A stretch of 64,000 nt of DNA from Streptomyces sp. V1I1 (GTDB lineage: Bacteria > Actinomycetota > Actinomycetes > Streptomycetales > Streptomycetaceae), in contig NZ_JAUSZH010000001.1 in assembly GCF_030817355.1 (NCBI RefSeq), forward strand, positions 3,404,501 through 3,468,500, read 5' to 3'. This document shows positions 1 through 64,000 of the stretch, piece after piece (position 1 is the first letter of the stretch; each line of letters opens with the position of its first letter). The position numbers and the translations under genes were made by a program. Below the pieces are notes generated by a model that was not told the origin of the DNA, searched no databases, and saw nothing but the letters and a program-made list of their open reading frames with translations.

Positions 1-462
1 GCCGGTGACCAGCCGCTCGAAGGCCTCCGCCTGAATGCGGACGGCCTCCGGGCCAAGGTCGGCCAGTATGTGCGAGGCCCGCGCGAACAGGAAGTCGCCG
101 GTCAGCACCGCCACCGAGTTGCCCCAGCGGGCGTTGGCGCTGTCCACACCGCGCCGCACATCGGCCTCGTCCATCACATCGTCGTGGTACAGCGTCGCCA
201 GATGGGTGAGCTCGACGACCACGGCCGAGGGCACCACACCCGGCGCGTATGGATCGCCGAACTGGGACGCGAGCATCACCAGCAGCGGCCGGAAGCGCTT
301 GCCCCCGGCTCGTACGAGGTGTCGTGCGGCCTCCGTGATGAAGGGCACCTCGCTCTTGGTGGCATCGAGCAGTCCCGCCTCGACAGCCGCCAATCCGGTC
401 TGGACATCGGCCTCAAGAGCCTGGTCCCGCACGCTCAGCCCGAACGGCCCGACGACGGTCAC
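1..462 (-). CDS. Polyprenyl diphosphate synthase, N-terminal part (runs off left edge)
   Basis: Trans-isoprenyl diphosphate synthase that extends an allylic diphosphate with IPP; in this setting it most likely makes the long side chain of menaquinone. The visible 154 residues hold the GGKRFRP motif (residues 53-59) and the first aspartate-rich motif, LYHDDVMDEAD (residues 91-101, DDxxD at 94-98), followed by the usual RRG. The GTG start at 462 is chosen because AGGAG lies just upstream on the minus strand and the N-terminus then reads MTVVGPFGLS, as I remember Streptomyces homologues. The C-terminal half with the second DDxxD is outside the window. Chain length cannot be read from what is visible. 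Confidence 0.9.
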   Translation of the reverse strand, partial: MTVVGPFGLSVRDQALEADVQTGLAAVEAGLLDATKSEVPFITEAARHLVRAGGKRFRPLLVMLASQFGDPYAPGVVPSAVVVELTHLATLYHDDVMDEADVRRGVDSANARWGNSVAVLTGDFLFARASHILADLGPEAVRIQAEAFERLVTG

Positions 463-647
463 GAGGGGATCTCCTGTCTGCTGACGATCACACGGATTGT
501 CGATGTGTCGCTGGAATCACTCAAGTCAGCGTATCCGGTCGCCTTTCGATCACCGTGGGCGCCTTCCCGCCTCCCCCGGTATGTTCGTGATCAGCCCATA
601 CGACCATGAGTGGCCCCTTTGCCCGGAACATTCGCTGAGGTCATGCC

Positions 648-2645
648 ATGCGCATCCGCACCGATTTCCCGTACGAGACCGCCCACGAGGACATCCGTAT
701 CGCGATGCCGGACGGTACGAGGCTGTACGCGCGGATCTGGCGGCCACTGACCGACGAGCCCGTCCCCGCCCTGCTCGAGTATCTGCCCTGCCGGCTGACC
801 GACTGGACCGCGCCGCGCGACTGGCAGCGCCACCCCTGGTACGCGGGCCACGGCTACGCCTCCGTACGGGTCGACGTGCGTGGACACGGCAACAGTGAGG
901 GCCTGCCCGGCGACGAGTACGACGCGACCGAGCCGGCCGACGGCGTCGAGGTCGTCAACTGGCTGGCCCGGCAGCCGTGGTGCACCGGCCGGGTCGGCAT
1001 GTTCGGCATCTCCTGGGGCGGCGTCAACTCGCTCCAGGTCGCCGCTCTCGCACCCGAGCCGCTCAAGGCGGTCGTCACCGTCTGCTCGACGGACGACCGC
1101 TACGACAATGACGTGCACTACATGGGCGGTTCGGTACTCGCCGCCGCCATGCACGCCCGGGCCGCCACCATGCTCGCCTTCGTCTCCCGCCCGCCGGACC
1201 CCCTCTTTGCCGGCGACAAGTGGCGCGAGATGTGGCTGAGGCGGCTGGAGGCCGTCGACCCCTTCATCCACACCTGGCTCGGCCACCAGATCCGCGACGA
1301 CTACTGGAAGCACGGCAGTGTCTGCGAGGACTACGCCGCCATCGACGCGGCGGTCCTGGCTGTGGGCGGCTGGCACGACCCCTACCGGGACACCGTGCTG
1401 CGGCTGGTCGAGCATCTGCCGCCCGATCGCGTACGGGGCCTGATCGGCCCGTGGTCGCACCAGTACCCCGACCGGGGCCGGCCGCCGGGTCCGGCGATCG
1501 GTTTCCTCCAGGAGACGCTCCGATGGTGGGACCACTGGCTCAAAGACGCTGACACGGGGGTCATGGCCGAGCCCCTGCTGCGCTCCTGGATCAGCGAGTC
1601 GCACCCGCCCGCGACGAGCTACCCCGAGCTGCCGGGCCGCTGGGTCGGGGAGCCCGCCTGGCCCTCGCCGCACATCACGCCCGTCCCGTACACACTCCAG
1701 GGCGAACCGGTGATCGTCGACTCGCCCCACCACACCGGAGTGGACGCCGGCAGCTTCCTCCCCTTCGGCAACGACGCCGACCTGCCGCCCGACCAGCGCG
1801 AGGAGGACGCCCGCTCGGCCTGCTTCGAATTCCCGGTCACCGGCGACCCGATCGAGATCCTGGGCCGCCCCCGCCTCACCCTGCGGCTGCGCCGGGACGT
1901 GCCCTACGGCCAGGCGATCGCCCGGATCTGTGACGTCGCCCCGGACGGCGCGTCCACCCTGGTCACCCGCGGGGTCCTCAACCTCTCCGCGCGCCATGGC
2001 CTCGACCGCGCGGGCGCCTGGCCGCCCGGCGCGAGCGAGGACGTCTCCTTCGAGCTGAACGGCATCGGCCACACCTTCCCGCCCGGCCACCGCATCCGGC
2101 TCGCCGTCTCCTCCGCGTACTGGCCGTGGATCTGGCCGCAGCCGGGCTCGGCGGGCTTCACCCTCGACCCGGCGGGCTCCCGCCTGGAACTTCCCGTACG
2201 TTCCCAGGGCATGACCGAGGACGAGATCCTCTTCGAGGAACCGGAGCAGTCCGAGCCGCTCGGGGTCAGCTCCCCCGTCACCCTCGACGAGCAGCGGCCC
2301 GAGCGTCTGGTGGTCCGCGACGTCGCCAAGGGCGAGTGGCGCCTGGAGGTCGACCCGCGACCCGGCGGCATGCGGGTGTATCCGGACGGCCTCGAGTACA
2401 CGGAGGAGGCCCTGGAGACGTACACGATCCGCGAGCGCGACCCGCACTCCGCGCATGCCCGGTCCGACTGGGCCGTCCGGCTGCACCGGCCCGAGCTGGC
2501 CTGGGACGTACGGATCGAGACACGCTCCGAACTCACCTGCGACGCGGCCGACTTCATCGCGTCGGACGAGGTGGTGTGCAGGGACGGCGACGAGATCGTC
2601 TTCCACCACACGTGGGAACGGCGCTTCCCGAGAATGGCGGGGTGA
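648..2645 (+). CDS. CocE/NonD family serine hydrolase (X-Pro dipeptidyl-peptidase-like)
   Basis: A 665-aa alpha/beta hydrolase of the CocE/X-Pro dipeptidyl-peptidase S15 family, acting on esters or amides; the substrate cannot be read from sequence. The nucleophile elbow is GISWGG with Ser122. The probable acid and base are Asp244 (GGWHDPY) and His271 (GPWSHQY). The C-terminal third, from about residue 380, is the jelly-roll-like X-Pro C-terminal domain. There is no signal peptide, so it is probably cytoplasmic. It is divergent from the polyprenyl synthase across 185 bp and is followed after 84 bp by fumarylacetoacetase on the same strand. No promoter is obvious. Confidence 0.88.
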   Translation: MRIRTDFPYETAHEDIRIAMPDGTRLYARIWRPLTDEPVPALLEYLPCRLTDWTAPRDWQRHPWYAGHGYASVRVDVRGHGNSEGLPGDEYDATEPADGVEVVNWLARQPWCTGRVGMFGISWGGVNSLQVAALAPEPLKAVVTVCSTDDRYDNDVHYMGGSVLAAAMHARAATMLAFVSRPPDPLFAGDKWREMWLRRLEAVDPFIHTWLGHQIRDDYWKHGSVCEDYAAIDAAVLAVGGWHDPYRDTVLRLVEHLPPDRVRGLIGPWSHQYPDRGRPPGPAIGFLQETLRWWDHWLKDADTGVMAEPLLRSWISESHPPATSYPELPGRWVGEPAWPSPHITPVPYTLQGEPVIVDSPHHTGVDAGSFLPFGNDADLPPDQREEDARSACFEFPVTGDPIEILGRPRLTLRLRRDVPYGQAIARICDVAPDGASTLVTRGVLNLSARHGLDRAGAWPPGASEDVSFELNGIGHTFPPGHRIRLAVSSAYWPWIWPQPGSAGFTLDPAGSRLELPVRSQGMTEDEILFEEPEQSEPLGVSSPVTLDEQRPERLVVRDVAKGEWRLEVDPRPGGMRVYPDGLEYTEEALETYTIRERDPHSAHARSDWAVRLHRPELAWDVRIETRSELTCDAADFIASDEVVCRDGDEIVFHHTWERRFPRMAG

Positions 2646-2729
2646 GCGGGCCGGGCGGGTGACCTGCCGCGGCGGGGCAACACCCACGTAACGTGTGCCC
2701 CACACACGTGGAAAGCGAGGCAAGCACCG

Positions 2730-3962
2730 ATGCCCGAGCAGAGCCCGCTCGATCTGGCCGAGGGCGATCCCTTCGGCCCGCACAACCTGCCGTACGGCGT
2801 CTTCAGCACGGCCGACGAGCCCGGGCGCCGGCGGCTCGGCGTCCGCATCGGCAGCCATGTGCTCGACGCCGGAGCGGCCGCCCACACTCTCGGCTCCCCC
2901 TACGCGGCACTGCTGGCGCAGCCGAACCTCAACCCGCTTCTCGCGGCGGGCCGCACCGCCTGGCGGGACGTGCGCCGGGCGATCACCGCATGGGTCACCG
3001 TGCCCGCCCACCGGGCGGACATCGAGCCGCAGCTGCACCCGCTCGACTCGGTCACGCTGCACCTTCCGTACGAGGTCGCCGACTATGTCGACTTCTACGC
3101 GAGCGAGCACCACGCGACGAACGTCGGCAAGATCTTCCGGCCGGACGGGGACGCCCTGACCCCCAACTGGAAGCATCTGCCCATCGGTTACCACGGCCGG
3201 GCCGGGACGGTTGTCGTCTCCGGCACCGATGTGGTGCGCCCCAGCGGCCAGCGCAAGACCCCGGCCGACCCCGCGCCCCTGTTCGGACCGTCCGTGAAGC
3301 TCGACATCGAGGCCGAGGTCGGCTTCCTCGTCGGCACTCCCTCGGAGCTCGGCCGTCCGGTGCCCCTCGGGGACTTCCGGGAGCATGTCTTCGGTGTGAC
3401 GCTCCTCAACGACTGGTCGGCACGTGACATCCAGGCCTGGGAGTACGTTCCGCTCGGCCCGTTCCTCGGCAAGTCCTTCGCCACGTCCGTCTCCGCCTGG
3501 GTGACCCCGCTGGAGGCCCTCGACGCGGCCCGTACCGAGCCCCCCGCGCGGGACTTCGACCTGCTCCCCTACCTCGACGACTCCGGCGACGAGGAGCCCG
3601 GCGGCTTCGACCTGCGCATCACGGTGGCGATCAACGGCCATGTGGTCTCCGAGCCGCCGTTCGCCACGATGTACTGGACGGCCGCCCAGCAGCTGGCCCA
3701 TATGACGGTCAACGGCGCCTCGCTCCGTACGGGCGACCTCTTCGGCTCCGGCACGGTCAGCGGTCCCGAGGTCCACCAGCGCGGCTCGCTGCTGGAGCTC
3801 ACCTGGAACGGACGGGACGCTCTCGAACTTCCCGAGGGCAAGCGGACCTTCCTGGAGGACGGCGACGTGGTGACGATGACGGCCTGGGCACCAGGCCCGG
3901 ACGGCGTACGGGTCGGCCTCGGCGAGGTCACCGGCCGGATCGTGTCGAGCGCCGCGGAATGA
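2730..3962 (+). CDS. fahA: Fumarylacetoacetase
   Basis: Hydrolyses 4-fumarylacetoacetate to fumarate and acetoacetate, the last step of tyrosine/homogentisate catabolism. At 410 aa it has normal family length: a small N-terminal SH3-like domain (about 1-115) and the C-terminal FAH domain. Family motifs seen are VDFYASEHHA (residues 120-129), NWKHLPIGYHGRAG (146-159), the acidic pair E194/E196 and NDWSARDIQAWEY. The other homogentisate genes are not in the window. A hairpin of 7-bp arms (2691-2697 and 2703-2709, ACGTGTG/CACACGT) sits 20 bp before the start and could be an operator. The TGA stop overlaps the ATG of the next gene (ATGA), implying translational coupling. Confidence 0.93.
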   Translation: MPEQSPLDLAEGDPFGPHNLPYGVFSTADEPGRRRLGVRIGSHVLDAGAAAHTLGSPYAALLAQPNLNPLLAAGRTAWRDVRRAITAWVTVPAHRADIEPQLHPLDSVTLHLPYEVADYVDFYASEHHATNVGKIFRPDGDALTPNWKHLPIGYHGRAGTVVVSGTDVVRPSGQRKTPADPAPLFGPSVKLDIEAEVGFLVGTPSELGRPVPLGDFREHVFGVTLLNDWSARDIQAWEYVPLGPFLGKSFATSVSAWVTPLEALDAARTEPPARDFDLLPYLDDSGDEEPGGFDLRITVAINGHVVSEPPFATMYWTAAQQLAHMTVNGASLRTGDLFGSGTVSGPEVHQRGSLLELTWNGRDALELPEGKRTFLEDGDVVTMTAWAPGPDGVRVGLGEVTGRIVSSAAE

Positions 3963-4639
3963 CCGGACTCACCCTGCCCGAGGAGCTCCTGCTGCTCGCT
4001 CTCGACCCGGTGACGGGCCGCCGGCACTGCAGCAGGAGCTACCTCCGGTACGGGCTGGCCGGCGCCGCCCTCGCCGAGCTGGAGCTCCAGGGCAGAGTCG
4101 CCGAGGCGCGTGGCAAGGTGACGGTGGTCAATCCACTGCCGCCGCAGAACCCGCTGTCGGCGCAGATACTGGCGAGTCTCCCGGCGCCGGGCACCAGCCG
4201 GTTCGGCGACGGCGTACGCGCCCGGCCCTGGGTCAGGCGCGCCGGGCGGCACGTCGAGGAGTTGTGCCTGCACCACCTGGTGGGACGCGGTGTGCTGCGG
4301 GTGGAGACCCATCGCTTCCTGGGCATCTTCCCCTACCGCCGGTACCCCGCGGCGGCCGAGGACTTCTCGACCCCGGCCCGCGGGCGCTACGCCCAGTCGG
4401 TGGAGGCCGGCTTCCCGGACCGCCGCAGCCGGCTGCTGGCCGCCTTCACCGCGGCGATCGGCATCGCCAAAGTGCTCCATCCGAGATTCGAGTCGTGGCG
4501 GGGGCGGGGCGCACTGCGCGTTCTCGTACGGGAGCAATGGGCCCCGTACGCCGTGCACCGCGTCATACAGCAGGACAAGAAGCCGAGCAGCAGCAGTGTC
4601 AGCTTCGGGGGCGACGGGGGCGGGGGCGGCGGCGACTGA
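3959..4639 (+). CDS. GPP34 (Golgi phosphoprotein 3-like) family protein
   Basis: A 226-aa protein of the bacterial GPP34/GOLPH3-like family, all-helical with a likely membrane-associating surface. The N-terminus (LTLPEELLLLALDP) and the spaced helices up to about residue 190 match the family pattern. In eukaryotes GOLPH3 binds phosphatidylinositol-4-phosphate; the bacterial role is not established. The C-terminus is low complexity, a serine run followed by glycine/aspartate. The start overlaps the stop of fumarylacetoacetase by 4 bp. Transfer of the fumarylacetoacetase function to this gene is not justified. Confidence 0.8.
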   Translation: MTGLTLPEELLLLALDPVTGRRHCSRSYLRYGLAGAALAELELQGRVAEARGKVTVVNPLPPQNPLSAQILASLPAPGTSRFGDGVRARPWVRRAGRHVEELCLHHLVGRGVLRVETHRFLGIFPYRRYPAAAEDFSTPARGRYAQSVEAGFPDRRSRLLAAFTAAIGIAKVLHPRFESWRGRGALRVLVREQWAPYAVHRVIQQDKKPSSSSVSFGGDGGGGGGD

Positions 4640-4769
4640 CGCCCCAGGGGTGGCAGATCTTCCCGACTGATCAGCATCACCGCAGTTCAGCGGGGTGTCC
4701 CGGTGGCCGGTTCATGGCGCAACACTCTGGCAACACCACCGCCGACACAGCGTCGGTATGGTCCGAGGC

Positions 4770-5540
4770 ATGCCAGCCGAACGTACCCGCGAGCACACCG
4801 TGCCCCTCGCTGCCGCACGCCGGCGGCGGCTGCGCGCGGACCAGGCGCGGCAGCTCGCCGACCTGCTGCGCCACCAGGTGCGCACCGGCGGCTTCTCCGG
4901 CGGCGTGCTGCCGCTGGAGGGCACGATCGGCGACGACTACCGCGTCTCCCGCAACACCGTCCGACAGGCACTGGATCTGCTCCGTACGGAGGGGCTCGTC
5001 GAACGCCAGCCGGGCGTCGGCACGGTCGTGGTGTCCGAGAAGTACCCGCACGGCCTCGACCGGCTGCAGGGCCTCGCCGAGACCCTGCACGAACACGGCG
5101 ATGTCACCAACGAAGTCCGCACCGTCGGCCCGGTTTCCGCGCCCGCACCCGTGGCCCGGAGACTGGGCCTGCCCGAGCACACCGACGTGCTCTACATCGA
5201 GCGGCTGCGGCGGCTGAACGGCTTGCCCCTCTCGCTCGACCTCACCTACATCCCGATGGACATCGGCACCGGTCTGCTCGGCTGCGACCTGGAGCACACC
5301 GATGTGTTCCGGCTGCTCGAAAACCTCACCGGGCAGCCGCTGGGCACGGCCGAGATCACGCTGGAGGCCGTCAACGCCGACGCGCACTCCGCCGCCGTAC
5401 TCGAAGCCCCGCGCGGCGCCGCCGTGCTGATGCTCGAACGGCTCACGCATCTGTCCGACGGACGCCCCGTGGATCTGGAGTTCATCCGCTTCCGCGGCGA
5501 CCGCATCACCATGAGCGGGCTGCTCCACCGCTCCCTCTGA
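4770..5540 (+). CDS. GntR/HutC-family transcriptional regulator
   Basis: A 256-aa regulator with an N-terminal winged helix (about residues 22-90, recognition helix VSRNTVRQALDLL at 59-71) and a C-terminal UTRA ligand-binding domain (about 110-250) with the typical ending IRFRGDRITM. In-frame ATGs exist at 4695, 4758 and 4770. I prefer 4770, because the protein then begins close to the wHTH and a CGAGG-type ribosome site lies just upstream. It heads the ferredoxin-ABC-flavoprotein operon (40 bp to the next gene), so it probably senses the imported substrate or a product. No clear palindrome was seen in the 130 bp upstream. Confidence 0.88.
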   Translation: MPAERTREHTVPLAAARRRRLRADQARQLADLLRHQVRTGGFSGGVLPLEGTIGDDYRVSRNTVRQALDLLRTEGLVERQPGVGTVVVSEKYPHGLDRLQGLAETLHEHGDVTNEVRTVGPVSAPAPVARRLGLPEHTDVLYIERLRRLNGLPLSLDLTYIPMDIGTGLLGCDLEHTDVFRLLENLTGQPLGTAEITLEAVNADAHSAAVLEAPRGAAVLMLERLTHLSDGRPVDLEFIRFRGDRITMSGLLHRSL

Positions 5541-5580
5541 CCCGTCCCCGTACCCCCGTACCCCTTTCCCGGAGACAGCC

Positions 5581-5808
5581 ATGCCTCTTGCGCCCCAGCG
5601 TGCCGACGTGCCCGTGACCATCGACGAGTCGAAGTGCATCGACGGCTGCACCCTCTGCGTCGACATGTGCCCGCTCGACTCCCTCGCGATCAACCCGGAC
5701 AGCGGCAAGGCCTATATGCACGTGGACGAGTGCTGGTACTGCGGCCCGTGCGCGGCCCGGTGTCCCACGGACGCGGTCACGGTCAACATGCCCTATCTGC
5801 TGCGGTAA
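5581..5808 (+). CDS. Two-cluster 4Fe-4S ferredoxin, AprB-like
   Basis: A 75-aa iron-sulfur protein with two classical cluster motifs, CIDGCTLCVDMCP and CWYCGPCAARCP, each giving Cys-x2/3-Cys-x2-Cys-x3-Cys-Pro. Spacing and the CW.C..C...CP..A second motif resemble the beta subunit of adenylylsulfate reductase (AprB), but without AprB's C-terminal tail. A GGAGA ribosome site precedes the ATG. It sits in one operon with an AprA-like flavoprotein (9011-11701), so the two probably form a flavin/Fe-S oxidoreductase, with this subunit carrying electrons to or from FAD. The natural electron partner is unknown. Confidence 0.88.
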   Translation: MPLAPQRADVPVTIDESKCIDGCTLCVDMCPLDSLAINPDSGKAYMHVDECWYCGPCAARCPTDAVTVNMPYLLR

Positions 5809-5830
5809 AGCCCGAGAGGTCCGAACTCCC

Positions 5831-7180
5831 ATGTCACGCAAGCCAGTTGTGCTCCTCGCCGCCACCCTGCTGCTACCGCTCACCGGCTGCGGCGGCGACG
5901 CGGAGGCGGGCGACGGCTCGACCGTCACCGTCACCGTCGGCTACCAGTCCAAGACCATCAACACCGTCACGGCGGGCACGCTGCTGCGGTCGCTCGGCTA
6001 CTTCGAGCGGGAGCTCGCGGCCCGCGGCAAACGTGAGGGCGTCACCTACAAGGTGAAGTGGCAGGACTACGCCACCGGCGCGCCGATCACCGCGCAGATG
6101 ACCGCCGGGAAGATCGACATCGGTTCGATGGGCGACTTCCCGCTGCTGATCAACGCCACGCGCGGCAAGCAGCTGCACCGGCCGACGCGGCTCGTCTCCG
6201 TCACCGGCTACAACCTGCGCGGCGGCCTCAACACCATTGTCACGGCGCCCGGTTCGAAGCTGTCCTCGCTGAAGGACCTGCGCGGCAAGAAGGTCTCCAC
6301 GAGTGTCGGATCGGCCGCGGACGGCACGCTCGTACGGGCGCTGCAACGGGCGGACATCGACCCGGAGAAGGACATCCGCAAGCTCAACCAGCAGCCGGCC
6401 GTGGGTGCGTCGGCGCTCCAGGCGGGCAGCACCGACGCGCTCTCGCAGTTCGTTGCCTGGCCCGGGCTGCTCGCCTTCCAGGGCAAGGCGCAGGCGCTGT
6501 ACGACGGGGCGGAGCTGAACCTGCCGACCTTCCACGGGGTCACCGCGCGCGAGGACTTCGCGAAGAAGCGGCCCGCGGTGCTCGAAGACTTCCTGCGCGC
6601 GCAGGCCGATGCGACCGAGTATCTGCGCAAGCAGCCGGTCGCGGCCGCGGAGTCGGTGGCCAAGGCGACCGGGCTCCCGGCCGAGGTCGTCTACCTCTAC
6701 AACGGCGCGCACGGCATCGCGACCTTCGGGCCGGCCCTCAAGCCCGAGCTGGTCGACGCGTTGAAGAAGGACGTGCCGGTGCTCAAGTCGGCGAAGCTGG
6801 TGGGCGATGTGGATGTGGACGCCTTCGTCGACGACCAGTATGTGAAGCGGGCGTACGGGAACGGCTATGCCAAGGCGCTCACGGCCGCGCCCGCGCCCGC
6901 GCGCAGCGAGCTGTGGCTGAAGGGCAAGAACACGACCCAGTCCTTCGCGACCCCGGTCGAGCTGCTGCGGCAGGTGGCCGCGGCTCCTGGACAGGTGCGC
7001 GCGGCGTATGTCCCCGACGCCACCACCGGCACGCGCTGGTTCGCGGACAAGGCGGTGTGGGTGGCCGACGGCACGAAGCTGCTGCCCTTCGTCACCCGGT
7101 CCGCGGTTGCGGCCTACGTGACGGGACACGCGGGCGCCCGGACCGTGTCGTACGCCGAGGCCTTGAAGCAGGTGTCATGA
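5831..7180 (+). CDS. ABC transporter substrate-binding lipoprotein (sulfonate/nitrate/taurine class)
   Basis: A 449-aa extracytoplasmic solute receptor. The signal peptide ends in a lipobox, LLPLTGC, with Cys20 as the lipidated residue. The mature part has the NMT1/SsuA-like fold: TVGYQSKTINTV at the start of lobe 1, DIGSMGDFPLLINA, and LRGKKVSTSVGSAADGTLVRAL lining the binding cleft. It is about 100 residues longer than most SsuA/TauA proteins, with an extra C-terminal segment from about residue 350. It is followed by its permease with an ATGA overlap. Ligand class by family is sulfonate, nitrate, taurine or a pyrimidine-like anion; the sequence does not decide. Confidence 0.88.
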   Translation: MSRKPVVLLAATLLLPLTGCGGDAEAGDGSTVTVTVGYQSKTINTVTAGTLLRSLGYFERELAARGKREGVTYKVKWQDYATGAPITAQMTAGKIDIGSMGDFPLLINATRGKQLHRPTRLVSVTGYNLRGGLNTIVTAPGSKLSSLKDLRGKKVSTSVGSAADGTLVRALQRADIDPEKDIRKLNQQPAVGASALQAGSTDALSQFVAWPGLLAFQGKAQALYDGAELNLPTFHGVTAREDFAKKRPAVLEDFLRAQADATEYLRKQPVAAAESVAKATGLPAEVVYLYNGAHGIATFGPALKPELVDALKKDVPVLKSAKLVGDVDVDAFVDDQYVKRAYGNGYAKALTAAPAPARSELWLKGKNTTQSFATPVELLRQVAAAPGQVRAAYVPDATTGTRWFADKAVWVADGTKLLPFVTRSAVAAYVTGHAGARTVSYAEALKQVS

Positions 7181-8163
7181 CCGGCCGGCACGTCGTGCGC
7201 GCGCTGTCCCTGCTGGGCGCGCTCGGGGTGTGGCAGCTGCTGACCGCCTACGACATCAATCTTTGGCTGCGGTTCGAGCAGTTCCCCACGGTCGTCGATG
7301 TCGCGCGGGAGTTCGGGGAGCGGGTCGGGAGCGGCCCGTACTGGCAGGACCTGACCGACAGCCTCACCCGCATCGCCACCGGCTTCACGCTGGCGGCGCT
7401 CGCGGGCGTGGCGGTCGGCACCGCGATCGCCCGCTCCCGCCTGGCGGCGGACCTGCTCGGGCCGGTGCTCGAAGTCCTCCGCCCGATCCCGGCGATCGCG
7501 CTGGTACCGGTCGCGATCCTGCTCTTCCCCAGCAACGAGCAGGGCATCGTCTTCATCACCTTCACCGCGGCGTTCTTCCCGATCATGGTCTCCACGCGCC
7601 ATGCCGTGCGCGCCCTGACCCCGGTCTGGGAAGAGGCCGTCCTCACGATGGGCGGCGGCCGGTGGCGGATTCTGGCGTCTGTGGTCCTGCCGGGGGCACT
7701 GCCGGGGATCCTCGGCGGTCTCTCGGTGGGGATCGGCGTCTCGTGGATCTGCGTGATCTCGGCGGAGATGATCTCCGGTGAGTACGGGGTGGGTTACCGC
7801 ACCTGGCAGGACTACACGGTGGTGGACTACCCCGGCGTGTTCGTGGGCATGGCGACGATCGGCGTTCTGGGCTGGCTGACGTCGACGACGGTGGAGCTGG
7901 CGGGGCGCCGGGTGACGAGGTGGCTCCCGCGGGTGGAGTCTGGGCCACCGGTCCGCCGCCCGAGGGTTTCCCCTACCCCGCCCCTTCCCGTACCTGGGGG
8001 CAGGCCCCCAGGCCCCGCGTCTCAAACGCCGGCGAGGCTTGATTCGGGGCTCCGCCCCGGACCCCGCTCCTCAATCGCCGGACGGGCTGAATTTTCAGCC
8101 CGTCCGGCGATTGAGGACTGGGGGTCTGGGGGCGAAGCCCCCAGTTCGGGAGGGGGCGGGTAG
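7177..8163 (+). CDS. ABC transporter permease (SsuC/TauC type) with repeat-derived C-terminal tail
   Basis: Inner-membrane permease of the importer encoded by its neighbours. The family domain (binding-protein-dependent transport) covers about residues 1-250, with roughly six membrane segments and the EAA loop, here EEAVLTMGGGRWRILASVVL, that docks the ATPase. The start ATG at 7177 overlaps the stop of the binding protein. Homology ends near residue 252 (RRVTRWLPR, about 7932). The remaining 75 or so residues are proline/glycine-rich and are encoded by a stack of GC-rich inverted repeats (7975-8165) of the kind found between Streptomyces genes. The tail is therefore probably an accidental extension, or the true stop was displaced by repeat insertion. 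Confidence 0.85.
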   Translation: MTGRHVVRALSLLGALGVWQLLTAYDINLWLRFEQFPTVVDVAREFGERVGSGPYWQDLTDSLTRIATGFTLAALAGVAVGTAIARSRLAADLLGPVLEVLRPIPAIALVPVAILLFPSNEQGIVFITFTAAFFPIMVSTRHAVRALTPVWEEAVLTMGGGRWRILASVVLPGALPGILGGLSVGIGVSWICVISAEMISGEYGVGYRTWQDYTVVDYPGVFVGMATIGVLGWLTSTTVELAGRRVTRWLPRVESGPPVRRPRVSPTPPLPVPGGRPPGPASQTPARLDSGLRPGPRSSIAGRAEFSARPAIEDWGSGGEAPSSGGGG

Positions 8164-8165
8164 GG
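7975..8165. repeat. Stack of Streptomyces-type intergenic palindromes
   Basis: Three adjoining inverted-repeat modules: CCTGGGGGCAGGCCCCCAGG near 7991-8010; a perfect 23-bp inverted repeat with arms 8068-8090 and 8095-8117; and CTGGGGGCGAAGCCCCCAG near 8124-8142. Core words of the long arm (GCCCGTCCGGCGATTGAGGA) are, to my knowledge, widely scattered in Streptomyces intergenic DNA. Here the stack lies inside the open reading frame of the permease and directly before the ATPase gene, so its RNA hairpins could also attenuate or stabilise the operon mRNA. Confidence 0.85.
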
Positions 8166-8227
8166 GAAGCCCGCCGCAGGCGCCCCCCACCCACACCCCA
8201 TCCGCACCCACGAGGAGGCGTAATCGC

Positions 8228-8998
8228 ATGACCACACCCCCCGAAACCACCCTCGCCCCCACCCCGGCACCGCCCCGTGGGACCCGGCTCACCCTGCGCG
8301 GTGCGTCACTGGGGCGGCCCGGAGCGCCCGTGCTCGACGGGATCGACCTGGAGGTCGTGCCCGGCGAGATCCTGACCGTCGTCGGGCCCTCCGGGTGCGG
8401 CAAGTCGACCCTCCTGCGGACCCTCGCCGGGCTGCTCCCCCCGCTCGACGGCGCGGTCGCGCAGGACGGTGAGCCCATCACCGCGCCCAGCGCCGAGCGG
8501 GCACTGATCTTCCAGGAAGACGCCCTCCTTCCCTGGCGCACCCTGCGCGGCAACGTCGAACTCCCCCTGGCCATCAGGGGAGTCGGCCGCGCCGAGCGAC
8601 GTCGGCGGGCCGAGGCATGGCTGGACCGGGTCGGGCTCGCCGACCGGGCCGCCCACCTCCCGCACCGCGTCTCCGGCGGGCAACGCCAGCGCGTCCAGCT
8701 CGCGCGCGCCCTAGCCGCCGAGCCGCGGGCCGTCCTCATGGACGAGCCCTTCGGCGCGCTCGACGCGCAGACCCGCGCCGGGATGCAGCAGCTGCTCGTC
8801 GACGTGCTGCGCGGCACCGGCGCGACGGTCGTCTTCGTCACGCACGACGTCGACGAGGCGCTCTTCCTCGGCGACCGCATCGCCCTCCTCGGCACCGGGC
8901 GCGTCCTCGAGGTACCCCGCCCCCGCGACCGTGCGGCCCACGGCGAACCCGCGACCCTCGCGCTGCGCCGCGAAGTACTCGAATCCCTCGGCACCTGA
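8228..8998 (+). CDS. ABC transporter ATP-binding protein (SsuB/TauB type)
   Basis: A 256-aa ATPase energising the importer. All motifs are present: Walker A GPSGCGKST (residues 53-61), Q-loop IFQEDALLPW, signature VSGGQRQRVQLARAL, Walker B AVLMDEPF, and H-loop VFVTHDVDEA. The ATG at 8228 is preceded by GAGGAGG about ten bases upstream, so translation is probably independent of the permease despite the repeat block between them. The AprA-like flavoprotein follows after 12 bp. Confidence 0.92.
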   Translation: MTTPPETTLAPTPAPPRGTRLTLRGASLGRPGAPVLDGIDLEVVPGEILTVVGPSGCGKSTLLRTLAGLLPPLDGAVAQDGEPITAPSAERALIFQEDALLPWRTLRGNVELPLAIRGVGRAERRRRAEAWLDRVGLADRAAHLPHRVSGGQRQRVQLARALAAEPRAVLMDEPFGALDAQTRAGMQQLLVDVLRGTGATVVFVTHDVDEALFLGDRIALLGTGRVLEVPRPRDRAAHGEPATLALRREVLESLGT

Positions 8999-9010
8999 GA
9001 GGCCCTCCCC

Positions 9011-11701
9011 ATGGAAATCCCCGCACTCGCGGACGCCGAGGAGCTCTCCTGCGACGTCCTCGTCATCGGTGGCGGCACCGCCGGCACCATGGCCGCGCTC
9101 ACCGCGGCCGAGCACGGCGCGAACGTCCTGCTCCTCGAAAAGGCGCACGTCCGCCACTCCGGCGCGCTCGCCATGGGCATGGACGGCGTCAACAACGCCG
9201 TCATCCCCGGCCGCGCCGAACCCGACGACTACGTCGCCGAGATCACCCGCGCCAACGACGGCATCGTCGACCAGTCCACCGTCCGCCAGACCGCGACCCG
9301 CGGCTTCTCGATGGTGCAGCGTCTCGAGTCGTACGGCGTGAAGTTCGAGAAGGACGAACACGGCGAGTACGCGGTCCGCCAGGTGCACCGCTCCGGCTCG
9401 TACGTCCTGCCGATGCCCGAGGGCAAGGACGTCAAAAAGGTCCTCTACCGGCGGCTGCGGCGGCGCGAAATGCGCGAGCGCATCCGGATCGAGAACCGCG
9501 TGATGCCGGTCCGGGTCCTCACGGCGGACGGCCGGGCCGTCGGGGCCACGGGCTTCAACACCCGTACGGGACAGTTCGTCTCCGTCCGCGCGGGCGCGGT
9601 GATCCTTGCCACCGGCGCCTGCGGCCGGCTCGGCCTCCCCGCCTCCGGCTATCTCTACGGCACGTACGAGAACCCCACCAACGCCGGTGACGGCTACGCC
9701 ATGGCCTACCACGCCGGCGCCGACCTCACCGGCATCGAGTGCTTCCAGATCAACCCGCTGATCAAGGACTACAACGGCCCCGCCTGCGCCTATGTCGCCA
9801 ATCCCTTCGGCGGCTACCAGGTCAACCGGCACGGCGAGCGTTTCGTCGACTCCGACTACTGGTCCGGTCAGATGATGGCCGAGTTCGCCGCCGAACTCGC
9901 CTCCGACCGCGGCCCGGTCTATCTCAAGCTCAGTCATCTCCCCGAGGAGTCCATCAACGCGCTGGAGGGCATCCTGCACTCCACCGAACGCCCCACCCGC
10001 GGCACCTTCCACGCGAACCGCGGCCACGACTACCGCACCCACGACGTCGAGATGCACATCTCGGAGATCGGGCTGTGCGGCGGCCACTCCGCCTCGGGCG
10101 TACGCGTCGACGACCACGCCCGCACCACCGTCCCCGGCCTCTACGCCGCCGGTGACCTGGCCTGCGTCCCGCACAACTACATGATCGGCGCGTTCGTCTT
10201 CGGCGATCTGGCGGGCGCGGACGCCGCCCGGTTCACCGCGTACGAAGGTGAGTTGCCCGCCGACCAGCTGCGCGACGCCCATGAACTGATCTACCGGCCG
10301 CTGCGCAACCCGGACGGACCGCCGCAGCCCCAGGTCGAGTACAAACTCCGCCGTTTCGTGAACGACTATGTCGCCCCGCCCAAGTCCGGCGCCCGTCTCT
10401 CCCTCGCCGTCGAACACTTCGAGCGGATGCGCGACGAGATCGCGGAGATGGGCGCGCAGACCCCGCACGAGCTGATGCGCTGCGCCGAGGTCAGCTTCAT
10501 CCGCGACTGCGCCGAGATGGCCGCCCGCTCCTCGCTCGCCCGCACGGAGTCCCGCTGGGGCCTCTACCACGAGCGTACGGATCACCCGCAGCGCGACGAC
10601 GAGGACTGGCTGCACCACCTGGACCTGCGTAAATCACCCTCAGGGGCGATGGAGTTCACCGCCAGGCCCGTCGCCCCCTACCTCGTCCCCATCGAGGAGT
10701 ACGCCCCGACCGGCGGCGCATCGCGCCATCTCGGCGAGATCCATCCGGAGCAGGTCTCCACCGCCGGACACCGCGACGTCGCCCCCATCGGCTCCGGCGT
10801 CCGCACCGCGGTCCGTCAGGACGCGACCGCCGCCTCCCACTCCCCTCGCATCCTGGAGCTGCTCAGCCTCACCGAGGACGAGCCGGAACTCCCCCGGCTG
10901 CGCCCCTTCTTGACCGACCCGGACCCCGCCGTGCGCCGCGCCGCACTCGCCGCGCTCACCGAGACCGTCCCGGCAGGCACCGGACCGGCGCTCGCGGCGG
11001 CCCTCGCGGACCCGGACGGTGGCGTCCGCACCGCCGCCGCGGCGTCCCTGCGCGAACTGGTCGAAGTCCTGCCCCCGGAGGCCGACTTGTCCCGGAGCCT
11101 CACCGACGCGCTCGGCAACGACGACCCCCAGGTCCGGGCCGCCGCGCTCGACACACTGCGCGCCCTGCGCCTGGGCGACGCCGCCGCCTACGCCCGTACG
11201 CTCGACGATCCGGACATCGAGGTCCGCATCGCGGCCGTGCGCGCCCTGGTCTCGGTCGACGCCCTCGCCGCCGTCGCCCGCGCCACCGCCGACCCGGCCC
11301 GCGAGGTCCGCGTCACGGTGGCGCGCAGTCTGACCGACCCGGGCGCCCTGGAACCCCTGATCCAGGACCCGGACATCCTCGTCCGCGCGGCCGCCCTCGC
11401 GGCCCTGTCCACTGCCGGGTGCCCCGCCCCGTTCGGCACCGTCGCCGTCACCGCACTGGCCGACCCGGCCTGGCAGGTTCGCGCGGGCGCGGCCACGGCC
11501 CTCGGCGCTGCCGCCCCGGGGTTGGCGGTTCCGCCCCTGGCCAAGGCCCTCCAGGACCCGAACGCCGACGTCCGCAAGGCCGCGGTCCTGGCTCTGCTGA
11601 AACACCCCGCCGACACGGAGGCCCGGGCCGCCCTGGCCACGGCGGTCCAGGACACGGACGCGGACGTGCGCGCGTACGCGGGGCGGGTCAACGCCGCCTG
11701 A
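9011..11701 (+). CDS. AprA-like FAD-dependent oxidoreductase fused to C-terminal HEAT repeats
   Basis: An 896-aa fusion. Residues 1 to about 560 form a flavoprotein of the fumarate reductase/succinate dehydrogenase/adenylylsulfate reductase superfamily. It has the FAD-binding DVLVIGGGTAGT (15-26) and EK ending beta-2 (43-44). HSGALAMGMDGVNNAVIPG aligns with the AprA stretch SGAVAQGLSAIN, so it looks closer to AprA than to SdhA (I see no HRLGGNSL motif). The second FAD motif is TTVPGLYAAGDLA. From about residue 610 to the end run 8-9 HEAT/PBS-lyase-like repeats (recurring DPD..VR.AA..AL). The usual AprA C-terminus is absent. With the di-cluster ferredoxin of the same operon it should form a two-subunit flavo-iron-sulfur enzyme. 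The reaction is unknown; APS reduction is not implied, because no sat or dsr genes are present. Confidence 0.85.
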   Translation: MEIPALADAEELSCDVLVIGGGTAGTMAALTAAEHGANVLLLEKAHVRHSGALAMGMDGVNNAVIPGRAEPDDYVAEITRANDGIVDQSTVRQTATRGFSMVQRLESYGVKFEKDEHGEYAVRQVHRSGSYVLPMPEGKDVKKVLYRRLRRREMRERIRIENRVMPVRVLTADGRAVGATGFNTRTGQFVSVRAGAVILATGACGRLGLPASGYLYGTYENPTNAGDGYAMAYHAGADLTGIECFQINPLIKDYNGPACAYVANPFGGYQVNRHGERFVDSDYWSGQMMAEFAAELASDRGPVYLKLSHLPEESINALEGILHSTERPTRGTFHANRGHDYRTHDVEMHISEIGLCGGHSASGVRVDDHARTTVPGLYAAGDLACVPHNYMIGAFVFGDLAGADAARFTAYEGELPADQLRDAHELIYRPLRNPDGPPQPQVEYKLRRFVNDYVAPPKSGARLSLAVEHFERMRDEIAEMGAQTPHELMRCAEVSFIRDCAEMAARSSLARTESRWGLYHERTDHPQRDDEDWLHHLDLRKSPSGAMEFTARPVAPYLVPIEEYAPTGGASRHLGEIHPEQVSTAGHRDVAPIGSGVRTAVRQDATAASHSPRILELLSLTEDEPELPRLRPFLTDPDPAVRRAALAALTETVPAGTGPALAAALADPDGGVRTAAAASLRELVEVLPPEADLSRSLTDALGNDDPQVRAAALDTLRALRLGDAAAYARTLDDPDIEVRIAAVRALVSVDALAAVARATADPAREVRVTVARSLTDPGALEPLIQDPDILVRAAALAALSTAGCPAPFGTVAVTALADPAWQVRAGAATALGAAAPGLAVPPLAKALQDPNADVRKAAVLALLKHPADTEARAALATAVQDTDADVRAYAGRVNAA

Positions 11702-11711
11702 CGCCGCCGGA

Positions 11712-11762
11712 CATGCGTGAGGGCCCGGCACCCCGCTGTGGGGTGCCGGGCCCTCACGCATG
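11712..11762. terminator. Bidirectional intrinsic terminator
   Basis: A perfect 23-bp inverted repeat (arms 11712-11734 and 11740-11762, loop of 5) lies exactly between the convergent flavoprotein gene (stop 11701) and nuoN (stop 11768). No U-tract follows, as is common in Streptomyces, but position and stability make it a terminator for both operons. Confidence 0.9.
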
Positions 11763-11767
11763 CCGGG

Positions 11768-13417
11768 TCAGCGCACGAACACGCTCGCCTGGCTCGCCAG
11801 GTCCAGGAAGTACTGCGGGGCCACGCCCAGCACCAGCGTCACCGCCACACCCACGGCGATCGTGGTCATCGTCAGCGGCGAAGGCACCGCCACCGTGGGG
11901 CCCTCCGCCTTCGGCTCGCTGAAGAACATCAGCACGATGACCCGGATGTAGAAGAACGCGGCGATCGCCGACGAGATCACACCGACCACGACCAGCGCGC
12001 CCGCGCCGCCCTCCGCCGCCGCCTTGAAGACCGCGAACTTCCCGGAGAAGCCCGACGTCAGCGGAATGCCGGCGAAGGCCAGCAGGAACACCGCGAAGAC
12101 CGCCGCCACCAGCGGCGAACGCCGCCCGAGCCCCGCCCACTTGGACAGATGCGTCGCCTCGCCGCCCGCGTCGCGCACGAGCGTGACCACGGCGAACGCG
12201 CCGATCGTCACAAAGGAGTACGCGGCAAGGTAGAAGAGGACGGACGAGATGCCGTCGGGCGTCGTCGCGATGACACCGGCCAGGATGAATCCGGCGTGCG
12301 CGATCGAGGAGTACGCAAGGAGCCGCTTGATGTCGGTCTGCGTGATCGCGACGATCGCACCGCCCAGCATGGTGACGATCGCGATCGCCCACATGACCGG
12401 CCGCCAGTCCCAGCGCAGCCCCGGCAGCACGACGTACAGCAGGCGCAGCAGCGCGCCGAACGCGGCCACCTTCGTCGCCGCCGCCATGAAGCCGGTGACC
12501 GGAGTCGGCGCGCCCTGGTAGACGTCCGGTGTCCACATGTGGAACGGCACCGCGCCGACCTTGAACAGCAGCCCCATCAGGATCATCGCGCCGCCGATCA
12601 GCAGCAGCGCGTCGTTCCCCATGGTGTCGGCGAGCGCCGGGTCGATGGTGCGCACGCTGCCGTCGACGACGTCCGCGATCCTCGCGTACGACACCGAGCC
12701 CGCGTACCCGTACAGCAGGGCGATCCCGAACAGCAGGAACGCCGACGAGAAGGCTCCCAGCAGGAAGTACTTCACCGCCGCCTCCTGCGACATCAGCCGC
12801 TTGCGGCGGGCGACGGCACACAGGAGATAGAGCGGGAGCGAGAAGACTTCCAGCGCGATGAAGAGCGTCAGGAGATCGTTGGCGGCCGGGAAGACCAGCA
12901 TGCCGGTGATCGCGAAGAGCACCAGCGGGAAGACCTCGGTGGTGGTGAACCCGGCCTTGACCGCGGCCTTTTCGCTGTCGCTGCCGGGTACGGACGCGGC
13001 CTGCGCGGCGAACGAGTCGACGCGGTTGCCGTGCACCTCCGGGTCGAGGCGGCGCTCGGCGAAGGTGAAGACCGCGACCAGCGAGGCCAGCAGGATGGTG
13101 CCCTGCAGGAAGAGCGCCGGGCCGTCGACCGCGATCGCGCCCATCGCCGCGATCTTCGCCTTGGTGGTGCCGTATCCGCCGGCCGCGAGAGCGACGACCG
13201 CCGCGAAAGCGGCCACGAGGGCGACGACGGTCAGGAACACCTGGACGTGGTAACGGACCTTGCGTGGAACGAATGCCTCCACGAGCACACCCACGATGGC
13301 GGCGCCGACGACGATCAGCGCCGGTGCCAGCTGGGCGTACTCGACAGTCGGAGCCGGGATCTTGTCGATCGGCTCGGCTGCCGTTGTCCACAGGCTGTGG
13401 ACAGCTGTAGCGCTCAC
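11768..13417 (-). CDS. nuoN: NADH-quinone oxidoreductase subunit N
   Basis: A 549-aa antiporter-like membrane subunit of complex I and last gene of the nuo operon. About 14 hydrophobic segments are visible. The proton-channel region shows LFIALEVFSLPLYLL (conserved Glu) and later a Lys in the KVGAVPFHMWTPDVYQGAP loop typical of NuoN/L/M. An N-terminal block before the first helix is Streptomyces-like. The GTG start at 13417 overlaps the nuoM stop (GTGA). Downstream is the perfect palindromic terminator at 11712-11762. Confidence 0.95.
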   Translation of the reverse strand: MSATAVHSLWTTAAEPIDKIPAPTVEYAQLAPALIVVGAAIVGVLVEAFVPRKVRYHVQVFLTVVALVAAFAAVVALAAGGYGTTKAKIAAMGAIAVDGPALFLQGTILLASLVAVFTFAERRLDPEVHGNRVDSFAAQAASVPGSDSEKAAVKAGFTTTEVFPLVLFAITGMLVFPAANDLLTLFIALEVFSLPLYLLCAVARRKRLMSQEAAVKYFLLGAFSSAFLLFGIALLYGYAGSVSYARIADVVDGSVRTIDPALADTMGNDALLLIGGAMILMGLLFKVGAVPFHMWTPDVYQGAPTPVTGFMAAATKVAAFGALLRLLYVVLPGLRWDWRPVMWAIAIVTMLGGAIVAITQTDIKRLLAYSSIAHAGFILAGVIATTPDGISSVLFYLAAYSFVTIGAFAVVTLVRDAGGEATHLSKWAGLGRRSPLVAAVFAVFLLAFAGIPLTSGFSGKFAVFKAAAEGGAGALVVVGVISSAIAAFFYIRVIVLMFFSEPKAEGPTVAVPSPLTMTTIAVGVAVTLVLGVAPQYFLDLASQASVFVR

Positions 13418-14985
13418 TTGGCCGCCTCCACCTCGGGCTTGGGGTCCTTCTTCTGTACGTCGGACATCGTGTGCTCCACCGCCGGGTTGACGATGTCCGT
13501 CAGCGGCTTCGGGAAGACGCCGAGGAAGAGCAGCAGCGCGATCAGCGGAGCGACCACGGCCAGCTCACGGACCCTGAGGTCGGGCATCTCCCGCACCTCG
13601 GCCTTCACCGGGCCCGTCATCGTCCGCTGGTAGAGGACGAGGGTGTAGAGCGCGGCGAGCACAATGCCGAAGGTGGCGATGATTCCGGCCACCGGATAGC
13701 GCGAGTATGTGCCGACCAGGACCAGGAATTCGCTCACGAAGGGCGCGAGACCCGGCAGCGAGAGCGTGGCCAGACCGCCGATCAGGAAGGTGCCGGCGAG
13801 TACCGGGGCGACCTTCTGCACCCCGCCGTAGTCCGCGATGAGCCGCGAGCCGCGCCGGGAGATCAGGAACCCGGCCACCAGCATCAGCGCGGCCGTCGAG
13901 ATCCCGTGGTTGACCATGTAGAGCGTCGCGCCCGACTGCCCCTGGGACGTCATCGCGAAGATGCCCAGGATGATGAAGCCGAAGTGCGAGATCGAGGCGT
14001 ACGCGACAAGGCGCTTGATGTCGCGCTGGCCGACCGCGAGCAGCGCGCCGTAGACGATGCTGATCAGCGCGAGCACCAGGATCACGGGCGTGGCCCACTT
14101 GGAGGCGTCCGGGAAGAGCTGGAGGCAGAAACGCAGCATCGCGAACGTGCCGACCTTGTCGACGACCGCGGTGATCAGCACGGCGACCGGCGCGGTCGCC
14201 TCACCCATGGCGTTGGGCAGCCAGGTGTGCAGCGGCCACAGCGGCGCCTTCACCGCGAAGGCGAAGAAGAAGCCGAGGAACAGCAGCCGCTCGGTGTTGG
14301 TCGCCATGTCGAGCGTCCCGGACGCGCGCGCCTCGGCGATCTCGTTGAGCGAGAAGCTGCCCGCGACGACGTAGAGCCCGATGACCGCGGCCAGCATGAT
14401 CAGGCCGCCGACCAGGTTGTAGAGCAGGAACTTCACGGCCGCGTACGAGCGTTGGGCCGCGGCGTTCTCGTCGCTGCCCGCGTGGGCACGGTCCCCGAAG
14501 CCGCCGATGAGGAAGTACATCGGGATGAGCATGGCTTCGAACAGGATGTAGAAGAGGAAGACGTCGGTGGCCTCGAAGGAGAGGATCACCATCGCCTCGA
14601 CGGCGAGGATCAGGGCGAAGAAGCCCTGCGTCGGCCGCCACCGCGACGACTTCGTCTCCAGAGGGTCGGCGTCGTGCCAGCCCGCCAGGATGACGAACGG
14701 GATCAGCAGCGCGGTCAGCGCCAGCAGCGCCACCCCGATGCCGTCCACGCCCAGTTCGTACCGGACGCCGAAGTCCTTGATCCAGGCGTGCGACTCGGTC
14801 AGCTGATAGCGGTCGCCGCCGGGCTCGAAGCGTACGAGCACGATCGCGGCCAGCACCAGCGTGCCGAGCGAGACCAGCAGCGCCAGCCACTTGGCGGCGG
14901 TGCGCCGCGCGGCCGGGACGGCGGCGGTGGCGATCGCGCCGACCGCCGGGAGTGCCGCCGTCACCGTAAGGAGAGGGAACGACAT
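13414..14985 (-). CDS. nuoM: NADH-quinone oxidoreductase subunit M
   Basis: A 523-aa antiporter-like proton-pumping subunit. It shows VDGIGVALLALTALLIPFVILAG, FFALILAVEAMVILSFEATDVFLFYILFEAMLIPMYFLIGG (the conserved channel glutamate lies in the FYILFEA helix) and KAPLWPLHTWLPNAMGEAT with the conserved Lys. ATG at 14985 (MSFPLLTVTAALP) is the first credible start after the nuoL stop, 5 bp away. The final 15 residues are charged and followed by the nuoN overlap. Confidence 0.95.
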   Translation of the reverse strand: MSFPLLTVTAALPAVGAIATAAVPAARRTAAKWLALLVSLGTLVLAAIVLVRFEPGGDRYQLTESHAWIKDFGVRYELGVDGIGVALLALTALLIPFVILAGWHDADPLETKSSRWRPTQGFFALILAVEAMVILSFEATDVFLFYILFEAMLIPMYFLIGGFGDRAHAGSDENAAAQRSYAAVKFLLYNLVGGLIMLAAVIGLYVVAGSFSLNEIAEARASGTLDMATNTERLLFLGFFFAFAVKAPLWPLHTWLPNAMGEATAPVAVLITAVVDKVGTFAMLRFCLQLFPDASKWATPVILVLALISIVYGALLAVGQRDIKRLVAYASISHFGFIILGIFAMTSQGQSGATLYMVNHGISTAALMLVAGFLISRRGSRLIADYGGVQKVAPVLAGTFLIGGLATLSLPGLAPFVSEFLVLVGTYSRYPVAGIIATFGIVLAALYTLVLYQRTMTGPVKAEVREMPDLRVRELAVVAPLIALLLFLGVFPKPLTDIVNPAVEHTMSDVQKKDPKPEVEAAK

Positions 14986-14990
14986 AACAG

Positions 14991-16931
14991 TTACACCGCC
15001 CTCATCAGCAGGGTCGCGGCGATCAGCACCGCCGTACCTCCGAACATCGAGACCGCGTAGGTGCGGGCGTAGCCGTTCTGCAGCTTGCGCAGCCGGCCGG
15101 AGAGCCCGCCGAACGAGGCGGCCGTGCCGTTGACCACGCCGTCGACCAGGGTGTGGTCGACGTAAACCAGGGAGCGGGTGAGGTGCTCGCCGCCGCGGAC
15201 CAGGACCACATGGTTGAAGTCGTCCTGGAGGAGATCGCGGCGGGCGGCCCGGGTGAGCAGACTCCCTCGCGGGGCGACCACGGGAACCGGGCGCCGCCCG
15301 TACTGGGCGTAGGCGATGCCCAGGCCGATGACGAGAGCGACGACCGTTGCCGAAGTCACCGCCGTCGCGCTGATGGGCGGATGCCCGTGCTCGAAGTTCG
15401 TGACGGGCTTCAGCCAGTTCACGAACGCGTCGTTGAGACTGAACAGGCCTCCGGCGAAGACGGACCCGAAGGCGAGCACCACCATGGGGATGGTCATCGA
15501 CTTCGGCGACTCGTGCGGATGCGGCATCTCGCCGACGTGCACCTCGATGCCGGGCTCGACGCTCGGCACCGTGTCCGGGTCGGGGGCGGGCTGCCAGCGC
15601 TTCTCGCCGAAGAACGTCAGCAGCATCACGCGCGTCATGTAGTACGCGGTGATCGCGGCGCCCAGCAGCGCCGTACAACCGAGGATCCAGCCCTCCGTCC
15701 CGCCCTTGGCGAAGGCCGCCTCGATGATCTTGTCCTTGGAGAAGAAGCCGGACAGACCGGGGAAGCCGATGATCGCCAGATAGCCGAGTCCGAAGGTGAC
15801 GAAGGTGATCGGCATGTACTTCCGCAGGCCGCCGTACTTGCGCATGTCGACCTCGTCGTTCATGCCGTGCATCACCGAGCCCGCGCCGAGGAACAGCCCG
15901 GCCTTGAAGAAGCCGTGCGTCACCAGGTGCATGATCGCGAAGGCGTATCCGATCGGGCCGAGGCCGGCCGCGAGGATCATGTAGCCGATCTGCGACATCG
16001 TCGAACCGGCCAGCGCCTTCTTGATGTCGTCCTTCGCGCAACCGACGATGGCACCGAAGATCAGCGTCACCGCGCCGACGACCGCGACCGCCAACTGCGC
16101 GTCCGGGGCCGCGTTGAAGATCGCCCCGGACCGGGTGATGAGGTAGACGCCCGCGGTCACCATGGTCGCCGCGTGGATCAGGGCCGAGACCGGAGTCGGA
16201 CCCTCCATCGCGTCCCCGAGCCAGGACTGCAGCGGCACCTGTGCGGACTTGCCGCACGCCGCGAGCAGCAGCATCAGCCCGATGGCCGTCAGCTTGCCCT
16301 CGCTCGTCTCACCGGTCGCCTCCAGCACAGGCCCGAAGGCGAACGTCCCGAAGGTGGTGAACATCAGCATGATCGCGATCGACAGACCCATGTCGCCGAC
16401 GCGGTTGACCAGGAATGCCTTCTTCGCCGCCGTCGCCGCGCTGGGCTTGTGCTGCCAGAAGCCGATCAGCAGGTACGAGGCGAGGCCGACGCCCTCCCAG
16501 CCGACGTACAGCAGGAGGTAGTTGTCCGCGAGGACCAGCAGCAGCATCGCCGCGAGGAAGAGGTTCAGATAGCCGAAGAAGCGGCGGCGGCGCGGATCGT
16601 GCTCCATGTACCCGATCGAGTACACATGGATCAGCGAGCCGACGCCCGTGATCAGCAGGACGAACGTCATCGACAGCTGGTCGAGCTGGAAGGCCACGTC
16701 AGCCTGGAAGCCCTCGACGGGAATCCAGCTGAACAGCCTCTGGGACAGGGCGCGTTCATCCGCCCCCTTGCCCAGCATGTCCACGAACAGCACCGCGCCG
16801 ACCACGAAGGACGCGGCCGCGAACAGCGTGCCGATCCAGTGGCCGCTGCGGTCGAGCCGCCGCCCGCCGCACAGCAGGACCGCCGCTCCGAGCAAAGGCG
16901 CCGCGACAAGCAGCGCAATCAGGTTCTCCAC
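14991..16931 (-). CDS. nuoL: NADH-quinone oxidoreductase subunit L
   Basis: A 646-aa subunit, the largest antiporter-like membrane subunit, which also carries the lateral amphipathic helix in its C-terminal part. Diagnostic stretches are [40 protein letters not shown], and [32 protein letters not shown] soluble insert of about 40 residues with several acidic and His residues (from about residue 450) precedes the C-terminal helices. The gaps to nuoK (14 bp) and nuoM (5 bp) show it is inside the operon. Confidence 0.95.
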
Positions 16932-16945
16932 GATTCAGCGACCCC

Positions 16946-17245
16946 TTACAGCTTCATCAGGCTGGCGTCGTCGACCGAGGCCGAGTGGCGGGAACGGAAC
17001 AGCGACACGATGATCGCGAGCCCGACCACGACTTCAGCGGCGGCGACGACCATCGTGAAGAAGGCGATGATCTGGCCGTCGAGATTGCCGTGCATACGGG
17101 AGAAGGCGACGAACGCGAGGTTGCAGGCGTTGAGCATCAGCTCGATGCACATGAAGAGCACGATCGCGTTCCGCCTGATCAGCACCCCGGCCGCGCCGAT
17201 GGTGAACAACAGCGCCGCGAGATACAGATAGTTGACGGGATTCAC
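16946..17245 (-). CDS. nuoK: NADH-quinone oxidoreductase subunit K
   Basis: A 99-aa three-helix membrane subunit of complex I with the conserved glutamates in helix 2 ([19 protein letters not shown]) and helix 3 ([18 protein letters not shown]). Length is normal. The ATG at 17245 overlaps the nuoJ stop. Confidence 0.95.
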
Positions 17246-18117
17246 TTCGCGACCTCCTCGTCCTGCGAGTCGTGCGAGTCGTGCGAGTCGTTCCGGTCGC
17301 GCGACTCGTGCGACTCGGTCTCACGGCCGAGCCGCTCCTCCGCGCGCTGCTCCAGCACCCGCAGGTCGTTCAGCGCCTCGCTCGACACATCGCGGATCTG
17401 GCCGCGCGCCCGCAGCGTCTTGTTGACGGTGAGCTCGGACGGCGTGCCGTCCGGCAGCAGACCGGCGATGTCCACGGCGTTGTGCCGAGCGTAGACACCG
17501 GGCGCGGGCAGCGGCGGAAGGTGCTTGCCTTCCCGTACGCGCTGCTCGGCCAGCTCGCGCTGGGTCTTGGCCCGCTCGGTGCGCTCCCGGTGGGTGAGCA
17601 CCATCGCGCCGACGGCCGCCGTGATCAGCAGCGCGCTGGTGATCTCGAAGGCGAAGACGTACTTGCTGAAGAGGAGTTGGGCCAGGCCCTCGACATTGCC
17701 GCCGTGCGCGGTGTTGGCCGCGCCCAGGCCGTTGAACGTCTTCAGCGAGGCATTGCCGATGCCGGCGATCAGCAGCATGCCGAAGCCCAGACCGCAGGCC
17801 GCGGCCAGCCAGCGCTGCCCCTTCAGCGTCTCCTTGAGCGAGTCGGCGGCGGTGACGCCGACCAGCATGACGACGAAGAGGAACAGCATCATGATGGCGC
17901 CGGTGTAGACGATGATCTGGACGACACCGAGGAAGTACGCGCCGTTGGCGAGGTAGAAGACCGCCAGGACGATCATGGTCCCGGCGAGGCAGAGTGCACT
18001 GTGCACGGCCCGCCGCATCAGGATCGTGCCGAGCGCCCCGGCGACGGCGATGGTGCCCAGCACCCAGAACTGGACGGCCTCGCCCACGGAAGTGGTGGAG
18101 GCGGCGAGGGTGTTCAT
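17242..18117 (-). CDS. nuoJ: NADH-quinone oxidoreductase subunit J with extended polar C-terminus
   Basis: A 291-aa subunit J. Five hydrophobic segments occupy about residues 15-190, with the pi-bulge helix region [20 protein letters not shown]. The start is the ATG at 18117, which overlaps the nuoI stop (ATGA). After the last helix comes a hydrophilic extension of about 100 residues. It ends in a repetitive Asp-Ser-His run ([12 protein letters not shown]) encoded by 9-bp direct repeats around 17262-17290. The extension is longer than in Escherichia coli NuoJ, and its role is unknown. Confidence 0.94.
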
Positions 18118-18701
18118 ACGTCCACCTCCTCGCCCTTCTCCCCCTTGGAGACGGCGACCTGCTGGACCGTGCCGGGAGCGGCCTCGCTGACCAGCCCCCG
18201 GTAGTAGTCCTGCTCGTCCATGCCCGGGAAGATCGAGTGCGGGGAGTCGACCATGCCCTCCTCGAGACCGGCGAGCAGCTGCTCCTTCGTATAGATGAGG
18301 CTCTCGCGGGAGCTGTCGGCCAGTTCGAACTCGTTCGTCATGGTCAGCGCCCGCGTCGGACAGGCCTCGATGCACAGCCCGCACAGAATGCAGCGGGCGT
18401 AGTTGATCTGGTAGACCCGGCCGTACCGCTCACCCGGGGAGTAGCGCTCCTCCTCGGTGTTGTCCGCGCCCTCCACATAGATCGCGTCCGCCGGACAGGC
18501 CCACGCGCACAGTTCGCACCCGATGCACTTCTCGAGCCCGTCCGGATGACGGTTGAGCTGGTGCCGGCCGTGGAAGCGCGGCGCCGTGACCTTCTGCTGT
18601 TCCGGGTACTGCTCGGTCAGCCGCTTCTTGAACATGGCCTTGAAGGTCACGCCGAAGCCGGCGACCGGATTCTGGAACTTGCCCTCGGATTCCTCAGACA
18701 C
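18114..18701 (-). CDS. nuoI: NADH-quinone oxidoreductase subunit I
   Basis: A 195-aa peripheral-arm subunit carrying clusters N6a and N6b, the two 4Fe-4S clusters that relay electrons to N2. The motifs are [12 protein letters not shown] and [13 protein letters not shown] place the start at the GTG at 18701, giving MSEESEGKF, because AAAGGAGG lies nine bases upstream; a longer reading frame extends into nuoH but has no support. The start overlaps the nuoH stop by 8 bp. The 50-residue C-terminal tail is acidic. Confidence 0.94.
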
Positions 18702-20130
18702 CGTCAGCCTCCTTTCCGTCACTAGGACCATCACTCGCCCCGGGGGTTCGGGGGTCGCCCCCGGAAATGTCGCTGCCGGGGCCACCACTGACAATCAACT
18801 CGCGCTCGCGGCGCGGTCGTCGGCGAGGCACCGGCGGCAAGGTCTGCCCCGGCAGCGGCGGTACGGGGAATCCGCCCGCCATCGGGTCGAAGGCGGGCTC
18901 CGCCTCCGCGGCCTCCGCCTCCGCCTCCTTCTCCTTCCTGCCGCGGAAGATGTCGGCGACGAAGGAGAGCAGCAGCACCGCGATGACCGCGCCACCGACG
19001 TACAGCACGATCTGCTGGAAGTCGTAGTTCTCGTTCCGCAGCGCCCGTACGGTCGCCACCAGCATCAGCCAGACCACCGATACCGGGATAAGCACCTTCC
19101 AGCCGAGCTTCATCAGCTGGTCGTAGCGGACGCGGGGCAGCGTGCCGCGCAGCCAGATGAAGAAGAACAGCAGCAGCTGGACCTTGATGACGAACCAGAG
19201 CATCGGCCACCAGCCGTGGTTCGCGCCCTCCCAGAACGTCGAGATGGGGTACGGGGCCCGCCAGCCGCCCAGGAAGAGGGTGGCCGAGACGGCGGAGACG
19301 GTGACCATGTTGACGTACTCGGCCAGCATGAACATCGCGAACTTGATCGAGCTGTACTCGGTGTTGAAGCCGCCGACCAGGTCGCCCTCGGACTCCGGCA
19401 TGTCGAACGGAGCACGGTTGGTCTCGCCGACCATCGTGACGACGTAGATGATGAAGGAGACCGGCAGCAGGATGATGAACCAGCGGTCCGCCTGCGCCTC
19501 GACGATCGCCGAGGTCGACATCGACCCGGAGTAGAGGAAGACGGAGGCGAAGGCCGCCCCCATCGCGATCTCGTACGAGATCATCTGCGCGCACGACCTC
19601 AAGCCGCCCAGCAGCGGATACGTCGATCCCGACGACCAGCCGGCCAGCACGATGCCGTAGATCCCGACCGAGGCGACCGCGAGGATGTAGAGCATCGCGA
19701 TCGGCAGGTCGGTGAGCTGCATCGAGGTGCGGTGACCGAAGATCGAGACCTCGTTGCCGGCCGGCCCGAAGGGGATCACGGCGATCGCCATGAAGGCCGG
19801 AATCGCGGCGATGACCGGCGCGAGGACATAGACGACCTTGTCCGCGCGCTTGACGATCAAGTCTTCCTTCAGCATCAGCTTGATGCCGTCGGCGAGCGAC
19901 TGGAGCATGCCCCAGGGGCCGTGCCGGTTGGGGCCGATGCGCAGCTGCATCCAGGCGACGACCTTGCGCTCCCACACGATGGAGAAGAGCACGGTGATCA
20001 TCAGGAAGGCGAAGCAGAACACGGCCTTGATGGCGACGAGCCACCAGGGGTCGCGTCCGAACATCGAAAGGTCCTCAGCCGCGAGCACGCTCCGCTGGGC
20101 CTCCGCGATATTTGCGAGGGTCGGGTTCAC
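18694..20130 (-). CDS. nuoH: NADH-quinone oxidoreductase subunit H with long C-terminal tail
   Basis: A 478-aa membrane subunit forming the quinone-binding chamber with NuoB and NuoD. Conserved loops seen are [43 protein letters not shown] ([16 protein letters not shown]), the E-rich [20 protein letters not shown] loop and [18 protein letters not shown]. The family domain ends near residue 395. The last 80 residues are charged and then proline-rich, an actinobacterial-style extension. GTG start at 20130, in GTGA overlap with nuoG. Confidence 0.95.
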
Positions 20131-22637
20131 GCTCGCACCTCCGGTACGTCAGGGGTGGCGGTCTCTGCCGCCGCCGGGCCGATGCGGACCAGCTGCCCGG
20201 GGACTGCACCGGTGTCCGAAGTGACGCCGCCGCCGGCCGAGTTCAGCGGGAGCCACACCACCCGGTCGGGCATCTCGCTCACCTGGAGCGGGAACCTGAC
20301 CGAGCCGGCGGGGCCGGTGACGGCGAGGACGTCGCCGTCCTTCACACCCGTCTCGGCCGCCGTCGCCGCGGAGAGCCGGGCGACCGCCGCGTGGCGGGTG
20401 CCCGCCAGCGCCTCGTCGCCCTGCTGGAGCAGGCCCTGGTCGAGCAGCAGCCGGTGGCCGGCGAGGACCGCCTCGCCCTCGCCCGGGCGGGGCAGGGACT
20501 GGGCGGACTCATTGGGCTCCGTGGCCCGTGGTCCGTCCCACGTGCCCAGCCGGTCCAGCTCGTTGCGTACGGACTTGAGGTCCGGCAGCCCGAAGCTGAC
20601 GTCGAGCGCGTCCGCCAGCATGTGCAGCACCCGCGCATCGGCCGGCGCCAGGCGGCGCGTCATGTGCTCGGGCTTCAGCGGGGCCTCGAACAGCCTCGCC
20701 CTGCCCTCCCAGTTGAGGAACGTGCCCGGCTTCTCGGCGACGGCCGCGACCGGGAAGACCACGTCCGCCCGCTCGGTGACCTCGCTGGGCCGCAGCTCCA
20801 GGGAGACCAGGAAGCCGACCGCGTCGAGTGCCTCACGTGCGCGCTGCGGATCGGGCAGGTCCGCGACCTCGACGCCCGCCACCAGCAGCGCGCCCAGTTC
20901 GCCGGTGGCCGCGGCCTCGACGATCTGGCCGGTGTCGCGGCCGTAACGGTGCGGGAGTTCGCGTACGCGCCAGGCCGCCGCGGTCTCCTCGCGGGCCCGT
21001 GGGTCGGTGGCCGGGCGGCCACCGGGCAGCAGCGAGGGGATCGCGCCCGCCTCGAGCGCGCCGCGCTCGCCCGCCCTGCGCGGGATCCACACCAGCTGCG
21101 CGCCGGTCGCGGTCGCGGCCCGTACCGCGGCGGTCAGTCCGCCGGGCACGGCGGCGAGCCGCTCGCCGACGACGATGACCGCGCCGTCGGAGCGCAGCAC
21201 CTCGGCCGCCTTCGCGCCGTCGCCGTCCAGGCCCGCGCCGCCGCTCAACGCGTCCAGCCACTCGGTCTCGGTGCCGGGGGCGGCGGGGAGCAGTGTGCCG
21301 CCCGCCTTCGTCAGGCCACGGGTGGCGTGTGTGGCCAGCGCGAAGGTGCGCTGGCCGTGCTTGCGGTTGGCCTTGCGAAGCCGCAGGAAGACACCGGGGG
21401 CCTCCTCCTCGGACTCGACCCCGACCAGCAGGACCGCCGGGGCCTTCTCCAGGGAGGTGTAGGTGACCCCGCTGCCGTCCACGTCCCGGCCGCGCCCCGC
21501 GACGCGGGCGGCCAGGAAGTCGGCCTCCTCGCTGCTGTGCACGCGTGCGCGGAAGTCGACGTCGTTGGTGGCGAGGGCGACCCGGGCGAACTTGGCGTAC
21601 GCGTACGAGTCCTCGACGGTCAGCCGGCCGCCCACCAGGACACCGGCCCGGCCGCGGGCCGCGCTCAGGCCGCGGGCCGCCGCCTCCAGCGCCTCCGGCC
21701 AGCTCGCGGGCTCCAGTTCACCCTGGTCGTTTCGTACGAGAGGAGTCGTGAGCCGGTCGGGCTTCTGCGCGTAACGGAAGCCGAAGCGCCCCTTGTCGCA
21801 GATCCACTCCTCGTTGACCTCGGGGTCCTCGGCCGCGAGCCGCCGCATGACCTTGCCGCGGCGGTGGTCCGTACGCGTCGCGCAGCCGCCCGCGCAGTGC
21901 TCGCACACCGAAGGCGACGACACCAGGTCGAAGGGGCGGGAGCGGAAGCGGTACGCGGCCGACGTCAGCGCGCCCACCGGGCAGATCTGGATGGTGTTCC
22001 CGGAGAAGTACGACTCGAATGGGTCGCCCTCTCCGGTGCCGACCTGCTGGAGCGCACCGCGCTCGAGCAGCTCGATCATCGGGTCGCCCGCGACCTGGTT
22101 GGAGAACCGGGTGCACCGGGCGCACAGCACGCACCGCTCGCGGTCGAGCAGCACCTGCGTGGAGATCGGGACGGGCTTCTCGAACGTCCGCTTCTTGCCC
22201 TCGAAGCGGGTGTCCGGGTCTCCGACCTGCATCGCCTGGTTCTGCAGGGGGCACTCGCCGCCCTTGTCGCAGACCGGGCAGTCCAGCGGGTGGTTGATGA
22301 GGAGCAGCTCCATCACACCGCGCTGGGCCTTCTCGGCGACCGGCGAGGTGAGCTGCGACTTGACGACCATGCCGTCGGTGCAGGTGATGGTGCAGGACGC
22401 CATCGGCTTGCGCTGGCCCTCGACCTCGACGATGCACTGGCGGCAGGCGCCGACCGGGTCGAGGAGGGGGTGGTCGCAGAACCGCGGGATCTCGATGCCG
22501 AGCATTTCGGCGGCCCGGATGACCAGAGTGCCCTTGGGCACGCTGATCTCGATCCCGTCGATCGTCAGCGACACGAGATCTTCCGGCGGAACGGCCGCGT
22601 TGCCGCCTCCGGCGGGGTTGGACGTCGTGACGGTCAT
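20127..22637 (-). CDS. nuoG: NADH-quinone oxidoreductase subunit G
   Basis: An 836-aa peripheral subunit with Fe-S clusters. The N-terminal 2Fe-2S ferredoxin part has [15 protein letters not shown]. It is followed by the His-Cys3 4Fe-4S ligands ([17 protein letters not shown]), [13 protein letters not shown], and a molybdopterin-oxidoreductase-like 4Fe-4S domain with CEHCAGGC. From about residue 230 the protein is a cofactor-less molybdopterin-oxidoreductase fold. ATG at 22637 ([11 protein letters not shown]) overlaps the stop of the small ORF 22634-22738, not nuoF directly. Confidence 0.95.
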
Positions 22638-22738
22638 GCCCGTACCTCCGCACGAGGTGAGTCGGACTGCGGTGCTTCGCCCGCAGGGCGGTGGGCGGCG
22701 AAGCCGCGGCCGGGGCTCGGCGCATACGCCTCAGTCAT
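22634..22738 (-). CDS. 34-aa ORF between nuoF and nuoG, unknown
   Basis: The nuoF and nuoG genes are separated by 97 bp. This gap is filled exactly by an ORF whose ATG overlaps the nuoF stop (ATGA, 22735-22738) and whose TGA overlaps the nuoG ATG (22634-22637). The product begins [16 protein letters not shown] and ends in AEVRA; it is polar, without cysteines or a membrane helix. Every junction around it is a 4-bp stop-start overlap, as elsewhere in the operon, so it may be translated simply to couple nuoG to nuoF. I do not recognise it; conservation would decide. Confidence 0.5.
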
Positions 22739-24114
22739 GCGGTCACCTCCAGGTGCTTGTCGGCCCAGGCGGTCGACCTCGCGGGGTCGAAGGGGCAGCC
22801 CTTGCCGGTGATGTGCTGCTCGTACTCCTCGCGGAAGTACTTGAGCGAGGAGAAGATCGGGGACGCGGCGCCGTCGCCCAGTGCGCAGAAGGACTTGCCG
22901 TTGATGTTGTCGGCGATGTCGTTCAGCTTGTCGAGGTCGGACATGACGCCCTTGCCGGCCTCGATGTCGCGCAGCAACTGCACCAGCCAGTACGTGCCTT
23001 CGCGGCACGGCGTGCACTTGCCGCAGGACTCATGGGCGTAGAACTCGGTCCACCGCGTAACGGCCCGCACCACGCAGGTCGTCTCGTCGAAGCACTGCAG
23101 CGCCTTGGTGCCGAGCATCGAACCGGCGGCGCCCACGCCCTCGTAGTCCAGCGGCACATCGAGGTGCTCGTCGGTGAACATCGGGGTCGAGGAGCCGCCC
23201 GGAGTCCAGAACTTGAGGCGGTGGCCCTTGCGCATGCCGCCGCTCATGTCGAGCAGCTGGCGCAGTGTGATGCCGAGCGGGGCCTCGTACTGGCCGGGGT
23301 TGGTGACATGGCCGCTGAGCGAGTACAGCGTGAAGCCCGGGGACTTCTCGCTGCCCATCGACTTGAACCAGTCCTTGCCGCGATGGAGGATCGCGGGAAC
23401 GGACGCGATGGACTCGACGTTGTTCACCACAGTGGGGCACGCGTACAGACCGGCGACCGCGGGGAAGGGGGGACGCAGCCGGGGCTGACCGCGACGGCCT
23501 TCCAGGGAGTCCAGCAGCGCGGTCTCCTCACCGCAGATGTACGCGCCCGCGCCCGCGTGCACGGTGACTTCGAGGTCGAGTCCGGAGCCCAGGATGTCCT
23601 TGCCGAGGAAGCCCGCCTCGTACGCCTCGCGTACGGCTTCGTGCAGCCGCCGCAGTACGGGGACGACTTCACCGCGCAGATAGATGAACGCGTGATTCGA
23701 CCGGATCGCGTAGGAGGCGATCACGATTCCCTCGATGAGGGAGTGCGGGTTGGCGAACAGGAGCGGGATGTCCTTGCAGGTCCCGGGCTCCGATTCGTCG
23801 GCGTTGACAACGAGATAGTGCGGCTTGCCGTCGCCCTGCGGAATGAACTGCCACTTCATTCCGGTGGGGAAGCCCGCGCCGCCGCGGCCGCGCAGTCCGG
23901 AGTCCTTGACGTACGCGATGAGGTCGTCCGGCGACATGGCCAGCGCCTTGCGCAGTCCCTCGTACCCCTCGTGCCGCCGGTAGGTGTCCAGCGTCCAGGA
24001 CTCCGCCTCGTCCCAGAAGGCGGAGAGGACGGGCACGAGAAGCTTCTCGGGACTCGTCTCTCCCCCGGCCTCCGGTCGGGCGGTGCCCCCAAACTCGGTG
24101 GACAAGGTCATCAC
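22735..24114 (-). CDS. nuoF: NADH-quinone oxidoreductase subunit F (NADH- and FMN-binding)
   Basis: A 459-aa catalytic subunit that oxidises NADH at FMN and passes electrons to cluster N3. FMN/NADH-binding motifs GLRGRGGAGFPTGMKW and ESEPGTCKD are present, and the N3 ligands are in ESCGKCTPCREGT plus a downstream Cys in SFCALGDGAASP. The start is either the GTG at 24114 or the ATG at 24111, both overlapping the nuoE end; the GAGGAGGGGGAG ribosome site suits either. Confidence 0.95.
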   Translation of the reverse strand: MMTLSTEFGGTARPEAGGETSPEKLLVPVLSAFWDEAESWTLDTYRRHEGYEGLRKALAMSPDDLIAYVKDSGLRGRGGAGFPTGMKWQFIPQGDGKPHYLVVNADESEPGTCKDIPLLFANPHSLIEGIVIASYAIRSNHAFIYLRGEVVPVLRRLHEAVREAYEAGFLGKDILGSGLDLEVTVHAGAGAYICGEETALLDSLEGRRGQPRLRPPFPAVAGLYACPTVVNNVESIASVPAILHRGKDWFKSMGSEKSPGFTLYSLSGHVTNPGQYEAPLGITLRQLLDMSGGMRKGHRLKFWTPGGSSTPMFTDEHLDVPLDYEGVGAAGSMLGTKALQCFDETTCVVRAVTRWTEFYAHESCGKCTPCREGTYWLVQLLRDIEAGKGVMSDLDKLNDIADNINGKSFCALGDGAASPIFSSLKYFREEYEQHITGKGCPFDPARSTAWADKHLEVTA

Positions 24115-24965
24115 TCCCCCTCCTCGGCTGCGGGTCCGGCCGGGTGGTCAGGGTCGGAGGCCGAGGTCTGCTGCGGTGCGTCGTGCGAGCTGAGGTGCTC
24201 GGAACCGGGCTGGGGCGGTGCGTCGTGTGCTGCCTCGCCGCGCGGGGAGACCACTCGCGCCGTCGGACTCTCGCCCTTGGCCAGGCGCAGGCCGATCAGC
24301 GAGGCGGGTCCCGCGCCGCCGCTCGCCCCGACCGCGCCCGGGCGCTCGTCGGGGAAGCCCGCGAGGATCCGCGCGGTCTCCTTGTACGTACACAGGGGAG
24401 CGCCGCGCGTCGGCTCGACGGGCCGTCCCGCGCGCAGATCGTCGACGAGGCGCTTGGCGGTCTCGGGCGTCTGGTTGTCGAAGAACTCCCAGTTGACCAT
24501 CACCACAGGGGCGAAGTCGCAGGCCGCGTTGCACTCGATGTGCTCGAGGGTGACCTTGCCGTCCTCGGTCGTCTCGCTGTTGCCGACGCCGAGGTGCTGC
24601 TTGAGCTCGTCGAAGATGGCGTCGCCGCCCATCACCGCGCAGAGCGTGTTGGTGCAGACGCCGACCTGGTAGTCGCCGGAGGGCACCCGCCGGTACATCG
24701 TGTAGAAGGTGGAGACCGCGGTGACCTCCGCGGTGGTCAGGTCCAGCATCTCGGCGCAGAAGCGGACGCCGGTGCGGGTGACGTACCCCTCCTCGGACTG
24801 CACGAGGTGCAGCAGCGGCAGCAGGGCGGACCGGCTGTCGGGGTAGCGGGCGATGAGTTCCCTCGCGTCCGCCTCGAGCCGGGCGCGTACATCGGCCGGG
24901 TAGTCGGGGGCGGGGAGCTGGGGCATACCCAGGCTCACCTCTTGATTAGCTGGTGTGGCTGTCAC
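24111..24965 (-). CDS. nuoE: NADH-quinone oxidoreductase subunit E with C-terminal extension
   Basis: Thioredoxin-like subunit holding 2Fe-2S cluster N1a. The ligands are in [11 protein letters not shown] and [10 protein letters not shown]. The first 200 residues are the normal NuoE. After [19 protein letters not shown] a low-complexity tail of about 75 residues rich in Ala, Pro, Ser, Asp and His follows. Two starts are credible: GTG at 24965, in GTGA overlap with nuoD and preceded by GGGAGG, or ATG at 24926 ([10 protein letters not shown]), where homology begins. I give the longer form, 284 aa. Confidence 0.92.
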
Positions 24966-26284
24966 CGGTCGACGCCTCCCATCACGGGGTCGATGGACGC
25001 GACGGCGACGATGACGTCGGCGACCTGGCCGCCCTCGCACATCGCCGCCATGGCCTGCAGATTGGTGAAGGACGGGTCGCGGAAGTGGACCCGGTAGGGG
25101 CGGGTGCCGCCGTCGGAGACGACATGGACGCCGAGCTCGCCCTTGGGCGACTCGACGGCCGCGTACGCCTGTCCGGGCGGCACCCGGAAGCCCTCGGTCA
25201 CCAGCTTGAAGTGGTGGATCAGGGCCTCCATCGAGGTGCCCATGATCTTCTTGATGTGGTCGAGGGAGTTGCCGAGACCGTCGGGGCCGAGCGCGAGCTG
25301 CGCGGGCCAGGCGATCTTCTTGTCGGCGACCATGACCGGTCCCGGCTCGAGCCGGTCCAGGCACTGCTCGACGATGCGCAGCGACTGCCGCATCTCCTCC
25401 AGGCGGATGAGGAAGCGGCCGTACGCGTCGCAGCTGTCGGCGGTCGGGACGTCGAACTCGTACGTCTCGTAGCCGCAGTAGGGGTCGGTCTTGCGCAGAT
25501 CGTGGGCGAGGCCCGCCGCGCGCAGGATCGGCCCGGTGGCGCCCAGTGCCATGCAGCCGGTCAGATCGAGGTAGCCGACGTCCTGCATACGGGCCTTGAA
25601 GATGGGGTTGCCGGTGGCGAGCTTGTCGTACTCCGGCAGGTTCTTGGTCATCTTCTTGACCAACTCGCGCACCGCGTCGACCGCGCCGGGCGGCAGGTCC
25701 TGGGCGAGTCCTCCTGGCCGGATGAACGCGTGGTTCATCCGCAGGCCGGTGATCAGTTCGTACAGGTCCAGGATCATTTCGCGGTCCCGGAACCCGTAGA
25801 TCATGATCGTGGTGGCGCCGAGCTCCATACCGCCGGTGGCGATGGCCACCAGGTGGGAGGAGAGCCGGTTGAGCTCCATCAGCAGGACGCGGATGATGCT
25901 GGCCCGGTCCGGGATCTGGTCCGTGATGCCGAGCAGCTTCTCCACGCCCAGGCAGTACGCCGTCTCGTTGTAGAACGAGGTGAGGTAGTCCATGCGCGTG
26001 ACGAAGGTGGTGCCCTGCGTCCAGGTCCGGAATTCGAGGTTCTTCTCGATGCCGGTGTGGAGGTAGCCGATGCCGCAGCGGGCCTCGGTGACCGTCTCTC
26101 CGTCGATCTCCAGGATCAGCCGGAGCACACCGTGCGTGGAGGGGTGCTGCGGGCCCATGTTGACGACGATCCGCTCGTCGTCGGCCTTGGCCGCGGACTG
26201 GACGACCTCGTCCCAGTCGCCGCCGGTGACTGTATAGACAGTCCCCTCGGTGGTCTCGCGGGCAGAAGCGTGAGAAGTAGACAT
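24962..26284 (-). CDS. nuoD: NADH-quinone oxidoreductase subunit D
   Basis: A 440-aa 49-kDa subunit, related to the large subunit of NiFe hydrogenases, that lines the quinone site with NuoB. Motifs seen are [22 protein letters not shown] (quinone-site His in the PSTHG loop), GYLHTGIEK and the C-terminal DPVMGGVDR ending. Its ATG coincides with the last base of nuoC (26284), so the genes are translationally coupled. Confidence 0.95.
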
Positions 26285-27018
26285 CAGCTGTACGACCTCC
26301 GCTGGTCCGGAGCCGGGATCTGAGCGCCCTTGTACTCGACGGCGATGCCGCCGAGCGGATAGTCCTTGCGCTGCGGGAAGCCCTGCCAGTCGTCCGGCAT
26401 CATGATCCGCGTCAGGGCGGGGTGGCCGTCGAAGACGAGCCCGAAGAAGTCGTACGTCTCGCGCTCGTGCCAGTCGTTGGTCGGGTAGACCGCGACCAGC
26501 GACGGGACGTGCGGGTCGCTGTCCGGGGCGGAGACCTCGAGGCGGATCAGCCGGCCGTGGGTGATCGAGCGCAGGTGGTAGACGGCGTGCAGCTCGCGGC
26601 CCTTGTCCTCGGGAAAGTGGACGCCGCTGACGCCTGTACAGAGCTCGAATCGGAGCGCCGGGTCGTCGCGCAGGGTGCGCGCCACCTTCAGGAGGTGCTC
26701 GCGGGCGATGTGGAAGGTGACCTCGCCGCGGTCGACGACCGTCTTCTCGATGGCGTTCTCGGGGACGAGTCCCTGTTCTTCCAGCGCGCCTTCCAGCTCG
26801 TCGGCCACCTCGTCGAAGTACCCGCCGTAGGGGCGGCTCGCGGGCCCCGGGAGGCGTACGGAGCGGATGAGCCCGCCGTAGCCGGAGGTGTCGCCACCGT
26901 TGTTCGCACCGAACATGCCGCGCTGGACGCGGATCTCCTCGCCGTGCTCACCACGCTGGCCGGGCAGGTTCTGCGCGCCGACTTCCTTGTCGGGGTTCGG
27001 CTCACTGGTCTCGCTCAC
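26284..27018 (-). CDS. nuoC: NADH-quinone oxidoreductase subunit C
   Basis: A 244-aa 30-kDa subunit of the peripheral arm. The core shows [26 protein letters not shown] and the signature [40 protein letters not shown]. About 60 N-terminal residues (to DEVADELEG) are an actinobacterial extension rich in Gly. The GTG at 27018 overlaps the nuoB stop (GTGA). Confidence 0.95.
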
Positions 27019-27570
27019 CGGAGCAGCCCCTTCATCTCAATGGTGGGGAGCGCCTTGAGGGCCGCTTCCTCCGCCTCGCGGGCCGCCTCCTCCGCGTTCA
27101 CGCCGAGCTTGGAGGTCTGGATCTTCTGGTGAAGCTTGAGGATCGCGTCCATCAGCATCTCCGGACGCGGCGGGCAGCCTGGCAAATAGATGTCAACAGG
27201 AACAATGTGGTCAACGCCCTGCACAATCGCGTAATTGTTGAACATTCCGCCCGATGATGCGCAAACACCCATGGAAATAACCCACTTGGGGTTGGGCATC
27301 TGGTCGTAGACCTGCCGCAGGACGGGCGCCATCTTCTGGCTGACCCGCCCCGCCACGATCATCAGGTCGGCCTGGCGCGGTGAGCCGCGGAAGACCTCCA
27401 TGCCGAAGCGGGCCAGGTCGTAACGGCCGGCGCCGGTCGTCATCATCTCGATGGCGCAGCAGGCCAGGCCGAAGGTCGCCGGGAAGACGGATGACTTGCG
27501 CACCCAGCCCGAGGGCCTGTTCGACGGTGGTCAGCAGGAAACCGCTCGGCAGCTTCTCTTCGATTCCCAT
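27015..27570 (-). CDS. nuoB: NADH-quinone oxidoreductase subunit B, apparent +1 frameshift near N-terminus
   Basis: Subunit carrying cluster N2, the last Fe-S cluster before quinone. The body is intact: [27 protein letters not shown] and [15 protein letters not shown] with all cluster cysteines. The expected start, [21 protein letters not shown], begins at ATG 27570 but lies in another frame. The span 27015-27570 is 556 nt, one more than a multiple of three. Removing one base from the G run at 27508-27510 restores ...[19 protein letters not shown] and a normal 184-aa protein. As read, only a GTG at 27503 (MRKSSVFP) gives the downstream frame, and it lacks a good ribosome site. Either a sequencing error or a damaging mutation. 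Confidence 0.85.
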
Positions 27571-27589
27571 TGGTGTGCTCCTCAGCCCC

Positions 27590-27949
27590 TCAGTCCCATT
27601 CCAGGCCGCCCCGCCGCCATACATACGCGTAGGCGACGAAGACGGTGAGCACGAAGAGCAGCATCTCCACGAGCCCGAAAAGCCCCAGGGCGTCGAAGGT
27701 GACCGCCCAGGGGTAGAGGAAGACGATCTCGATGTCGAAGACGATGAAGAGCATCGCCGTCAGGTAGTACTTGATGGGAAAGCGGCCGCCTCCGGCCGGC
27801 GTCGGAGTCGGCTCGATGCCGCACTCGTACGCCTCCATTTTTGCCCGGTTGTACCGCTTGGGGCCGATAAGCGTGGCCATGACCACGGAGAAGATCGCAA
27901 ACCCTGCCCCGAGGGCGCCGAGCACAAGGATGGGCGCGTAAGCATTCAC
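27590..27949 (-). CDS. nuoA: NADH-quinone oxidoreductase subunit A
   Basis: A 119-aa, three-helix membrane subunit and first gene of the nuo operon. Conserved signatures are KMEAYECGIEPT (the quinone-site loop with Cys) and FIVFDIEIVFLYPWA in helix 2. The GTG at 27949 (MNAYAPILVLG) is chosen over an upstream GTG because GGAGCGAGGAGG precedes it at good spacing and homology starts there. The gap to nuoB is 19 bp. Confidence 0.95.
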   Translation of the reverse strand: MNAYAPILVLGALGAGFAIFSVVMATLIGPKRYNRAKMEAYECGIEPTPTPAGGGRFPIKYYLTAMLFIVFDIEIVFLYPWAVTFDALGLFGLVEMLLFVLTVFVAYAYVWRRGGLEWD

Positions 27950-28030
27950 CCTCCTCGCTCCTTCCAGTCGTCCTTGACCGTTGGACCGCGCCGGGCATCC
28001 GCCTCGCCGCCTCAGCGAAGATCGTGCACA

Positions 28031-28046
28031 TGTGAGGCAGTTCACA
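28031..28046 (-). promoter_or_regulatory. Putative Rex operator upstream of nuoA
   Basis: On the nuoA strand the sequence reads TGTGAACTGCCTCACA. It matches the Streptomyces Rex operator consensus TGTGAACNNNTTCACA at all fixed positions but one. It lies about 80 bp upstream of the nuoA start and just downstream of a possible -10 box, where binding would block transcription. Rex is the NADH/NAD+-sensing repressor, and nuoA-N is a known Rex target in Streptomyces coelicolor. Confidence 0.75.
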
Positions 28047-28062
28047 AGCCCGACTGCTCCGC

Positions 28063-28068
28063 ATCCTA
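28063..28068 (-). promoter_or_regulatory. Candidate -10 box of the nuo promoter
   Basis: TAGGAT on the minus strand fits the Streptomyces vegetative -10 consensus TAGRRT. Initiation would fall near 28056, placing the Rex-like site at about +10 to +25. No good -35 hexamer is visible at 17-18 bp, so this is tentative. Confidence 0.35.
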
Positions 28069-28641
28069 TGCCTGCCGGTCTGTGATCTGCGACACGGGGT
28101 GCGACAACGCCTTTGTGATCTCCACCACCCGGCCAACGATCATGAAGTCGGATGAGCGGTGATCTTCATACGCGAAGCGCCCGAGTGGTCACCAGGCGTG
28201 ACATCCGTGGGCGTTACCGCTGGTCGGAGGGTGTGCGCCCTACCAAGCAGTGGCCCGTACGGGCAAATTGGCGATGGACCTCAACGGGTGATAGTGGACG
28301 CCGCCCCACCCGGGCGGGGCCATGGGCGGACCGAAGTGGACAACGTGCCCGCATTCACGAGCCTCCGGCCGCCCGGACGTTGACCTTTCTGTGACCTGCG
28401 CCACGCGCTTGTGACTTCAACAAAAGCGGGCTTGGCCAACGGTGTGAAGGGGTGGTAAGCGCCAGGCAATTCGGACCTTTTATGGAAAGCCCATGATCAA
28501 AGCCGTGATCACGCATGCCCGTATTGCCCGTTACGGCGTCAATAAGGGTCCAAGGAGAGCGGATTCAGAGATTCCGGTCGTAACTGTGGCGCAACACACG
28601 TTTCTTGAAGGAACCGCGCGCCCCTGATAGCGGTTGTACTC

Positions 28642-29430
28642 ATGTCCCACACCGCTCACATACCCAGCCACCGGAAGCCCCGCCGCAGCGCATCGAAACT
28701 CGCGCTCCGGGCCGGAGTTGCCGGTGGCGTCCTCAGCACCATGGCAGTGGCCGGAGCTGCCGGGCCGGCGACCGCCGAGCCGGTGACCGAGACCATCGAA
28801 ATGCCGACGCTCACCTCCGGCGCCCTCTCCGCCGCCGTCTCGCAGTCCGCCGAGGCCACTCAGCAGGTCGCCCTCGACCTCGAGTTGCAGGCCCAGGAGG
28901 ACGCCGCCGCCGCCAAGGCCGCGAAGTCCGCCAAGCTGGCCCACGCCGAGGCCGAGCGCAAGGCCGAGGCCAAGGAGAAGGCCGAGGCGAAGAAGCGCGC
29001 CGCGGCCGAGGCCAAGGAGCGCGCCTCCCGCTCCTCCGAGCGCACCACGCTCTCCGCCCCCACCTCGAACGCCACGGGCTCCGCAGCGACCGTTGTAGCC
29101 TTCCTCAAGGCGCAGCTCGGCGACGCCTACGTCATGGGCGCCTCCGGCCCCAACTCCTGGGACTGCTCCAGCCTCGTCCAGGCCGCTTTCCGGACGGTCG
29201 GCGTCGACCTCCCGCGCGTCTCGCAGGACCAGTCGGTGGCCGGCACCCAGGTGGGCACCTCCAACCTCCAGGTCGGCGACATCCTCTACTGGGGCGGCGC
29301 CGGTTCCGCGTACCACACCGGTGTCTACATCGGCGACGGCAAGTACCTCGACGCCGCCAACCCCGGCAAGGGCGTCGTCATCCAGGACCTGTCGGGCTAC
29401 CCGGCGAGCGGTGCGGTCCGGGTTCTCTGA
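28642..29430 (+). CDS. Secreted NlpC/P60 family cell-wall hydrolase
   Basis: A 262-aa exported peptidoglycan endopeptidase. A basic N-terminus with a hydrophobic stretch (about residues 20-46, ending GPATAEP) is the signal peptide. Residues 70-130 are an Ala/Lys/Glu-rich coiled coil, and a Ser/Thr linker follows. The C-terminal NlpC/P60 domain runs from about residue 148, with catalytic Cys175 in SWDCSSLVQ and His225 in AYHTGVYIGDG. The ATG at 28642 follows a long leader. A strong terminator lies 13 bp after the stop. Confidence 0.92.
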   Translation: MSHTAHIPSHRKPRRSASKLALRAGVAGGVLSTMAVAGAAGPATAEPVTETIEMPTLTSGALSAAVSQSAEATQQVALDLELQAQEDAAAAKAAKSAKLAHAEAERKAEAKEKAEAKKRAAAEAKERASRSSERTTLSAPTSNATGSAATVVAFLKAQLGDAYVMGASGPNSWDCSSLVQAAFRTVGVDLPRVSQDQSVAGTQVGTSNLQVGDILYWGGAGSAYHTGVYIGDGKYLDAANPGKGVVIQDLSGYPASGAVRVL

Positions 29431-29442
29431 CGGCACGCACAA

Positions 29443-29493
29443 GACGAAGGGCCGCGGCTCCCCCGCTCGGGGGTGGAGCCGCGGCCCTTCGTC
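29443..29493. terminator. Bidirectional intrinsic terminator
   Basis: A perfect 19-bp inverted repeat, arms 29443-29461 and 29475-29493, separates the NlpC/P60 gene (stop 29430) from the convergent GGR-family gene (stop 29572). It is GC-rich with a 13-base loop and no U-run. Confidence 0.88.
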
Positions 29494-29571
29494 CGTTCAC
29501 CGGCCTGTCCGCTTCGGTTACATACAGGTTCTCTCTGCTCACTCGGGGTGAGGGAGAGGCCGAGGCCGGCC

Positions 29572-30858
29572 TCAGGCCTTCGGGGCCACCTTCGAGAGAC
29601 CGTTGATGATCCGGTCCATCGCGTCGCCGCCCGTCGGGTCGGTCAGGTTCGCCAGCATCTTCAGCGTGAACTTCATCAGCAGCGGGTGGGTCAGACCGCG
29701 CTGCGTCGCGATCTTCATGACCTTCGGGTTGCCGATGAGCTTCACGAACGCCCGGCCGAGGGTGTAGTAGCCGCCGTATGTGTCCTTGAGGACCTTCGGG
29801 TAGCGGTGCAGCGCCAGTTCCCGCTGCGCCGGGGTCTGCCGGGCGTGTGCCTGCACGATCACATCGGCGGCGATCTGCCCGGACTCCATGGCGTACGCGA
29901 TGCCCTCACCGTTGAACGGGTTGACCAGCCCGCCCGCGTCGCCGACCAGCAGCAGGCCCTTGGTGTAGTGCGGCTGGCGGTTGAAGGCCATCGGGAGCGC
30001 GGCGCCGCGGATCGGCATCGTCATGTTCTCCTCGGTGTACCCCCAGTCCTCCGGCATCGAGGCGCACCAGGCCTTGAGCACCTCGCGCCAGTCCAGCTCC
30101 TTGAAGGAGGCGGAGGTGTTGAGTACGCCGAGGCCGACGTTGGAGGTGCCGTCGCCCATGCCGAAGATCCAGCCGTAGCCGGGCAGCAGCCGGTCCTCGC
30201 CCGGGCCGCGGCGGTCCCACAGCTCCAGCCAGGACTCCAGGTAGTCGTCGTCGTGGCGGGGCGAGGTGAAGTACGTCCGTACGGCCACGCCCATCGGCCG
30301 GTCCTCACGCCGGTGCAGCCCCATGGCGAGGGAGATCCGCGAGGAGTTGCCGTCGGCGGCGACGACGAGCGGCGCGTGGAAGGTGACGGGGGTCTTCTCC
30401 TCGCCCACCTTGGCGTTCACGCCGGTGATACGGCCGGTCCGGTCGTCGATGATCGGAGCCCCGACATTGCACCGCTCGTACAGCCGCGCGCCCGCCTTCT
30501 GCGCCTGCCGGGCCAACTGCTCGTCGAAGTCGTCGCGCTTGCGGACGAGTCCGTAGTCCGGGTACGAGGCGAGATCCGGCCAGTCGAGCTGCAGCCGCAC
30601 CCCGCCGCCGATGATCCGCAGGCCCTTGTTCCGCAGCCAGCCGGCCTCTTCGGAGATGTCGATGCCCATGGCGACCAGCTGCTTGGTGGCGCGGGGCGTA
30701 AGGCCGTCGCCACACACCTTCTCGCGCGGGAAGGCGGTCTTCTCGAGGAGCAGGACGTCGAGTCCGGCCTTGGCGAGGTAGTACGCGGTCGTGGAGCCGG
30801 CCGGGCCTGCCCCGACGACGATCACATCGGCGGTGTGTTCGGAGAGGGGCTCGGTCAC
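29572..30858 (-). CDS. menJ: Geranylgeranyl reductase family FAD protein, probable menaquinone side-chain reductase
   Basis: A 428-aa FAD-dependent reductase. It has the N-terminal dinucleotide motif VVGAGPAGSTTAYYLA (GAGPAG at 16-21), the CGDGLTPRA segment typical of the GGR family, and the second FAD motif LLLVGDAGGLVNPFNGEGIAYAMESG. In mycobacteria the homologue MenJ saturates one isoprene unit of menaquinone. Its position next to nuo and menaquinone genes supports the same role, but saturation of polyprenol or of archaeal-type lipids is carried out by close relatives. The start is GTG at 30858. The terminator at 29443-29493 lies downstream. Confidence 0.8.
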   Translation of the reverse strand: MTEPLSEHTADVIVVGAGPAGSTTAYYLAKAGLDVLLLEKTAFPREKVCGDGLTPRATKQLVAMGIDISEEAGWLRNKGLRIIGGGVRLQLDWPDLASYPDYGLVRKRDDFDEQLARQAQKAGARLYERCNVGAPIIDDRTGRITGVNAKVGEEKTPVTFHAPLVVAADGNSSRISLAMGLHRREDRPMGVAVRTYFTSPRHDDDYLESWLELWDRRGPGEDRLLPGYGWIFGMGDGTSNVGLGVLNTSASFKELDWREVLKAWCASMPEDWGYTEENMTMPIRGAALPMAFNRQPHYTKGLLLVGDAGGLVNPFNGEGIAYAMESGQIAADVIVQAHARQTPAQRELALHRYPKVLKDTYGGYYTLGRAFVKLIGNPKVMKIATQRGLTHPLLMKFTLKMLANLTDPTGGDAMDRIINGLSKVAPKA

Positions 30859-30957
30859 GGCGGGTTCTCCCGAAGACTCGATATTGCGTACCGAATGGCA
30901 CAGGACATGTGCAGTCTATGGGGGCGTACTGATCCACAAACTGAAGGGTTCCCCCCT

Positions 30958-31476
30958 ATGAGCAGGCCGCTCCCCGCCGTACAACTGCGCGTGCCCACCG
31001 ACGAGGACGCCCTGGCCTGGCACAGGATCTTCAACGACCCGGACGTCATGGAGTTCCACGGCGGTACGTCGGCCGAGCTTTCGGTCTACGAGGAGCTGAC
31101 CGCCCGGCAGCGCAGACACGACGCCGAGCGCGGCTTCTGCTTCTGGACCATGCTCGACGAGGACGGCGAAGTCATCGGCTTCGCCGGCGCACAGCCCTGG
31201 CCGCACGAGGGCTTCGGCCCGGTCGGCGAGATCGAGATCGGCTGGCGGCTGGCGCGGTCCGCGTGGGGCAAGGGGTACGCGACGGCCGCCGCCCGCACCA
31301 CGCTGGAGCGGGTACGGGCGGCGGGCGTCGAGCGGGTGGTGGCGATGGTGAACGCCCGCAACGAGCGCTCGATCGCGGTGATCCGGCGGCTGGGGATGGA
31401 GCTGGCCGAGACGTTCACGACGCCGGTGTCCCAGCAGAAGGGGTACTGCTTCCGGCTGGAGCTCAGTTCGCTTTGA
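30958..31476 (+). CDS. GNAT family N-acetyltransferase (RimJ/RimL-like)
   Basis: A 172-aa acetyltransferase of the Acetyltransf_3 type. The acetyl-CoA loop is RSAWGKGYATAAARTTLERV (the R/QxxGxG/A equivalent), followed by VNARNERSIAVIRRLGMELAE, typical of RimJ/RimL relatives acting on protein N-termini or small amines. The substrate is unknown. It is divergent from the GGR gene (99 bp). Its last 14 bp overlap the convergent zinc-ribbon gene. Confidence 0.88.
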   Translation: MSRPLPAVQLRVPTDEDALAWHRIFNDPDVMEFHGGTSAELSVYEELTARQRRHDAERGFCFWTMLDEDGEVIGFAGAQPWPHEGFGPVGEIEIGWRLARSAWGKGYATAAARTTLERVRAAGVERVVAMVNARNERSIAVIRRLGMELAETFTTPVSQQKGYCFRLELSSL

Positions 31477-33787
31477 ACGTGTTGATCGCGGTGGAGAACA
31501 CCACGTCCCTGTTCGCGTCCCAGAGGTCGGCGCGGCCCGCGGCAAGGATCGCGTACTCCGTGCCGTCCGAGGCCACGAACGCCTGGTCGATGACGTGCCG
31601 CCGCAGGCCGCTCTCGTCCGGCTCGGGGATGTGGGTGAACTCCCAGAGCGCGCCCGGCCGTCCCTGGTAGGTGTTCTGCGCCAGCCGGCTGCGCTGGTAG
31701 TCGGTCTCGGGGGTCTCCTGGTGCTTCTTCTCCAGGCCGAGGAAGTTCTCGTACGAGGACATGGGGGTGTTCTTGACGATCCCGATCTGGATGTACGAAC
31801 CACCCGTCGGGGCCTCGTAGAAGATCTGGCTGCCCGCCTGCCGGCGCTTCCAGCCGTCCATCACCCCGACGGTGAATCCGGCGGGGTCCTGCTTCAGCAC
31901 AAAGCCGGCGGGGAGCGCGGCGCCGCCCGGGGATTGGGACTGGGAGGGGTTGGGGGACGGGATGGCGGAGGGGAACACGGGAGGTGAGTCGGAAGCCGAG
32001 GCGGCTGGTGAGGCGGACGCCGGCGGGTCCTGCTTGGGGGTGGGCGACTGCGAGGCGGCGGGTGGCTTGTTCTGTGCCTGGCCGGACTCGTCGTTGTTCC
32101 TCTCGTTGTTCCTCTTCAGGAGCAGCGCCCCGGCCGTCGCGCCGCCGCCGATGACGAACGCGGCGGTGAGGGTGGCCGTCCAGACAAGGACCTTGCGCTT
32201 GCGCTCGGCCGCGGCTGCCGTGGCGGCTGGATCGTGGACAACCCCCGGCGCGGCGGCGAGGTGCACGGCGTGGGGGTCAGCCACATTGTGGGGGTCGGCC
32301 ACATAGGGAGCGGCAGGAGCCGTGGCAGGAGGCGTGGTGGGAGCCGCCGGAGTCACCGGGGCAGCCATCGGGCCGTACGCCGGAACCGGCGGAACCGGCA
32401 GAACTGCCGCTTGCTGCCCCATCATTCGCAGCACGTACGGGCCCAGGAACGTCGCCGCCCCCACCCACAGCAGCCCGAACAGCAGCGCGTCCGGAACGCT
32501 CGGCGCGAACTCCGAGGTGCCCTGACCGCCGAAGTCCGCAAGGCCCCCCGCAAGTTCGACCGAGACTCCGCTGACGCCCGTGAACAGCAGGACGAGCCCC
32601 AGCGAGAAGCCGCCTGCCAGCAGCTGCTCGCGACGGTCCGCCGAGCGGCGCGCCGCCCAGACGCCGAGCGTGAGCGCGCATACCGCACCGAGGGCGAGCG
32701 CCCCGGCGACCGTTCCGCCGCCCCACACATCGTTGATCTCCGGCAGTCCGAAACTGCCGTGCTCCGTGCTGGAGCCGATCGGGCTGAACTGGCCCTGGAC
32801 GTCGTACTCCACCGGCACGCCCCAGCTCAGCCCGAGCACCGCGAAGCCGATGTTGGGCAGGATCGCCAGCGCGACCAGCAGGGCCGTGCCGTCCACGTCG
32901 TCCGCGTTGGCGTACGCGACGAAGCCGACCAGCGAGCAGAGCACCAGCACCGCGCCGAGCGCGCGCACCGCCGTCCCCAGCGCACGTACCGTCGAGCGTG
33001 CCGCGGGCCGCTGCGCCAGCCACGCCGCGAGGTCGTCGCGCTGCAGCACCCCGCAGGTCACCGCGAGTGAGATCGCCAGGGCGCCGAGCGCCGCGAGCAG
33101 CGGGGACGAGGAGACCGCCACGCCCGCGATCTCGGGCTGGGCGAACAGGCCGAGGACCAGGACCACACCGGTGACCAGCAGCGAGAGCCGTACGGCGGCT
33201 TCCAGCCCGGCCCCTCGCGTACGCAGCATCCGTGCGCCCACGTACAGCGCGCCGATCCACAGCAGAGTCACCGTCAGCGGCACCACGGAGAGCGAGGCCG
33301 CGCCCATCGCGTCGATGTCCGAGTCGCCGAAGATCCCGCCCGAGGAACCGGAACTGGAGCCGGAACCGGAGCCGGAGCCCGAATCCGGGCCGAACGGTGA
33401 CGAGCCGCCCGCCGCCTTCACCTCGAAGCCGCCGCCGAACCCTTGCAGCAGCATCGCGAGCGCGATCCGCAGCCGGTCGCTCCAGCCGACGACGACCTCG
33501 TCGTCCTGGCCGTAGGACGGGATGGCGAGAACCACCGCCAGCGCCAACAGCAGTCCGGCCGGCCAGGCCGCGGCCTTCGCAGCTGCCGGCCAGTCGCCGC
33601 GGAACACACGCCCGAAGAACGCCCCGACGGGGGAAGGTTGGGCGGGCTGCCCAACCGCGAGAGCGGGCGGAGCCGGAGGCATCGCGGGCGGGGCCGAAGC
33701 CTCGGGCAACCTCTCCCGTCCGCACTTCATGCAGAAGCGAGCCTCATCCGGAGATGGATTGCCGCAGTGCGGGCAGAACGACGCCAT
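31463..33787 (-). CDS. Zinc-ribbon polytopic membrane protein with extracytoplasmic C-terminal domain
   Basis: A 774-aa protein of unknown function. The N-terminus is a zinc ribbon (Cys5, Cys8, Cys19, Cys22 in CPHC and CMKC). From about residue 70 come roughly ten hydrophobic segments, broken by a Gly/Ser repeat (GSGSGSGSSSGSSGG, about residue 145). Then come a Pro/Ala/Thr stretch, a last membrane helix (about residue 548) and a Ser/Pro/Gln linker. A soluble domain of about 150 residues ends the chain and should lie outside the cell. The final domain resembles those attached to Streptomyces membrane kinases and serine-protease regulators. Seven tandem decamers lie upstream. Confidence 0.8.
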   Translation of the reverse strand: MASFCPHCGNPSPDEARFCMKCGRERLPEASAPPAMPPAPPALAVGQPAQPSPVGAFFGRVFRGDWPAAAKAAAWPAGLLLALAVVLAIPSYGQDDEVVVGWSDRLRIALAMLLQGFGGGFEVKAAGGSSPFGPDSGSGSGSGSSSGSSGGIFGDSDIDAMGAASLSVVPLTVTLLWIGALYVGARMLRTRGAGLEAAVRLSLLVTGVVLVLGLFAQPEIAGVAVSSSPLLAALGALAISLAVTCGVLQRDDLAAWLAQRPAARSTVRALGTAVRALGAVLVLCSLVGFVAYANADDVDGTALLVALAILPNIGFAVLGLSWGVPVEYDVQGQFSPIGSSTEHGSFGLPEINDVWGGGTVAGALALGAVCALTLGVWAARRSADRREQLLAGGFSLGLVLLFTGVSGVSVELAGGLADFGGQGTSEFAPSVPDALLFGLLWVGAATFLGPYVLRMMGQQAAVLPVPPVPAYGPMAAPVTPAAPTTPPATAPAAPYVADPHNVADPHAVHLAAAPGVVHDPAATAAAAERKRKVLVWTATLTAAFVIGGGATAGALLLKRNNERNNDESGQAQNKPPAASQSPTPKQDPPASASPAASASDSPPVFPSAIPSPNPSQSQSPGGAALPAGFVLKQDPAGFTVGVMDGWKRRQAGSQIFYEAPTGGSYIQIGIVKNTPMSSYENFLGLEKKHQETPETDYQRSRLAQNTYQGRPGALWEFTHIPEPDESGLRRHVIDQAFVASDGTEYAILAAGRADLWDANRDVVFSTAINTFKAN

Positions 33788-33930
33788 GGGGGAGACTCCG
33801 AGGTGACAGGTGGGGACGGGCGGGGAGATAAGAACGTCGTAAACAACTGACTCAACTTCCCCGCCTGCCGGTTCCCGTCAACATCCGGCTGGGTTGCGCC
33901 AATTCACGCCAGATTCAAGGCAGTTCTCGG

Positions 33931-34000
33931 CTGCTGACGGCTGCTGACGACTGCTCACGGCTGTTCACGGCTGTTCACGGCTGTTCACGGCTGTTCACGG
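33931..34000. repeat. Seven tandem 10-bp repeats
   Basis: Seven head-to-tail decamers: CTGCTGACGG, CTGCTGACGA, CTGCTCACGG and four identical CTGTTCACGG. They fill the gap between the glutaminase stop (34014) and the zinc-ribbon gene start (33787, transcribed away). The period is near one helical turn, so a protein could bind one face repeatedly. Simple slippage is the alternative. Confidence 0.9.
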
Positions 34001-34013
34001 CAGCAGTCTCGGG

Positions 34014-34925
34014 CTAGAACACCGAAAGCCCGGTCAGCGTCGTGAACCGGTCCAACGCCGCGACCCCCGCCACCGAGTTGCCGCGCGCGTCCAGGCCCGG
34101 GCTCCAGACGCACAAGGTGCAGCGCCCCGGCACCACCGCGACGATCCCGCCGCCCACGCCGCTCTTGCCCGGCAGTCCGACCCGGTAGGCGAAGTCGCCG
34201 GCCGCGTCGTACGTACCGCAGGTCAGCATCACGGCGTTCATCTGCTTGGCCTCGCTGCGGGTCAGCAGGCGGGAGTCGTCGGCGCGCAGCCCGTGGCGGG
34301 CCAGGAAGCGGGCCGCCAGGGTCAGATCGGCGCAGCTCATCTCGATCGAGCACTGCCAGAAGTAGTGGTCGAGGAGGGTCGGTACGGGGTTGACGATATT
34401 GCCGTACGAGGCCATGAAGTGGGCCAGCGCGGCATTGCGGTCGCCGTACGCGGACTCCGACTCGGCGACATCCGGGTCGAAACCCAGGTGCGGGTTGCCG
34501 CTCTCCTGCCGCAGGAATTCCAGCAGTTCGCTGCTCGCGTCGCCGGTCAGAGTCTGCAGGATGTCGGTGACGACGAGCGCGCCCGCGTTGATGAAGGGAT
34601 TGCGCGGAATCCCGTTCTCGTACTCCAGCTGCACCAGCGAGTTGAAGGGGTTGCCGGACGGCTCACGGCCGACGCGCTCCCAGAGGCCGGCGTCGCCGTG
34701 GGTCATGGCCAGCGCGAGGGAGAAGACCTTGGTGATCGACTGGGTGGAGAAGGGGTGCTGCCAGTCGCCCACTCCGTACACCTTGCCGTCCACGTCCGCG
34801 ATGGCCATGCCGAAGCGGCGCGGGTCGACGGCGGCGAGTGCCGGGATGTACTCGGCGGGCCTGCCGCTGCCGATCTGCGGTGCGATGTCTGCCGCGATCC
34901 GTTCCAGGACCGCCTGGTAGTCCAT
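34014..34925 (-). CDS. glsA: Glutaminase
   Basis: A 303-aa serine-dependent glutaminase of the beta-lactamase-like fold, converting glutamine to glutamate and ammonia. The Ser-x-x-Lys motif is S63-I-T-K66 (STQSITKVFSLALA). Family blocks NPFNSLVQLEYENGIPRNPFINAGALVVTD and GLPGKSGVGGGIVAVVPG are all present, as is normal length. ATG at 34925 lies 11 bp after the menG stop, so it is co-transcribed with the menaquinone genes, without an evident functional link. Confidence 0.94.
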   Translation of the reverse strand: MDYQAVLERIAADIAPQIGSGRPAEYIPALAAVDPRRFGMAIADVDGKVYGVGDWQHPFSTQSITKVFSLALAMTHGDAGLWERVGREPSGNPFNSLVQLEYENGIPRNPFINAGALVVTDILQTLTGDASSELLEFLRQESGNPHLGFDPDVAESESAYGDRNAALAHFMASYGNIVNPVPTLLDHYFWQCSIEMSCADLTLAARFLARHGLRADDSRLLTRSEAKQMNAVMLTCGTYDAAGDFAYRVGLPGKSGVGGGIVAVVPGRCTLCVWSPGLDARGNSVAGVAALDRFTTLTGLSVF

Positions 34926-34936
34926 GGCGGCGCGGG

Positions 34937-35632
34937 TTACTGCGGCTTGGTGCCGCGGTGCAGCGCCACGATCCCGCCGGACAGATTCCGCCACGCGACC
35001 TTGGACCAGCCTGCCTGCTGGAGCCGCTGCGCCAGCCCCGCCTGGTCGGGCCAGGCGCGGATCGACTCGGCGAGATAGACGTACGCGTCCGGGTTCGAGG
35101 AGACCGCCCGCGCCACCGGCGGCAGCGCCCGCATCAGATACTCGGTGTAGACCGTACGGAACGGCGCCCAGGTCGGCTGCGAGAACTCGCAGATCACGAC
35201 CCGCCCGCCCGGCTTCGTCACCCGGTACAGCTCGCGCAGCGCCGCGTCCGTGTCCTGCACATTGCGCAGCCCGAACGAGATCGTCACGGCGTCGAAGACA
35301 CCGTCGCGGAACGGCAGCTTCGTCGCGTCGCCCGCGGTGAGCGGCAGCCACGGGTTGCGCTTCTTGCCCTCGCGCAGCATGCCGAGGGAGAAGTCGCAGG
35401 GGACGACATACGCGCCGGTGGCGGTGAACGGAAGCGAGGACGTGCCCGTGCCCGCGGCCAGGTCCAGGACCTTCTGCGCCGGGCGGGCGTCCACCGCCTT
35501 CGCGACCTCCTTGCGCCACCGCCGGTCCTGGCCGAGCGAGAGCACATCGTTGGTGAGGTCATAGTTCGCCGCCACGTCGTCGAACATCGAGGCGACTTCG
35601 TGCGGCTGCTTGTCCAGGGTTGCTCGGGTCAC
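34937..35632 (-). CDS. menG: Demethylmenaquinone methyltransferase
   Basis: SAM-dependent UbiE/MenG-type C-methyltransferase that converts demethylmenaquinone to menaquinone, the final step of the pathway. The SAM motif is [12 protein letters not shown] (residues 55-66), and the family signatures are [18 protein letters not shown] and [26 protein letters not shown] choose the GTG at 35632 ([14 protein letters not shown], 231 aa), which matches Streptomyces MenG as I remember it; an ATG four codons upstream at 35644 is possible. It belongs to the mqnC operon. Confidence 0.94.
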
Positions 35633-35679
35633 GCACCCATTCAAGCAGCACGTTCAAACAGCACGCCGCCCGGCAGGGC

Positions 35680-35781
35680 TCACCGGAACCGGGGCCGGCT
35701 CCCGCCACCTCTCTGCGACCTCCTGATGGCGTACGCGAAGAGCCCGAGGCCGGCCAAGATGATCGCGCCGAACACGGTCAC
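35680..35781 (-). CDS. Small single-span membrane protein, unknown
   Basis: A 33-aa ORF starting GTG at 35781, 13 bp after the amidohydrolase-like gene. It has one hydrophobic helix (VFGAIILAGLGLFAYAI) followed by a strongly basic tail (RRSQRGGGSRPRFR), the layout of a membrane-anchored small protein with the tail in the cytoplasm. AGGGG precedes the start at short distance. It lies between two menaquinone-operon genes. I do not recognise a family; a chance ORF remains possible. Confidence 0.4.
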   Translation of the reverse strand: MTVFGAIILAGLGLFAYAIRRSQRGGGSRPRFR

Positions 35782-35794
35782 CAGGACATGGCCC

Positions 35795-36484
35795 CTACGC
35801 GCGCCGGTACACCAGACGTCCACCGAGTACGGTCGCGACGCAGGTCCCCGCGCCGTGCAGCCGCAGCATCCGCGCCGGGACGTCGTCGGCCGGGACATCA
35901 TCGACCGGGCCATCGTCGACCGGTACGCCCTCGACCGGTACGTCGAAAACCGCGAAGTCGGCGGACCCGCCGACCGTGAGGCTCCGGTCGAGCAGGGCGT
36001 TCAGCGGGTAGCCCTTGAACGGATCGAGCGTGAGCGCCTCGCGCTCGGCGCCACCCATCGGTTCGCGTACATACAGCCCCGACCGTGCCACCGCTGTCCG
36101 CACCGAGGGCCGGGTGAACGGGCCGCAGACCGCCGTCACCCCGTGCCGCAGCAGCCGCTGCAACCCGCGTCGCGCGCTCGCGCCCCAGCGGGCCTCGTCC
36201 ATCTCCAGCGCCGCCAGCGCCTCGCCGGTCAGCGGCTCGGTGCCGAGTTGGTCAGCCTCGCGCGGATCGGGGTGGTAGGCCGCCTCAAGCAGTGCGGCGG
36301 CCTGCGGGTGCCGCAGCCCGGGGGTCAGCAGCCCGGGCCAGCGCCGCACCCGCGCCTGCGGGCGGGCGGCAGCCATCTCCTCGTACGTGCCCATCGCGAT
36401 GATCAACCCGGCGTCCACGGCAACCGCGTGGACCCCCCGGCGGCCGCCCACAAAGACGTCGTCCGCCACATGGATGGTCTGCAA
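35795..36484 (-). CDS. Imidazolonepropionase/amidohydrolase-like protein, probably lacking metal ligands
   Basis: A 229-aa protein with the end pieces of an amidohydrolase composite domain (VFVGGRRGVHAVAVDAGLIIAMGTYEEM at the start, GSADFAVFDVP and VATVLGGRLVYRR at the end). The central TIM barrel is largely missing. The HxH metal motif expected after PGL is replaced by LTPGLRHPQ, so hydrolysis is doubtful. A repetitive VPxDD segment (about residues 178-202), encoded by 15-bp direct repeats, sits near the C-terminus. It is 18 bp downstream of mqnC and upstream of menG. From memory, a similar gene sits next to mqnC in other streptomycetes. Function unknown. Confidence 0.7.
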   Translation of the reverse strand: MQTIHVADDVFVGGRRGVHAVAVDAGLIIAMGTYEEMAAARPQARVRRWPGLLTPGLRHPQAAALLEAAYHPDPREADQLGTEPLTGEALAALEMDEARWGASARRGLQRLLRHGVTAVCGPFTRPSVRTAVARSGLYVREPMGGAEREALTLDPFKGYPLNALLDRSLTVGGSADFAVFDVPVEGVPVDDGPVDDVPADDVPARMLRLHGAGTCVATVLGGRLVYRRA

Positions 36485-36502
36485 CTCGGCCTCGTACCGC
36501 TC

Positions 36503-37702
36503 TTAGTTGGAGGCGAGCAGCTTCAGCTCGGGGTGGGCCGTACCACCCTCGATCGCCGTGGACGAGATGTGCGAGGCGACGCGCTCGTCGACCGGGTCGT
36601 CCGCCGGGTCGTCGTGCACGACGATGTGCTCGTACGTCGTCGTCCGCTGCGCCGGCACCCGGCCCGACTTACGGATCAGGTCGATGATCTCCAGCCGGTT
36701 CGACCGGTGCTTCGCGCCCGCCGAGGAGACGACGTTCTCCTCGAGCATGATCGAACCGAGGTCGTCCGCGCCGTAGTGCAGCGACAGCTGGCCGACCTCC
36801 TTGCCCGTGGTCAGCCACGAGCCCTGGATGTGGGCGACGTTGTCGAGGAAGAGGCGCGCGATCGCGATCATGCGCAGGTACTCGAAGAGCGTCGCCTGCG
36901 TACGGCCCTTGAGGTGGTTGTTCTCGGGCTGGTACGTGTACGGGATGAAGGCCCGGAAGCCGCCCGTCCGGTCCTGCACATCGCGGATCATCCGCAGGTG
37001 CTCGATCCGCTCGGCGTTGGTCTCGCCGGTGCCCATCAGCATTGTCGACGTCGACTCGACGCCCAGCCGGTGCGCGGCCTCCATGATCTCCAGCCACCGC
37101 TCGCCGGACTCCTTGAGCGGCGCGATCGCCTTGCGCGGCCGCTCGGGCAGCAGCTCGGCGCCGGCGCCCGCGAAGGAGTCGAGGCCGGCGGCGTGGATCC
37201 GGGAGATCGCCTCCCCGACCGACACCTTGGAGATACGGGCCATGTGCTCGACCTCGGAGGCACCGAGGGAGTGGATCACCAGCTCCGGGTACGCCGTCTT
37301 GATGGCCGAGAAGTGCTTCTCGTAGTACTCGACGCCGTAGTCCGGGTGGTGCCCGCCCTGGAACATGATCTGGGTGCCGCCGAGCTCGACCGTCTCGGCG
37401 CAGCGCCGCAGGATGTCGTCGAGGTCGCGCGTCCAGCCCTTGTCGGTGTCCTTCGGCGGGGCGTAGAAGGCACAGAACTTGCAGGCGGTGACGCACACGT
37501 TGGTGTAGTTGATGTTGCGCTCGATGATGTACGTCGCGATGTGCTCCGTACCCGCGTAACGCCGCCGCCGTACGGCGTCCGCCGCCGCGCCCAACGCGTG
37601 CAGCGGCGCGGAACGGTACAGCTCGAGCGCCTCCTCCGGGGTGATCCGCCCACCCTCGGCAGCACGGTCCAGCGCGGACTGAAGGTCGGCCTTCTCGGTC
37701 AC
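36503..37702 (-). CDS. mqnC: Cyclic dehypoxanthinyl futalosine synthase
   Basis: A 399-aa radical-SAM enzyme of the futalosine menaquinone pathway; it cyclises dehypoxanthine futalosine. The 4Fe-4S/SAM motif is C70-VTA-C74-KF-C77. Further family marks are FQGGHHPDYGVEYYE, IHSLGASEVEHMARIS and NHLKGRTQATLFEYLRMIAIARLFLDN. The GTG at 37702 is preceded by AAGGTGA. It heads the mqnC-amidohydrolase-small ORF-menG-glsA operon. Confidence 0.95.
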   Translation of the reverse strand: MTEKADLQSALDRAAEGGRITPEEALELYRSAPLHALGAAADAVRRRRYAGTEHIATYIIERNINYTNVCVTACKFCAFYAPPKDTDKGWTRDLDDILRRCAETVELGGTQIMFQGGHHPDYGVEYYEKHFSAIKTAYPELVIHSLGASEVEHMARISKVSVGEAISRIHAAGLDSFAGAGAELLPERPRKAIAPLKESGERWLEIMEAAHRLGVESTSTMLMGTGETNAERIEHLRMIRDVQDRTGGFRAFIPYTYQPENNHLKGRTQATLFEYLRMIAIARLFLDNVAHIQGSWLTTGKEVGQLSLHYGADDLGSIMLEENVVSSAGAKHRSNRLEIIDLIRKSGRVPAQRTTTYEHIVVHDDPADDPVDERVASHISSTAIEGGTAHPELKLLASN

Positions 37703-37824
37703 CGGGTGTCACCTTTCGGCGGTGGTTCAGAGCATCTGCGGGCCGATCCAGCCTACGCCAGGGGTGGTGGCAACCTGCGGGCACGGTCGGCACGGCGTCG
37801 GTGCGTGGCCCGCCGCGGTGACGA

Positions 37825-39513
37825 TCACCTCGACTTTTCCAGCAGGGCACGCGGGTTGCCCGCCCGTGGGTCCTGGGAGGTGTACTCCAGGCGGCCCTCG
37901 GCGAGCCGCAGCTTCACCGTGTGCGTGCCCGCCGTGCAGGCATTGCCTTCCTTGCCGCTGGACTTGCCCTCGGCGACCAGCTCCGTCCTGCTCGCGCTGC
38001 GCAGTACGAGGTTGTCCTCGCAGGCGAAGCTCCCCAGGGCGTCGAACTGGTTGACCGTGCCGACCTTCGCGCCCGTCTTCCCGGAGCCGATGACGATCGT
38101 GAAGGTCCCGGCGTTGATCTTGCTGCCGGCGAACTCGACCTGGAAGGGGCCCTTCCAGGTGCCGATGAAGGTCTTCCGGACCGCGTTCGCCTGCCCCTCG
38201 GGTTCGCCCGACGCGCTGTCCGACACCGACGGGCTCTTGGTCTTCTGCGGCCCGGCCGCCGAACTGTCACCCTTGCCGTTCCCGCCCGGGAACAGATCGA
38301 ACAGCACCGTCCCGCCCACCGTCACCGCCGCAAGCGCACCTGCCACCGCCAGGGCCACCGTGCAGCTCACCTTCCGGCCCCGGCGTTCGCCCGGCTCGCC
38401 GGACCCGGTCGGTACGGAGTCGGCCGTCATCGAGACGGAGAGCCGCCCGTTGGGGCTGTGTTGGCCCGGCAGCGACGAGTCCCGGGGCGGCTCCACCGGC
38501 GGCCCGAACGCCCCGACCGCGGCGCTGCTGAACGCAACCGGCCCTGACGCCACCGGGTCCGACGCCAACGGCCCCGAACCCACCGGCCCCGACGCCACAG
38601 GGTCCGCCTGCGACGGCTCGAGATCCAGCAGTCTGACCGCCGACCGGCTGACCTGCTCGACCAGCGGGCCCGGCAGCCATCCCGCCCCGACCAGCGCGGC
38701 CGCCCCACCCGGGGCCAGCCTGTTCGCGATGTCGGCGGGCGCGGGCCGCGCTGCCGGGTCCTTGGCGAGGCAGTCGGCGACCAGTTCGCGCAAGTCGCCC
38801 TCCAGGGAACCCAGTTCGGGCTCCCCGTGCACCACCTTGTAGAGCAGCGCGGCCGAGGAGTCGCCCGGGAAGGGCGCCGCGCCCACCGCCGCGTACGCCA
38901 GCACCGCGCCCAGCGAGAAGACATCGGCCGCGCCCGTGACGCCCTTGCCGAGGATCTGCTCCGGCGACATATAGCCGGGCGAGCCGACCGAGACCCCGGT
39001 TGAGGTGAGCGAGGCGGTGCCGTCTGTGGCGCGGGCGATCCCGAAGTCGATCAGCCGCGGCCCGTCCAGGGTCATCAGCACATTGGACGGCTTCACATCC
39101 CGGTGCACCAGCTCAAGACCGTGCACGGCCGCGAGTGCCTCCGCGAGGCCGGCGCCCAGCACCCGTACCGAATGGGTGGGCAGCGGACCGTGGTCGGTGA
39201 CCGCCTGGGACAGGGCCGGACCGGCCACATACCCGGTCGCCACCCAGGGCACCGGCGCCTCCGGGTCGGCGTCCAGCACCGGCGCCGTCCACTGCCCGCC
39301 GACCCGCCGCGCCGCCTCCACCTCACGCCGGAACCGCGCCCGGAACTCCTCGTCGAGCGCGAAATGCGGATGGACCACCTTCACCGCGACCGTACGGCCG
39401 CCGGCGCTGCGCCCGAGATAGACGCGGCCCATCCCGCCCGCCCCCAGCCTGCCGAGCAGCCGGTACGCCCCGATGCTCTGCGGCTCGCCCGGATCCAGCG
39501 GCTGCATCTGCAC
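37825..39513 (-). CDS. Membrane-bound eukaryotic-type serine/threonine protein kinase
   Basis: A 562-aa transmembrane kinase. The N-terminal catalytic domain (about 15-275) is complete: GRLGAGGMGRVYLG P-loop, Lys45, HRDVKPSN (Asp139), DFG (Asp157), SPGYMSPEQ. A linker with repeated PVASGP/PLASDP units (about 305-335) leads to one membrane helix (about 388-412). An extracellular domain follows, IGTWKGPFQVEFAGSKI onward, of about 130 residues without PASTA repeats, which may be the sensor. It is divergent from the esterase lipoprotein gene. The signal it senses is unknown. Confidence 0.92.
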   Translation of the reverse strand: MQMQPLDPGEPQSIGAYRLLGRLGAGGMGRVYLGRSAGGRTVAVKVVHPHFALDEEFRARFRREVEAARRVGGQWTAPVLDADPEAPVPWVATGYVAGPALSQAVTDHGPLPTHSVRVLGAGLAEALAAVHGLELVHRDVKPSNVLMTLDGPRLIDFGIARATDGTASLTSTGVSVGSPGYMSPEQILGKGVTGAADVFSLGAVLAYAAVGAAPFPGDSSAALLYKVVHGEPELGSLEGDLRELVADCLAKDPAARPAPADIANRLAPGGAAALVGAGWLPGPLVEQVSRSAVRLLDLEPSQADPVASGPVGSGPLASDPVASGPVAFSSAAVGAFGPPVEPPRDSSLPGQHSPNGRLSVSMTADSVPTGSGEPGERRGRKVSCTVALAVAGALAAVTVGGTVLFDLFPGGNGKGDSSAAGPQKTKSPSVSDSASGEPEGQANAVRKTFIGTWKGPFQVEFAGSKINAGTFTIVIGSGKTGAKVGTVNQFDALGSFACEDNLVLRSASRTELVAEGKSSGKEGNACTAGTHTVKLRLAEGRLEYTSQDPRAGNPRALLEKSR

Positions 39514-39714
39514 TCCCCCGATTGCCTGTTGCCCTGCGTTGCCTCGCGTCGCGTCGCACCTGCTGCGCTTCAGCCTAGGCCCGGCGTGTTCGGCATCACG
39601 AGGATTCCCGCCGCCACGGAGCGAACCGAACCGGGCGTTCCGTCATCTCTCCGGTCGTAAATCACACGGCTTGTCCGAAAACCGCTCCTGTGCCAGAACC
39701 CTCGGAGTCCCCCA

Positions 39715-40767
39715 ATGAAACGCCTGCCCAAGGCCCTCATAGCCGCCGTCGCCCTCGGCTCTGTCGCGCTCGTCGCCGGCTGCTCGGACGAGGGCGACCC
39801 TGTCTCCTTCGACGGGCCCACCGCGAAGGCCCCCGCCGCCCAGCAGTCGGGCGGCGGCTCCGGCGGCGGTACGACCGAAAAGGCGGCCGGGGAAGCCGCG
39901 GCCAAGACACTGATGCCGACCGGCCCGAGGGCCGAGTTCACCACCCAGAACACTCTCGACGACGGCACCAAGATCGGCGTAACCACGCTGGACGGCCAGA
40001 AGTCCGGCTTCCAGGGCAAGGTGTGGGTCTGGGCCCCGAAGGAGTACTTCGACCCCAAGTACGCGAACAGCGGTTTCCCCGTGCTGATCGCCCTCCCCGG
40101 CGGCAACGGCTACCCCAAGAACTACTGGATGGGCACCGACCTCAAGCTGCAGAGCAGCATCAGCAAGTGGTCGCAGGAGGGCAAGAGCCTGCCGTTCATC
40201 GTGGTCATGCCGGTGCTCAACCCGGACGCCAAGTACTACTACGACGGCAGCGACATACCGGGGCAGCCGAAGATGGGCACCTGGATGACCGAGGACGTCC
40301 CCGACTTCGTGAAGGCCAACTTCCGTACGTTCAGGTCCCGTGACGGCTGGGCCTTCATGGGCTCCTCGTCCGGCGCGTTCGTCGGCCTGAAGTCGGTGCT
40401 CCAGCGCCCGGACAAGTTCAAGGCCGTGATCGCCTCCGGTCCCGACACCGTCCCGGACTCACCGCTGTGGGCGGGCCACGAGACCCAGCGGCAGGCCAAC
40501 AACCCGGAGAAGCTTGCCAAGGCCCTGGCCGCCAAGCCCGACACCAAGGACAACGACGTCTATCTGGCCTTCCAGATAGGCACCAAGGAGCGCGGGATGA
40601 ACAGCCTCAAGCGCTTCGTCCGCGACTACTGCAAGGGCCCGGTCAAGAGCCGCCTCCAGGTCATCCAGGACGGCGAGCACAACGCCAAGACTTACGTGAA
40701 GGGCATGGGGGACGGATCCATCCAGTGGATCAGCGAGCACATGCAGGCCCCCATCCCCGCGTCCTGA
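39715..40767 (+). CDS. Esterase-D-type alpha/beta hydrolase lipoprotein
   Basis: A 350-aa exported hydrolase of the putative esterase family (antigen 85/esterase D fold). The lipobox is LVAGC (Cys23), and a Gly/Ser/Ala linker runs to about residue 60. The nucleophile elbow is FMGSSSGAFVGL, and the catalytic His is likely in QDGEHNAKTYV near the C-terminus. It ends 16 bp before the convergent mqnA. The substrate is unknown; mycolyltransferase activity is not implied. Confidence 0.85.
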   Translation: MKRLPKALIAAVALGSVALVAGCSDEGDPVSFDGPTAKAPAAQQSGGGSGGGTTEKAAGEAAAKTLMPTGPRAEFTTQNTLDDGTKIGVTTLDGQKSGFQGKVWVWAPKEYFDPKYANSGFPVLIALPGGNGYPKNYWMGTDLKLQSSISKWSQEGKSLPFIVVMPVLNPDAKYYYDGSDIPGQPKMGTWMTEDVPDFVKANFRTFRSRDGWAFMGSSSGAFVGLKSVLQRPDKFKAVIASGPDTVPDSPLWAGHETQRQANNPEKLAKALAAKPDTKDNDVYLAFQIGTKERGMNSLKRFVRDYCKGPVKSRLQVIQDGEHNAKTYVKGMGDGSIQWISEHMQAPIPAS

Positions 40768-40783
40768 CCCCGACCCCGCCTCG

Positions 40784-42009
<1,226 letters not shown>

Positions 42010-42213
42010 ATGGCTACCGGAACCGTCAAGTGGTTCAACGCTGAAAAGGGCTTCGGCTTCATCGCCCAGGACGGCGGCGGCCCGGATGTCTTCGTCCACT
42101 ACTCCGCGATCAACGCGACCGGCTTCCGCTCCCTCGAGGAGAACCAGGTCGTGAACTTCGACGTCACCCAGGGCCCGAAGGGCCCGCAGGCGGAGAACGT
42201 CACCCCGGCCTAG
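42010..42213 (+). CDS. Cold-shock domain protein (CspA family)
   Basis: A 67-aa nucleic-acid chaperone. RNP1 is KGFGFIAQD and RNP2 is VFVHYSAI, both complete; length is normal. The ATG at 42010 directly follows AAGGAGG with good spacing; an in-frame upstream ATG at 41965 would only add leader sequence. A terminator follows at 42255-42287. It is probably abundant and post-transcriptionally controlled through its leader. Confidence 0.96.
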
Positions 42214-42254
42214 TCAGCCACGGGTCGGCGATCGCGAACGACTCAGCAGTACCA

Positions 42255-42287
42255 AGGAGCCCCGTTTCTTTGTGGATCGGGGCTCCT
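42255..42287 (+). terminator. Intrinsic terminator of the cold-shock gene
   Basis: Perfect 10-bp inverted repeat AGGAGCCCCG (42255-42264) with CGGGGCTCCT (42278-42287), loop of 13, followed by GCCTTT. It lies 42 bp after the stop. Confidence 0.88.
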
Positions 42288-42393
42288 GCCTTTCCGGCTT
42301 TCTGGCCTTTCTCCCCCACCATCACCGCGTGCGACACGTGCCACGATTGGGGACAGAGGTGTGGAAGCAGCGGGTCGAGCGGGAGGACGAGTC

Positions 42394-42798
42394 GTGACCG
42401 AACGCAAGCCGCCGGGCGTCAGCTTCGAGTCGTGGGTCGACAAGCAGATCCGCGAGGCGTCCGAGCGTGGGGACTTCAAGGACCTGCCGGGGTTCGGGAA
42501 GCCGCTGCCCGACGTTGATCGCACGTACGACGACCTGTGGTGGGTCAAGCAGAAGATGCACCGCGAGCACCTCTCCTACCTGCCGCCCACGCTCGCCCTC
42601 CGCAAGGAGGCCGAGGACGCCCTGGAGGCTGCCCGGCGGGCGCCGTCCGCGGCCGAGGTACGGCGGATCCTGACAGAGGTCAACGAGAAGATCGCCGCGG
42701 CGATCCGCCGCCCTCCGCCGGGTCCCCAGCTGGGGCTCCAGCCCTACGACGTGGACGCTGTCGTACGCGACTGGCGCTCCGGCCGGCCCGCAGGCTGA
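42394..42798 (+). CDS. DUF1992 (DnaJ-homologue subfamily C-like) protein
   Basis: A 134-aa cytoplasmic protein of the DUF1992 family. Its signature is FESWVDKQIREASERGDFKDLPGFGKPL, followed by helices ending in VRDWRSGRP. Eukaryotic DNAJC28 carries the same domain, but there is no J-domain here. The bacterial function is unknown. The GTG at 42394 is preceded by GGGAGGA. Convergent with the M1 peptidase gene, 15 bp apart. Confidence 0.85.
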   Translation: MTERKPPGVSFESWVDKQIREASERGDFKDLPGFGKPLPDVDRTYDDLWWVKQKMHREHLSYLPPTLALRKEAEDALEAARRAPSAAEVRRILTEVNEKIAAAIRRPPPGPQLGLQPYDVDAVVRDWRSGRPAG

Positions 42799-42813
42799 GA
42801 GTCCCCCACGACG

Positions 42814-44121
42814 TCAGTGGCGCGGTTGCGGCAGAGTGGGCAGCTTCGCGTCGTACAGCCACATCGTGAACAGCCCGTCGAGCGGATGCGAGGAGTGCCG
42901 CTGCGCGAGCGCGATGAACTCCTCCGTGGTCACCACCCCGTGCCGGTGACTCGCGGTCCACTCCCGCAGCAGCCTCACGAACGCCGCGTGCCCGATCACC
43001 GTACGCAGCGCATGCAGCGTGAGCCCGCCCCGCTCGTAGAGCCGGTCGTCGAACAGCCGCCGCAGGCCCGGGTCGCCGATCCGGATGTCCTGGCGCAGCA
43101 GGGCCAGCTTGGCCCGGGACTTGGCGGCCAGCGTGGCCGCCGAGGGGCCGCCGGACACCTCGGACCAGAGCCACTCGGCGTACTTCGCGAAGCCCTCGTT
43201 GAGCCATATGTGCCGCCAGTCCGCGACAGTCAGGCTGTTGCCGAACCACTGGTGGGCCAGCTCGTGCGCGACCAGGCGTTCGCTGCCGCGCCGCCCGTCC
43301 ACATGATTGGCCCCGAAGATCGAAAGGCCCTGTGCCTCGACAGGCACGTCCAGTTCCTCGTCCACCACCACGACCGCGTAGTCGTCGAAGGGGTAGGGGC
43401 CGAAGAGGTCCGTGAAGGCGGTCATCATCTGCGGCTGCCGGGCGAAGTCGTGCTCGAAACGGCTGAGCAGCCGCCGGGGCACAGCGGCCGGCTGCGGCAC
43501 CTGCCCGGCCTGCTTCACCTCGACGAGCTCGTACGGGCCGATCTGGACGGTCGCGAGATAGCTGGCCATGGGCGCCGGGTGCTCGTACACCCACGTGGTG
43601 GTGGAGGCGCTGATCGTACGAGAGGTGAGGGTGCCGTTGGCGACCACGGTGTACGGGGACGGGGTGGTCACCGCGATCCGGTAGGCGGCCTTGTCGCTGG
43701 GGCGGTCGTTGCAGGGGAACCAGGAGCGGGCACCGCTCGGCTGGGAGGCCACCAGCGCGCCCTCCTCCAGCTGTTCCCAGCCGAGGTCGCCCCAGTCGCG
43801 GGTGCGGACGGGCCGCGGGACGCCGGTGTAACGCACCTCGACGGTGAAGGCGGCCCCGGCGCGCAACGGCCGGGCGGGCCGTACCCGCAGCTTGTCGGCG
43901 CGGTGCGTGTACCGGGCCGGGCGGGCGCCGTCCACGAGTACGCGGTTGATACGGAACGGGCCGAGGTCCAGGGCGACCTCGGCCAGCTCACGTTCGGCGA
44001 CGGCGCTGATCCTGGCCCGGCCGGAGAGCCGGCCGGCGTACGGACGGTAGTCCAGCTCCAGGTCGTACTCCGTCGTCCGGTAGCCGCTGTCACCGTGCTG
44101 CGGCAGGTACGAATCCGTCAC
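42814..44121 (-). CDS. Short M1-family zinc metallopeptidase (aminopeptidase)
   Basis: A 435-aa M1 peptidase. The zinc site is complete: H286-E287-LA-H290 (HELAHQWFGN) with Glu309 in WLNEGFAKYAEW. The N-terminal beta-domain and catalytic domain are present, but the large C-terminal helical domain of PepN-type enzymes is absent. The GAMEN exopeptidase motif is replaced (VEAQGLSIFGAN). No signal peptide. It lies 55 bp downstream of the Pls-type synthetase on the same strand. Zn aminopeptidases of this kind (Pld) degrade epsilon-poly-L-lysine in Streptomyces albulus, so a polymer-degrading or self-protection role fits. Confidence 0.9.
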   Translation of the reverse strand: MTDSYLPQHGDSGYRTTEYDLELDYRPYAGRLSGRARISAVAERELAEVALDLGPFRINRVLVDGARPARYTHRADKLRVRPARPLRAGAAFTVEVRYTGVPRPVRTRDWGDLGWEQLEEGALVASQPSGARSWFPCNDRPSDKAAYRIAVTTPSPYTVVANGTLTSRTISASTTTWVYEHPAPMASYLATVQIGPYELVEVKQAGQVPQPAAVPRRLLSRFEHDFARQPQMMTAFTDLFGPYPFDDYAVVVVDEELDVPVEAQGLSIFGANHVDGRRGSERLVAHELAHQWFGNSLTVADWRHIWLNEGFAKYAEWLWSEVSGGPSAATLAAKSRAKLALLRQDIRIGDPGLRRLFDDRLYERGGLTLHALRTVIGHAAFVRLLREWTASHRHGVVTTEEFIALAQRHSSHPLDGLFTMWLYDAKLPTLPQPRH

Positions 44122-44176
44122 CCTTGTACGCCCTCTGTGTCTTTCTCATCGTGCGATTTCGGTGCCGCGGTCTTTC

Positions 44177-47100
44177 TCATCGTGCAGTTTCCGTGCCCCG
44201 CTCATCGCCTTGCCAGGCCGCGATCGGGTTCCCCAGCCAGCGGGTCCCCGCCGGCACCCTCTCCCCTCGCATCACCAGCGACGCCGGGCCGACCGTCGCC
44301 CGCTCGCCGATGACCGCGCCGGGCAGCGCGATGCCGTGCGGGCCCAGCGTCGCGCCCGCTTCGAGGACGACATTGTCCATACGCATGATCCGGTCATGGA
44401 AGAGGTGCGTCTGCACAACACACCCGCGATTGACGCTCGCCCCGCCGCCGACCGTCACAAGGTCGGCCTCCGGCAGCCAGTACGTCTCGCACCACGCCCC
44501 GCGGCCGATGCGGGCGCCGAGCCCGCGCAGCCACAGGTTCATCAGCGGCGTCCCGCTGGTGGCGCCGACCAGCCACGGCACGGCGAGCACCTCCACAAAG
44601 GTGTCGGCGAGCTCGTTGCGCCACACGAAGGACGACCACAGTGGGTGCTCAACGGCCCGGAAACGGCCGACCAGCAGCCACTTCGCCGCGATCGCGACGA
44701 CGCAGGCGACCAATCCCGCGGCGAGCAGCACTCCGCCGCCGCACAGCACCGCGAGACCGACGCCGATGCGGGATGCAAGCAGCTCGAAGGCCGCGAGGGC
44801 CAGTACGGCGAGTGCCGCTCCGCACATGACCGGCACGATCCGGCAGACCTCGACGGCCGCGCGGGCCCACATCAGCCGCTTCGGCGGGTGGAAGGTACGG
44901 CTCTGGTCGCCCTCTTCGGCCGACCGGGGCAGCTTCATCGGGGGCATCCCGAGCCAGGAGCTGCCCGCCTTCGCCCGCTTCGGGGTGGCGGACAGTACGC
45001 CGACCAGGCCGCGTTTGGGTACGGAACGGCCCGCGGCCGTCATCCCGGAGTTGCCGAGGAAGGCCCGCTTGCCTATCCGCGCCTCGGCGATCCGCAGCCA
45101 GCCGCCGCCGAGTTCGTACGAGGCGACCATCGTGTCGTCGGCGAGGAACGCCCCGTCGCCGACCGTCGTCATCGCGGGCAGCGCCAGCACGGTCGACGCC
45201 TCGACCCGGCGGCCCACCTTCATGCCCAGGGCCCGTAGCCACACGGGCGTGAACAGGCTCGCGTACAGCGGGAAGAGGTGCACCCGCGCCATGTCCATCA
45301 GCCGCTCGGTCGCCCACGCCTGCCAGGCGACCCGGCCGTGGACGGCGTGGTAGCCCTCTCGCAGGCCGATGCTGAGCAGCCGTACGCCGACCAGGACGAT
45401 CAGCGCGTACGTGACCACGGCGACGACCGTCGCGAGCGGCACGGCGGTCAGGGCGGCCGTCAGCGCTTCACCGATGCCGGTGCGGCCGCGCAGGAACAGG
45501 CCGATCACCAGCAGGCCCGGCAGCGCGGCGAGTGCGGGCAGCAGCCCGAGCGCCAGGGATGTGAGCGAGTAGACCGTGGTCCAACGCCGCCTGCGCAGCG
45601 GGCGGCCGTCGGGGAGATGGCGGTTGGCCTTCCCCTTGCGGGAGGCGGGCACGCCCGCCCAGCGCTCGCCGGCCGGGACCGTTGCGGTCACACCGGAGCC
45701 GGGCGCGATCTCGGCGCGCTTGCCGATACGGGCGCCGGGGAAGAGCGTGCTGCGTGCGCCGACGGTGGCTCCGGCGCCGATCCGTACGGTGCCGATGTGC
45801 AGCCGGTCGCCGTCGAGCCAGTGCCCGGACAGATCCGCCTCGGGCTCGACCGCGCAGCCCTTGCCGAGGCGCAGCATCCCGCTCACCGGCGGCAGCGCGT
45901 GCAGATCGACGTCGTCGCCGATACGGACGCCGAGCGCCCGTGCGTAGTACGTGAGCCATACGCCGGCGAGGCTGGTGGCACCGCTGAGTTCGGCGAGGCG
46001 TTCGGCCGTCCACAGCCGCAGATGGACGCCGCCGCCGCGCGGATACGTACCAGGGCGCAGGCCGCGCAGCAGCAACCGCGCACCACCCGCCGCGATCACG
46101 ATCCGCCCGGGCGGGCTGACGATGAGCAGCCAGCCGAGGCCCACCCACCACCACGACACGGTGGGCGCCCACGGCAGGCCGAGCACGTTCCCCAGGAGAT
46201 TGCTGATCGCCACCGCCACCACGCCCCAGCGCAGCCCGACAACGCCGAGCAGCGGCAGCATGAGAAGCGTCTGCGCGAATCCGGTACGGCGCGGCACCGG
46301 CCGCACCTCCCCGGCCTCGGGTCCGCCGGTGGAGGACGCGTCCAGCGTCCGGGCGAGCGCGCCGAGCGTCGGGTTCTGGTAGATGTCACCGACCGACCCG
46401 GCCGCGTACCGCTCCCGGATGCGTGACACGAGCTGCGCGGCGGCCAGGCTGCCGCCGCCGTTCACGAAGAAGTCCGCGTCGGGGCCGGTGACCGGGGTGC
46501 CGAGGAGTTCGGCCCACTGCCCGGCCAGCCAGGCTTCGGTGACGGTGAGTTCGGCATCCTCAGCCGGTGTGTCCACGTTCGGCAAGGGCCAGGGCAGCGC
46601 GGCCCGGTCCACCTTGCCGGAGGTACGGGTGGGGAGGGTGTCGATGACGGCGAGCAGCGGCACGAGGGCCGCGGGCAGCTCCTTGCGCAGCCGTTTCACG
46701 CTGTCGGCCTGGTCGAAGCCGTCGCTCTCGACGCCAGCACTCCCGACGCCTCCGCTCTCGACGCCGTCAGTCCCGGCACCTTCGCGCTCGGCGCCGTCCC
46801 TTCCGGCGCCGTCCCTTCCGGCTGCGTCGCTCTCGACGACATAGCCGACCAGCAGCTGATGTCCGGCTGTGGTGGTACGAACCGCGGCCGCCGCTCCCGC
46901 GACGCCCGGCAGGGCCTGCAACGCCGCGTCGATCTCGCCGAGTTCGATACGGCGGCCACCGAGCTTGATCTGCTCGTCGGCGCGGCCGACGAAGAGCAGG
47001 CCGTCCGCCTCCGCCCTCACCAGGTCGCCGCTGCGGTAGGCGCGGTCCCAGCTGAGAGCGGGCAGGGGTGCGTACTTCTCGGCGTCCTTCTCCGCGTCCA

Positions 47101-48193
47101 GGTAACGGGCCAGGCCGACGCCGCCGATGACGAGCTCACCGGTCTTGCCCATGGACACGAGGTCGCCCTGGGCGTCCACGACTGCGAGCTCCCAGCCGTC
47201 GAGCGGCAACCCGATCCGTACCGGTCCTTCGCCGGTCAGGAGCGCGCCGCAGGCGACGACGGTGGCCTCGGTCGGGCCGTAGGTGTTCCAGACCTCACGC
47301 CCCGTGACGGCCATGCGCTCGGCCAGCTCGGGCGGGCAGGCCTCGCCGCCGAAGATCAGCAGCCGTACGTCGTCGAGCGCCTCGGCCGGCCACAGCGCGG
47401 CGAGGGTGGGGACCGTCGAGACGACGGTGATGCGCTGCTCGACCAGCCAGGGGCCGAGGTCGAGGCCGGTACGTACGAGGGAGCGGGGCGCGGGGACCAG
47501 GCAGGCGCCGTGCCGCCAGGCGAGCCACATCTCCTCGCAGGAGGCGTCGAAGGCGACGGACAGCCCGGCGAGAACGCGGTCGCCGGGGGCGAGGGGCTCC
47601 TCCGCCAGGAAAAGGCGGGCCTCGGCGTCGACGAAGGCGGCGGCGCTGCGGTGGGTGACCGCGACGCCCTTGGGCTTGCCGGTGGAACCGGAGGTGAAGA
47701 TGATCCACGCGTCGTCGTCCGGCCCCGGGCGCTTGCCCGTGTCACCGACGGGGGCGCCGCACGGCACGATCGTCCGCCCGGCGCCGACGACGGCGCTCAC
47801 CGCGGCCTCGGTGAAAACCAGCTCGGCGCGCTCGTCGGGATCCTCGGCGTCGACCGGGACGTAGGCGGCGCCCGCCGCGAGTACGGCGAGAATCGACACG
47901 TACAGGTCGGTGGTCCCGGACGGCACACGTACGCCGACGCGGTCGCCGACACCGATCCCGGCGGCGGCCAGGCGCAGCCGCATCGTCTCGACCTCGGCGA
48001 GCAGTTCGCGGTATGTGAGGGGCGCGGTACCGTCGTCGACAGCTGATGCATTCGGGTGACGGCGGGTGGTCTCGTCGAGGATGTCGAGGAGGGTGCGCTC
48101 GGGGGCTGCGGCTCCCGCGGTGAAGAGCGCGGGCGCGGGCACCTGGTCGAGCAGCGGGTCGAGCAGCGTCAGGGACTCGGCGGCCACGGTCAT
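44177..48193 (-). CDS. Pls/PosA-family nonribosomal peptide synthetase (poly-amino-acid synthetase-like)
   Basis: A 1338-aa single-module membrane synthetase. Domains in order: an adenylation domain (about 30-560) with FTSGSTGKPKG, NTYGPTEA, YRSGD and TSGKVDR; a thiolation domain with DADFFVNGGGSL (phosphopantetheine Ser); then about six membrane helices separating three soluble parts rich in left-handed-beta-helix hexapeptides (around 860-900, 1080-1130 and 1250-1330). This A-T-TM order and length match epsilon-poly-L-lysine synthetase Pls. There is no condensation or thioesterase domain. The A4 core reads FDASCEEMW, giving Asp235, Ala236 and Glu239 in GrsA numbering. A repetitive linker (G-A/V-x-R/S-D-G units) interrupts the A domain near residue 545. 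ATG at 48193 (MTVAAESLTLL); the frame is open further upstream but without homology. Confidence 0.88.
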   Translation of the reverse strand: MTVAAESLTLLDPLLDQVPAPALFTAGAAAPERTLLDILDETTRRHPNASAVDDGTAPLTYRELLAEVETMRLRLAAAGIGVGDRVGVRVPSGTTDLYVSILAVLAAGAAYVPVDAEDPDERAELVFTEAAVSAVVGAGRTIVPCGAPVGDTGKRPGPDDDAWIIFTSGSTGKPKGVAVTHRSAAAFVDAEARLFLAEEPLAPGDRVLAGLSVAFDASCEEMWLAWRHGACLVPAPRSLVRTGLDLGPWLVEQRITVVSTVPTLAALWPAEALDDVRLLIFGGEACPPELAERMAVTGREVWNTYGPTEATVVACGALLTGEGPVRIGLPLDGWELAVVDAQGDLVSMGKTGELVIGGVGLARYLDAEKDAEKYAPLPALSWDRAYRSGDLVRAEADGLLFVGRADEQIKLGGRRIELGEIDAALQALPGVAGAAAAVRTTTAGHQLLVGYVVESDAAGRDGAGRDGAEREGAGTDGVESGGVGSAGVESDGFDQADSVKRLRKELPAALVPLLAVIDTLPTRTSGKVDRAALPWPLPNVDTPAEDAELTVTEAWLAGQWAELLGTPVTGPDADFFVNGGGSLAAAQLVSRIRERYAAGSVGDIYQNPTLGALARTLDASSTGGPEAGEVRPVPRRTGFAQTLLMLPLLGVVGLRWGVVAVAISNLLGNVLGLPWAPTVSWWWVGLGWLLIVSPPGRIVIAAGGARLLLRGLRPGTYPRGGGVHLRLWTAERLAELSGATSLAGVWLTYYARALGVRIGDDVDLHALPPVSGMLRLGKGCAVEPEADLSGHWLDGDRLHIGTVRIGAGATVGARSTLFPGARIGKRAEIAPGSGVTATVPAGERWAGVPASRKGKANRHLPDGRPLRRRRWTTVYSLTSLALGLLPALAALPGLLVIGLFLRGRTGIGEALTAALTAVPLATVVAVVTYALIVLVGVRLLSIGLREGYHAVHGRVAWQAWATERLMDMARVHLFPLYASLFTPVWLRALGMKVGRRVEASTVLALPAMTTVGDGAFLADDTMVASYELGGGWLRIAEARIGKRAFLGNSGMTAAGRSVPKRGLVGVLSATPKRAKAGSSWLGMPPMKLPRSAEEGDQSRTFHPPKRLMWARAAVEVCRIVPVMCGAALAVLALAAFELLASRIGVGLAVLCGGGVLLAAGLVACVVAIAAKWLLVGRFRAVEHPLWSSFVWRNELADTFVEVLAVPWLVGATSGTPLMNLWLRGLGARIGRGAWCETYWLPEADLVTVGGGASVNRGCVVQTHLFHDRIMRMDNVVLEAGATLGPHGIALPGAVIGERATVGPASLVMRGERVPAGTRWLGNPIAAWQGDERGTETAR

Positions 48194-48663
48194 ACAGCGT
48201 CCCGCAGGTCGCCCGGTAGAGGTTGGTTCCTGTGGATGACGGCCCGGTTCGTACGCATCTCTCACTCTCCGTAGGTCGTGTCGAGTGCGCTGCGAATCCC
48301 CATTCCGCGCACGGCAAACGGCGAGTTTATCCAGCGTTAACCCGACCCGCCTGTTGTGCGCGGCACAGGCCATTCGCTCCCGTCGGCCCGCCCGGACCAC
48401 GATCGAACGGCATCACCCCTGCTCGGAAGGGTGGATGGAGCCACTCTCCGGACGGCGTCCCGGCCCGGCGCCGACCGCCCGAATGTGGCGAAGGGCACTC
48501 GCCGGTCACCCTGCGTTCATGCGGGGCGGCTGTCCGACGCGTGCTACTTGACCGGCAACCAGAAGTGGCGTTCAGGCGGCGTGTTCAGGCGTACTCACAC
48601 CCAGGAGTGGCTGAGTAACCTTACTTCGCAGTAAATCTGCGACCCAGCAGGGGAGTCAGGACA
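48194..48663. other. 470-bp divergent region between Pls-type gene and maoC-like gene
   Basis: No credible gene. It should hold the promoter of the Pls-type operon on the left. On the right, 30 bp before the maoC-like start, is the operator-like palindrome at 48621-48634. Short ORFs on both strands lack ribosome sites. Confidence 0.6.
48621..48634. promoter_or_regulatory. Operator-like palindrome upstream of maoC-like gene
   Basis: TTACTTCGCAGTAA, a 5-bp inverted repeat with a TCGC centre. The same design, TTACCTCGCGGTAA, occurs at 50190-50203 in front of the TetR gene. A palindrome shared by a TetR regulator and its adjacent gene is the usual sign of a TetR operator. Confidence 0.7.
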
Positions 48664-49578
48664 ATGACCGACCGACCAGGTCGTACGCGTCGACGGGCAG
48701 AGGCTGCTGGGAGCAGGACAGTGCCCCTCGCGCTCACCCTGGCGCGAGGCGCGCTGACGTCGCCGCTGAAGCGGAACATCCATGCGGGGGCCCGGCTCCC
48801 CGGGACCCGGCTGGTGGAGCCGGGCGTACGGATCGCCCCGGTCCGCCTCGCCGCGTACGCACATATCTGCGGCTTCCAGCAGGCGGACCCGCTGCCCCTC
48901 CCGTATCCGCACATCCTCGGATTCCCGCTCGCGATGCGGCTGATGGCGGACCGCAGCTTCCCGCTCCCTCTCCTCGGCCTGGTCCACACTCGTATCGAGA
49001 TCACCCAGCACCGCGCCCTGCGTCCCGAGGATTCTCTTGAACTCACCGTGTACGCAGATGAGTTGAGGCCCCATCGCCGCGGCACGGAAGTCACGATGGT
49101 GACGGAGGCAAGGCTGGACAGGAAGCCGGTGTGGGAATCCCGCAGCGCCTATCTGGCCCGTCACAGAACCATGCAATCCGGTCCTCCCGACGACCCTCGC
49201 GAGAGCACCCCTGATCTCCCCCTCCCCGCGGTCGCCGAGTGGCAGCTCCCCGCCGGCGTCGGGCGCCGCTACGGCGCGGCCTCGGGCGACCGCAACCCCA
49301 TCCATCTGCACCCGCTGACCGCGAGGCTGTTCGGCTTCCCGCGCGCGATCGCCCACGGCATGTGGACGCTCGCCCGCTGTCTGGCCGAGGCGGACACGGG
49401 TCAAGCAGCCTGCGTACGAGCGGAGTTCAAGGCCCCTGTACCGCTCCCCACGACCGTGACCTACGCAACCGACGGCACTGCCTTCCAACTCCGCAGCGGC
49501 GACCGCGTCCACCTCACCGGGGAGACCAGCGCTCACCCTTCATCAGGTCGCCCAGCCCCATCCAGGCGAAGTTCATGA
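48664..49578 (+). CDS. MaoC-like (double hot-dog) enoyl hydratase family protein
   Basis: A 304-aa protein with an N-terminal degenerate hot-dog half (about 20-165) and a C-terminal MaoC half. The latter carries the hydratase-2 motif YGAASGDRNPIHLHP (Asp/His catalytic pair) and AIAHGMWTLA. It probably hydrates a 2-enoyl thioester in fatty-acid or secondary metabolism. The last 20 or so residues (from AHPSSGRP) lie over the antisense of the TetR gene, a 65-bp convergent overlap, and do not look like the family's normal end. A TetR-type palindrome lies upstream. Confidence 0.85.
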   Translation: MTDRPGRTRRRAEAAGSRTVPLALTLARGALTSPLKRNIHAGARLPGTRLVEPGVRIAPVRLAAYAHICGFQQADPLPLPYPHILGFPLAMRLMADRSFPLPLLGLVHTRIEITQHRALRPEDSLELTVYADELRPHRRGTEVTMVTEARLDRKPVWESRSAYLARHRTMQSGPPDDPRESTPDLPLPAVAEWQLPAGVGRRYGAASGDRNPIHLHPLTARLFGFPRAIAHGMWTLARCLAEADTGQAACVRAEFKAPVPLPTTVTYATDGTAFQLRSGDRVHLTGETSAHPSSGRPAPSRRSS

Positions 49579-50161
49579 GCGTCCCCGCCGCTTCCTTCGC
49601 CGAGACGCCCCCGGTCTCGTTCGCCCACCCCGCGAGCGACTCCGCCGCACCGACCAACGCCTGTGCGAGCCCCGCCAGATCGCGGTCGGCCAGCTCGGGG
49701 CCCTGGTGGGCCTCGCGAGCCGCGGCCCCGATCAGACCGGTCACGAACGCCACGATCTCGTCCCGCATCACCGCCACCTCCGCGGCGAACGGCTCCCCGT
49801 GCGTCCGCGCCTGCCGGTGCAGCACCGACCAGCCATCGGGGTTCTCGGCGGTGTGCGTGAAGAACGCCCCGAGGCCCGCCCACAGTTGCCGGTCAGCCGG
49901 CAGCCCCGGCTCGGCCCCTGCCTGCACGGCCGCGATCAGCGCCTCGGACTCGCGCCGGATGCACGCCGTGAAGAGCTCTTCCTTGGAGCTCAGGTACAGA
50001 TAGACCAACGGTTTGGAGACCCCGGCCAGTTCTGCGATCTCGTCCATCGAGGCCGCGCGGTAGCCGCGTTGCCCGAAGGTCTGCACGGCGGCGTCCATCA
50101 TCTGCCGCTCGCGCACGGCGCGCGGCATGCGTTTGCTCCTGATGCCCTTCACAGCACCCAT
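49514..50161 (-). CDS. TetR family transcriptional regulator
   Basis: A 215-aa repressor. The N-terminal HTH is MDEIAELAGVSKPLVYLYLSSKEELF (residues 39-64), preceded by MMDAAVQTFGQRGYRAASM. The C-terminal ligand domain is helical. The start is the ATG at 50161 (MGAVKGIRSKRM), because GGGAGG lies nine bases before it; the ATG at 50170 would abut that site. A palindrome, 50190-50203, sits 28 bp upstream and recurs before the convergent maoC-like gene, suggesting autoregulation plus control of maoC. Confidence 0.92.
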   Translation of the reverse strand: MGAVKGIRSKRMPRAVRERQMMDAAVQTFGQRGYRAASMDEIAELAGVSKPLVYLYLSSKEELFTACIRRESEALIAAVQAGAEPGLPADRQLWAGLGAFFTHTAENPDGWSVLHRQARTHGEPFAAEVAVMRDEIVAFVTGLIGAAAREAHQGPELADRDLAGLAQALVGAAESLAGWANETGGVSAKEAAGTLMNFAWMGLGDLMKGERWSPR

Positions 50162-50189
50162 GTCAGACATCCTCCCGCCCCACACATCC

Positions 50190-50203
50190 TTACCTCGCGG
50201 TAA
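50190..50203. promoter_or_regulatory. Operator-like palindrome upstream of TetR gene
   Basis: TTACCTCGCGGTAA, same 5+4+5 layout as the site at 48621-48634 (TTACTTCGCAGTAA); the two differ at one symmetrical pair. Its position just upstream of the TetR ribosome site fits autorepression. Confidence 0.7.
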
Positions 50204-50239
50204 GCCTACGACCCCCAACAGGAGCCCAAAAACGCGGAA

Positions 50240-50270
50240 CGGCCCCCCTTCCAGCATGAAAGGGGGGCCG
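50240..50270 (-). terminator. Intrinsic terminator downstream of collagen-like gene
   Basis: Perfect 11-bp inverted repeat CGGCCCCCCTT (50240-50250) with AAGGGGGGCCG (50260-50270), loop of 9. It lies 72 bp past the stop of the collagen-like gene and before the TetR promoter. Confidence 0.8.
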
Positions 50271-50342
50271 CGCCACGATCCAGACCAGGTCAGGGCTGCA
50301 ACCTGACCAGAACCACTGGCCGAGTCGAGCGCCTGGAGCAGG

Positions 50343-51149
<807 letters not shown>

Positions 51150-51161
51150 TCACTGCTCCTT

Positions 51162-51187
51162 TTGGAACCGGATCTTGGAACCGGATC
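51162..51187. repeat. Perfect tandem duplication of a 13-mer
   Basis: TTGGAACCGGATC occurs twice head to tail, directly upstream of the AAAAGGAG ribosome site of the collagen-like gene. It could be a direct-repeat operator or mRNA leader element, or a recent slippage duplication. Confidence 0.85.
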
Positions 51188-51411
51188 GGATGATGCACCG
51201 GAAGCGGGTTCGAGCTTCCCTCGAAATCATCGGTTCACAGACGCAATGCCTTAAGAGCCTCGCGAAGCTATCAACAGGATGGCGTATTAGGGGAACTCCA
51301 ATGGGCGCATGCGCGACAGCGAACCCGGAACCGCGGTCGGCGTGCCGTCACCGGGCTCGCAGGCCCAGTGCATAAGGTCGCCCGGTCCGACCCGCCGGGA
51401 ATGGTGATGCC

Positions 51412-52542
51412 ATGAAGCCGTCCATCTGCCTCTGCATGATCGTCAAGAACGAGGCAAAAGTCATCGAGCGATGCCTCGCCTCCGTCCGTGACCTGGTGAG
51501 CACCTGGGTCATCTCGGACACCGGCTCGACCGACGGAACCCAGCAGCTGATCCGTACGGCACTGGATGGCATCCCGGGCGAGCTTCACGAGGAGCCCTGG
51601 GTCAACTTCGGCCACAACCGGACCCTGAACATCCAGCACGCCCGCGGCAAAGCCGACTTTCTGCTCCTCCTCGACGCCGACCTCGTGATCCGGCGGGACG
51701 GCCCCCTGCCCCGTCTGACAGCCGATTCCTACATGCTCCGGCACGAGGGCGCGACCGAATACCGAATCAAGCGCCTGGTCCGCGGCGACATCGCCTGGCG
51801 CTACGAGGGCGTCACCCACGAGTACCTCACCGCCGACCAGCAGCACAGCCAGAGGAATCTCGACGCGCTCGTCATCGAGGACTTCGCGGACGGGGGCTCA
51901 CGGCACGACAAGTTCGAGCGCGACGCGCGCCTGCTGGGCGCCGAGCTCGAGCGCGACCCCGCCAATTCACGCACGGTCTTCTATCTGGCGCAGACCATGC
52001 GCGACATGGGCGACGACGACGAGGCGATCACTCTGTACGAGCGCCGCGCGGAGATGGGGGGCTGGCCCGAAGAGGTGTACTACGCGCTGTTGCAGGTCGG
52101 GATCCTCAAAGCCAAGACCGACGACTGGCCCGGAGCCATGGACGCCTTCTCACGCGCCTGGGAGTCGCGTCCGCAGCGGCTCGAAGCGTGTTACGAACTG
52201 GCCGCGCGGCTGCGCAAACTGGGCCGCTACCGTCTCGCGCACTCGATCGTCCGCGCCGGGCTCGGCCAGAGGCAGCCGGAGGACCTGCTCTTCGTCCAGC
52301 CATGGGTGTATCGCTGGGGTCTGCTGTTCGAGTTCTCGATCACGGCCTACTGGGTGGGCGACTTCACCGGCTCGCTCCAGGCGTGCGACCGTCTTCTGGC
52401 GATGCCCGACGTGCCCGACGCCCATCGCGAGCAGACACGAGCCAACCGCACATTCGCGGCACAGCGGCTTGCGGCGATTCCCGAGCCGGCCACCAGATCC
52501 AGGGCGGCCAGGCGAGCGCGTACGGGCTCGAAGAAACGCTGA
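51412..52542 (+). CDS. Family 2 glycosyltransferase with TPR-like C-terminus
   Basis: A 376-aa cytoplasmic glycosyltransferase of the SunT/WaaE-like GT2 group. It starts SICLCMIVKNEAKVIERCLAS, with nucleotide-binding SDTGSTDGT and the DxD-type LLLDADLVI. The GT-A part covers about 1-230. From about residue 190, helix pairs with spacing of TPRs follow (FYLAQTMRDMGDDDEAITLYERRAEMGG and repeats). The acceptor is unknown; proximity to a secreted Gly-Ala-Thr protein is suggestive only. Confidence 0.88.
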   Translation: MKPSICLCMIVKNEAKVIERCLASVRDLVSTWVISDTGSTDGTQQLIRTALDGIPGELHEEPWVNFGHNRTLNIQHARGKADFLLLLDADLVIRRDGPLPRLTADSYMLRHEGATEYRIKRLVRGDIAWRYEGVTHEYLTADQQHSQRNLDALVIEDFADGGSRHDKFERDARLLGAELERDPANSRTVFYLAQTMRDMGDDDEAITLYERRAEMGGWPEEVYYALLQVGILKAKTDDWPGAMDAFSRAWESRPQRLEACYELAARLRKLGRYRLAHSIVRAGLGQRQPEDLLFVQPWVYRWGLLFEFSITAYWVGDFTGSLQACDRLLAMPDVPDAHREQTRANRTFAAQRLAAIPEPATRSRAARRARTGSKKR

Positions 52543-52559
52543 CAACCGCGGCGCGGCGG

Positions 52560-52856
52560 CTACTGGACGGCGCCGTCCTCCTGCGTACGGTTCGCATCGA
52601 GGCGGGCCTTGGCCTTGTCGACCTTGCCGACGAGCTGCTCGGACATCGCGTCACGCTGCTTGCCCAGTAGTACGAAGCTGAGCGGCGCGGACAGGACGAG
52701 AGCGAGCAGGACGACCCAGACGAAGTTCGAGTCGCCAAGCCCCTTGGGCAGTACGCCGAACTGGACAAGGCCGCCCACGACGACGAGGCAGCCGATAAAG
52801 ATGGCGAAGCGCATGGCGGTATACCGGATCGCGGCGCTCGTCCTGGCAGCGGACAC
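52560..52856 (-). CDS. DUF4229 small membrane protein
   Basis: A 98-aa actinobacterial protein with two membrane helices (about 17-36 and 43-64) and a charged C-terminus (LGKQRDAMSEQLVGKVDKAKARLDANRTQED), matching the DUF4229 pattern. Function unknown. From memory, similar genes lie near menaquinone genes in other streptomycetes. Convergent with the glycosyltransferase gene. Confidence 0.8.
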   Translation of the reverse strand: MSAARTSAAIRYTAMRFAIFIGCLVVVGGLVQFGVLPKGLGDSNFVWVVLLALVLSAPLSFVLLGKQRDAMSEQLVGKVDKAKARLDANRTQEDGAVQ

Positions 52857-52934
52857 GGCGGGCCTTCTCTCTTCGTACGACAGGTCGTGCCCAACCAGTG
52901 AAGCACGGTCGGCAGTGCCCCCTCCAAGCGGGCA

Positions 52935-53459
52935 TCAGAGCAGCGGGAGCAGCATCGTGATGTCGTCGCGGTCGTCACCGTCGGCCACCCGGATCGCGCC
53001 AGGCACCCGCCCGACCTCCTTGTAGCCGCAGGCCCCGTAGAAGCGGTCGACGCCGGTGCCGCCGCGGCAGGTGAGCCGTATCGCCTCGATGCCCTCGAAG
53101 CCGCGGGCCGCGTCGGCGGCCGCGGCCATCAGATCGCGGCCATGGCCCATGCCCTGGTGGCGCGGGTGGACCATGACCGTGTACAGCCAGACCCAATGCA
53201 GCATCAGCCGGTGCGTGTTGTGCGTGAAAAAGGCGGTGGCGGCGACCGCCCCCTCCTCGTCGTATCCCACGAGCAGCCGGGTGCGGCCCTCGGCCATCGA
53301 GGCCAGATGCTTCACAAGCTCGGGCCGTACGGCCTCGCGGTCGACCGGGGGCACGAAGCCGACCGCGCCGTCGGCGTTGGACACGTCGGCCCAGAGCGCG
53401 AGGATCCCGTCCCGCAGGGCGCGGTCGACCGGCGGATCCAGCTCGAAATCAAGGGACAT
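52935..53459 (-). CDS. GNAT family N-acetyltransferase
   Basis: A 174-aa acetyltransferase; motif A is VMVHPRHQGMGHGRDLMAAAADAA, the acetyl-CoA pyrophosphate loop, followed by CRGGTGVDRFYGACGYKEVGRVPG. Substrate unknown. It follows the DUF2079 gene by 8 bp on the same strand and is likely co-transcribed. Confidence 0.88.
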   Translation of the reverse strand: MSLDFELDPPVDRALRDGILALWADVSNADGAVGFVPPVDREAVRPELVKHLASMAEGRTRLLVGYDEEGAVAATAFFTHNTHRLMLHWVWLYTVMVHPRHQGMGHGRDLMAAAADAARGFEGIEAIRLTCRGGTGVDRFYGACGYKEVGRVPGAIRVADGDDRDDITMLLPLL

Positions 53460-53467
53460 GGTGGAGA

Positions 53468-54997
53468 TTATCTATTAGGCGGAAAGCCGTTCACATCGTG
53501 CCCGCTCCCTGGGACGCCGAGTCCGTCCGGGCTCTTGAGCAGGACGAAGCCATCCTGGTCAGCCACGGTGCGGTACCCCTTGCGGCGGGCGCCGTCCAGT
53601 TTGAATTTCTCCTGTGCGACCGTCAGCGGCCATCGCCGATCCGCCGGCACCCGTGTGTCCACCATGATCCACTGAGGAGAGGGGCGGCTTGCGAGCCAGC
53701 CGAACATGCTGACGCTCGTGCGGCTGGTGAGCTGGGGCGCCAGCTGGTTGGACGCCTGGACCGTGGCGCCGTCAGGGATCTGATCCATCAGACGGTGGGC
53801 GACAGGGATGCGGGGATCGGTCCGCCAGGTGGCCGGCTGGACCAGCTGCCACAGCGGAAACTGCGGAAGCAGCAGGACGGTGATCGCGGCAGAGCCCGCG
53901 AGACAGCGGCGCAGACTGCTCGCACTGGAGCGCCGTCGGACCAGAGCGTCGATGAAAGCCGCGAAGACGATCGGCATCAGCACCAGCGAATAGTGGAACT
54001 CGGTGCCCCAGTGAAATGCGTTGCCCGAGGCACCCCGCCAGAGCAGGGTTGGCAGTGCGATCCACAGCAGCGGGGATCGCAGAGCCAGGAACAGGGTCGG
54101 AGCCAGGACGAGCACAAGAGTCGACATCTTGGGCTCGGGGGTGATGAGACCGATCGTGTACTTGTAGAGCAGATCTCCCGGTCCGCCTTCACTTCCTCCC
54201 GGGCTGTCCAGGTAGAACCAATAGGCGAAGGACCCACTCGGATTGACAGCCGGCAGAACCACCAGCAGCGCCAGTACGATCCCGGCCAGACCGGCCGACG
54301 CGGTGAAGATCCCGAGCCTGCGGTCGCCGCGCCGGGCGATGACGAGACCGATCACGGCCACCGTGAGCCCGAGGTCTTCCTTCACCAGCAGCAGGGGAAG
54401 AGCCCAATACGCCGCGGCGCGCAGCCGGTCGTTCCCGAGAGCCGTCAGTGAAAAGGCGAGGAGGGGGACAGCGAAGGCCACTTCATGGAAGTCGAAGCCG
54501 ACCGCACTCGCGATACCCCAGGAAAGGCCGTAGCCGGCACCGATGACCGCGGCGGCCAAGGAGCCCAGGGTTCGGTTTGCCCAGACGGTCAGGGGCAGCA
54601 CGCTGACGGCGATCAGCGCCGCCTGCGTCACGAGCAGGGCGTTCGGCGACGGCCACAGCCAGTAGAGCGGTGCCACCAGGGCCAGAATGGGTGAGAAGTG
54701 GTCCCCCAGGACGGGAAAGTCCGGACCCTTCAGTTCAGAGACGGGCAGGTGCCCGTGTGCGTAGGACTGGACGACCTGCTCGAAGATTCCCAGGTCGTAG
54801 CTGTTGGAGAGCATCCGCTGATGGATACGCAGGGACAGCGCCGTGTAAAGGAGAAACAGCGCTCCCGCCAGGACCCACATCCACCATGCGACGCCGGAGC
54901 GAATTTCATGAACCGTCTTCGCCGGCGACTGTCTGTCGAATTCCGATTGCTGCGGTGGGAGCGTGGTGCCGCTGGTGGGGGATGCTTGCATGACCAT
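53468..54997 (-). CDS. DUF2079 polytopic membrane protein
   Basis: A 509-aa membrane protein with about ten hydrophobic segments. Early motif NSYDLGIFEQVVQSYAHG and FPVLGDHFSPILALVAPLYWLWP, with the loop acidic residue typical of GT-C-like glycosyltransferase folds, mark DUF2079. A C-terminal soluble part of about 110 residues follows. It may be a lipid-linked-sugar glycosyltransferase, but that is inference from the fold. Start ATG at 54997 or 54991 (MVM). Confidence 0.85.
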   Translation of the reverse strand: MVMQASPTSGTTLPPQQSEFDRQSPAKTVHEIRSGVAWWMWVLAGALFLLYTALSLRIHQRMLSNSYDLGIFEQVVQSYAHGHLPVSELKGPDFPVLGDHFSPILALVAPLYWLWPSPNALLVTQAALIAVSVLPLTVWANRTLGSLAAAVIGAGYGLSWGIASAVGFDFHEVAFAVPLLAFSLTALGNDRLRAAAYWALPLLLVKEDLGLTVAVIGLVIARRGDRRLGIFTASAGLAGIVLALLVVLPAVNPSGSFAYWFYLDSPGGSEGGPGDLLYKYTIGLITPEPKMSTLVLVLAPTLFLALRSPLLWIALPTLLWRGASGNAFHWGTEFHYSLVLMPIVFAAFIDALVRRRSSASSLRRCLAGSAAITVLLLPQFPLWQLVQPATWRTDPRIPVAHRLMDQIPDGATVQASNQLAPQLTSRTSVSMFGWLASRPSPQWIMVDTRVPADRRWPLTVAQEKFKLDGARRKGYRTVADQDGFVLLKSPDGLGVPGSGHDVNGFPPNR

Positions 54998-55154
54998 GCC
55001 TTCCAGAAAGCTGAGGCTGAGTGGCCATCAAGATGCCAGCAACCTGGAAGACTTGACTCTGGGCAAACTGCTGTGTGGTCAGAATCCCCCGAATGGCCGC
55101 GCCCCCGGGCGAATTCGGAAACGTCCGTGCCCGGGGCGGGGCCTCAGTCCCGCG

Positions 55155-56318
55155 TCAGACCCGCATCGGCTGCGGCGACTCACGGCGGTCGGCGTCCGGG
55201 CCCGGGTACTCGCGGATGATCTCGTAGCGGGTGTTCCGCTCGACCGGGCGGAAGCCCGCGTCGCGGATCAGGTCGAGGAGATCGTCGCGGGTCAGCTTGT
55301 TCGGCGTGCCGTAGTTGTCCGCGTCGTGCGTGATCTTGTACTCGACGACCGAGCCGTCCATGTCGTCCGCGCCGTGCTGCAGGGCCAGTTGGGCGGTCTG
55401 CACACCGTGCATCACCCAGAAGACCTTGACGTGCTGGACGTTGTCGAAGAGGAGACGCGAGACCGCGAAGGTCTTCAGCGCTTCCGCTCCGGTCGCCATG
55501 GTCGTACGGGCCTGCAGGCGGTTGCGGACCTTGCCGTCCTGCATGTCGACGAAGTCGTGCTGGTAGCGCAGCGGGATGAAGACCTGGAAGCCGCCGGTCT
55601 CGTCCTGCAGCTCACGCAGCCGCAGCACATGGTCGACGCGGTGGCGGGGCTCCTCGATGTGCCCGTACAGCATCGTGCACGGGGTCTTGAGACCCTTCTC
55701 GTGCGCGAGCCGGTGGATGCGCGACCAGTCCTCCCAGTGGGTGCGGTGGTCGACGATGTGCTGCCGGACCTCCCAGTCGAAGATCTCGGCGCCGCCGCCG
55801 GTCAGCGACTCCAGACCGGCCTCGATCAGCTCGTCGAGGATCTCGGACGCGGACAGGCCGGAGATGGTCTCGAAGTGGTGGATCTCGGTGGCGGTGAAGG
55901 CCTTCAGGGAGACGTTCGGCAGGGCCTTCTTCAGCTCGCTGAGGGAGCGCGGGTAGTAGCGCCACGGCAGGTTGGGGTGGAGCCCGTTGACGATGTGCAG
56001 CTCGGTGAGGTTCTCGCCCTCCATCGACTTGGCGAGGCGGACGGCCTCCTCGATGCGCATGGTGTACGCGTCCTTCTCGCCCGGCTTGCGCTGGAACGAG
56101 CAGTACGCGCACGACGCTGTGCACACATTCGTCATGTTGAGGTGTCGGTTGACGTTGAAGTGGACGACGTCACCGTTCTTGCGCGTACGCACCTCGTGCG
56201 CGAGGCCGCCGAGCCACGCGAGGTCGTCCGACTCGTAGAGGGCGATGCCGTCCTCACGGGTCAGCCTCTCCCCGGCCCGGACCTTCTCCTCCAGCTCGCG
56301 CTTGAGTCCCGCGTCCAT
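55155..56318 (-). CDS. mqnE: Aminofutalosine synthase
   Basis: A 387-aa radical-SAM enzyme that joins 3-[(1-carboxyvinyl)oxy]benzoate to SAM-derived adenosyl to give 6-amino-6-deoxyfutalosine. The cluster motif is C66-TAS-C70-AY-C73. Other marks are HIVNGLHPNLPWRYYP, TATEIHHFETISG and TPCTMLYGHIEEPRHRVDHVLRLRELQD. The ATG at 56318 has GGGAGG nine bases upstream; a longer ORF upstream lacks support. A weak 8-bp hairpin (55103-55136) lies downstream. It follows the Lrp gene by 49 bp. Confidence 0.96.
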   Translation of the reverse strand: MDAGLKRELEEKVRAGERLTREDGIALYESDDLAWLGGLAHEVRTRKNGDVVHFNVNRHLNMTNVCTASCAYCSFQRKPGEKDAYTMRIEEAVRLAKSMEGENLTELHIVNGLHPNLPWRYYPRSLSELKKALPNVSLKAFTATEIHHFETISGLSASEILDELIEAGLESLTGGGAEIFDWEVRQHIVDHRTHWEDWSRIHRLAHEKGLKTPCTMLYGHIEEPRHRVDHVLRLRELQDETGGFQVFIPLRYQHDFVDMQDGKVRNRLQARTTMATGAEALKTFAVSRLLFDNVQHVKVFWVMHGVQTAQLALQHGADDMDGSVVEYKITHDADNYGTPNKLTRDDLLDLIRDAGFRPVERNTRYEIIREYPGPDADRRESPQPMRV

Positions 56319-56367
56319 AGACGGCCGCCTCCCATGTGTCTCGTAACAGGCTCCGCCCACCGTATCC

Positions 56368-56823
56368 CTAGCTCTCCTCGGGCAGATCTCCGACCCGGTT
56401 CTCCCACTTGGTGGAGAGCACGATGGTGGTACGCGTACGGGACACACCCCTGGTCCCGGACAGCCGGCGGATCGTCTTCTCCAGACCGTCCACGTCGCTC
56501 GCCCGCACCTTGAGCATGTACGAGTCGTCTCCCGCGATGAACCAGCAGTCCTCGATCTCGGCGAGGTCCTTCAGCCGGCGCGCCACGTCCTCGTGGTCGG
56601 CGGCGTCGGAGAGCGAGATGCCGATCAGGGCGGTGACGCCGAGGCCGAGCGAGGCGGCGTCGACGGTGGCGCGGTAGCCGGTGATGACGCCTGCCGCCTC
56701 GAGGCGGTTGATGCGATCGGTGACGGAGGGCCCGGAGAGCCCGACGAGCCGGCCGAGCTCGGCGTACGAGGCCCTGCCGTTCTCTCTGAGGGCCTGGATG
56801 AGCTGCCTGTCCACCGTGTCCAT
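56368..56823 (-). CDS. Lrp/AsnC family transcriptional regulator
   Basis: A 151-aa Lrp-type regulator: HTH at about 19-41 (SYAELGRLVGLSGPSVTDRINRL), then the RAM/AsnC ligand domain (about 60-140) with the GDDSYMLKVRASDVDGLE signature. ATG at 56823 is chosen, since homology starts at MDTVDRQLIQAL. It is directly upstream of mqnE on the same strand, so it may respond to an amino acid and influence menaquinone synthesis. An AT-rich patch upstream could be its binding site. Confidence 0.92.
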   Translation of the reverse strand: MDTVDRQLIQALRENGRASYAELGRLVGLSGPSVTDRINRLEAAGVITGYRATVDAASLGLGVTALIGISLSDAADHEDVARRLKDLAEIEDCWFIAGDDSYMLKVRASDVDGLEKTIRRLSGTRGVSRTRTTIVLSTKWENRVGDLPEES

Positions 56824-56837
56824 ATGCCTGGACCCTT

Positions 56838-56880
56838 CCATTGTTTAGCAATCTCGCAAGTCTACGTATAGAATCTAAGG
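56838..56880. promoter_or_regulatory. AT-rich divergent promoter patch
   Basis: In this GC-rich region the 40 bp from TTGTTTAGCA to ATCTAAGG stand out as AT-rich. TAGAAT (56869-56874) is a good -10 for the rightward 48-aa ORF. Lrp-type proteins bind such flexible AT-rich DNA, so autoregulation of the divergent Lrp gene is plausible. Confidence 0.45.
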
Positions 56881-56937
56881 CATGCAGGGCAAGCACCCTG
56901 CGAATCTTTCAAACGATCAAAGACGATCTTTCAGGAG

Positions 56938-57084
56938 ATGACACTCACCGTGTACACGATCGAGATGGCCTACGCCCACATGCGAGAGCTGCAGGAGCTG
57001 GCCAACCGCTCGCGTGCCCACCAGCCGGCTGCCGCGCACCGCGTCGACAAGACCCGTAACGCACGCCGCGCCAAGAAGCGCTGA
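56938..57084 (+). CDS. 48-aa basic protein, unknown
   Basis: An ORF reading MTLTVYTIEMAYAHMRELQE onward and ending in TRNARRAKKR. It is amphipathic in the first half and strongly basic in the second, and looks helical. The ATG at 56938 abuts AGGAG; GTG at 56950 (12 bases beyond it) may be the real start, giving 44 aa. A good -10 (56869-56874) lies upstream, and the gene is divergent from Lrp and convergent with ubiX, ending 5 bp before the ubiX stop. I do not recognise a family; charge suggests nucleic-acid or ribosome binding. Confidence 0.55.
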   Translation: MTLTVYTIEMAYAHMRELQELANRSRAHQPAAAHRVDKTRNARRAKKR

Positions 57085-57089
57085 CCCGG

Positions 57090-57764
57090 CTAATCCGTAC
57101 GAGAGCCACCGAGCTCTCCCTCCCAACGGCGGTACAGCTGATGCGGCACACCTGCCGCATCCAGCACCCGCCCCGCGACGAAGTCCACCAGATCCTGGAT
57201 GTGCGTCGCTCCCGCATAGAACGCCGGAGAGGCGGGCAGCACCACGGCGCCCGCCTCGTCCAGCGTCACCAGATGCTTGAGGGTCTGCCCGTTCAAGGGC
57301 GTCTCCCGGATCGCGACCACAAGCTTCCGCCGTTCCTTGAGCGTGACGCTCGCGGCCCGCTGCAGCAGATCCTTCGAGAGTCCGAGCGCGACCCCGGCCA
57401 CACAGGCCGTGGACGCCGGGACGATCAGCATTCCCTTGACCGGATACGAACCTGACGAAGGCCCGGCGGCCAGGTCCCCGGCGGCCCAGTGCCGTACATC
57501 GTCGATGTCCACCCGGAAGGTACCCGGCTTTCCGTCGGCCCCTCGCGCCAGCCACTCCCGCAGATCCTCGCGCCAGTGCGCGTCGCGGAAGGCGATCCCC
57601 GTCTCGTCGAGCAGCGTCAGCCGCGAGGCACGGCTGACCACCAGGTCCACGCTCTCGCCCGCGGCAAGCAGCCCACGCAGCACGGCGGCGGCGTACGGCG
57701 TCCCGGACGCGCCGGAGACCCCGACGATCCAGGGGCGGCGGCTCTTCACTCTTCCTGGCTCCAC
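57090..57764 (-). CDS. ubiX: UbiX-family flavin prenyltransferase
   Basis: A 224-aa enzyme attaching dimethylallyl to FMN, producing the prenylated flavin needed by UbiD decarboxylases. VGVSGASGTPYAAAVLRGL and SRASRLTLLDETG are the FMN and phosphate-binding motifs; ASTACVAGVALGLSKDLLQRAA and VVAIRETPLNGQTLKHL are family blocks. Last gene of the ubiD-mqnP-ubiX operon, serving the menaquinone decarboxylase upstream. Start GTG at 57764, or GTG at 57749 (MKSRRPWIVG), which has AGGAAGA close by. Confidence 0.94.
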   Translation of the reverse strand: MEPGRVKSRRPWIVGVSGASGTPYAAAVLRGLLAAGESVDLVVSRASRLTLLDETGIAFRDAHWREDLREWLARGADGKPGTFRVDIDDVRHWAAGDLAAGPSSGSYPVKGMLIVPASTACVAGVALGLSKDLLQRAASVTLKERRKLVVAIRETPLNGQTLKHLVTLDEAGAVVLPASPAFYAGATHIQDLVDFVAGRVLDAAGVPHQLYRRWEGELGGSRTD

Positions 57765-57843
57765 ACCGGTGAGCCTATCCGGCGGCCTGTGGAGCGATAC
57801 GTCAGGCGTTCGGGTCGGCCGGCGACGGTGTGCCGCGCCGTGG

Positions 57844-58746
57844 CTACACGGTCAGGCCACGAACCAGGAGATCCAGCAGCGCACACCCGAACAGGGCAAT
57901 CCCGATGAACCCGTTGACGGTCAAGAACGCGCGGTTGAGGCGGGACAGGTCGTTCGGCTTCACGATCGTGTGCTCGTAGAGGAACGCCGCCGCGACGGTC
58001 ACCAGGCCCGTCCAGAAGAACCCGCCCGCGTCCGTCGCCAGCGCGTACCAGGCCAGCAGAACCGTCGTCACAAGATGCGAGGCCCGCGCACCGTACAGCG
58101 CCGCCGGGACGCCGAAGCGGGCCGGCACCGACAGCACACCGTGGGCGCGGTCGGCATCGACGTCCTGGCAGGCGAAGATCAGGTCGAAGCCGCCGATCCA
58201 GATGCCGACCGCGAGGCCGAGGATCACCGCGTCCCAGGACCACTGCCCGGTGATCGCGATCCACGCGCCGACCGGGCCCATGGCCTGGGCGAGGCCGAGG
58301 ATGGCGTGCGGGAAGTTCGTGAACCGCTTGCCGTACGGATAGACCACCATCGGGATCACCGCGATGGGGGCGAGCGCGAGACACAGCGGGTTCAGCGCGG
58401 CCGCGGCGCCCAGGAAGACGACGACCGCGATCAGCGCGCCGGTCCAGGCGGACTTCACGGAGACCGCGCCGGTGACGAGTTCACGCCCGGCGGTACGGGG
58501 GTTACGGGCGTCGATCTCGCGGTCGATGATCCGGTTGCAGGCCATCGCGAACGTACGCAGCCCGACCATGGCGATCGTCACCAGGAGCAGCCGCCCCCAG
58601 TGGATGTTCCTGTCGAGCTGGAACATCGCGGTGAGGGAGGCGATGTACGCGAAGGGCAGCGCGAAGACCGAGTGCTCGATCATCACCAGCCGGAGGAAGG
58701 CCTTGGTCCTGCCCGGACCCGGTACCGCTGCGGCGGACGCGCTCAC
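57844..58746 (-). CDS. mqnP: Menaquinone-pathway prenyltransferase (UbiA family)
   Basis: A 300-aa integral-membrane prenyltransferase that attaches the polyprenyl chain in the futalosine branch. It has about eight or nine helices. The two aspartate motifs are NRIIDREIDARNPRT (Asn71, Asp75, Asp79) and DLIFACQDVDADRAHG. It lies between the UbiD and UbiX genes on the same strand, which supports the MqnP assignment over other UbiA proteins. GTG start at 58746. Confidence 0.94.
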   Translation of the reverse strand: MSASAAAVPGPGRTKAFLRLVMIEHSVFALPFAYIASLTAMFQLDRNIHWGRLLLVTIAMVGLRTFAMACNRIIDREIDARNPRTAGRELVTGAVSVKSAWTGALIAVVVFLGAAAALNPLCLALAPIAVIPMVVYPYGKRFTNFPHAILGLAQAMGPVGAWIAITGQWSWDAVILGLAVGIWIGGFDLIFACQDVDADRAHGVLSVPARFGVPAALYGARASHLVTTVLLAWYALATDAGGFFWTGLVTVAAAFLYEHTIVKPNDLSRLNRAFLTVNGFIGIALFGCALLDLLVRGLTV

Positions 58747-58757
58747 AGGCCGTACTC

Positions 58758-58786
58758 CGGTTCATCCCCGCAGAGGCGGGGAAACC
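58758..58786. repeat. Solitary 29-bp element resembling a type I-E CRISPR repeat
   Basis: Starts CGGTTCATCCCCGC and ends GCGGGGAAACC, with a 6-bp CCCCGC/GCGGGG stem. It is 29 bp long and close to the enterobacterial I-E repeat (CGGTTTATCCCCGC...GCGGGGAA). Only one copy exists in the window, with no spacers and no cas genes, so it is not an array. It may be an ordinary intercistronic hairpin between the UbiD and mqnP genes. Confidence 0.5.
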
Positions 58787-58825
58787 CCGGCTCCGCGCTG
58801 CCGTTCTCCATGGTCGGCCTTCGCC

Positions 58826-60277
58826 TCACAGCCCGTACTCCTTCCAGCGACGGGTCACCCGTTCGGATGTCTCCGGGTCGGACTCGACCATGTTCGGCCA
58901 GCCGCCGTCCCGGACGTACCCCTCCTCGGGGAGCTTCTTCGTCGCGTCGATGCCCGCCTTGCCGCCCCAGAACTGCTGGTACGAGGCGTGGTCGAGGTGG
59001 TCGACGGGGCCCTCCACCATCGTGAGGTCGCGGGCGTAGTCCGTGTTGCCGAGCGCGCGCCACGAGACCTCGTGCAGATCGTGGACGTCGCAGTCCGCGT
59101 CCACCACCACGATCAGCTTCGTCAGCGACATCATGTGCGCGCCCCAGATCGCGTGCATGACCTTCTGCGCGTGCTTCGGATACTTCTTGTCGATCGAGAC
59201 GATCGCGCAGTTGTGGAAGCCGCCGGACTCGGGCAGGTGGTAGTCCACGATGTCCGGCACGATGATCTTGAGCAGGGGCAGGAAGAAACGCTCCGTCGCG
59301 CGTCCCAGCGGCCCGTCCTCCGTCGGCGGGCGGCCCACCACGATCGACTGGAGCAGCGGGCGCTTGCGCATCGTCAGACAGTCGATGGTCAGCGCCGGGA
59401 AGGGCTCCTGCGGGGTGTAGAAGCCGGTGTGGTCGCCGAACGGGCCCTCCGGCAGCATCTTTCCCGGCTCCAGCCAGCCCTCGATCACGACCTCGGCCTG
59501 CGCGGGGACCTGGAGCGGGACCGTCTTGCAGTCGACCATCTCGATCCGCTTGCCCTGTACGAAGCCCGCGAAGAGGTACTCGTCGATGTCGCCGGGCAGC
59601 GGTGCGGTCGACGCGTACGTCACCGCGGGCGGGCAGCCGAAGGCGATCGCGACCGGCAGCCGCTCGCCGCGCTTGGCGGCCACCTGGTAGTGGTTGCGGC
59701 TGTCCTTGTGGATCTGCCAGTGCATGCCGATGGTGCGGCGGTCGTGGCGCTGGAGGCGGTACAGACCGAGGTTGCGCACCCCCGTCTCCGGGTGCTTGGT
59801 GTGTGTCAGGCCCAAGTTGAAGAAGGACCCGCCGTCCTCGGGCCAGGTGAACAGCGCCGGCAGCTGGTCCAGGTCGACGTCGTCGCCGCGCAGGACGACC
59901 TCCTGCACCGGCGCGTCCTTCACCTTCTTCGGCGGTACGTGGACCATCGTGCCGAGCTTCCCGAACGCCTCGCGCACGCCGACGAAACCGTGCGGGAGCT
60001 CCGGCTTGAGCAACCCGCCGATCTTGTCGCTGATCTCCGAATAGGACTTGAGTCCGAGCGCCTTGAGGAGTCGGCGGTCCGTGCCGAAGACGTTCATCGC
60101 GAGCGGCATCGCCGACCCGCGCACGTTCTCGAACAGCAGGGCCGGACCGCCCGCCTTGTTCACGCGGTCGACGATCTCCCCGACCTCCAGGTACGGGTCG
60201 ACCTCGGCCTTGATGCGCTTGAGGTCTCCCTCGCGCTCCAGCGCCCGGAGCAGGGAGCGAAGATCGTCGTAAGCCAT
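58826..60277 (-). CDS. UbiD-family menaquinone biosynthesis decarboxylase
   Basis: A 483-aa prenyl-FMN-dependent decarboxylase, acting in late futalosine-pathway menaquinone synthesis (the MqnL role). Starts AYDDLRSLLRALEREGDL. It has the prFMN-site region with HWQIHKDSRNHYQVAAKRGERLPVAIAFG and the E-rich PFGDHTGFYTPQEPFPAL. First gene of the operon with mqnP and ubiX, 79 bp before mqnP. Metal and cofactor residues appear intact, and length is normal. Confidence 0.93.
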   Translation of the reverse strand: MAYDDLRSLLRALEREGDLKRIKAEVDPYLEVGEIVDRVNKAGGPALLFENVRGSAMPLAMNVFGTDRRLLKALGLKSYSEISDKIGGLLKPELPHGFVGVREAFGKLGTMVHVPPKKVKDAPVQEVVLRGDDVDLDQLPALFTWPEDGGSFFNLGLTHTKHPETGVRNLGLYRLQRHDRRTIGMHWQIHKDSRNHYQVAAKRGERLPVAIAFGCPPAVTYASTAPLPGDIDEYLFAGFVQGKRIEMVDCKTVPLQVPAQAEVVIEGWLEPGKMLPEGPFGDHTGFYTPQEPFPALTIDCLTMRKRPLLQSIVVGRPPTEDGPLGRATERFFLPLLKIIVPDIVDYHLPESGGFHNCAIVSIDKKYPKHAQKVMHAIWGAHMMSLTKLIVVVDADCDVHDLHEVSWRALGNTDYARDLTMVEGPVDHLDHASYQQFWGGKAGIDATKKLPEEGYVRDGGWPNMVESDPETSERVTRRWKEYGL

Positions 60278-60367
60278 GCCCCCCAGTATCGGCCACCGAC
60301 TACCCTGGACCTGTCACCGGGGCCGCACCCAGCCCCTGCCGCCGTACTTGGGGGGACCCGCTCCACG

Positions 60368-60691
60368 ATGCTCAGGTACCTGCCGTTCCTTCTGATGCTG
60401 GCGCTGACGATCTACGCCTTCATCGACTGCCTCAACACGCCCGAGGAAGAGGTCAAGCACCTGCCCAAGGTCGTCTGGGTGCTGATCATCCTCATCTTCA
60501 CGATCGTCGGCCCCGTCGTCTGGCTGGTAGCGGGCAAGCAGCGCCATGCGGTGCCCGGCTCGCGGAGTTCGGCCGGCTCGCGCGGCTGGGTCGCGCCCGA
60601 CGACAACCCCGACTTCCTGCGGTCCCTCAAGGACGAGAAGCACAACGAGAACACCGACAAGAAGAAGCAGGACGGGGACGACCAGCCCTGA
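60368..60691 (+). CDS. PLDNc-domain membrane protein
   Basis: A 107-aa protein with two membrane helices (about 5-22 and 37-54) matching the phospholipase D/nuclease N-terminal domain: IDCLNTPEEEVKHLPKVVWVLIILIFTIVGPVVWLVAG. After it comes a polar, Lys/Asp-rich tail. No phospholipase catalytic part follows. Divergent from the UbiD gene (90 bp). Function unknown, but stand-alone copies are common in actinobacteria. Confidence 0.82.
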   Translation: MLRYLPFLLMLALTIYAFIDCLNTPEEEVKHLPKVVWVLIILIFTIVGPVVWLVAGKQRHAVPGSRSSAGSRGWVAPDDNPDFLRSLKDEKHNENTDKKKQDGDDQP

Positions 60692-60850
60692 GGGAGCTGC
60701 GTCTGCCTTCGGACCGTGCACGCGGGCCTGGCGACCGAGGTGCTCACCGCCGAGCCGCTGGTGCTGGTCTGTGCGCCCACGCACGCGCTCGCCGGGGCGG
60801 CGAAGCAGGTGGCGTGGCGGGAGGGGAAGCGGCTGCCGCGCGGCCGGTCC
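60692..60850 (+). pseudogene. Remnant of a LysR-type regulator effector domain
   Basis: Directly after the PLDNc gene the DNA reads in one frame as LRTVHAGLATEVLTAEPLVLVCAP then THALAG and VAWRE. This looks like the start of the second lobe of a LysR effector-binding domain. No HTH lies upstream and the frame runs on into the deaminase gene without the rest of the domain. It is a fragment of about 45 residues, best explained by an old deletion. Identification is by eye. Confidence 0.45.
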
Positions 60851-60910
60851 ACGAGCCAGTGGGGCGTCCTGCCGATGGGCCGATCGGCCCGGCCGATGAC
60901 GTACGTTCGG

Positions 60911-61363
60911 ATGGTGAGCGCCGTGGAGTACGCGAATTGGCTGACGACAGCCGTCGAGGAGGCCCGAGCGGGGCTGGCCGAAGGCGGGATTCCGATCGGG
61001 GCCGCGCTGTACGGGGCGGACGGCGCCCTGCTGGGGCGCGGGCGCAATCGGCGGGTGCAGGACGGCGATCCGTCGATGCATGCGGAGACCGCGGCCTTCC
61101 GCGCCGCCGGGAGACAGCGCTCGTACCGGGGTACGACGATGGTGACGACCCTCTCACCCTGCTGGTACTGCAGTGGTCTGGTCCGGCAGTTCGGGATCTC
61201 CCGGGTGGTGGTCGGCGAGGCGGAGACCTTCTGCGGAGGGCACGACTGGCTGGCCGAACACGGCGTGGAGATCGTGCTGTTGGACGACGCCGGGTGCAAG
61301 GGCCTGATGCGTGACTTCATCCGGGCCAACCCCGAACTGTGGAGTGAGGACATCGGTGACTGA
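60911..61363 (+). CDS. Cytosine deaminase, yeast Fcy1 type
   Basis: A 150-aa zinc deaminase. Zinc ligands and proton shuttle are His57 and Glu59 (MHAETAAF) and Cys84/Cys87 (SPCWYCSG). IPIGAALYGADGALLGRGRNRRVQDGD and the C-terminal FIRANPELWSEDIGD are strikingly like yeast cytosine deaminase (ending WFEDIGE) rather than tRNA adenosine or guanine deaminases. The start ATG 60911 has no strong ribosome site. The stop overlaps the next gene by 8 bp. Likely role: pyrimidine salvage, cytosine or 5-methylcytosine to uracil or thymine. Confidence 0.85.
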   Translation: MVSAVEYANWLTTAVEEARAGLAEGGIPIGAALYGADGALLGRGRNRRVQDGDPSMHAETAAFRAAGRQRSYRGTTMVTTLSPCWYCSGLVRQFGISRVVVGEAETFCGGHDWLAEHGVEIVLLDDAGCKGLMRDFIRANPELWSEDIGD

Positions 61364-62297
61364 CCCCAGGATTCCCACCATTGACCTGCGCACATGGCGC
61401 TCCGGGGATCCGGCGGCCCGCGCCCGGATCGCGGGGAGTGTCGACCAGGCCCTGCGGACCGCCGGATTCCTGCTGGTCACCGGTCACGGAGTCGATCCGG
61501 GGCTGCGCGGCGAGATCCGGGACGCGGCACGGGACTTCTTCCGGCTTCCGGACCGGGAGAAGGAGCCGTACGCCGTGAAGGTCGGCGGGCGCGGCTGGCT
61601 GGGTCCTGGCGCGGAGGCCAATGCGTACGCGGAAGGAACCGAGACTCCCCCGGACCTGAAGGAGTCGCTGTCCTTCGCCGCGGAGGACCCGACCGGCGAC
61701 CCGGCGGTCGATGCCGAGTGGTTCCTGCCCAACACCTGGCCCGCCGAGGTGCCGCACCTGAGGGACCTGGTGGAGTCCTACCTCGCCGGTATGCGCACCC
61801 TCTCCGACCAGCTGCTTGAGCTCCTCGGCGTCGCGCTGGGCGAGCCCGAGGACTTCTTCACCCGGCACACCACGCACCCGACCTGGGGCTTCAACGTCAA
61901 CTGGTACCCGGGCCGGAACCGGGTGGGCGAACCGCAGCCGGGTCAGTTCCGCATCGGCCCGCACACCGACTTCGGCACCGTCACCGTCCTCGACCGTCAG
62001 GCGGGCAAGGGCGGGCTCCAGGTCTTCACGGACCCCGCGGACGGAGGCGTCGGCTGGGAGGACGCGCCGTACGACCCGGAGGCATTCACCATCAACATCG
62101 GCGATCTGATGGCCCGCTGGACGGGCGACCGCTGGCGCTCGGGCCGTCACCGGGTGCTGCCGCCGCCGGCGGACGCACCGGCCGAGGAGCTGATCTCGCT
62201 GGTGTACTTCTACGAGTGCGATCCGGGCACGGCCGTCCGGGGCGTCGATTCGCACACGTATCTGCGCGCCCAGCTCGACGCGATCACGGCCGACTGA
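61356..62297 (+). CDS. Isopenicillin-N-synthase-like Fe(II)/2-oxoglutarate dioxygenase
   Basis: A 313-aa oxygenase. The N-terminal DIOX_N part is IPTIDLRTWRSGDPAARARI and GFLLVTGHGV. The iron triad is His203, Asp205 (GPHTDFG) and His265 (SGRHRV). It starts at GTG 61356, within the last codons of the cytosine deaminase (8-bp overlap), so the two are translationally coupled. Thymine 7-hydroxylase belongs to the same superfamily, so a pyrimidine-base substrate is an attractive guess. Its 3' end overlaps the SRPBCC gene by 14 bp. Confidence 0.87.
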   Translation: MTDPRIPTIDLRTWRSGDPAARARIAGSVDQALRTAGFLLVTGHGVDPGLRGEIRDAARDFFRLPDREKEPYAVKVGGRGWLGPGAEANAYAEGTETPPDLKESLSFAAEDPTGDPAVDAEWFLPNTWPAEVPHLRDLVESYLAGMRTLSDQLLELLGVALGEPEDFFTRHTTHPTWGFNVNWYPGRNRVGEPQPGQFRIGPHTDFGTVTVLDRQAGKGGLQVFTDPADGGVGWEDAPYDPEAFTINIGDLMARWTGDRWRSGRHRVLPPPADAPAEELISLVYFYECDPGTAVRGVDSHTYLRAQLDAITAD

Positions 62298-62820
62298 CGT
62301 ACTGGTCGCGCAGCTCCTGCCAGCGCCCCGGCGTCCACTGCGCCCAGTCCGTGGCCGTCATCGGGTGCCCGTCCAGCGCGTCCGCAAGCAGCTCGAAGTG
62401 GTTGTGCCAGCCCGCCAGGCGGTCAAGACGCAGCTCGTCCGTACCGCGGAACTCATTGGTGAAGCGGACCACCGTGCCGTTCGCGCTCTCGCGCGCGCCG
62501 AACGGCTCCAGGTGGAAGCGGATCCGGCCGTGGACGCTGACCGTGTACTCGGCGACCCGCTCTATGTCCCATGCGGTGACCGTGCCCTGGGCGATGGTGT
62601 GGCGGCCCTGCGGATCGGCGTTGAGCCAGTGCAGGATGACCGCCCCGCCGATGCGCGGTTCGAGGACGTCGGCGGCGGCGAGCCAGGTCGGCAGGCCCTC
62701 CGGCGTGGCGACGGCGGCCCATACGCGGACCACCGGGTGCGGCAGCCGCAGCTCGAAGTGCAGCAGGTGTATGCCGCCGTCCCGGGTCTCGCTGGTGCCA
62801 TGACGGATGACTACGGTCAT
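62284..62820 (-). CDS. SRPBCC (START/AHSA1-like) family protein
   Basis: A 178-aa protein with the helix-grip hydrophobic-ligand fold: HFELRLPHPVVRVWAAVATPEGLPTWLAAADVLEPRIGG at the start and a long C-terminal helix with LDRLAGWHNHFELLADAL. Related domains bind lipids or act as Hsp90 activators (AHSA1). Ligand unknown. Convergent with the oxygenase gene. Confidence 0.85.
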   Translation of the reverse strand: MTVVIRHGTSETRDGGIHLLHFELRLPHPVVRVWAAVATPEGLPTWLAAADVLEPRIGGAVILHWLNADPQGRHTIAQGTVTAWDIERVAEYTVSVHGRIRFHLEPFGARESANGTVVRFTNEFRGTDELRLDRLAGWHNHFELLADALDGHPMTATDWAQWTPGRWQELRDQYVSRP

Positions 62821-62857
62821 GGCACCAGCGTCGCTCCGGGGCTGCCCGCGCGCGAGC

Positions 62858-63946
62858 TCAGAAGCCCTTGTACGAGTGCAGGCTGTTCACAAAGATGTTC
62901 ACGCCGTAGTAGTTGAAGAGGAAGCAGGCGAAGGCGACAAGACCGATGTACGCGGCCTTGCGGCCCTTCCAGCCCGCCGTCGCGCGGGCGTGCAGATACG
63001 CGGCGTAGGCGACCCAGGTGATGAAGGACCAGACCTCCTTGGCGTCCCAGCCCCAGTAGCGGCCCCAGGCGTCACCGGCCCAGATCGCACCGGCGATGAT
63101 CGTGAAGGTCCACAGCGGGAAGACCGCGGCGTTGATGCGGTACGAGAACTTGTCCAGGCTGGCCGCGGCGGGCAGCCGCTCCAGCACGGAGCGGGCGAAG
63201 GCGCCCGGATTGCCGCCGCGGGCGAGCTTGTTCTCGTACGAGTCACGGAACAGGTAGAGCAGCGTGCCGACCGCACCGAGGTAGAAGACCGCGCCGCAGA
63301 AGATCGCGGTGGAGACATGGATCCACAGCCAGTACGAGTGCAGGGCGGGGACCAGCTGGTCGCTCTCCGTGTACAGCCATGTGACGGCGACGCCCAGGTC
63401 GAGCAGGACCGTGGTGACCAGCGGCAGACCGATCCAGCGGACGGGCTTCTTCGCGAGCAGGAAGCCGATGTACGCGCCGACCGCCACCGTGGAGAAGGTG
63501 GTGGAGAACTCGTACATGTTGCCCCAAGGGGCGCGCTGCACCGCTACCGCGCGGGTGACGACCCCGGTCGCCTCGATGAGGAAGGCCAGTACGGTCAGCG
63601 AGACGGCGATCCGCCCGTACAGATCGCCCTTCACCGTGCCGCCCGCCGCGCCAGGCCCGTCCGGGACGTCCCGGCTGCCGACAGCCGAGCGGGTGACGAT
63701 CTTCGGCTTGTCCAGTACGGCGGTGCCCCCGCCCTGCTGCTTCACCTGGACCTTTACCGCGGGAGCCGCGGCGGCCGTCCCGGTGCCGGTCAGCGCGGCG
63801 GCCGTACGGCCGACCTTGCTGCGGCTGCCGAAGACCCATTCCGCGATGTGCGCGAAGAACGCCAGCGTGTAGACGGCCATCGAGGCGTAGATCAGCGAAT
63901 TGCTGAACTGAGCCAGATTTTCGTTGGTTGCGGCGGCGAGAGTCAC
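62858..63946 (-). CDS. ccsB: Cytochrome c biogenesis protein CcsB (ResC)
   Basis: A 362-aa system II cytochrome c maturation protein that, with ResB, carries haem across the membrane and attaches it to apocytochromes. It has the WWD-type haem motif WAGDAWGRYWGWDAKEVWSF (about 289-308) and external histidines in ALHSYWLWIHVS (His203, His210), with about eight membrane helices. A hydrophilic insert rich in Ala/Lys (about 45-105) follows the first helix, as in other actinobacteria. GTG at 63946 overlaps the resB stop. Confidence 0.94.
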   Translation of the reverse strand: MTLAAATNENLAQFSNSLIYASMAVYTLAFFAHIAEWVFGSRSKVGRTAAALTGTGTAAAAPAVKVQVKQQGGGTAVLDKPKIVTRSAVGSRDVPDGPGAAGGTVKGDLYGRIAVSLTVLAFLIEATGVVTRAVAVQRAPWGNMYEFSTTFSTVAVGAYIGFLLAKKPVRWIGLPLVTTVLLDLGVAVTWLYTESDQLVPALHSYWLWIHVSTAIFCGAVFYLGAVGTLLYLFRDSYENKLARGGNPGAFARSVLERLPAAASLDKFSYRINAAVFPLWTFTIIAGAIWAGDAWGRYWGWDAKEVWSFITWVAYAAYLHARATAGWKGRKAAYIGLVAFACFLFNYYGVNIFVNSLHSYKGF

Positions 63947-64000
63947 TTCTCAGCCCCTTCGGCAGGTACGTCTGAGGTATCGGGCGCCGTCGGCGCCTCG
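63943..64000 (-). CDS. resB: ResB C-terminal end (runs off right edge)
   Basis: The last 18 codons of an ORF entering from the right edge, ending ...DVPAEGAEK and stopping with a TGA that overlaps the ccsB GTG (GTGA). This acidic tail and its place directly upstream of ccsB fit ResB, the partner haem-handling protein of system II, although no family motif is inside the window. Confidence 0.6.
   Translation of the reverse strand, partial: EAPTAPDTSDVPAEGAEK

Follow-up and report, generated by a model that had tools for sequence, protein, structure and literature searches.

A Streptomyces operon encoding an APS-reductase-related flavoprotein and a sulfonate-type importer, a candidate system for organosulfur scavenging

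The 64,000-nucleotide stretch of Streptomyces sp. V1I1 DNA analysed here (the window) carries at positions 4770-11701 six closely spaced genes on one strand, which ORF reading and domain searches define as an operon, in agreement with the original prediction. From sequence and structural comparisons, we consider it about an even chance that this operon is a scavenging system for organosulfur compounds, most likely organosulfonates, that would combine uptake with FAD/Fe-S-dependent release of sulfite under sulfur limitation. A bolder and clearly less probable proposal, which we put forward only tentatively, is that the APS-reductase clade has a third functional class, to which the flavoprotein belongs. 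The enzyme would be a reductive desulfonase (or S-X lyase) of aerobes that works with Fe-S and FAD and needs no oxygen, producing sulfite for assimilation from imported organosulfonates, and its adenylate-binding residues would have given way to a conserved, family-specific set.

The first gene (4770..5540, + strand, as for all features below) encodes a GntR family regulator with a UTRA ligand domain of the HutC type (Pfam PF00392, PF07702). It is followed by genes for a 75-residue di-[4Fe-4S] ferredoxin (5581..5808; Fer4_7, 41.4 bits, 4Fe-4S dicluster), a substrate-binding lipoprotein that has the NMT1/SsuA/TauA fold and a C-terminal extension (5831..7180; SsuA_fam, 129 bits; lipobox LTGC), an ABC permease (7177..8163; BPD_transp_1, 63.8 bits; 4-bp overlap with the binding-protein gene), an ABC ATPase (8228..8998; ABC_tran, 107.5 bits) and the flavoprotein (9011..11701; FAD_binding_2, Succ_DH_flav_C and HEAT). 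The latter comprises an FAD part related to AprA and PAPS reductase (9011..10720; NF006131/PRK08275, 863.2 bits against a cut-off of 587) and a C-terminal HEAT-repeat solenoid (10844..11695, residues about 612-895; HEAT_2, five stretches), which is helical at good confidence in the predicted structure and preceded by a low-confidence linker (residues 556-609). Upstream of the GntR gene lies an operator/promoter-like site (4714..4739, ATGGCGCAACACTCTGGCAACACCAC) with two GCAACAC units 11 bp apart. It is recognisable, with some bases changed, at this place in 14/14 aligned sequences of the genus, and a genome-wide search allowing up to 3 mismatches gave one match to its pattern and none to the reversed-pattern control. 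This site may be the operator of the operon, and a -10-like TATGGT read directly ahead of the GntR start (4757..4762), identical or a near variant in the aligned genus sequences, a promoter element. The GntR/UTRA protein would act as repressor of the operon, being relieved by a ligand or by sulfur shortage.

The gene order was identical, with the GntR gene first, in all 20 actinobacterial loci read. The FAD part was matched at E <= 1e-100 in 51 of 150 genus genomes sampled (that of V1I1 included) and at E <= 1e-120 in 12 of 396 phylum genomes sampled and 0 of 14 control genomes. The conserved order and these counts indicate that the composition of the operon is not due to chance. The flavoprotein-ferredoxin pair also occurs in Proteobacteria and Cyanobacteria, often with the same importer nearby; in the loci read beyond Actinobacteria the HEAT repeats form a separate gene, whereas in Actinobacteria they are fused to the flavoprotein. 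At least 589 loci encode a relative, and the best 80 were kept, all of them beta- or gammaproteobacterial by title because the first row came from Cupriavidus. Within these best 80 of at least 589 loci, the GntR gene was found in 78 and a separate HEAT gene in 77, and gene order was counted in the 77 that are complete (L059, L071 and L120 being too short). The same importer is present in 52 of these 77 and absent between the ferredoxin and HEAT genes in the other 25. The predicted dedicated importer thus holds for Actinobacteria (20/20 loci), but is separable in the beta- and gammaproteobacterial loci. Viral contigs yielded five pattern matches, none confirmed. A literature search on HEAT/flavoprotein/sulfur combinations listed no paper on this system, which is likewise not mentioned in the accessible portions of a Rhodococcus qingshengii proteome paper and of an encapsulin paper (PMC8049743).

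Scored over its whole length, the flavoprotein belongs to NCBIfam NF010374/PRK13800 (1629.8 bits, cut-off 1196); this family and NF006131/PRK08275, in both of which it exceeds the cut-off, bear names without a tested function, and a literature query with their accessions listed a single paper, on mycorrhizal fungi. Sequence and fold searches gave as its best solved relatives AprA and the PAPS reductase of Methanothermococcus thermolithotrophicus (MtPAPSR, 8a8o), the latter being the nearest solved sequence (3.9e-55). Foldseek of the flavoprotein model, in which pocket segments have pLDDT < 50 and 4 of 27 alignment rows were PAPSR-like, retrieved 8a8o_A with an E of 2.4e-26 and ranked the Desulfovibrio gigas AprA under several SDH/FRD chains. 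Phylogenetically the flavoprotein formed a clade of its own, separated by a 99/98 split from both SDH/NadB and the AsfA candidates in a tree for which the program warned of long branches; a tree without the AsfA rows held just three groups and was therefore no test of placement. Neither the AprA models (TIGR02061, 131.1 vs 641.75 bits; PRK06854, 273.3 vs 557) nor those of SDH, FRD and NadB (TIGR01812, 152.9 vs 567.3; nadB, 121.5 vs 452.75) were reached. By sequence and predicted fold the flavoprotein is nearest the PAPS/APS reductases, but stands outside that group. The solved relatives and the tree support the AprBA-like pair of the original prediction, and tree and scores alike show no grouping with SDH, FRD or NadB.

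The residue pattern, read over an alignment of 116 family members, qualifies the likeness to AprA. Asn74 and His398 of AprA, which we take to be positions near the flavin, are kept in 116/116 flavoproteins. Of the presumed APS-site residues, Glu141 is replaced by Lys/Arg, Trp234 by Tyr and Arg265 by Leu, while Gly274 is Cys, again in 116/116; since Arg265 and Trp234, presumably also near the flavin, are Leu and Tyr throughout, the chemistry may differ. The same holds for Gln145, an APS-site residue according to the accessible part of PMC10322725, which is His/Arg in 116/116, and for Lys120, Arg121 and Ser122 of MtPAPSR, which line the PAPS pocket according to the same text and are Val, His and His/Arg in all 116. 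The protein is thus related to AprA without being a true AprA, an identity rejected by residues and model scores, and the replaced pocket residues also reject PAPSR. That it serves as an APS or PAPS reductase in sulfate assimilation, as its closest solved relatives might suggest, is accordingly most improbable: the importer would be left without a role, and a homologue of the thioredoxin-type reductase is encoded elsewhere in the genome (219.2 bits, slightly below the cut-off of 235.3).

Identity with SDH, FRD or NadB was rejected on the same two grounds. His354 of Escherichia coli SdhA is matched by His in 113/116 flavoproteins, but His242 is Asn and Arg286 and Arg399 fall in gaps, which depend on the alignment, in 116/116; all four are, we assume, functional residues of SDH. 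As most of the checked residues of those enzymes are absent, the NCBI name of the protein (fumarate reductase/succinate dehydrogenase flavoprotein) is questionable. A dehydrogenase or reductase acting on a sulfur-free, dicarboxylate-like organic anion in the SDH/FRD/NadB manner would accord with the shared superfamily, this name and His354, yet we regard it as quite unlikely given these missing residues, scores far under the cut-offs, and the sulfur-gene neighbours and sulfonate-binder fold described below.

The ferredoxin is likely the electron-transfer (beta) subunit of the flavoprotein, as judged from its sequence. Eight Cys and an ECWxC motif, with the Trp beside a cluster Cys that is a feature of AprB, occur in 116/116 ferredoxin partners. 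The predicted AprB-like spacing is a fair description, but a weak one, since the score of the aprB model, 31 bits (cut-off 135.65), was lower than those of several generic ferredoxin models. The pair thus resembles AprBA in its di-[4Fe-4S] partner, Trp and retained Asn74 and His398, and differs from it in the replaced site residues, the actinobacterial HEAT fusion and the absence of the AprB C-terminal tail, the 75-residue ferredoxin ending in PYLLR. MtPAPSR shares the combination of flavoprotein and di-cluster ferredoxin, but its PAPS-pocket residues are not kept, and we know of no dedicated importer for it. In the scavenging model, the lipoprotein and ABC proteins would bring in an anionic organosulfur compound, and flavoprotein and ferredoxin would form an AprBA/PAPSR-like complex in the cytoplasm. 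Electrons would pass from the two clusters via the conserved Trp to FAD, and the reduced FAD would attack the substrate sulfur, freeing sulfite for assimilation. The HEAT repeats may serve assembly or docking, and DUF971/Mrp proteins encoded beyond Actinobacteria may supply clusters.

The importer resembles SsuABC and TauABC in binding-protein fold and ATPase/permease class. Foldseek ranks 1-8 for the binding protein were all TauA or SsuA chains, representing four distinct proteins. It differs in that the binding protein, with 449 residues and a C-terminal extension, stays below curated cut-offs (SsuA_fam, 129 vs 163.5 bits; TauA, 77.5 vs 304.25). The nearest NCBIfam models of the permease were nitrate/sulfonate permeases, under cut-off, and the top one of the ATPase was the taurine ATPase (225.4 bits, cut-off 357). 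Among 16 binding proteins that partner the flavoprotein in three phyla, 49 columns are invariant.

In several genera, SsuA/TauA genes and genes for family 2A encapsulin, cysteine desulfurase and sulfite exporters adjoin the flavoprotein. Eight other binding proteins near the loci were scanned with HMMs, and seven exceeded the cut-off of SsuA_fam (L092, L099, L103) or TauA (L094, L117, L122, L126), with L123 under both. Family 2A encapsulin occurs in 7 of the best 80 of at least 589 loci. Counting encapsulin and TauA genes in 50 of the 80 genomes gave 24 for encapsulin, from which about 0.07 such neighbours would be expected by chance; the neighbour families were chosen after being seen, and the loci are not independent. 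Serine acetyltransferase and cysteine desulfurase-like genes occur in 6 and 7 of these best 80, respectively. In Methylobacterium radiotolerans the ABC genes are followed by FdxA and ferredoxin-NADP reductase, which fits the reductive direction. The sulfur-gene queries used gave no match in the 20 actinobacterial stretches, so that the sulfur link of the V1I1 window is by homology. The earlier guess of a sulfonate gains support from these neighbours, scans and binder fold, which would make sulfonates the likeliest substrate class. The opposite direction, in which the enzyme would work together with exporters to detoxify sulfite that other desulfonation systems produce, seems very unlikely. TauE/SafE or YeiH-type exporter genes do lie beside 3 of 15 annotated neighbourhoods, and dissimilatory APS reductases are reversible according to the accessible part of PMC10322725; the same text, however, reports no measurable reverse reaction for MtPAPSR, a sulfonate-type importer would make little sense, and the AprA nucleotide-site residues are replaced.

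The statement in the original prediction that no characterised system of this composition was known did not survive. In the accessible part of PMC4267179, asfRABC of Pseudomonas putida S-313, required for aromatic sulfonates, comprises a reductase/ferredoxin, a binding protein and an ABC transporter. This is the closest known system, matching the V1I1 operon in architecture and in the proposed sulfur-scavenging role, with a LysR regulator (AsfR) instead of GntR/UTRA and probably a different flavoprotein family. AsfA/AsfB are read as an electron-transfer chain (PMC4267179, PMC2864759, as far as their accessible text goes), and the present pair could similarly feed an oxygenase, SsuD-like or other, without cleaving the substrate. 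NtaA-type monooxygenase genes do occur in 5 of the best 80 of at least 589 loci, and on plasmid locus L035. We nevertheless find such a chain unlikely, since the conserved gene set as scored contains no oxygenase and the flavoprotein retains a catalytic fold of the FRD/AprA type, 227 of its residues, many of them in family-specific motifs, being conserved in 98% or more of the 116 members, which is more than an electron shuttle seemingly needs. Sulfur in soil is present to a large extent as organosulfonates, for which the accessible part of PMC4267179 names release routes that use oxygenases. A conserved relative of APS reductase that is encoded with a dedicated importer in Streptomyces, pseudomonads, rhizobia and cyanobacteria would be an as yet unassigned enzyme of the soil-sulfur cycle. 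Whether flavin/Fe-S pairs like AsfAB are electron feeders only or sulfonate cleavers becomes a testable question, and if sulfonate cleavage proves true here, AsfAB of aromatic desulfonation may be a catalyst too.

The V1I1 operon was judged unlikely to be asf itself. The Cupriavidus metallidurans CH34 megaplasmid, which carries asfRAB (PMC2864759, accessible part), has no member of the flavoprotein family (best 83 bits) and encodes another pair, an FAD_binding_2 protein and a di-cluster ferredoxin adjoining an SsuA-type cassette. The accessible part of the same source numbers NuoF as Rmet_4300, a pyridine-nucleotide oxidoreductase as Rmet_4310 and AsfA/AsfB as Rmet_4334/5. A NuoF-like ORF was recognised by eye, a Pyr_redox_2 ORF lies 8 called genes further, and the pair lies 30-31 called genes beyond NuoF, against 34-35 expected from the locus numbers, gene calling being rough. 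By coordinate the ferredoxin comes first, whereas PMC2864759, in its accessible part, lists AsfA first. By position, the pair is probably AsfA/AsfB. On this positional assignment, the AsfB ferredoxin is without the ECWxC motif, and AsfA (L131:8214-9863), in which no HEAT domain was found, branches in the tree on the side of SDH and shares 29% identity over 416 aa with the V1I1 flavoprotein.

The six-gene operon (4770-11701) is a real and conserved system. As the original prediction had proposed, all six genes were found, encoding a GntR regulator, a di-[4Fe-4S] ferredoxin, a lipoprotein binding protein, a permease, an ATPase and a HEAT-fused flavoprotein. Given intergenic gaps of 40, 22, -4, 64 and 12 bp, they are likely carried on one transcript. 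Upstream of the GntR gene lies a block, ATGGCGCAACACTCTGGCAACACCAC (4714-4739), which can be recognised in every one of the 14 genus sequences compared, though some bases differ, and which has a single site genome-wide when up to three mismatches are allowed. Together with the TATGGT read 3' of it, near the GntR start codon (4757-4762), it forms a putative promoter and operator of the operon. The flanking genes, which we take to be a Fumarylacetoacetase-like gene upstream (2730-3962) and nuo genes downstream (11768-16257), are shared within the genus: of 13 other stretches, 10 have Fah and/or NuoN next to the operon, and the remaining three carry it elsewhere.

The top-scoring protein matches place the genus as Streptomyces, with S. 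avermitilis as one of those named. The FAD part of the flavoprotein is present in 51 of the 150 genus genomes sampled (own genome counted, two matches partial) and in 12 of 396 phylum genomes, and had no match in the 14 control genomes. One partial match (G128:C2:6931615-6932403, in a genome of the genus sample) is limited to residues 2-262, at 94% identity within an 871-aa open frame, and may represent a frameshift or a recombinant. A tblastn search of the plasmid collection found the FAD part in 51 records, the carriers including Paraburkholderia, rhizobia, Acinetobacter, Methylobacterium, Acidithiobacillus caldus and Cyanobacteria. The order GntR-ferredoxin-binding protein-permease-ATPase-flavoprotein, as judged by stop codons, was identical throughout the 20 actinobacterial stretches of 20 kb that were read. 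All 15 annotated plasmid neighbourhoods have the ferredoxin within the locus. HEAT is a gene of its own in 14 of them, Tsukamurella having the fused form, and 12 carry a complete importer like that of the operon. The exceptions are L034 (a Nostoc plasmid, pNe_5), with binding proteins only and no permease or ATPase seen in the stretch, L037 (A. caldus pTcM1), with ATPase and permease only, and L036, with a different ABC set about 7 kb away. In the Nostoc locus (9992-16147) the flavoprotein and ferredoxin genes are split by five others, encoding two HAD hydrolases, a methyltransferase, a GNAT and a VOC protein. The best 80 of at least 589 loci, all beta/gammaproteobacterial, carry the ferredoxin in 80, GntR in 78, HEAT in 77 and DUF971 in 66 cases; among the 77 complete loci of this set, an own binding protein, permease and ATPase stand between ferredoxin and HEAT in 52 and do not in 25. 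Because of these plasmid and proteobacterial counts, the core of the system is the flavoprotein, ferredoxin and HEAT protein, usually joined outside Actinobacteria by DUF971 or Mrp/NBP35 (PF06155, PF10609), and the importer is a common yet separable partner.

Beyond its own family, the NCBIfam models nearest to the window flavoprotein are PRK06854 adenylyl-sulfate reductase (273 bits), TfrA (160) and SDH (153), all scoring below cut-off. Among solved chains, the PAPS reductase alpha subunit 8a8o is closest, followed by Archaeoglobus AprA. The AlphaFold model (mean pLDDT 76.7, pocket segments poorly predicted) ranked 8a8o, then 1jnr and 2fja, ahead of SDH/FRD, with D. gigas AprA at rank 10 behind several SDH/FRD chains; four of the 27 alignment rows behind the model were PAPSR-like, which may favour this ranking. 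In the tree, the 16 rows of the family group as a single clade (100/99), and support is 99/98 for the branch separating the family plus AprA/PAPSR from SDH/NadB plus the AsfA candidates. Since the program warns of long branches, placement on the AprA/PAPSR side is taken as support, not proof.

In the window and 115 other loci (n=116), AprA Asn74 and His398, which correspond to Asn61 and His359 of the window flavoprotein, are invariably retained, Trp234 is always Tyr, Arg265 Leu and Gly274 Cys, Glu141 is Lys/Arg, Gln145 His/Arg and Leu278 Thr/Ala/Gly. Arg317 falls in a gap, and opposite Glu in a smaller alignment, the column being unsafe. SdhA His242 is Asn in all 116, Arg286 and Arg399 fall in gaps, and His354 remains His in 113. 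Read by the roles of these residues in AprA and SdhA, this comparison indicates that the flavin-side pair is kept and that most marks of the nucleotide and dicarboxylate pockets are absent. Conserved stretches peculiar to the family include YENP, QxNPLIKDYNGPACAY and RPxRG. The ferredoxin has eight Cys and an ECWxC motif in 116 of 116 sequences, and its Trp may be the counterpart of MtPAPSR Trp42, described as having a proposed role in electron transfer (PMC10322725).

The window binding protein scores below the SsuA and TauA cut-offs. It nevertheless aligns with binding proteins that accompany this enzyme in cyanobacteria and proteobacteria, and 49 columns are invariant among 16 sequences. 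In the fold search with its model (pLDDT 81.6), ranks 1-8 are TauA and SsuA chains, which represent four distinct proteins; thiamine-precursor, DszB, bicarbonate and nitrate proteins rank lower.

The same architecture is described (PMC4267179) for asfRABC of Pseudomonas putida S-313, which comprises a LysR regulator, a reductase/ferredoxin and a binding protein with its ABC transporter and is required for aromatic but not aliphatic sulfonates. The megaplasmid of C. metallidurans CH34 is reported to carry asfRAB (PMC2864759); a search of it found no member of the window flavoprotein family and one other flavoprotein-ferredoxin pair, adjoining an SsuA-type cassette and lying about where the asf gene numbers predict. 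This pair (L131, 7882-9863), unannotated in PLSDB, is probably AsfAB, and its flavoprotein shares 29% identity over 416 aa with that of the window. If the assignment holds, it follows that the system described here would work like asf yet be distinct from it. We regard it as an asf-type variant whose enzyme belongs on the APS-reductase side of its family. The 120 top-ranking relatives of the CH34 flavoprotein, whose names include FAD-dependent oxidoreductase, come often from Bradyrhizobium and Azospirillum and also from cyanobacteria.

The 20 actinobacterial stretches gave no match to the sulfur-gene queries used. In other relatives, eight further binding proteins adjoining the operon were scanned by HMM and seven exceeded a cut-off, SsuA_fam in loci L092, L099 and L103 and TauA in L094, L117, L122 and L126. 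A family 2A encapsulin lies near the operon in L081, L087, L092, L106, L122, L124 and L126, accompanied in all but L124 by serine acetyltransferase and cysteine desulfurase-like genes, the latter also occurring in L057; these encapsulin genes, from Paraburkholderia, Caballeronia, a Burkholderiales bin and Acinetobacter, are separated from the flavoprotein operon by no more than about 10 kb. To our knowledge, the operon has not been connected with the sulfur nanocompartment before, and we presume the neighbouring encapsulin to be of the family described for sulfur metabolism. Such a role is described for a family 2A-type encapsulin (PMC8049743). In 50 of the 80 genomes (best 80 of at least 589 loci) there are 24 encapsulin and 51 TauA copies; with some 22 kb covered at each locus and genomes averaging 7.0 Mb, chance would place about 0.07 and 0.16 beside the flavoprotein, against 7 encapsulin genes and 4 matched TauA genes observed. 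These figures are a guide, because the seven encapsulin loci amount to about five arrangements and the neighbour families were picked after being seen. TauE/SafE and YeiH-type exporter genes adjoin the operon in Pseudanabaena and Leptolyngbya (the YeiH of the latter below cut-off, 196.7 versus 232.6), as does a TauE/SafE gene in Aquabacterium.

No description of the system was found in the open-licence literature, the scope of a search by family accessions and descriptive terms. A putative role in sulfur scavenging is quite probable, and a sulfonate-like substrate is somewhat favoured. In the proposed mechanism, an organosulfonate-like anion would be imported, electrons would pass via the ferredoxin to FAD, and the reduced flavin would attack the substrate sulfur, with sulfite released; its direct release by the flavoprotein is put forward more tentatively. 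The sulfite would then enter the normal assimilatory route, for which the genome has a thioredoxin-type reductase homologue scoring just below cut-off.

In Methylobacterium radiotolerans, genes for FdxA and a ferredoxin-NADP reductase lie 3' of the ABC genes. On the A. caldus plasmid (L037, 10102-14035), HEAT is followed by FdxA and a 1153-aa protein whose sole domain match is Pyr_redox_2, a possible electron donor. In Paraburkholderia largidicola (L046, 15616-19659), the operon is followed by LLM oxidoreductase, class II aldolase, 3-mercaptopropionate dioxygenase and rhodanese-related genes.
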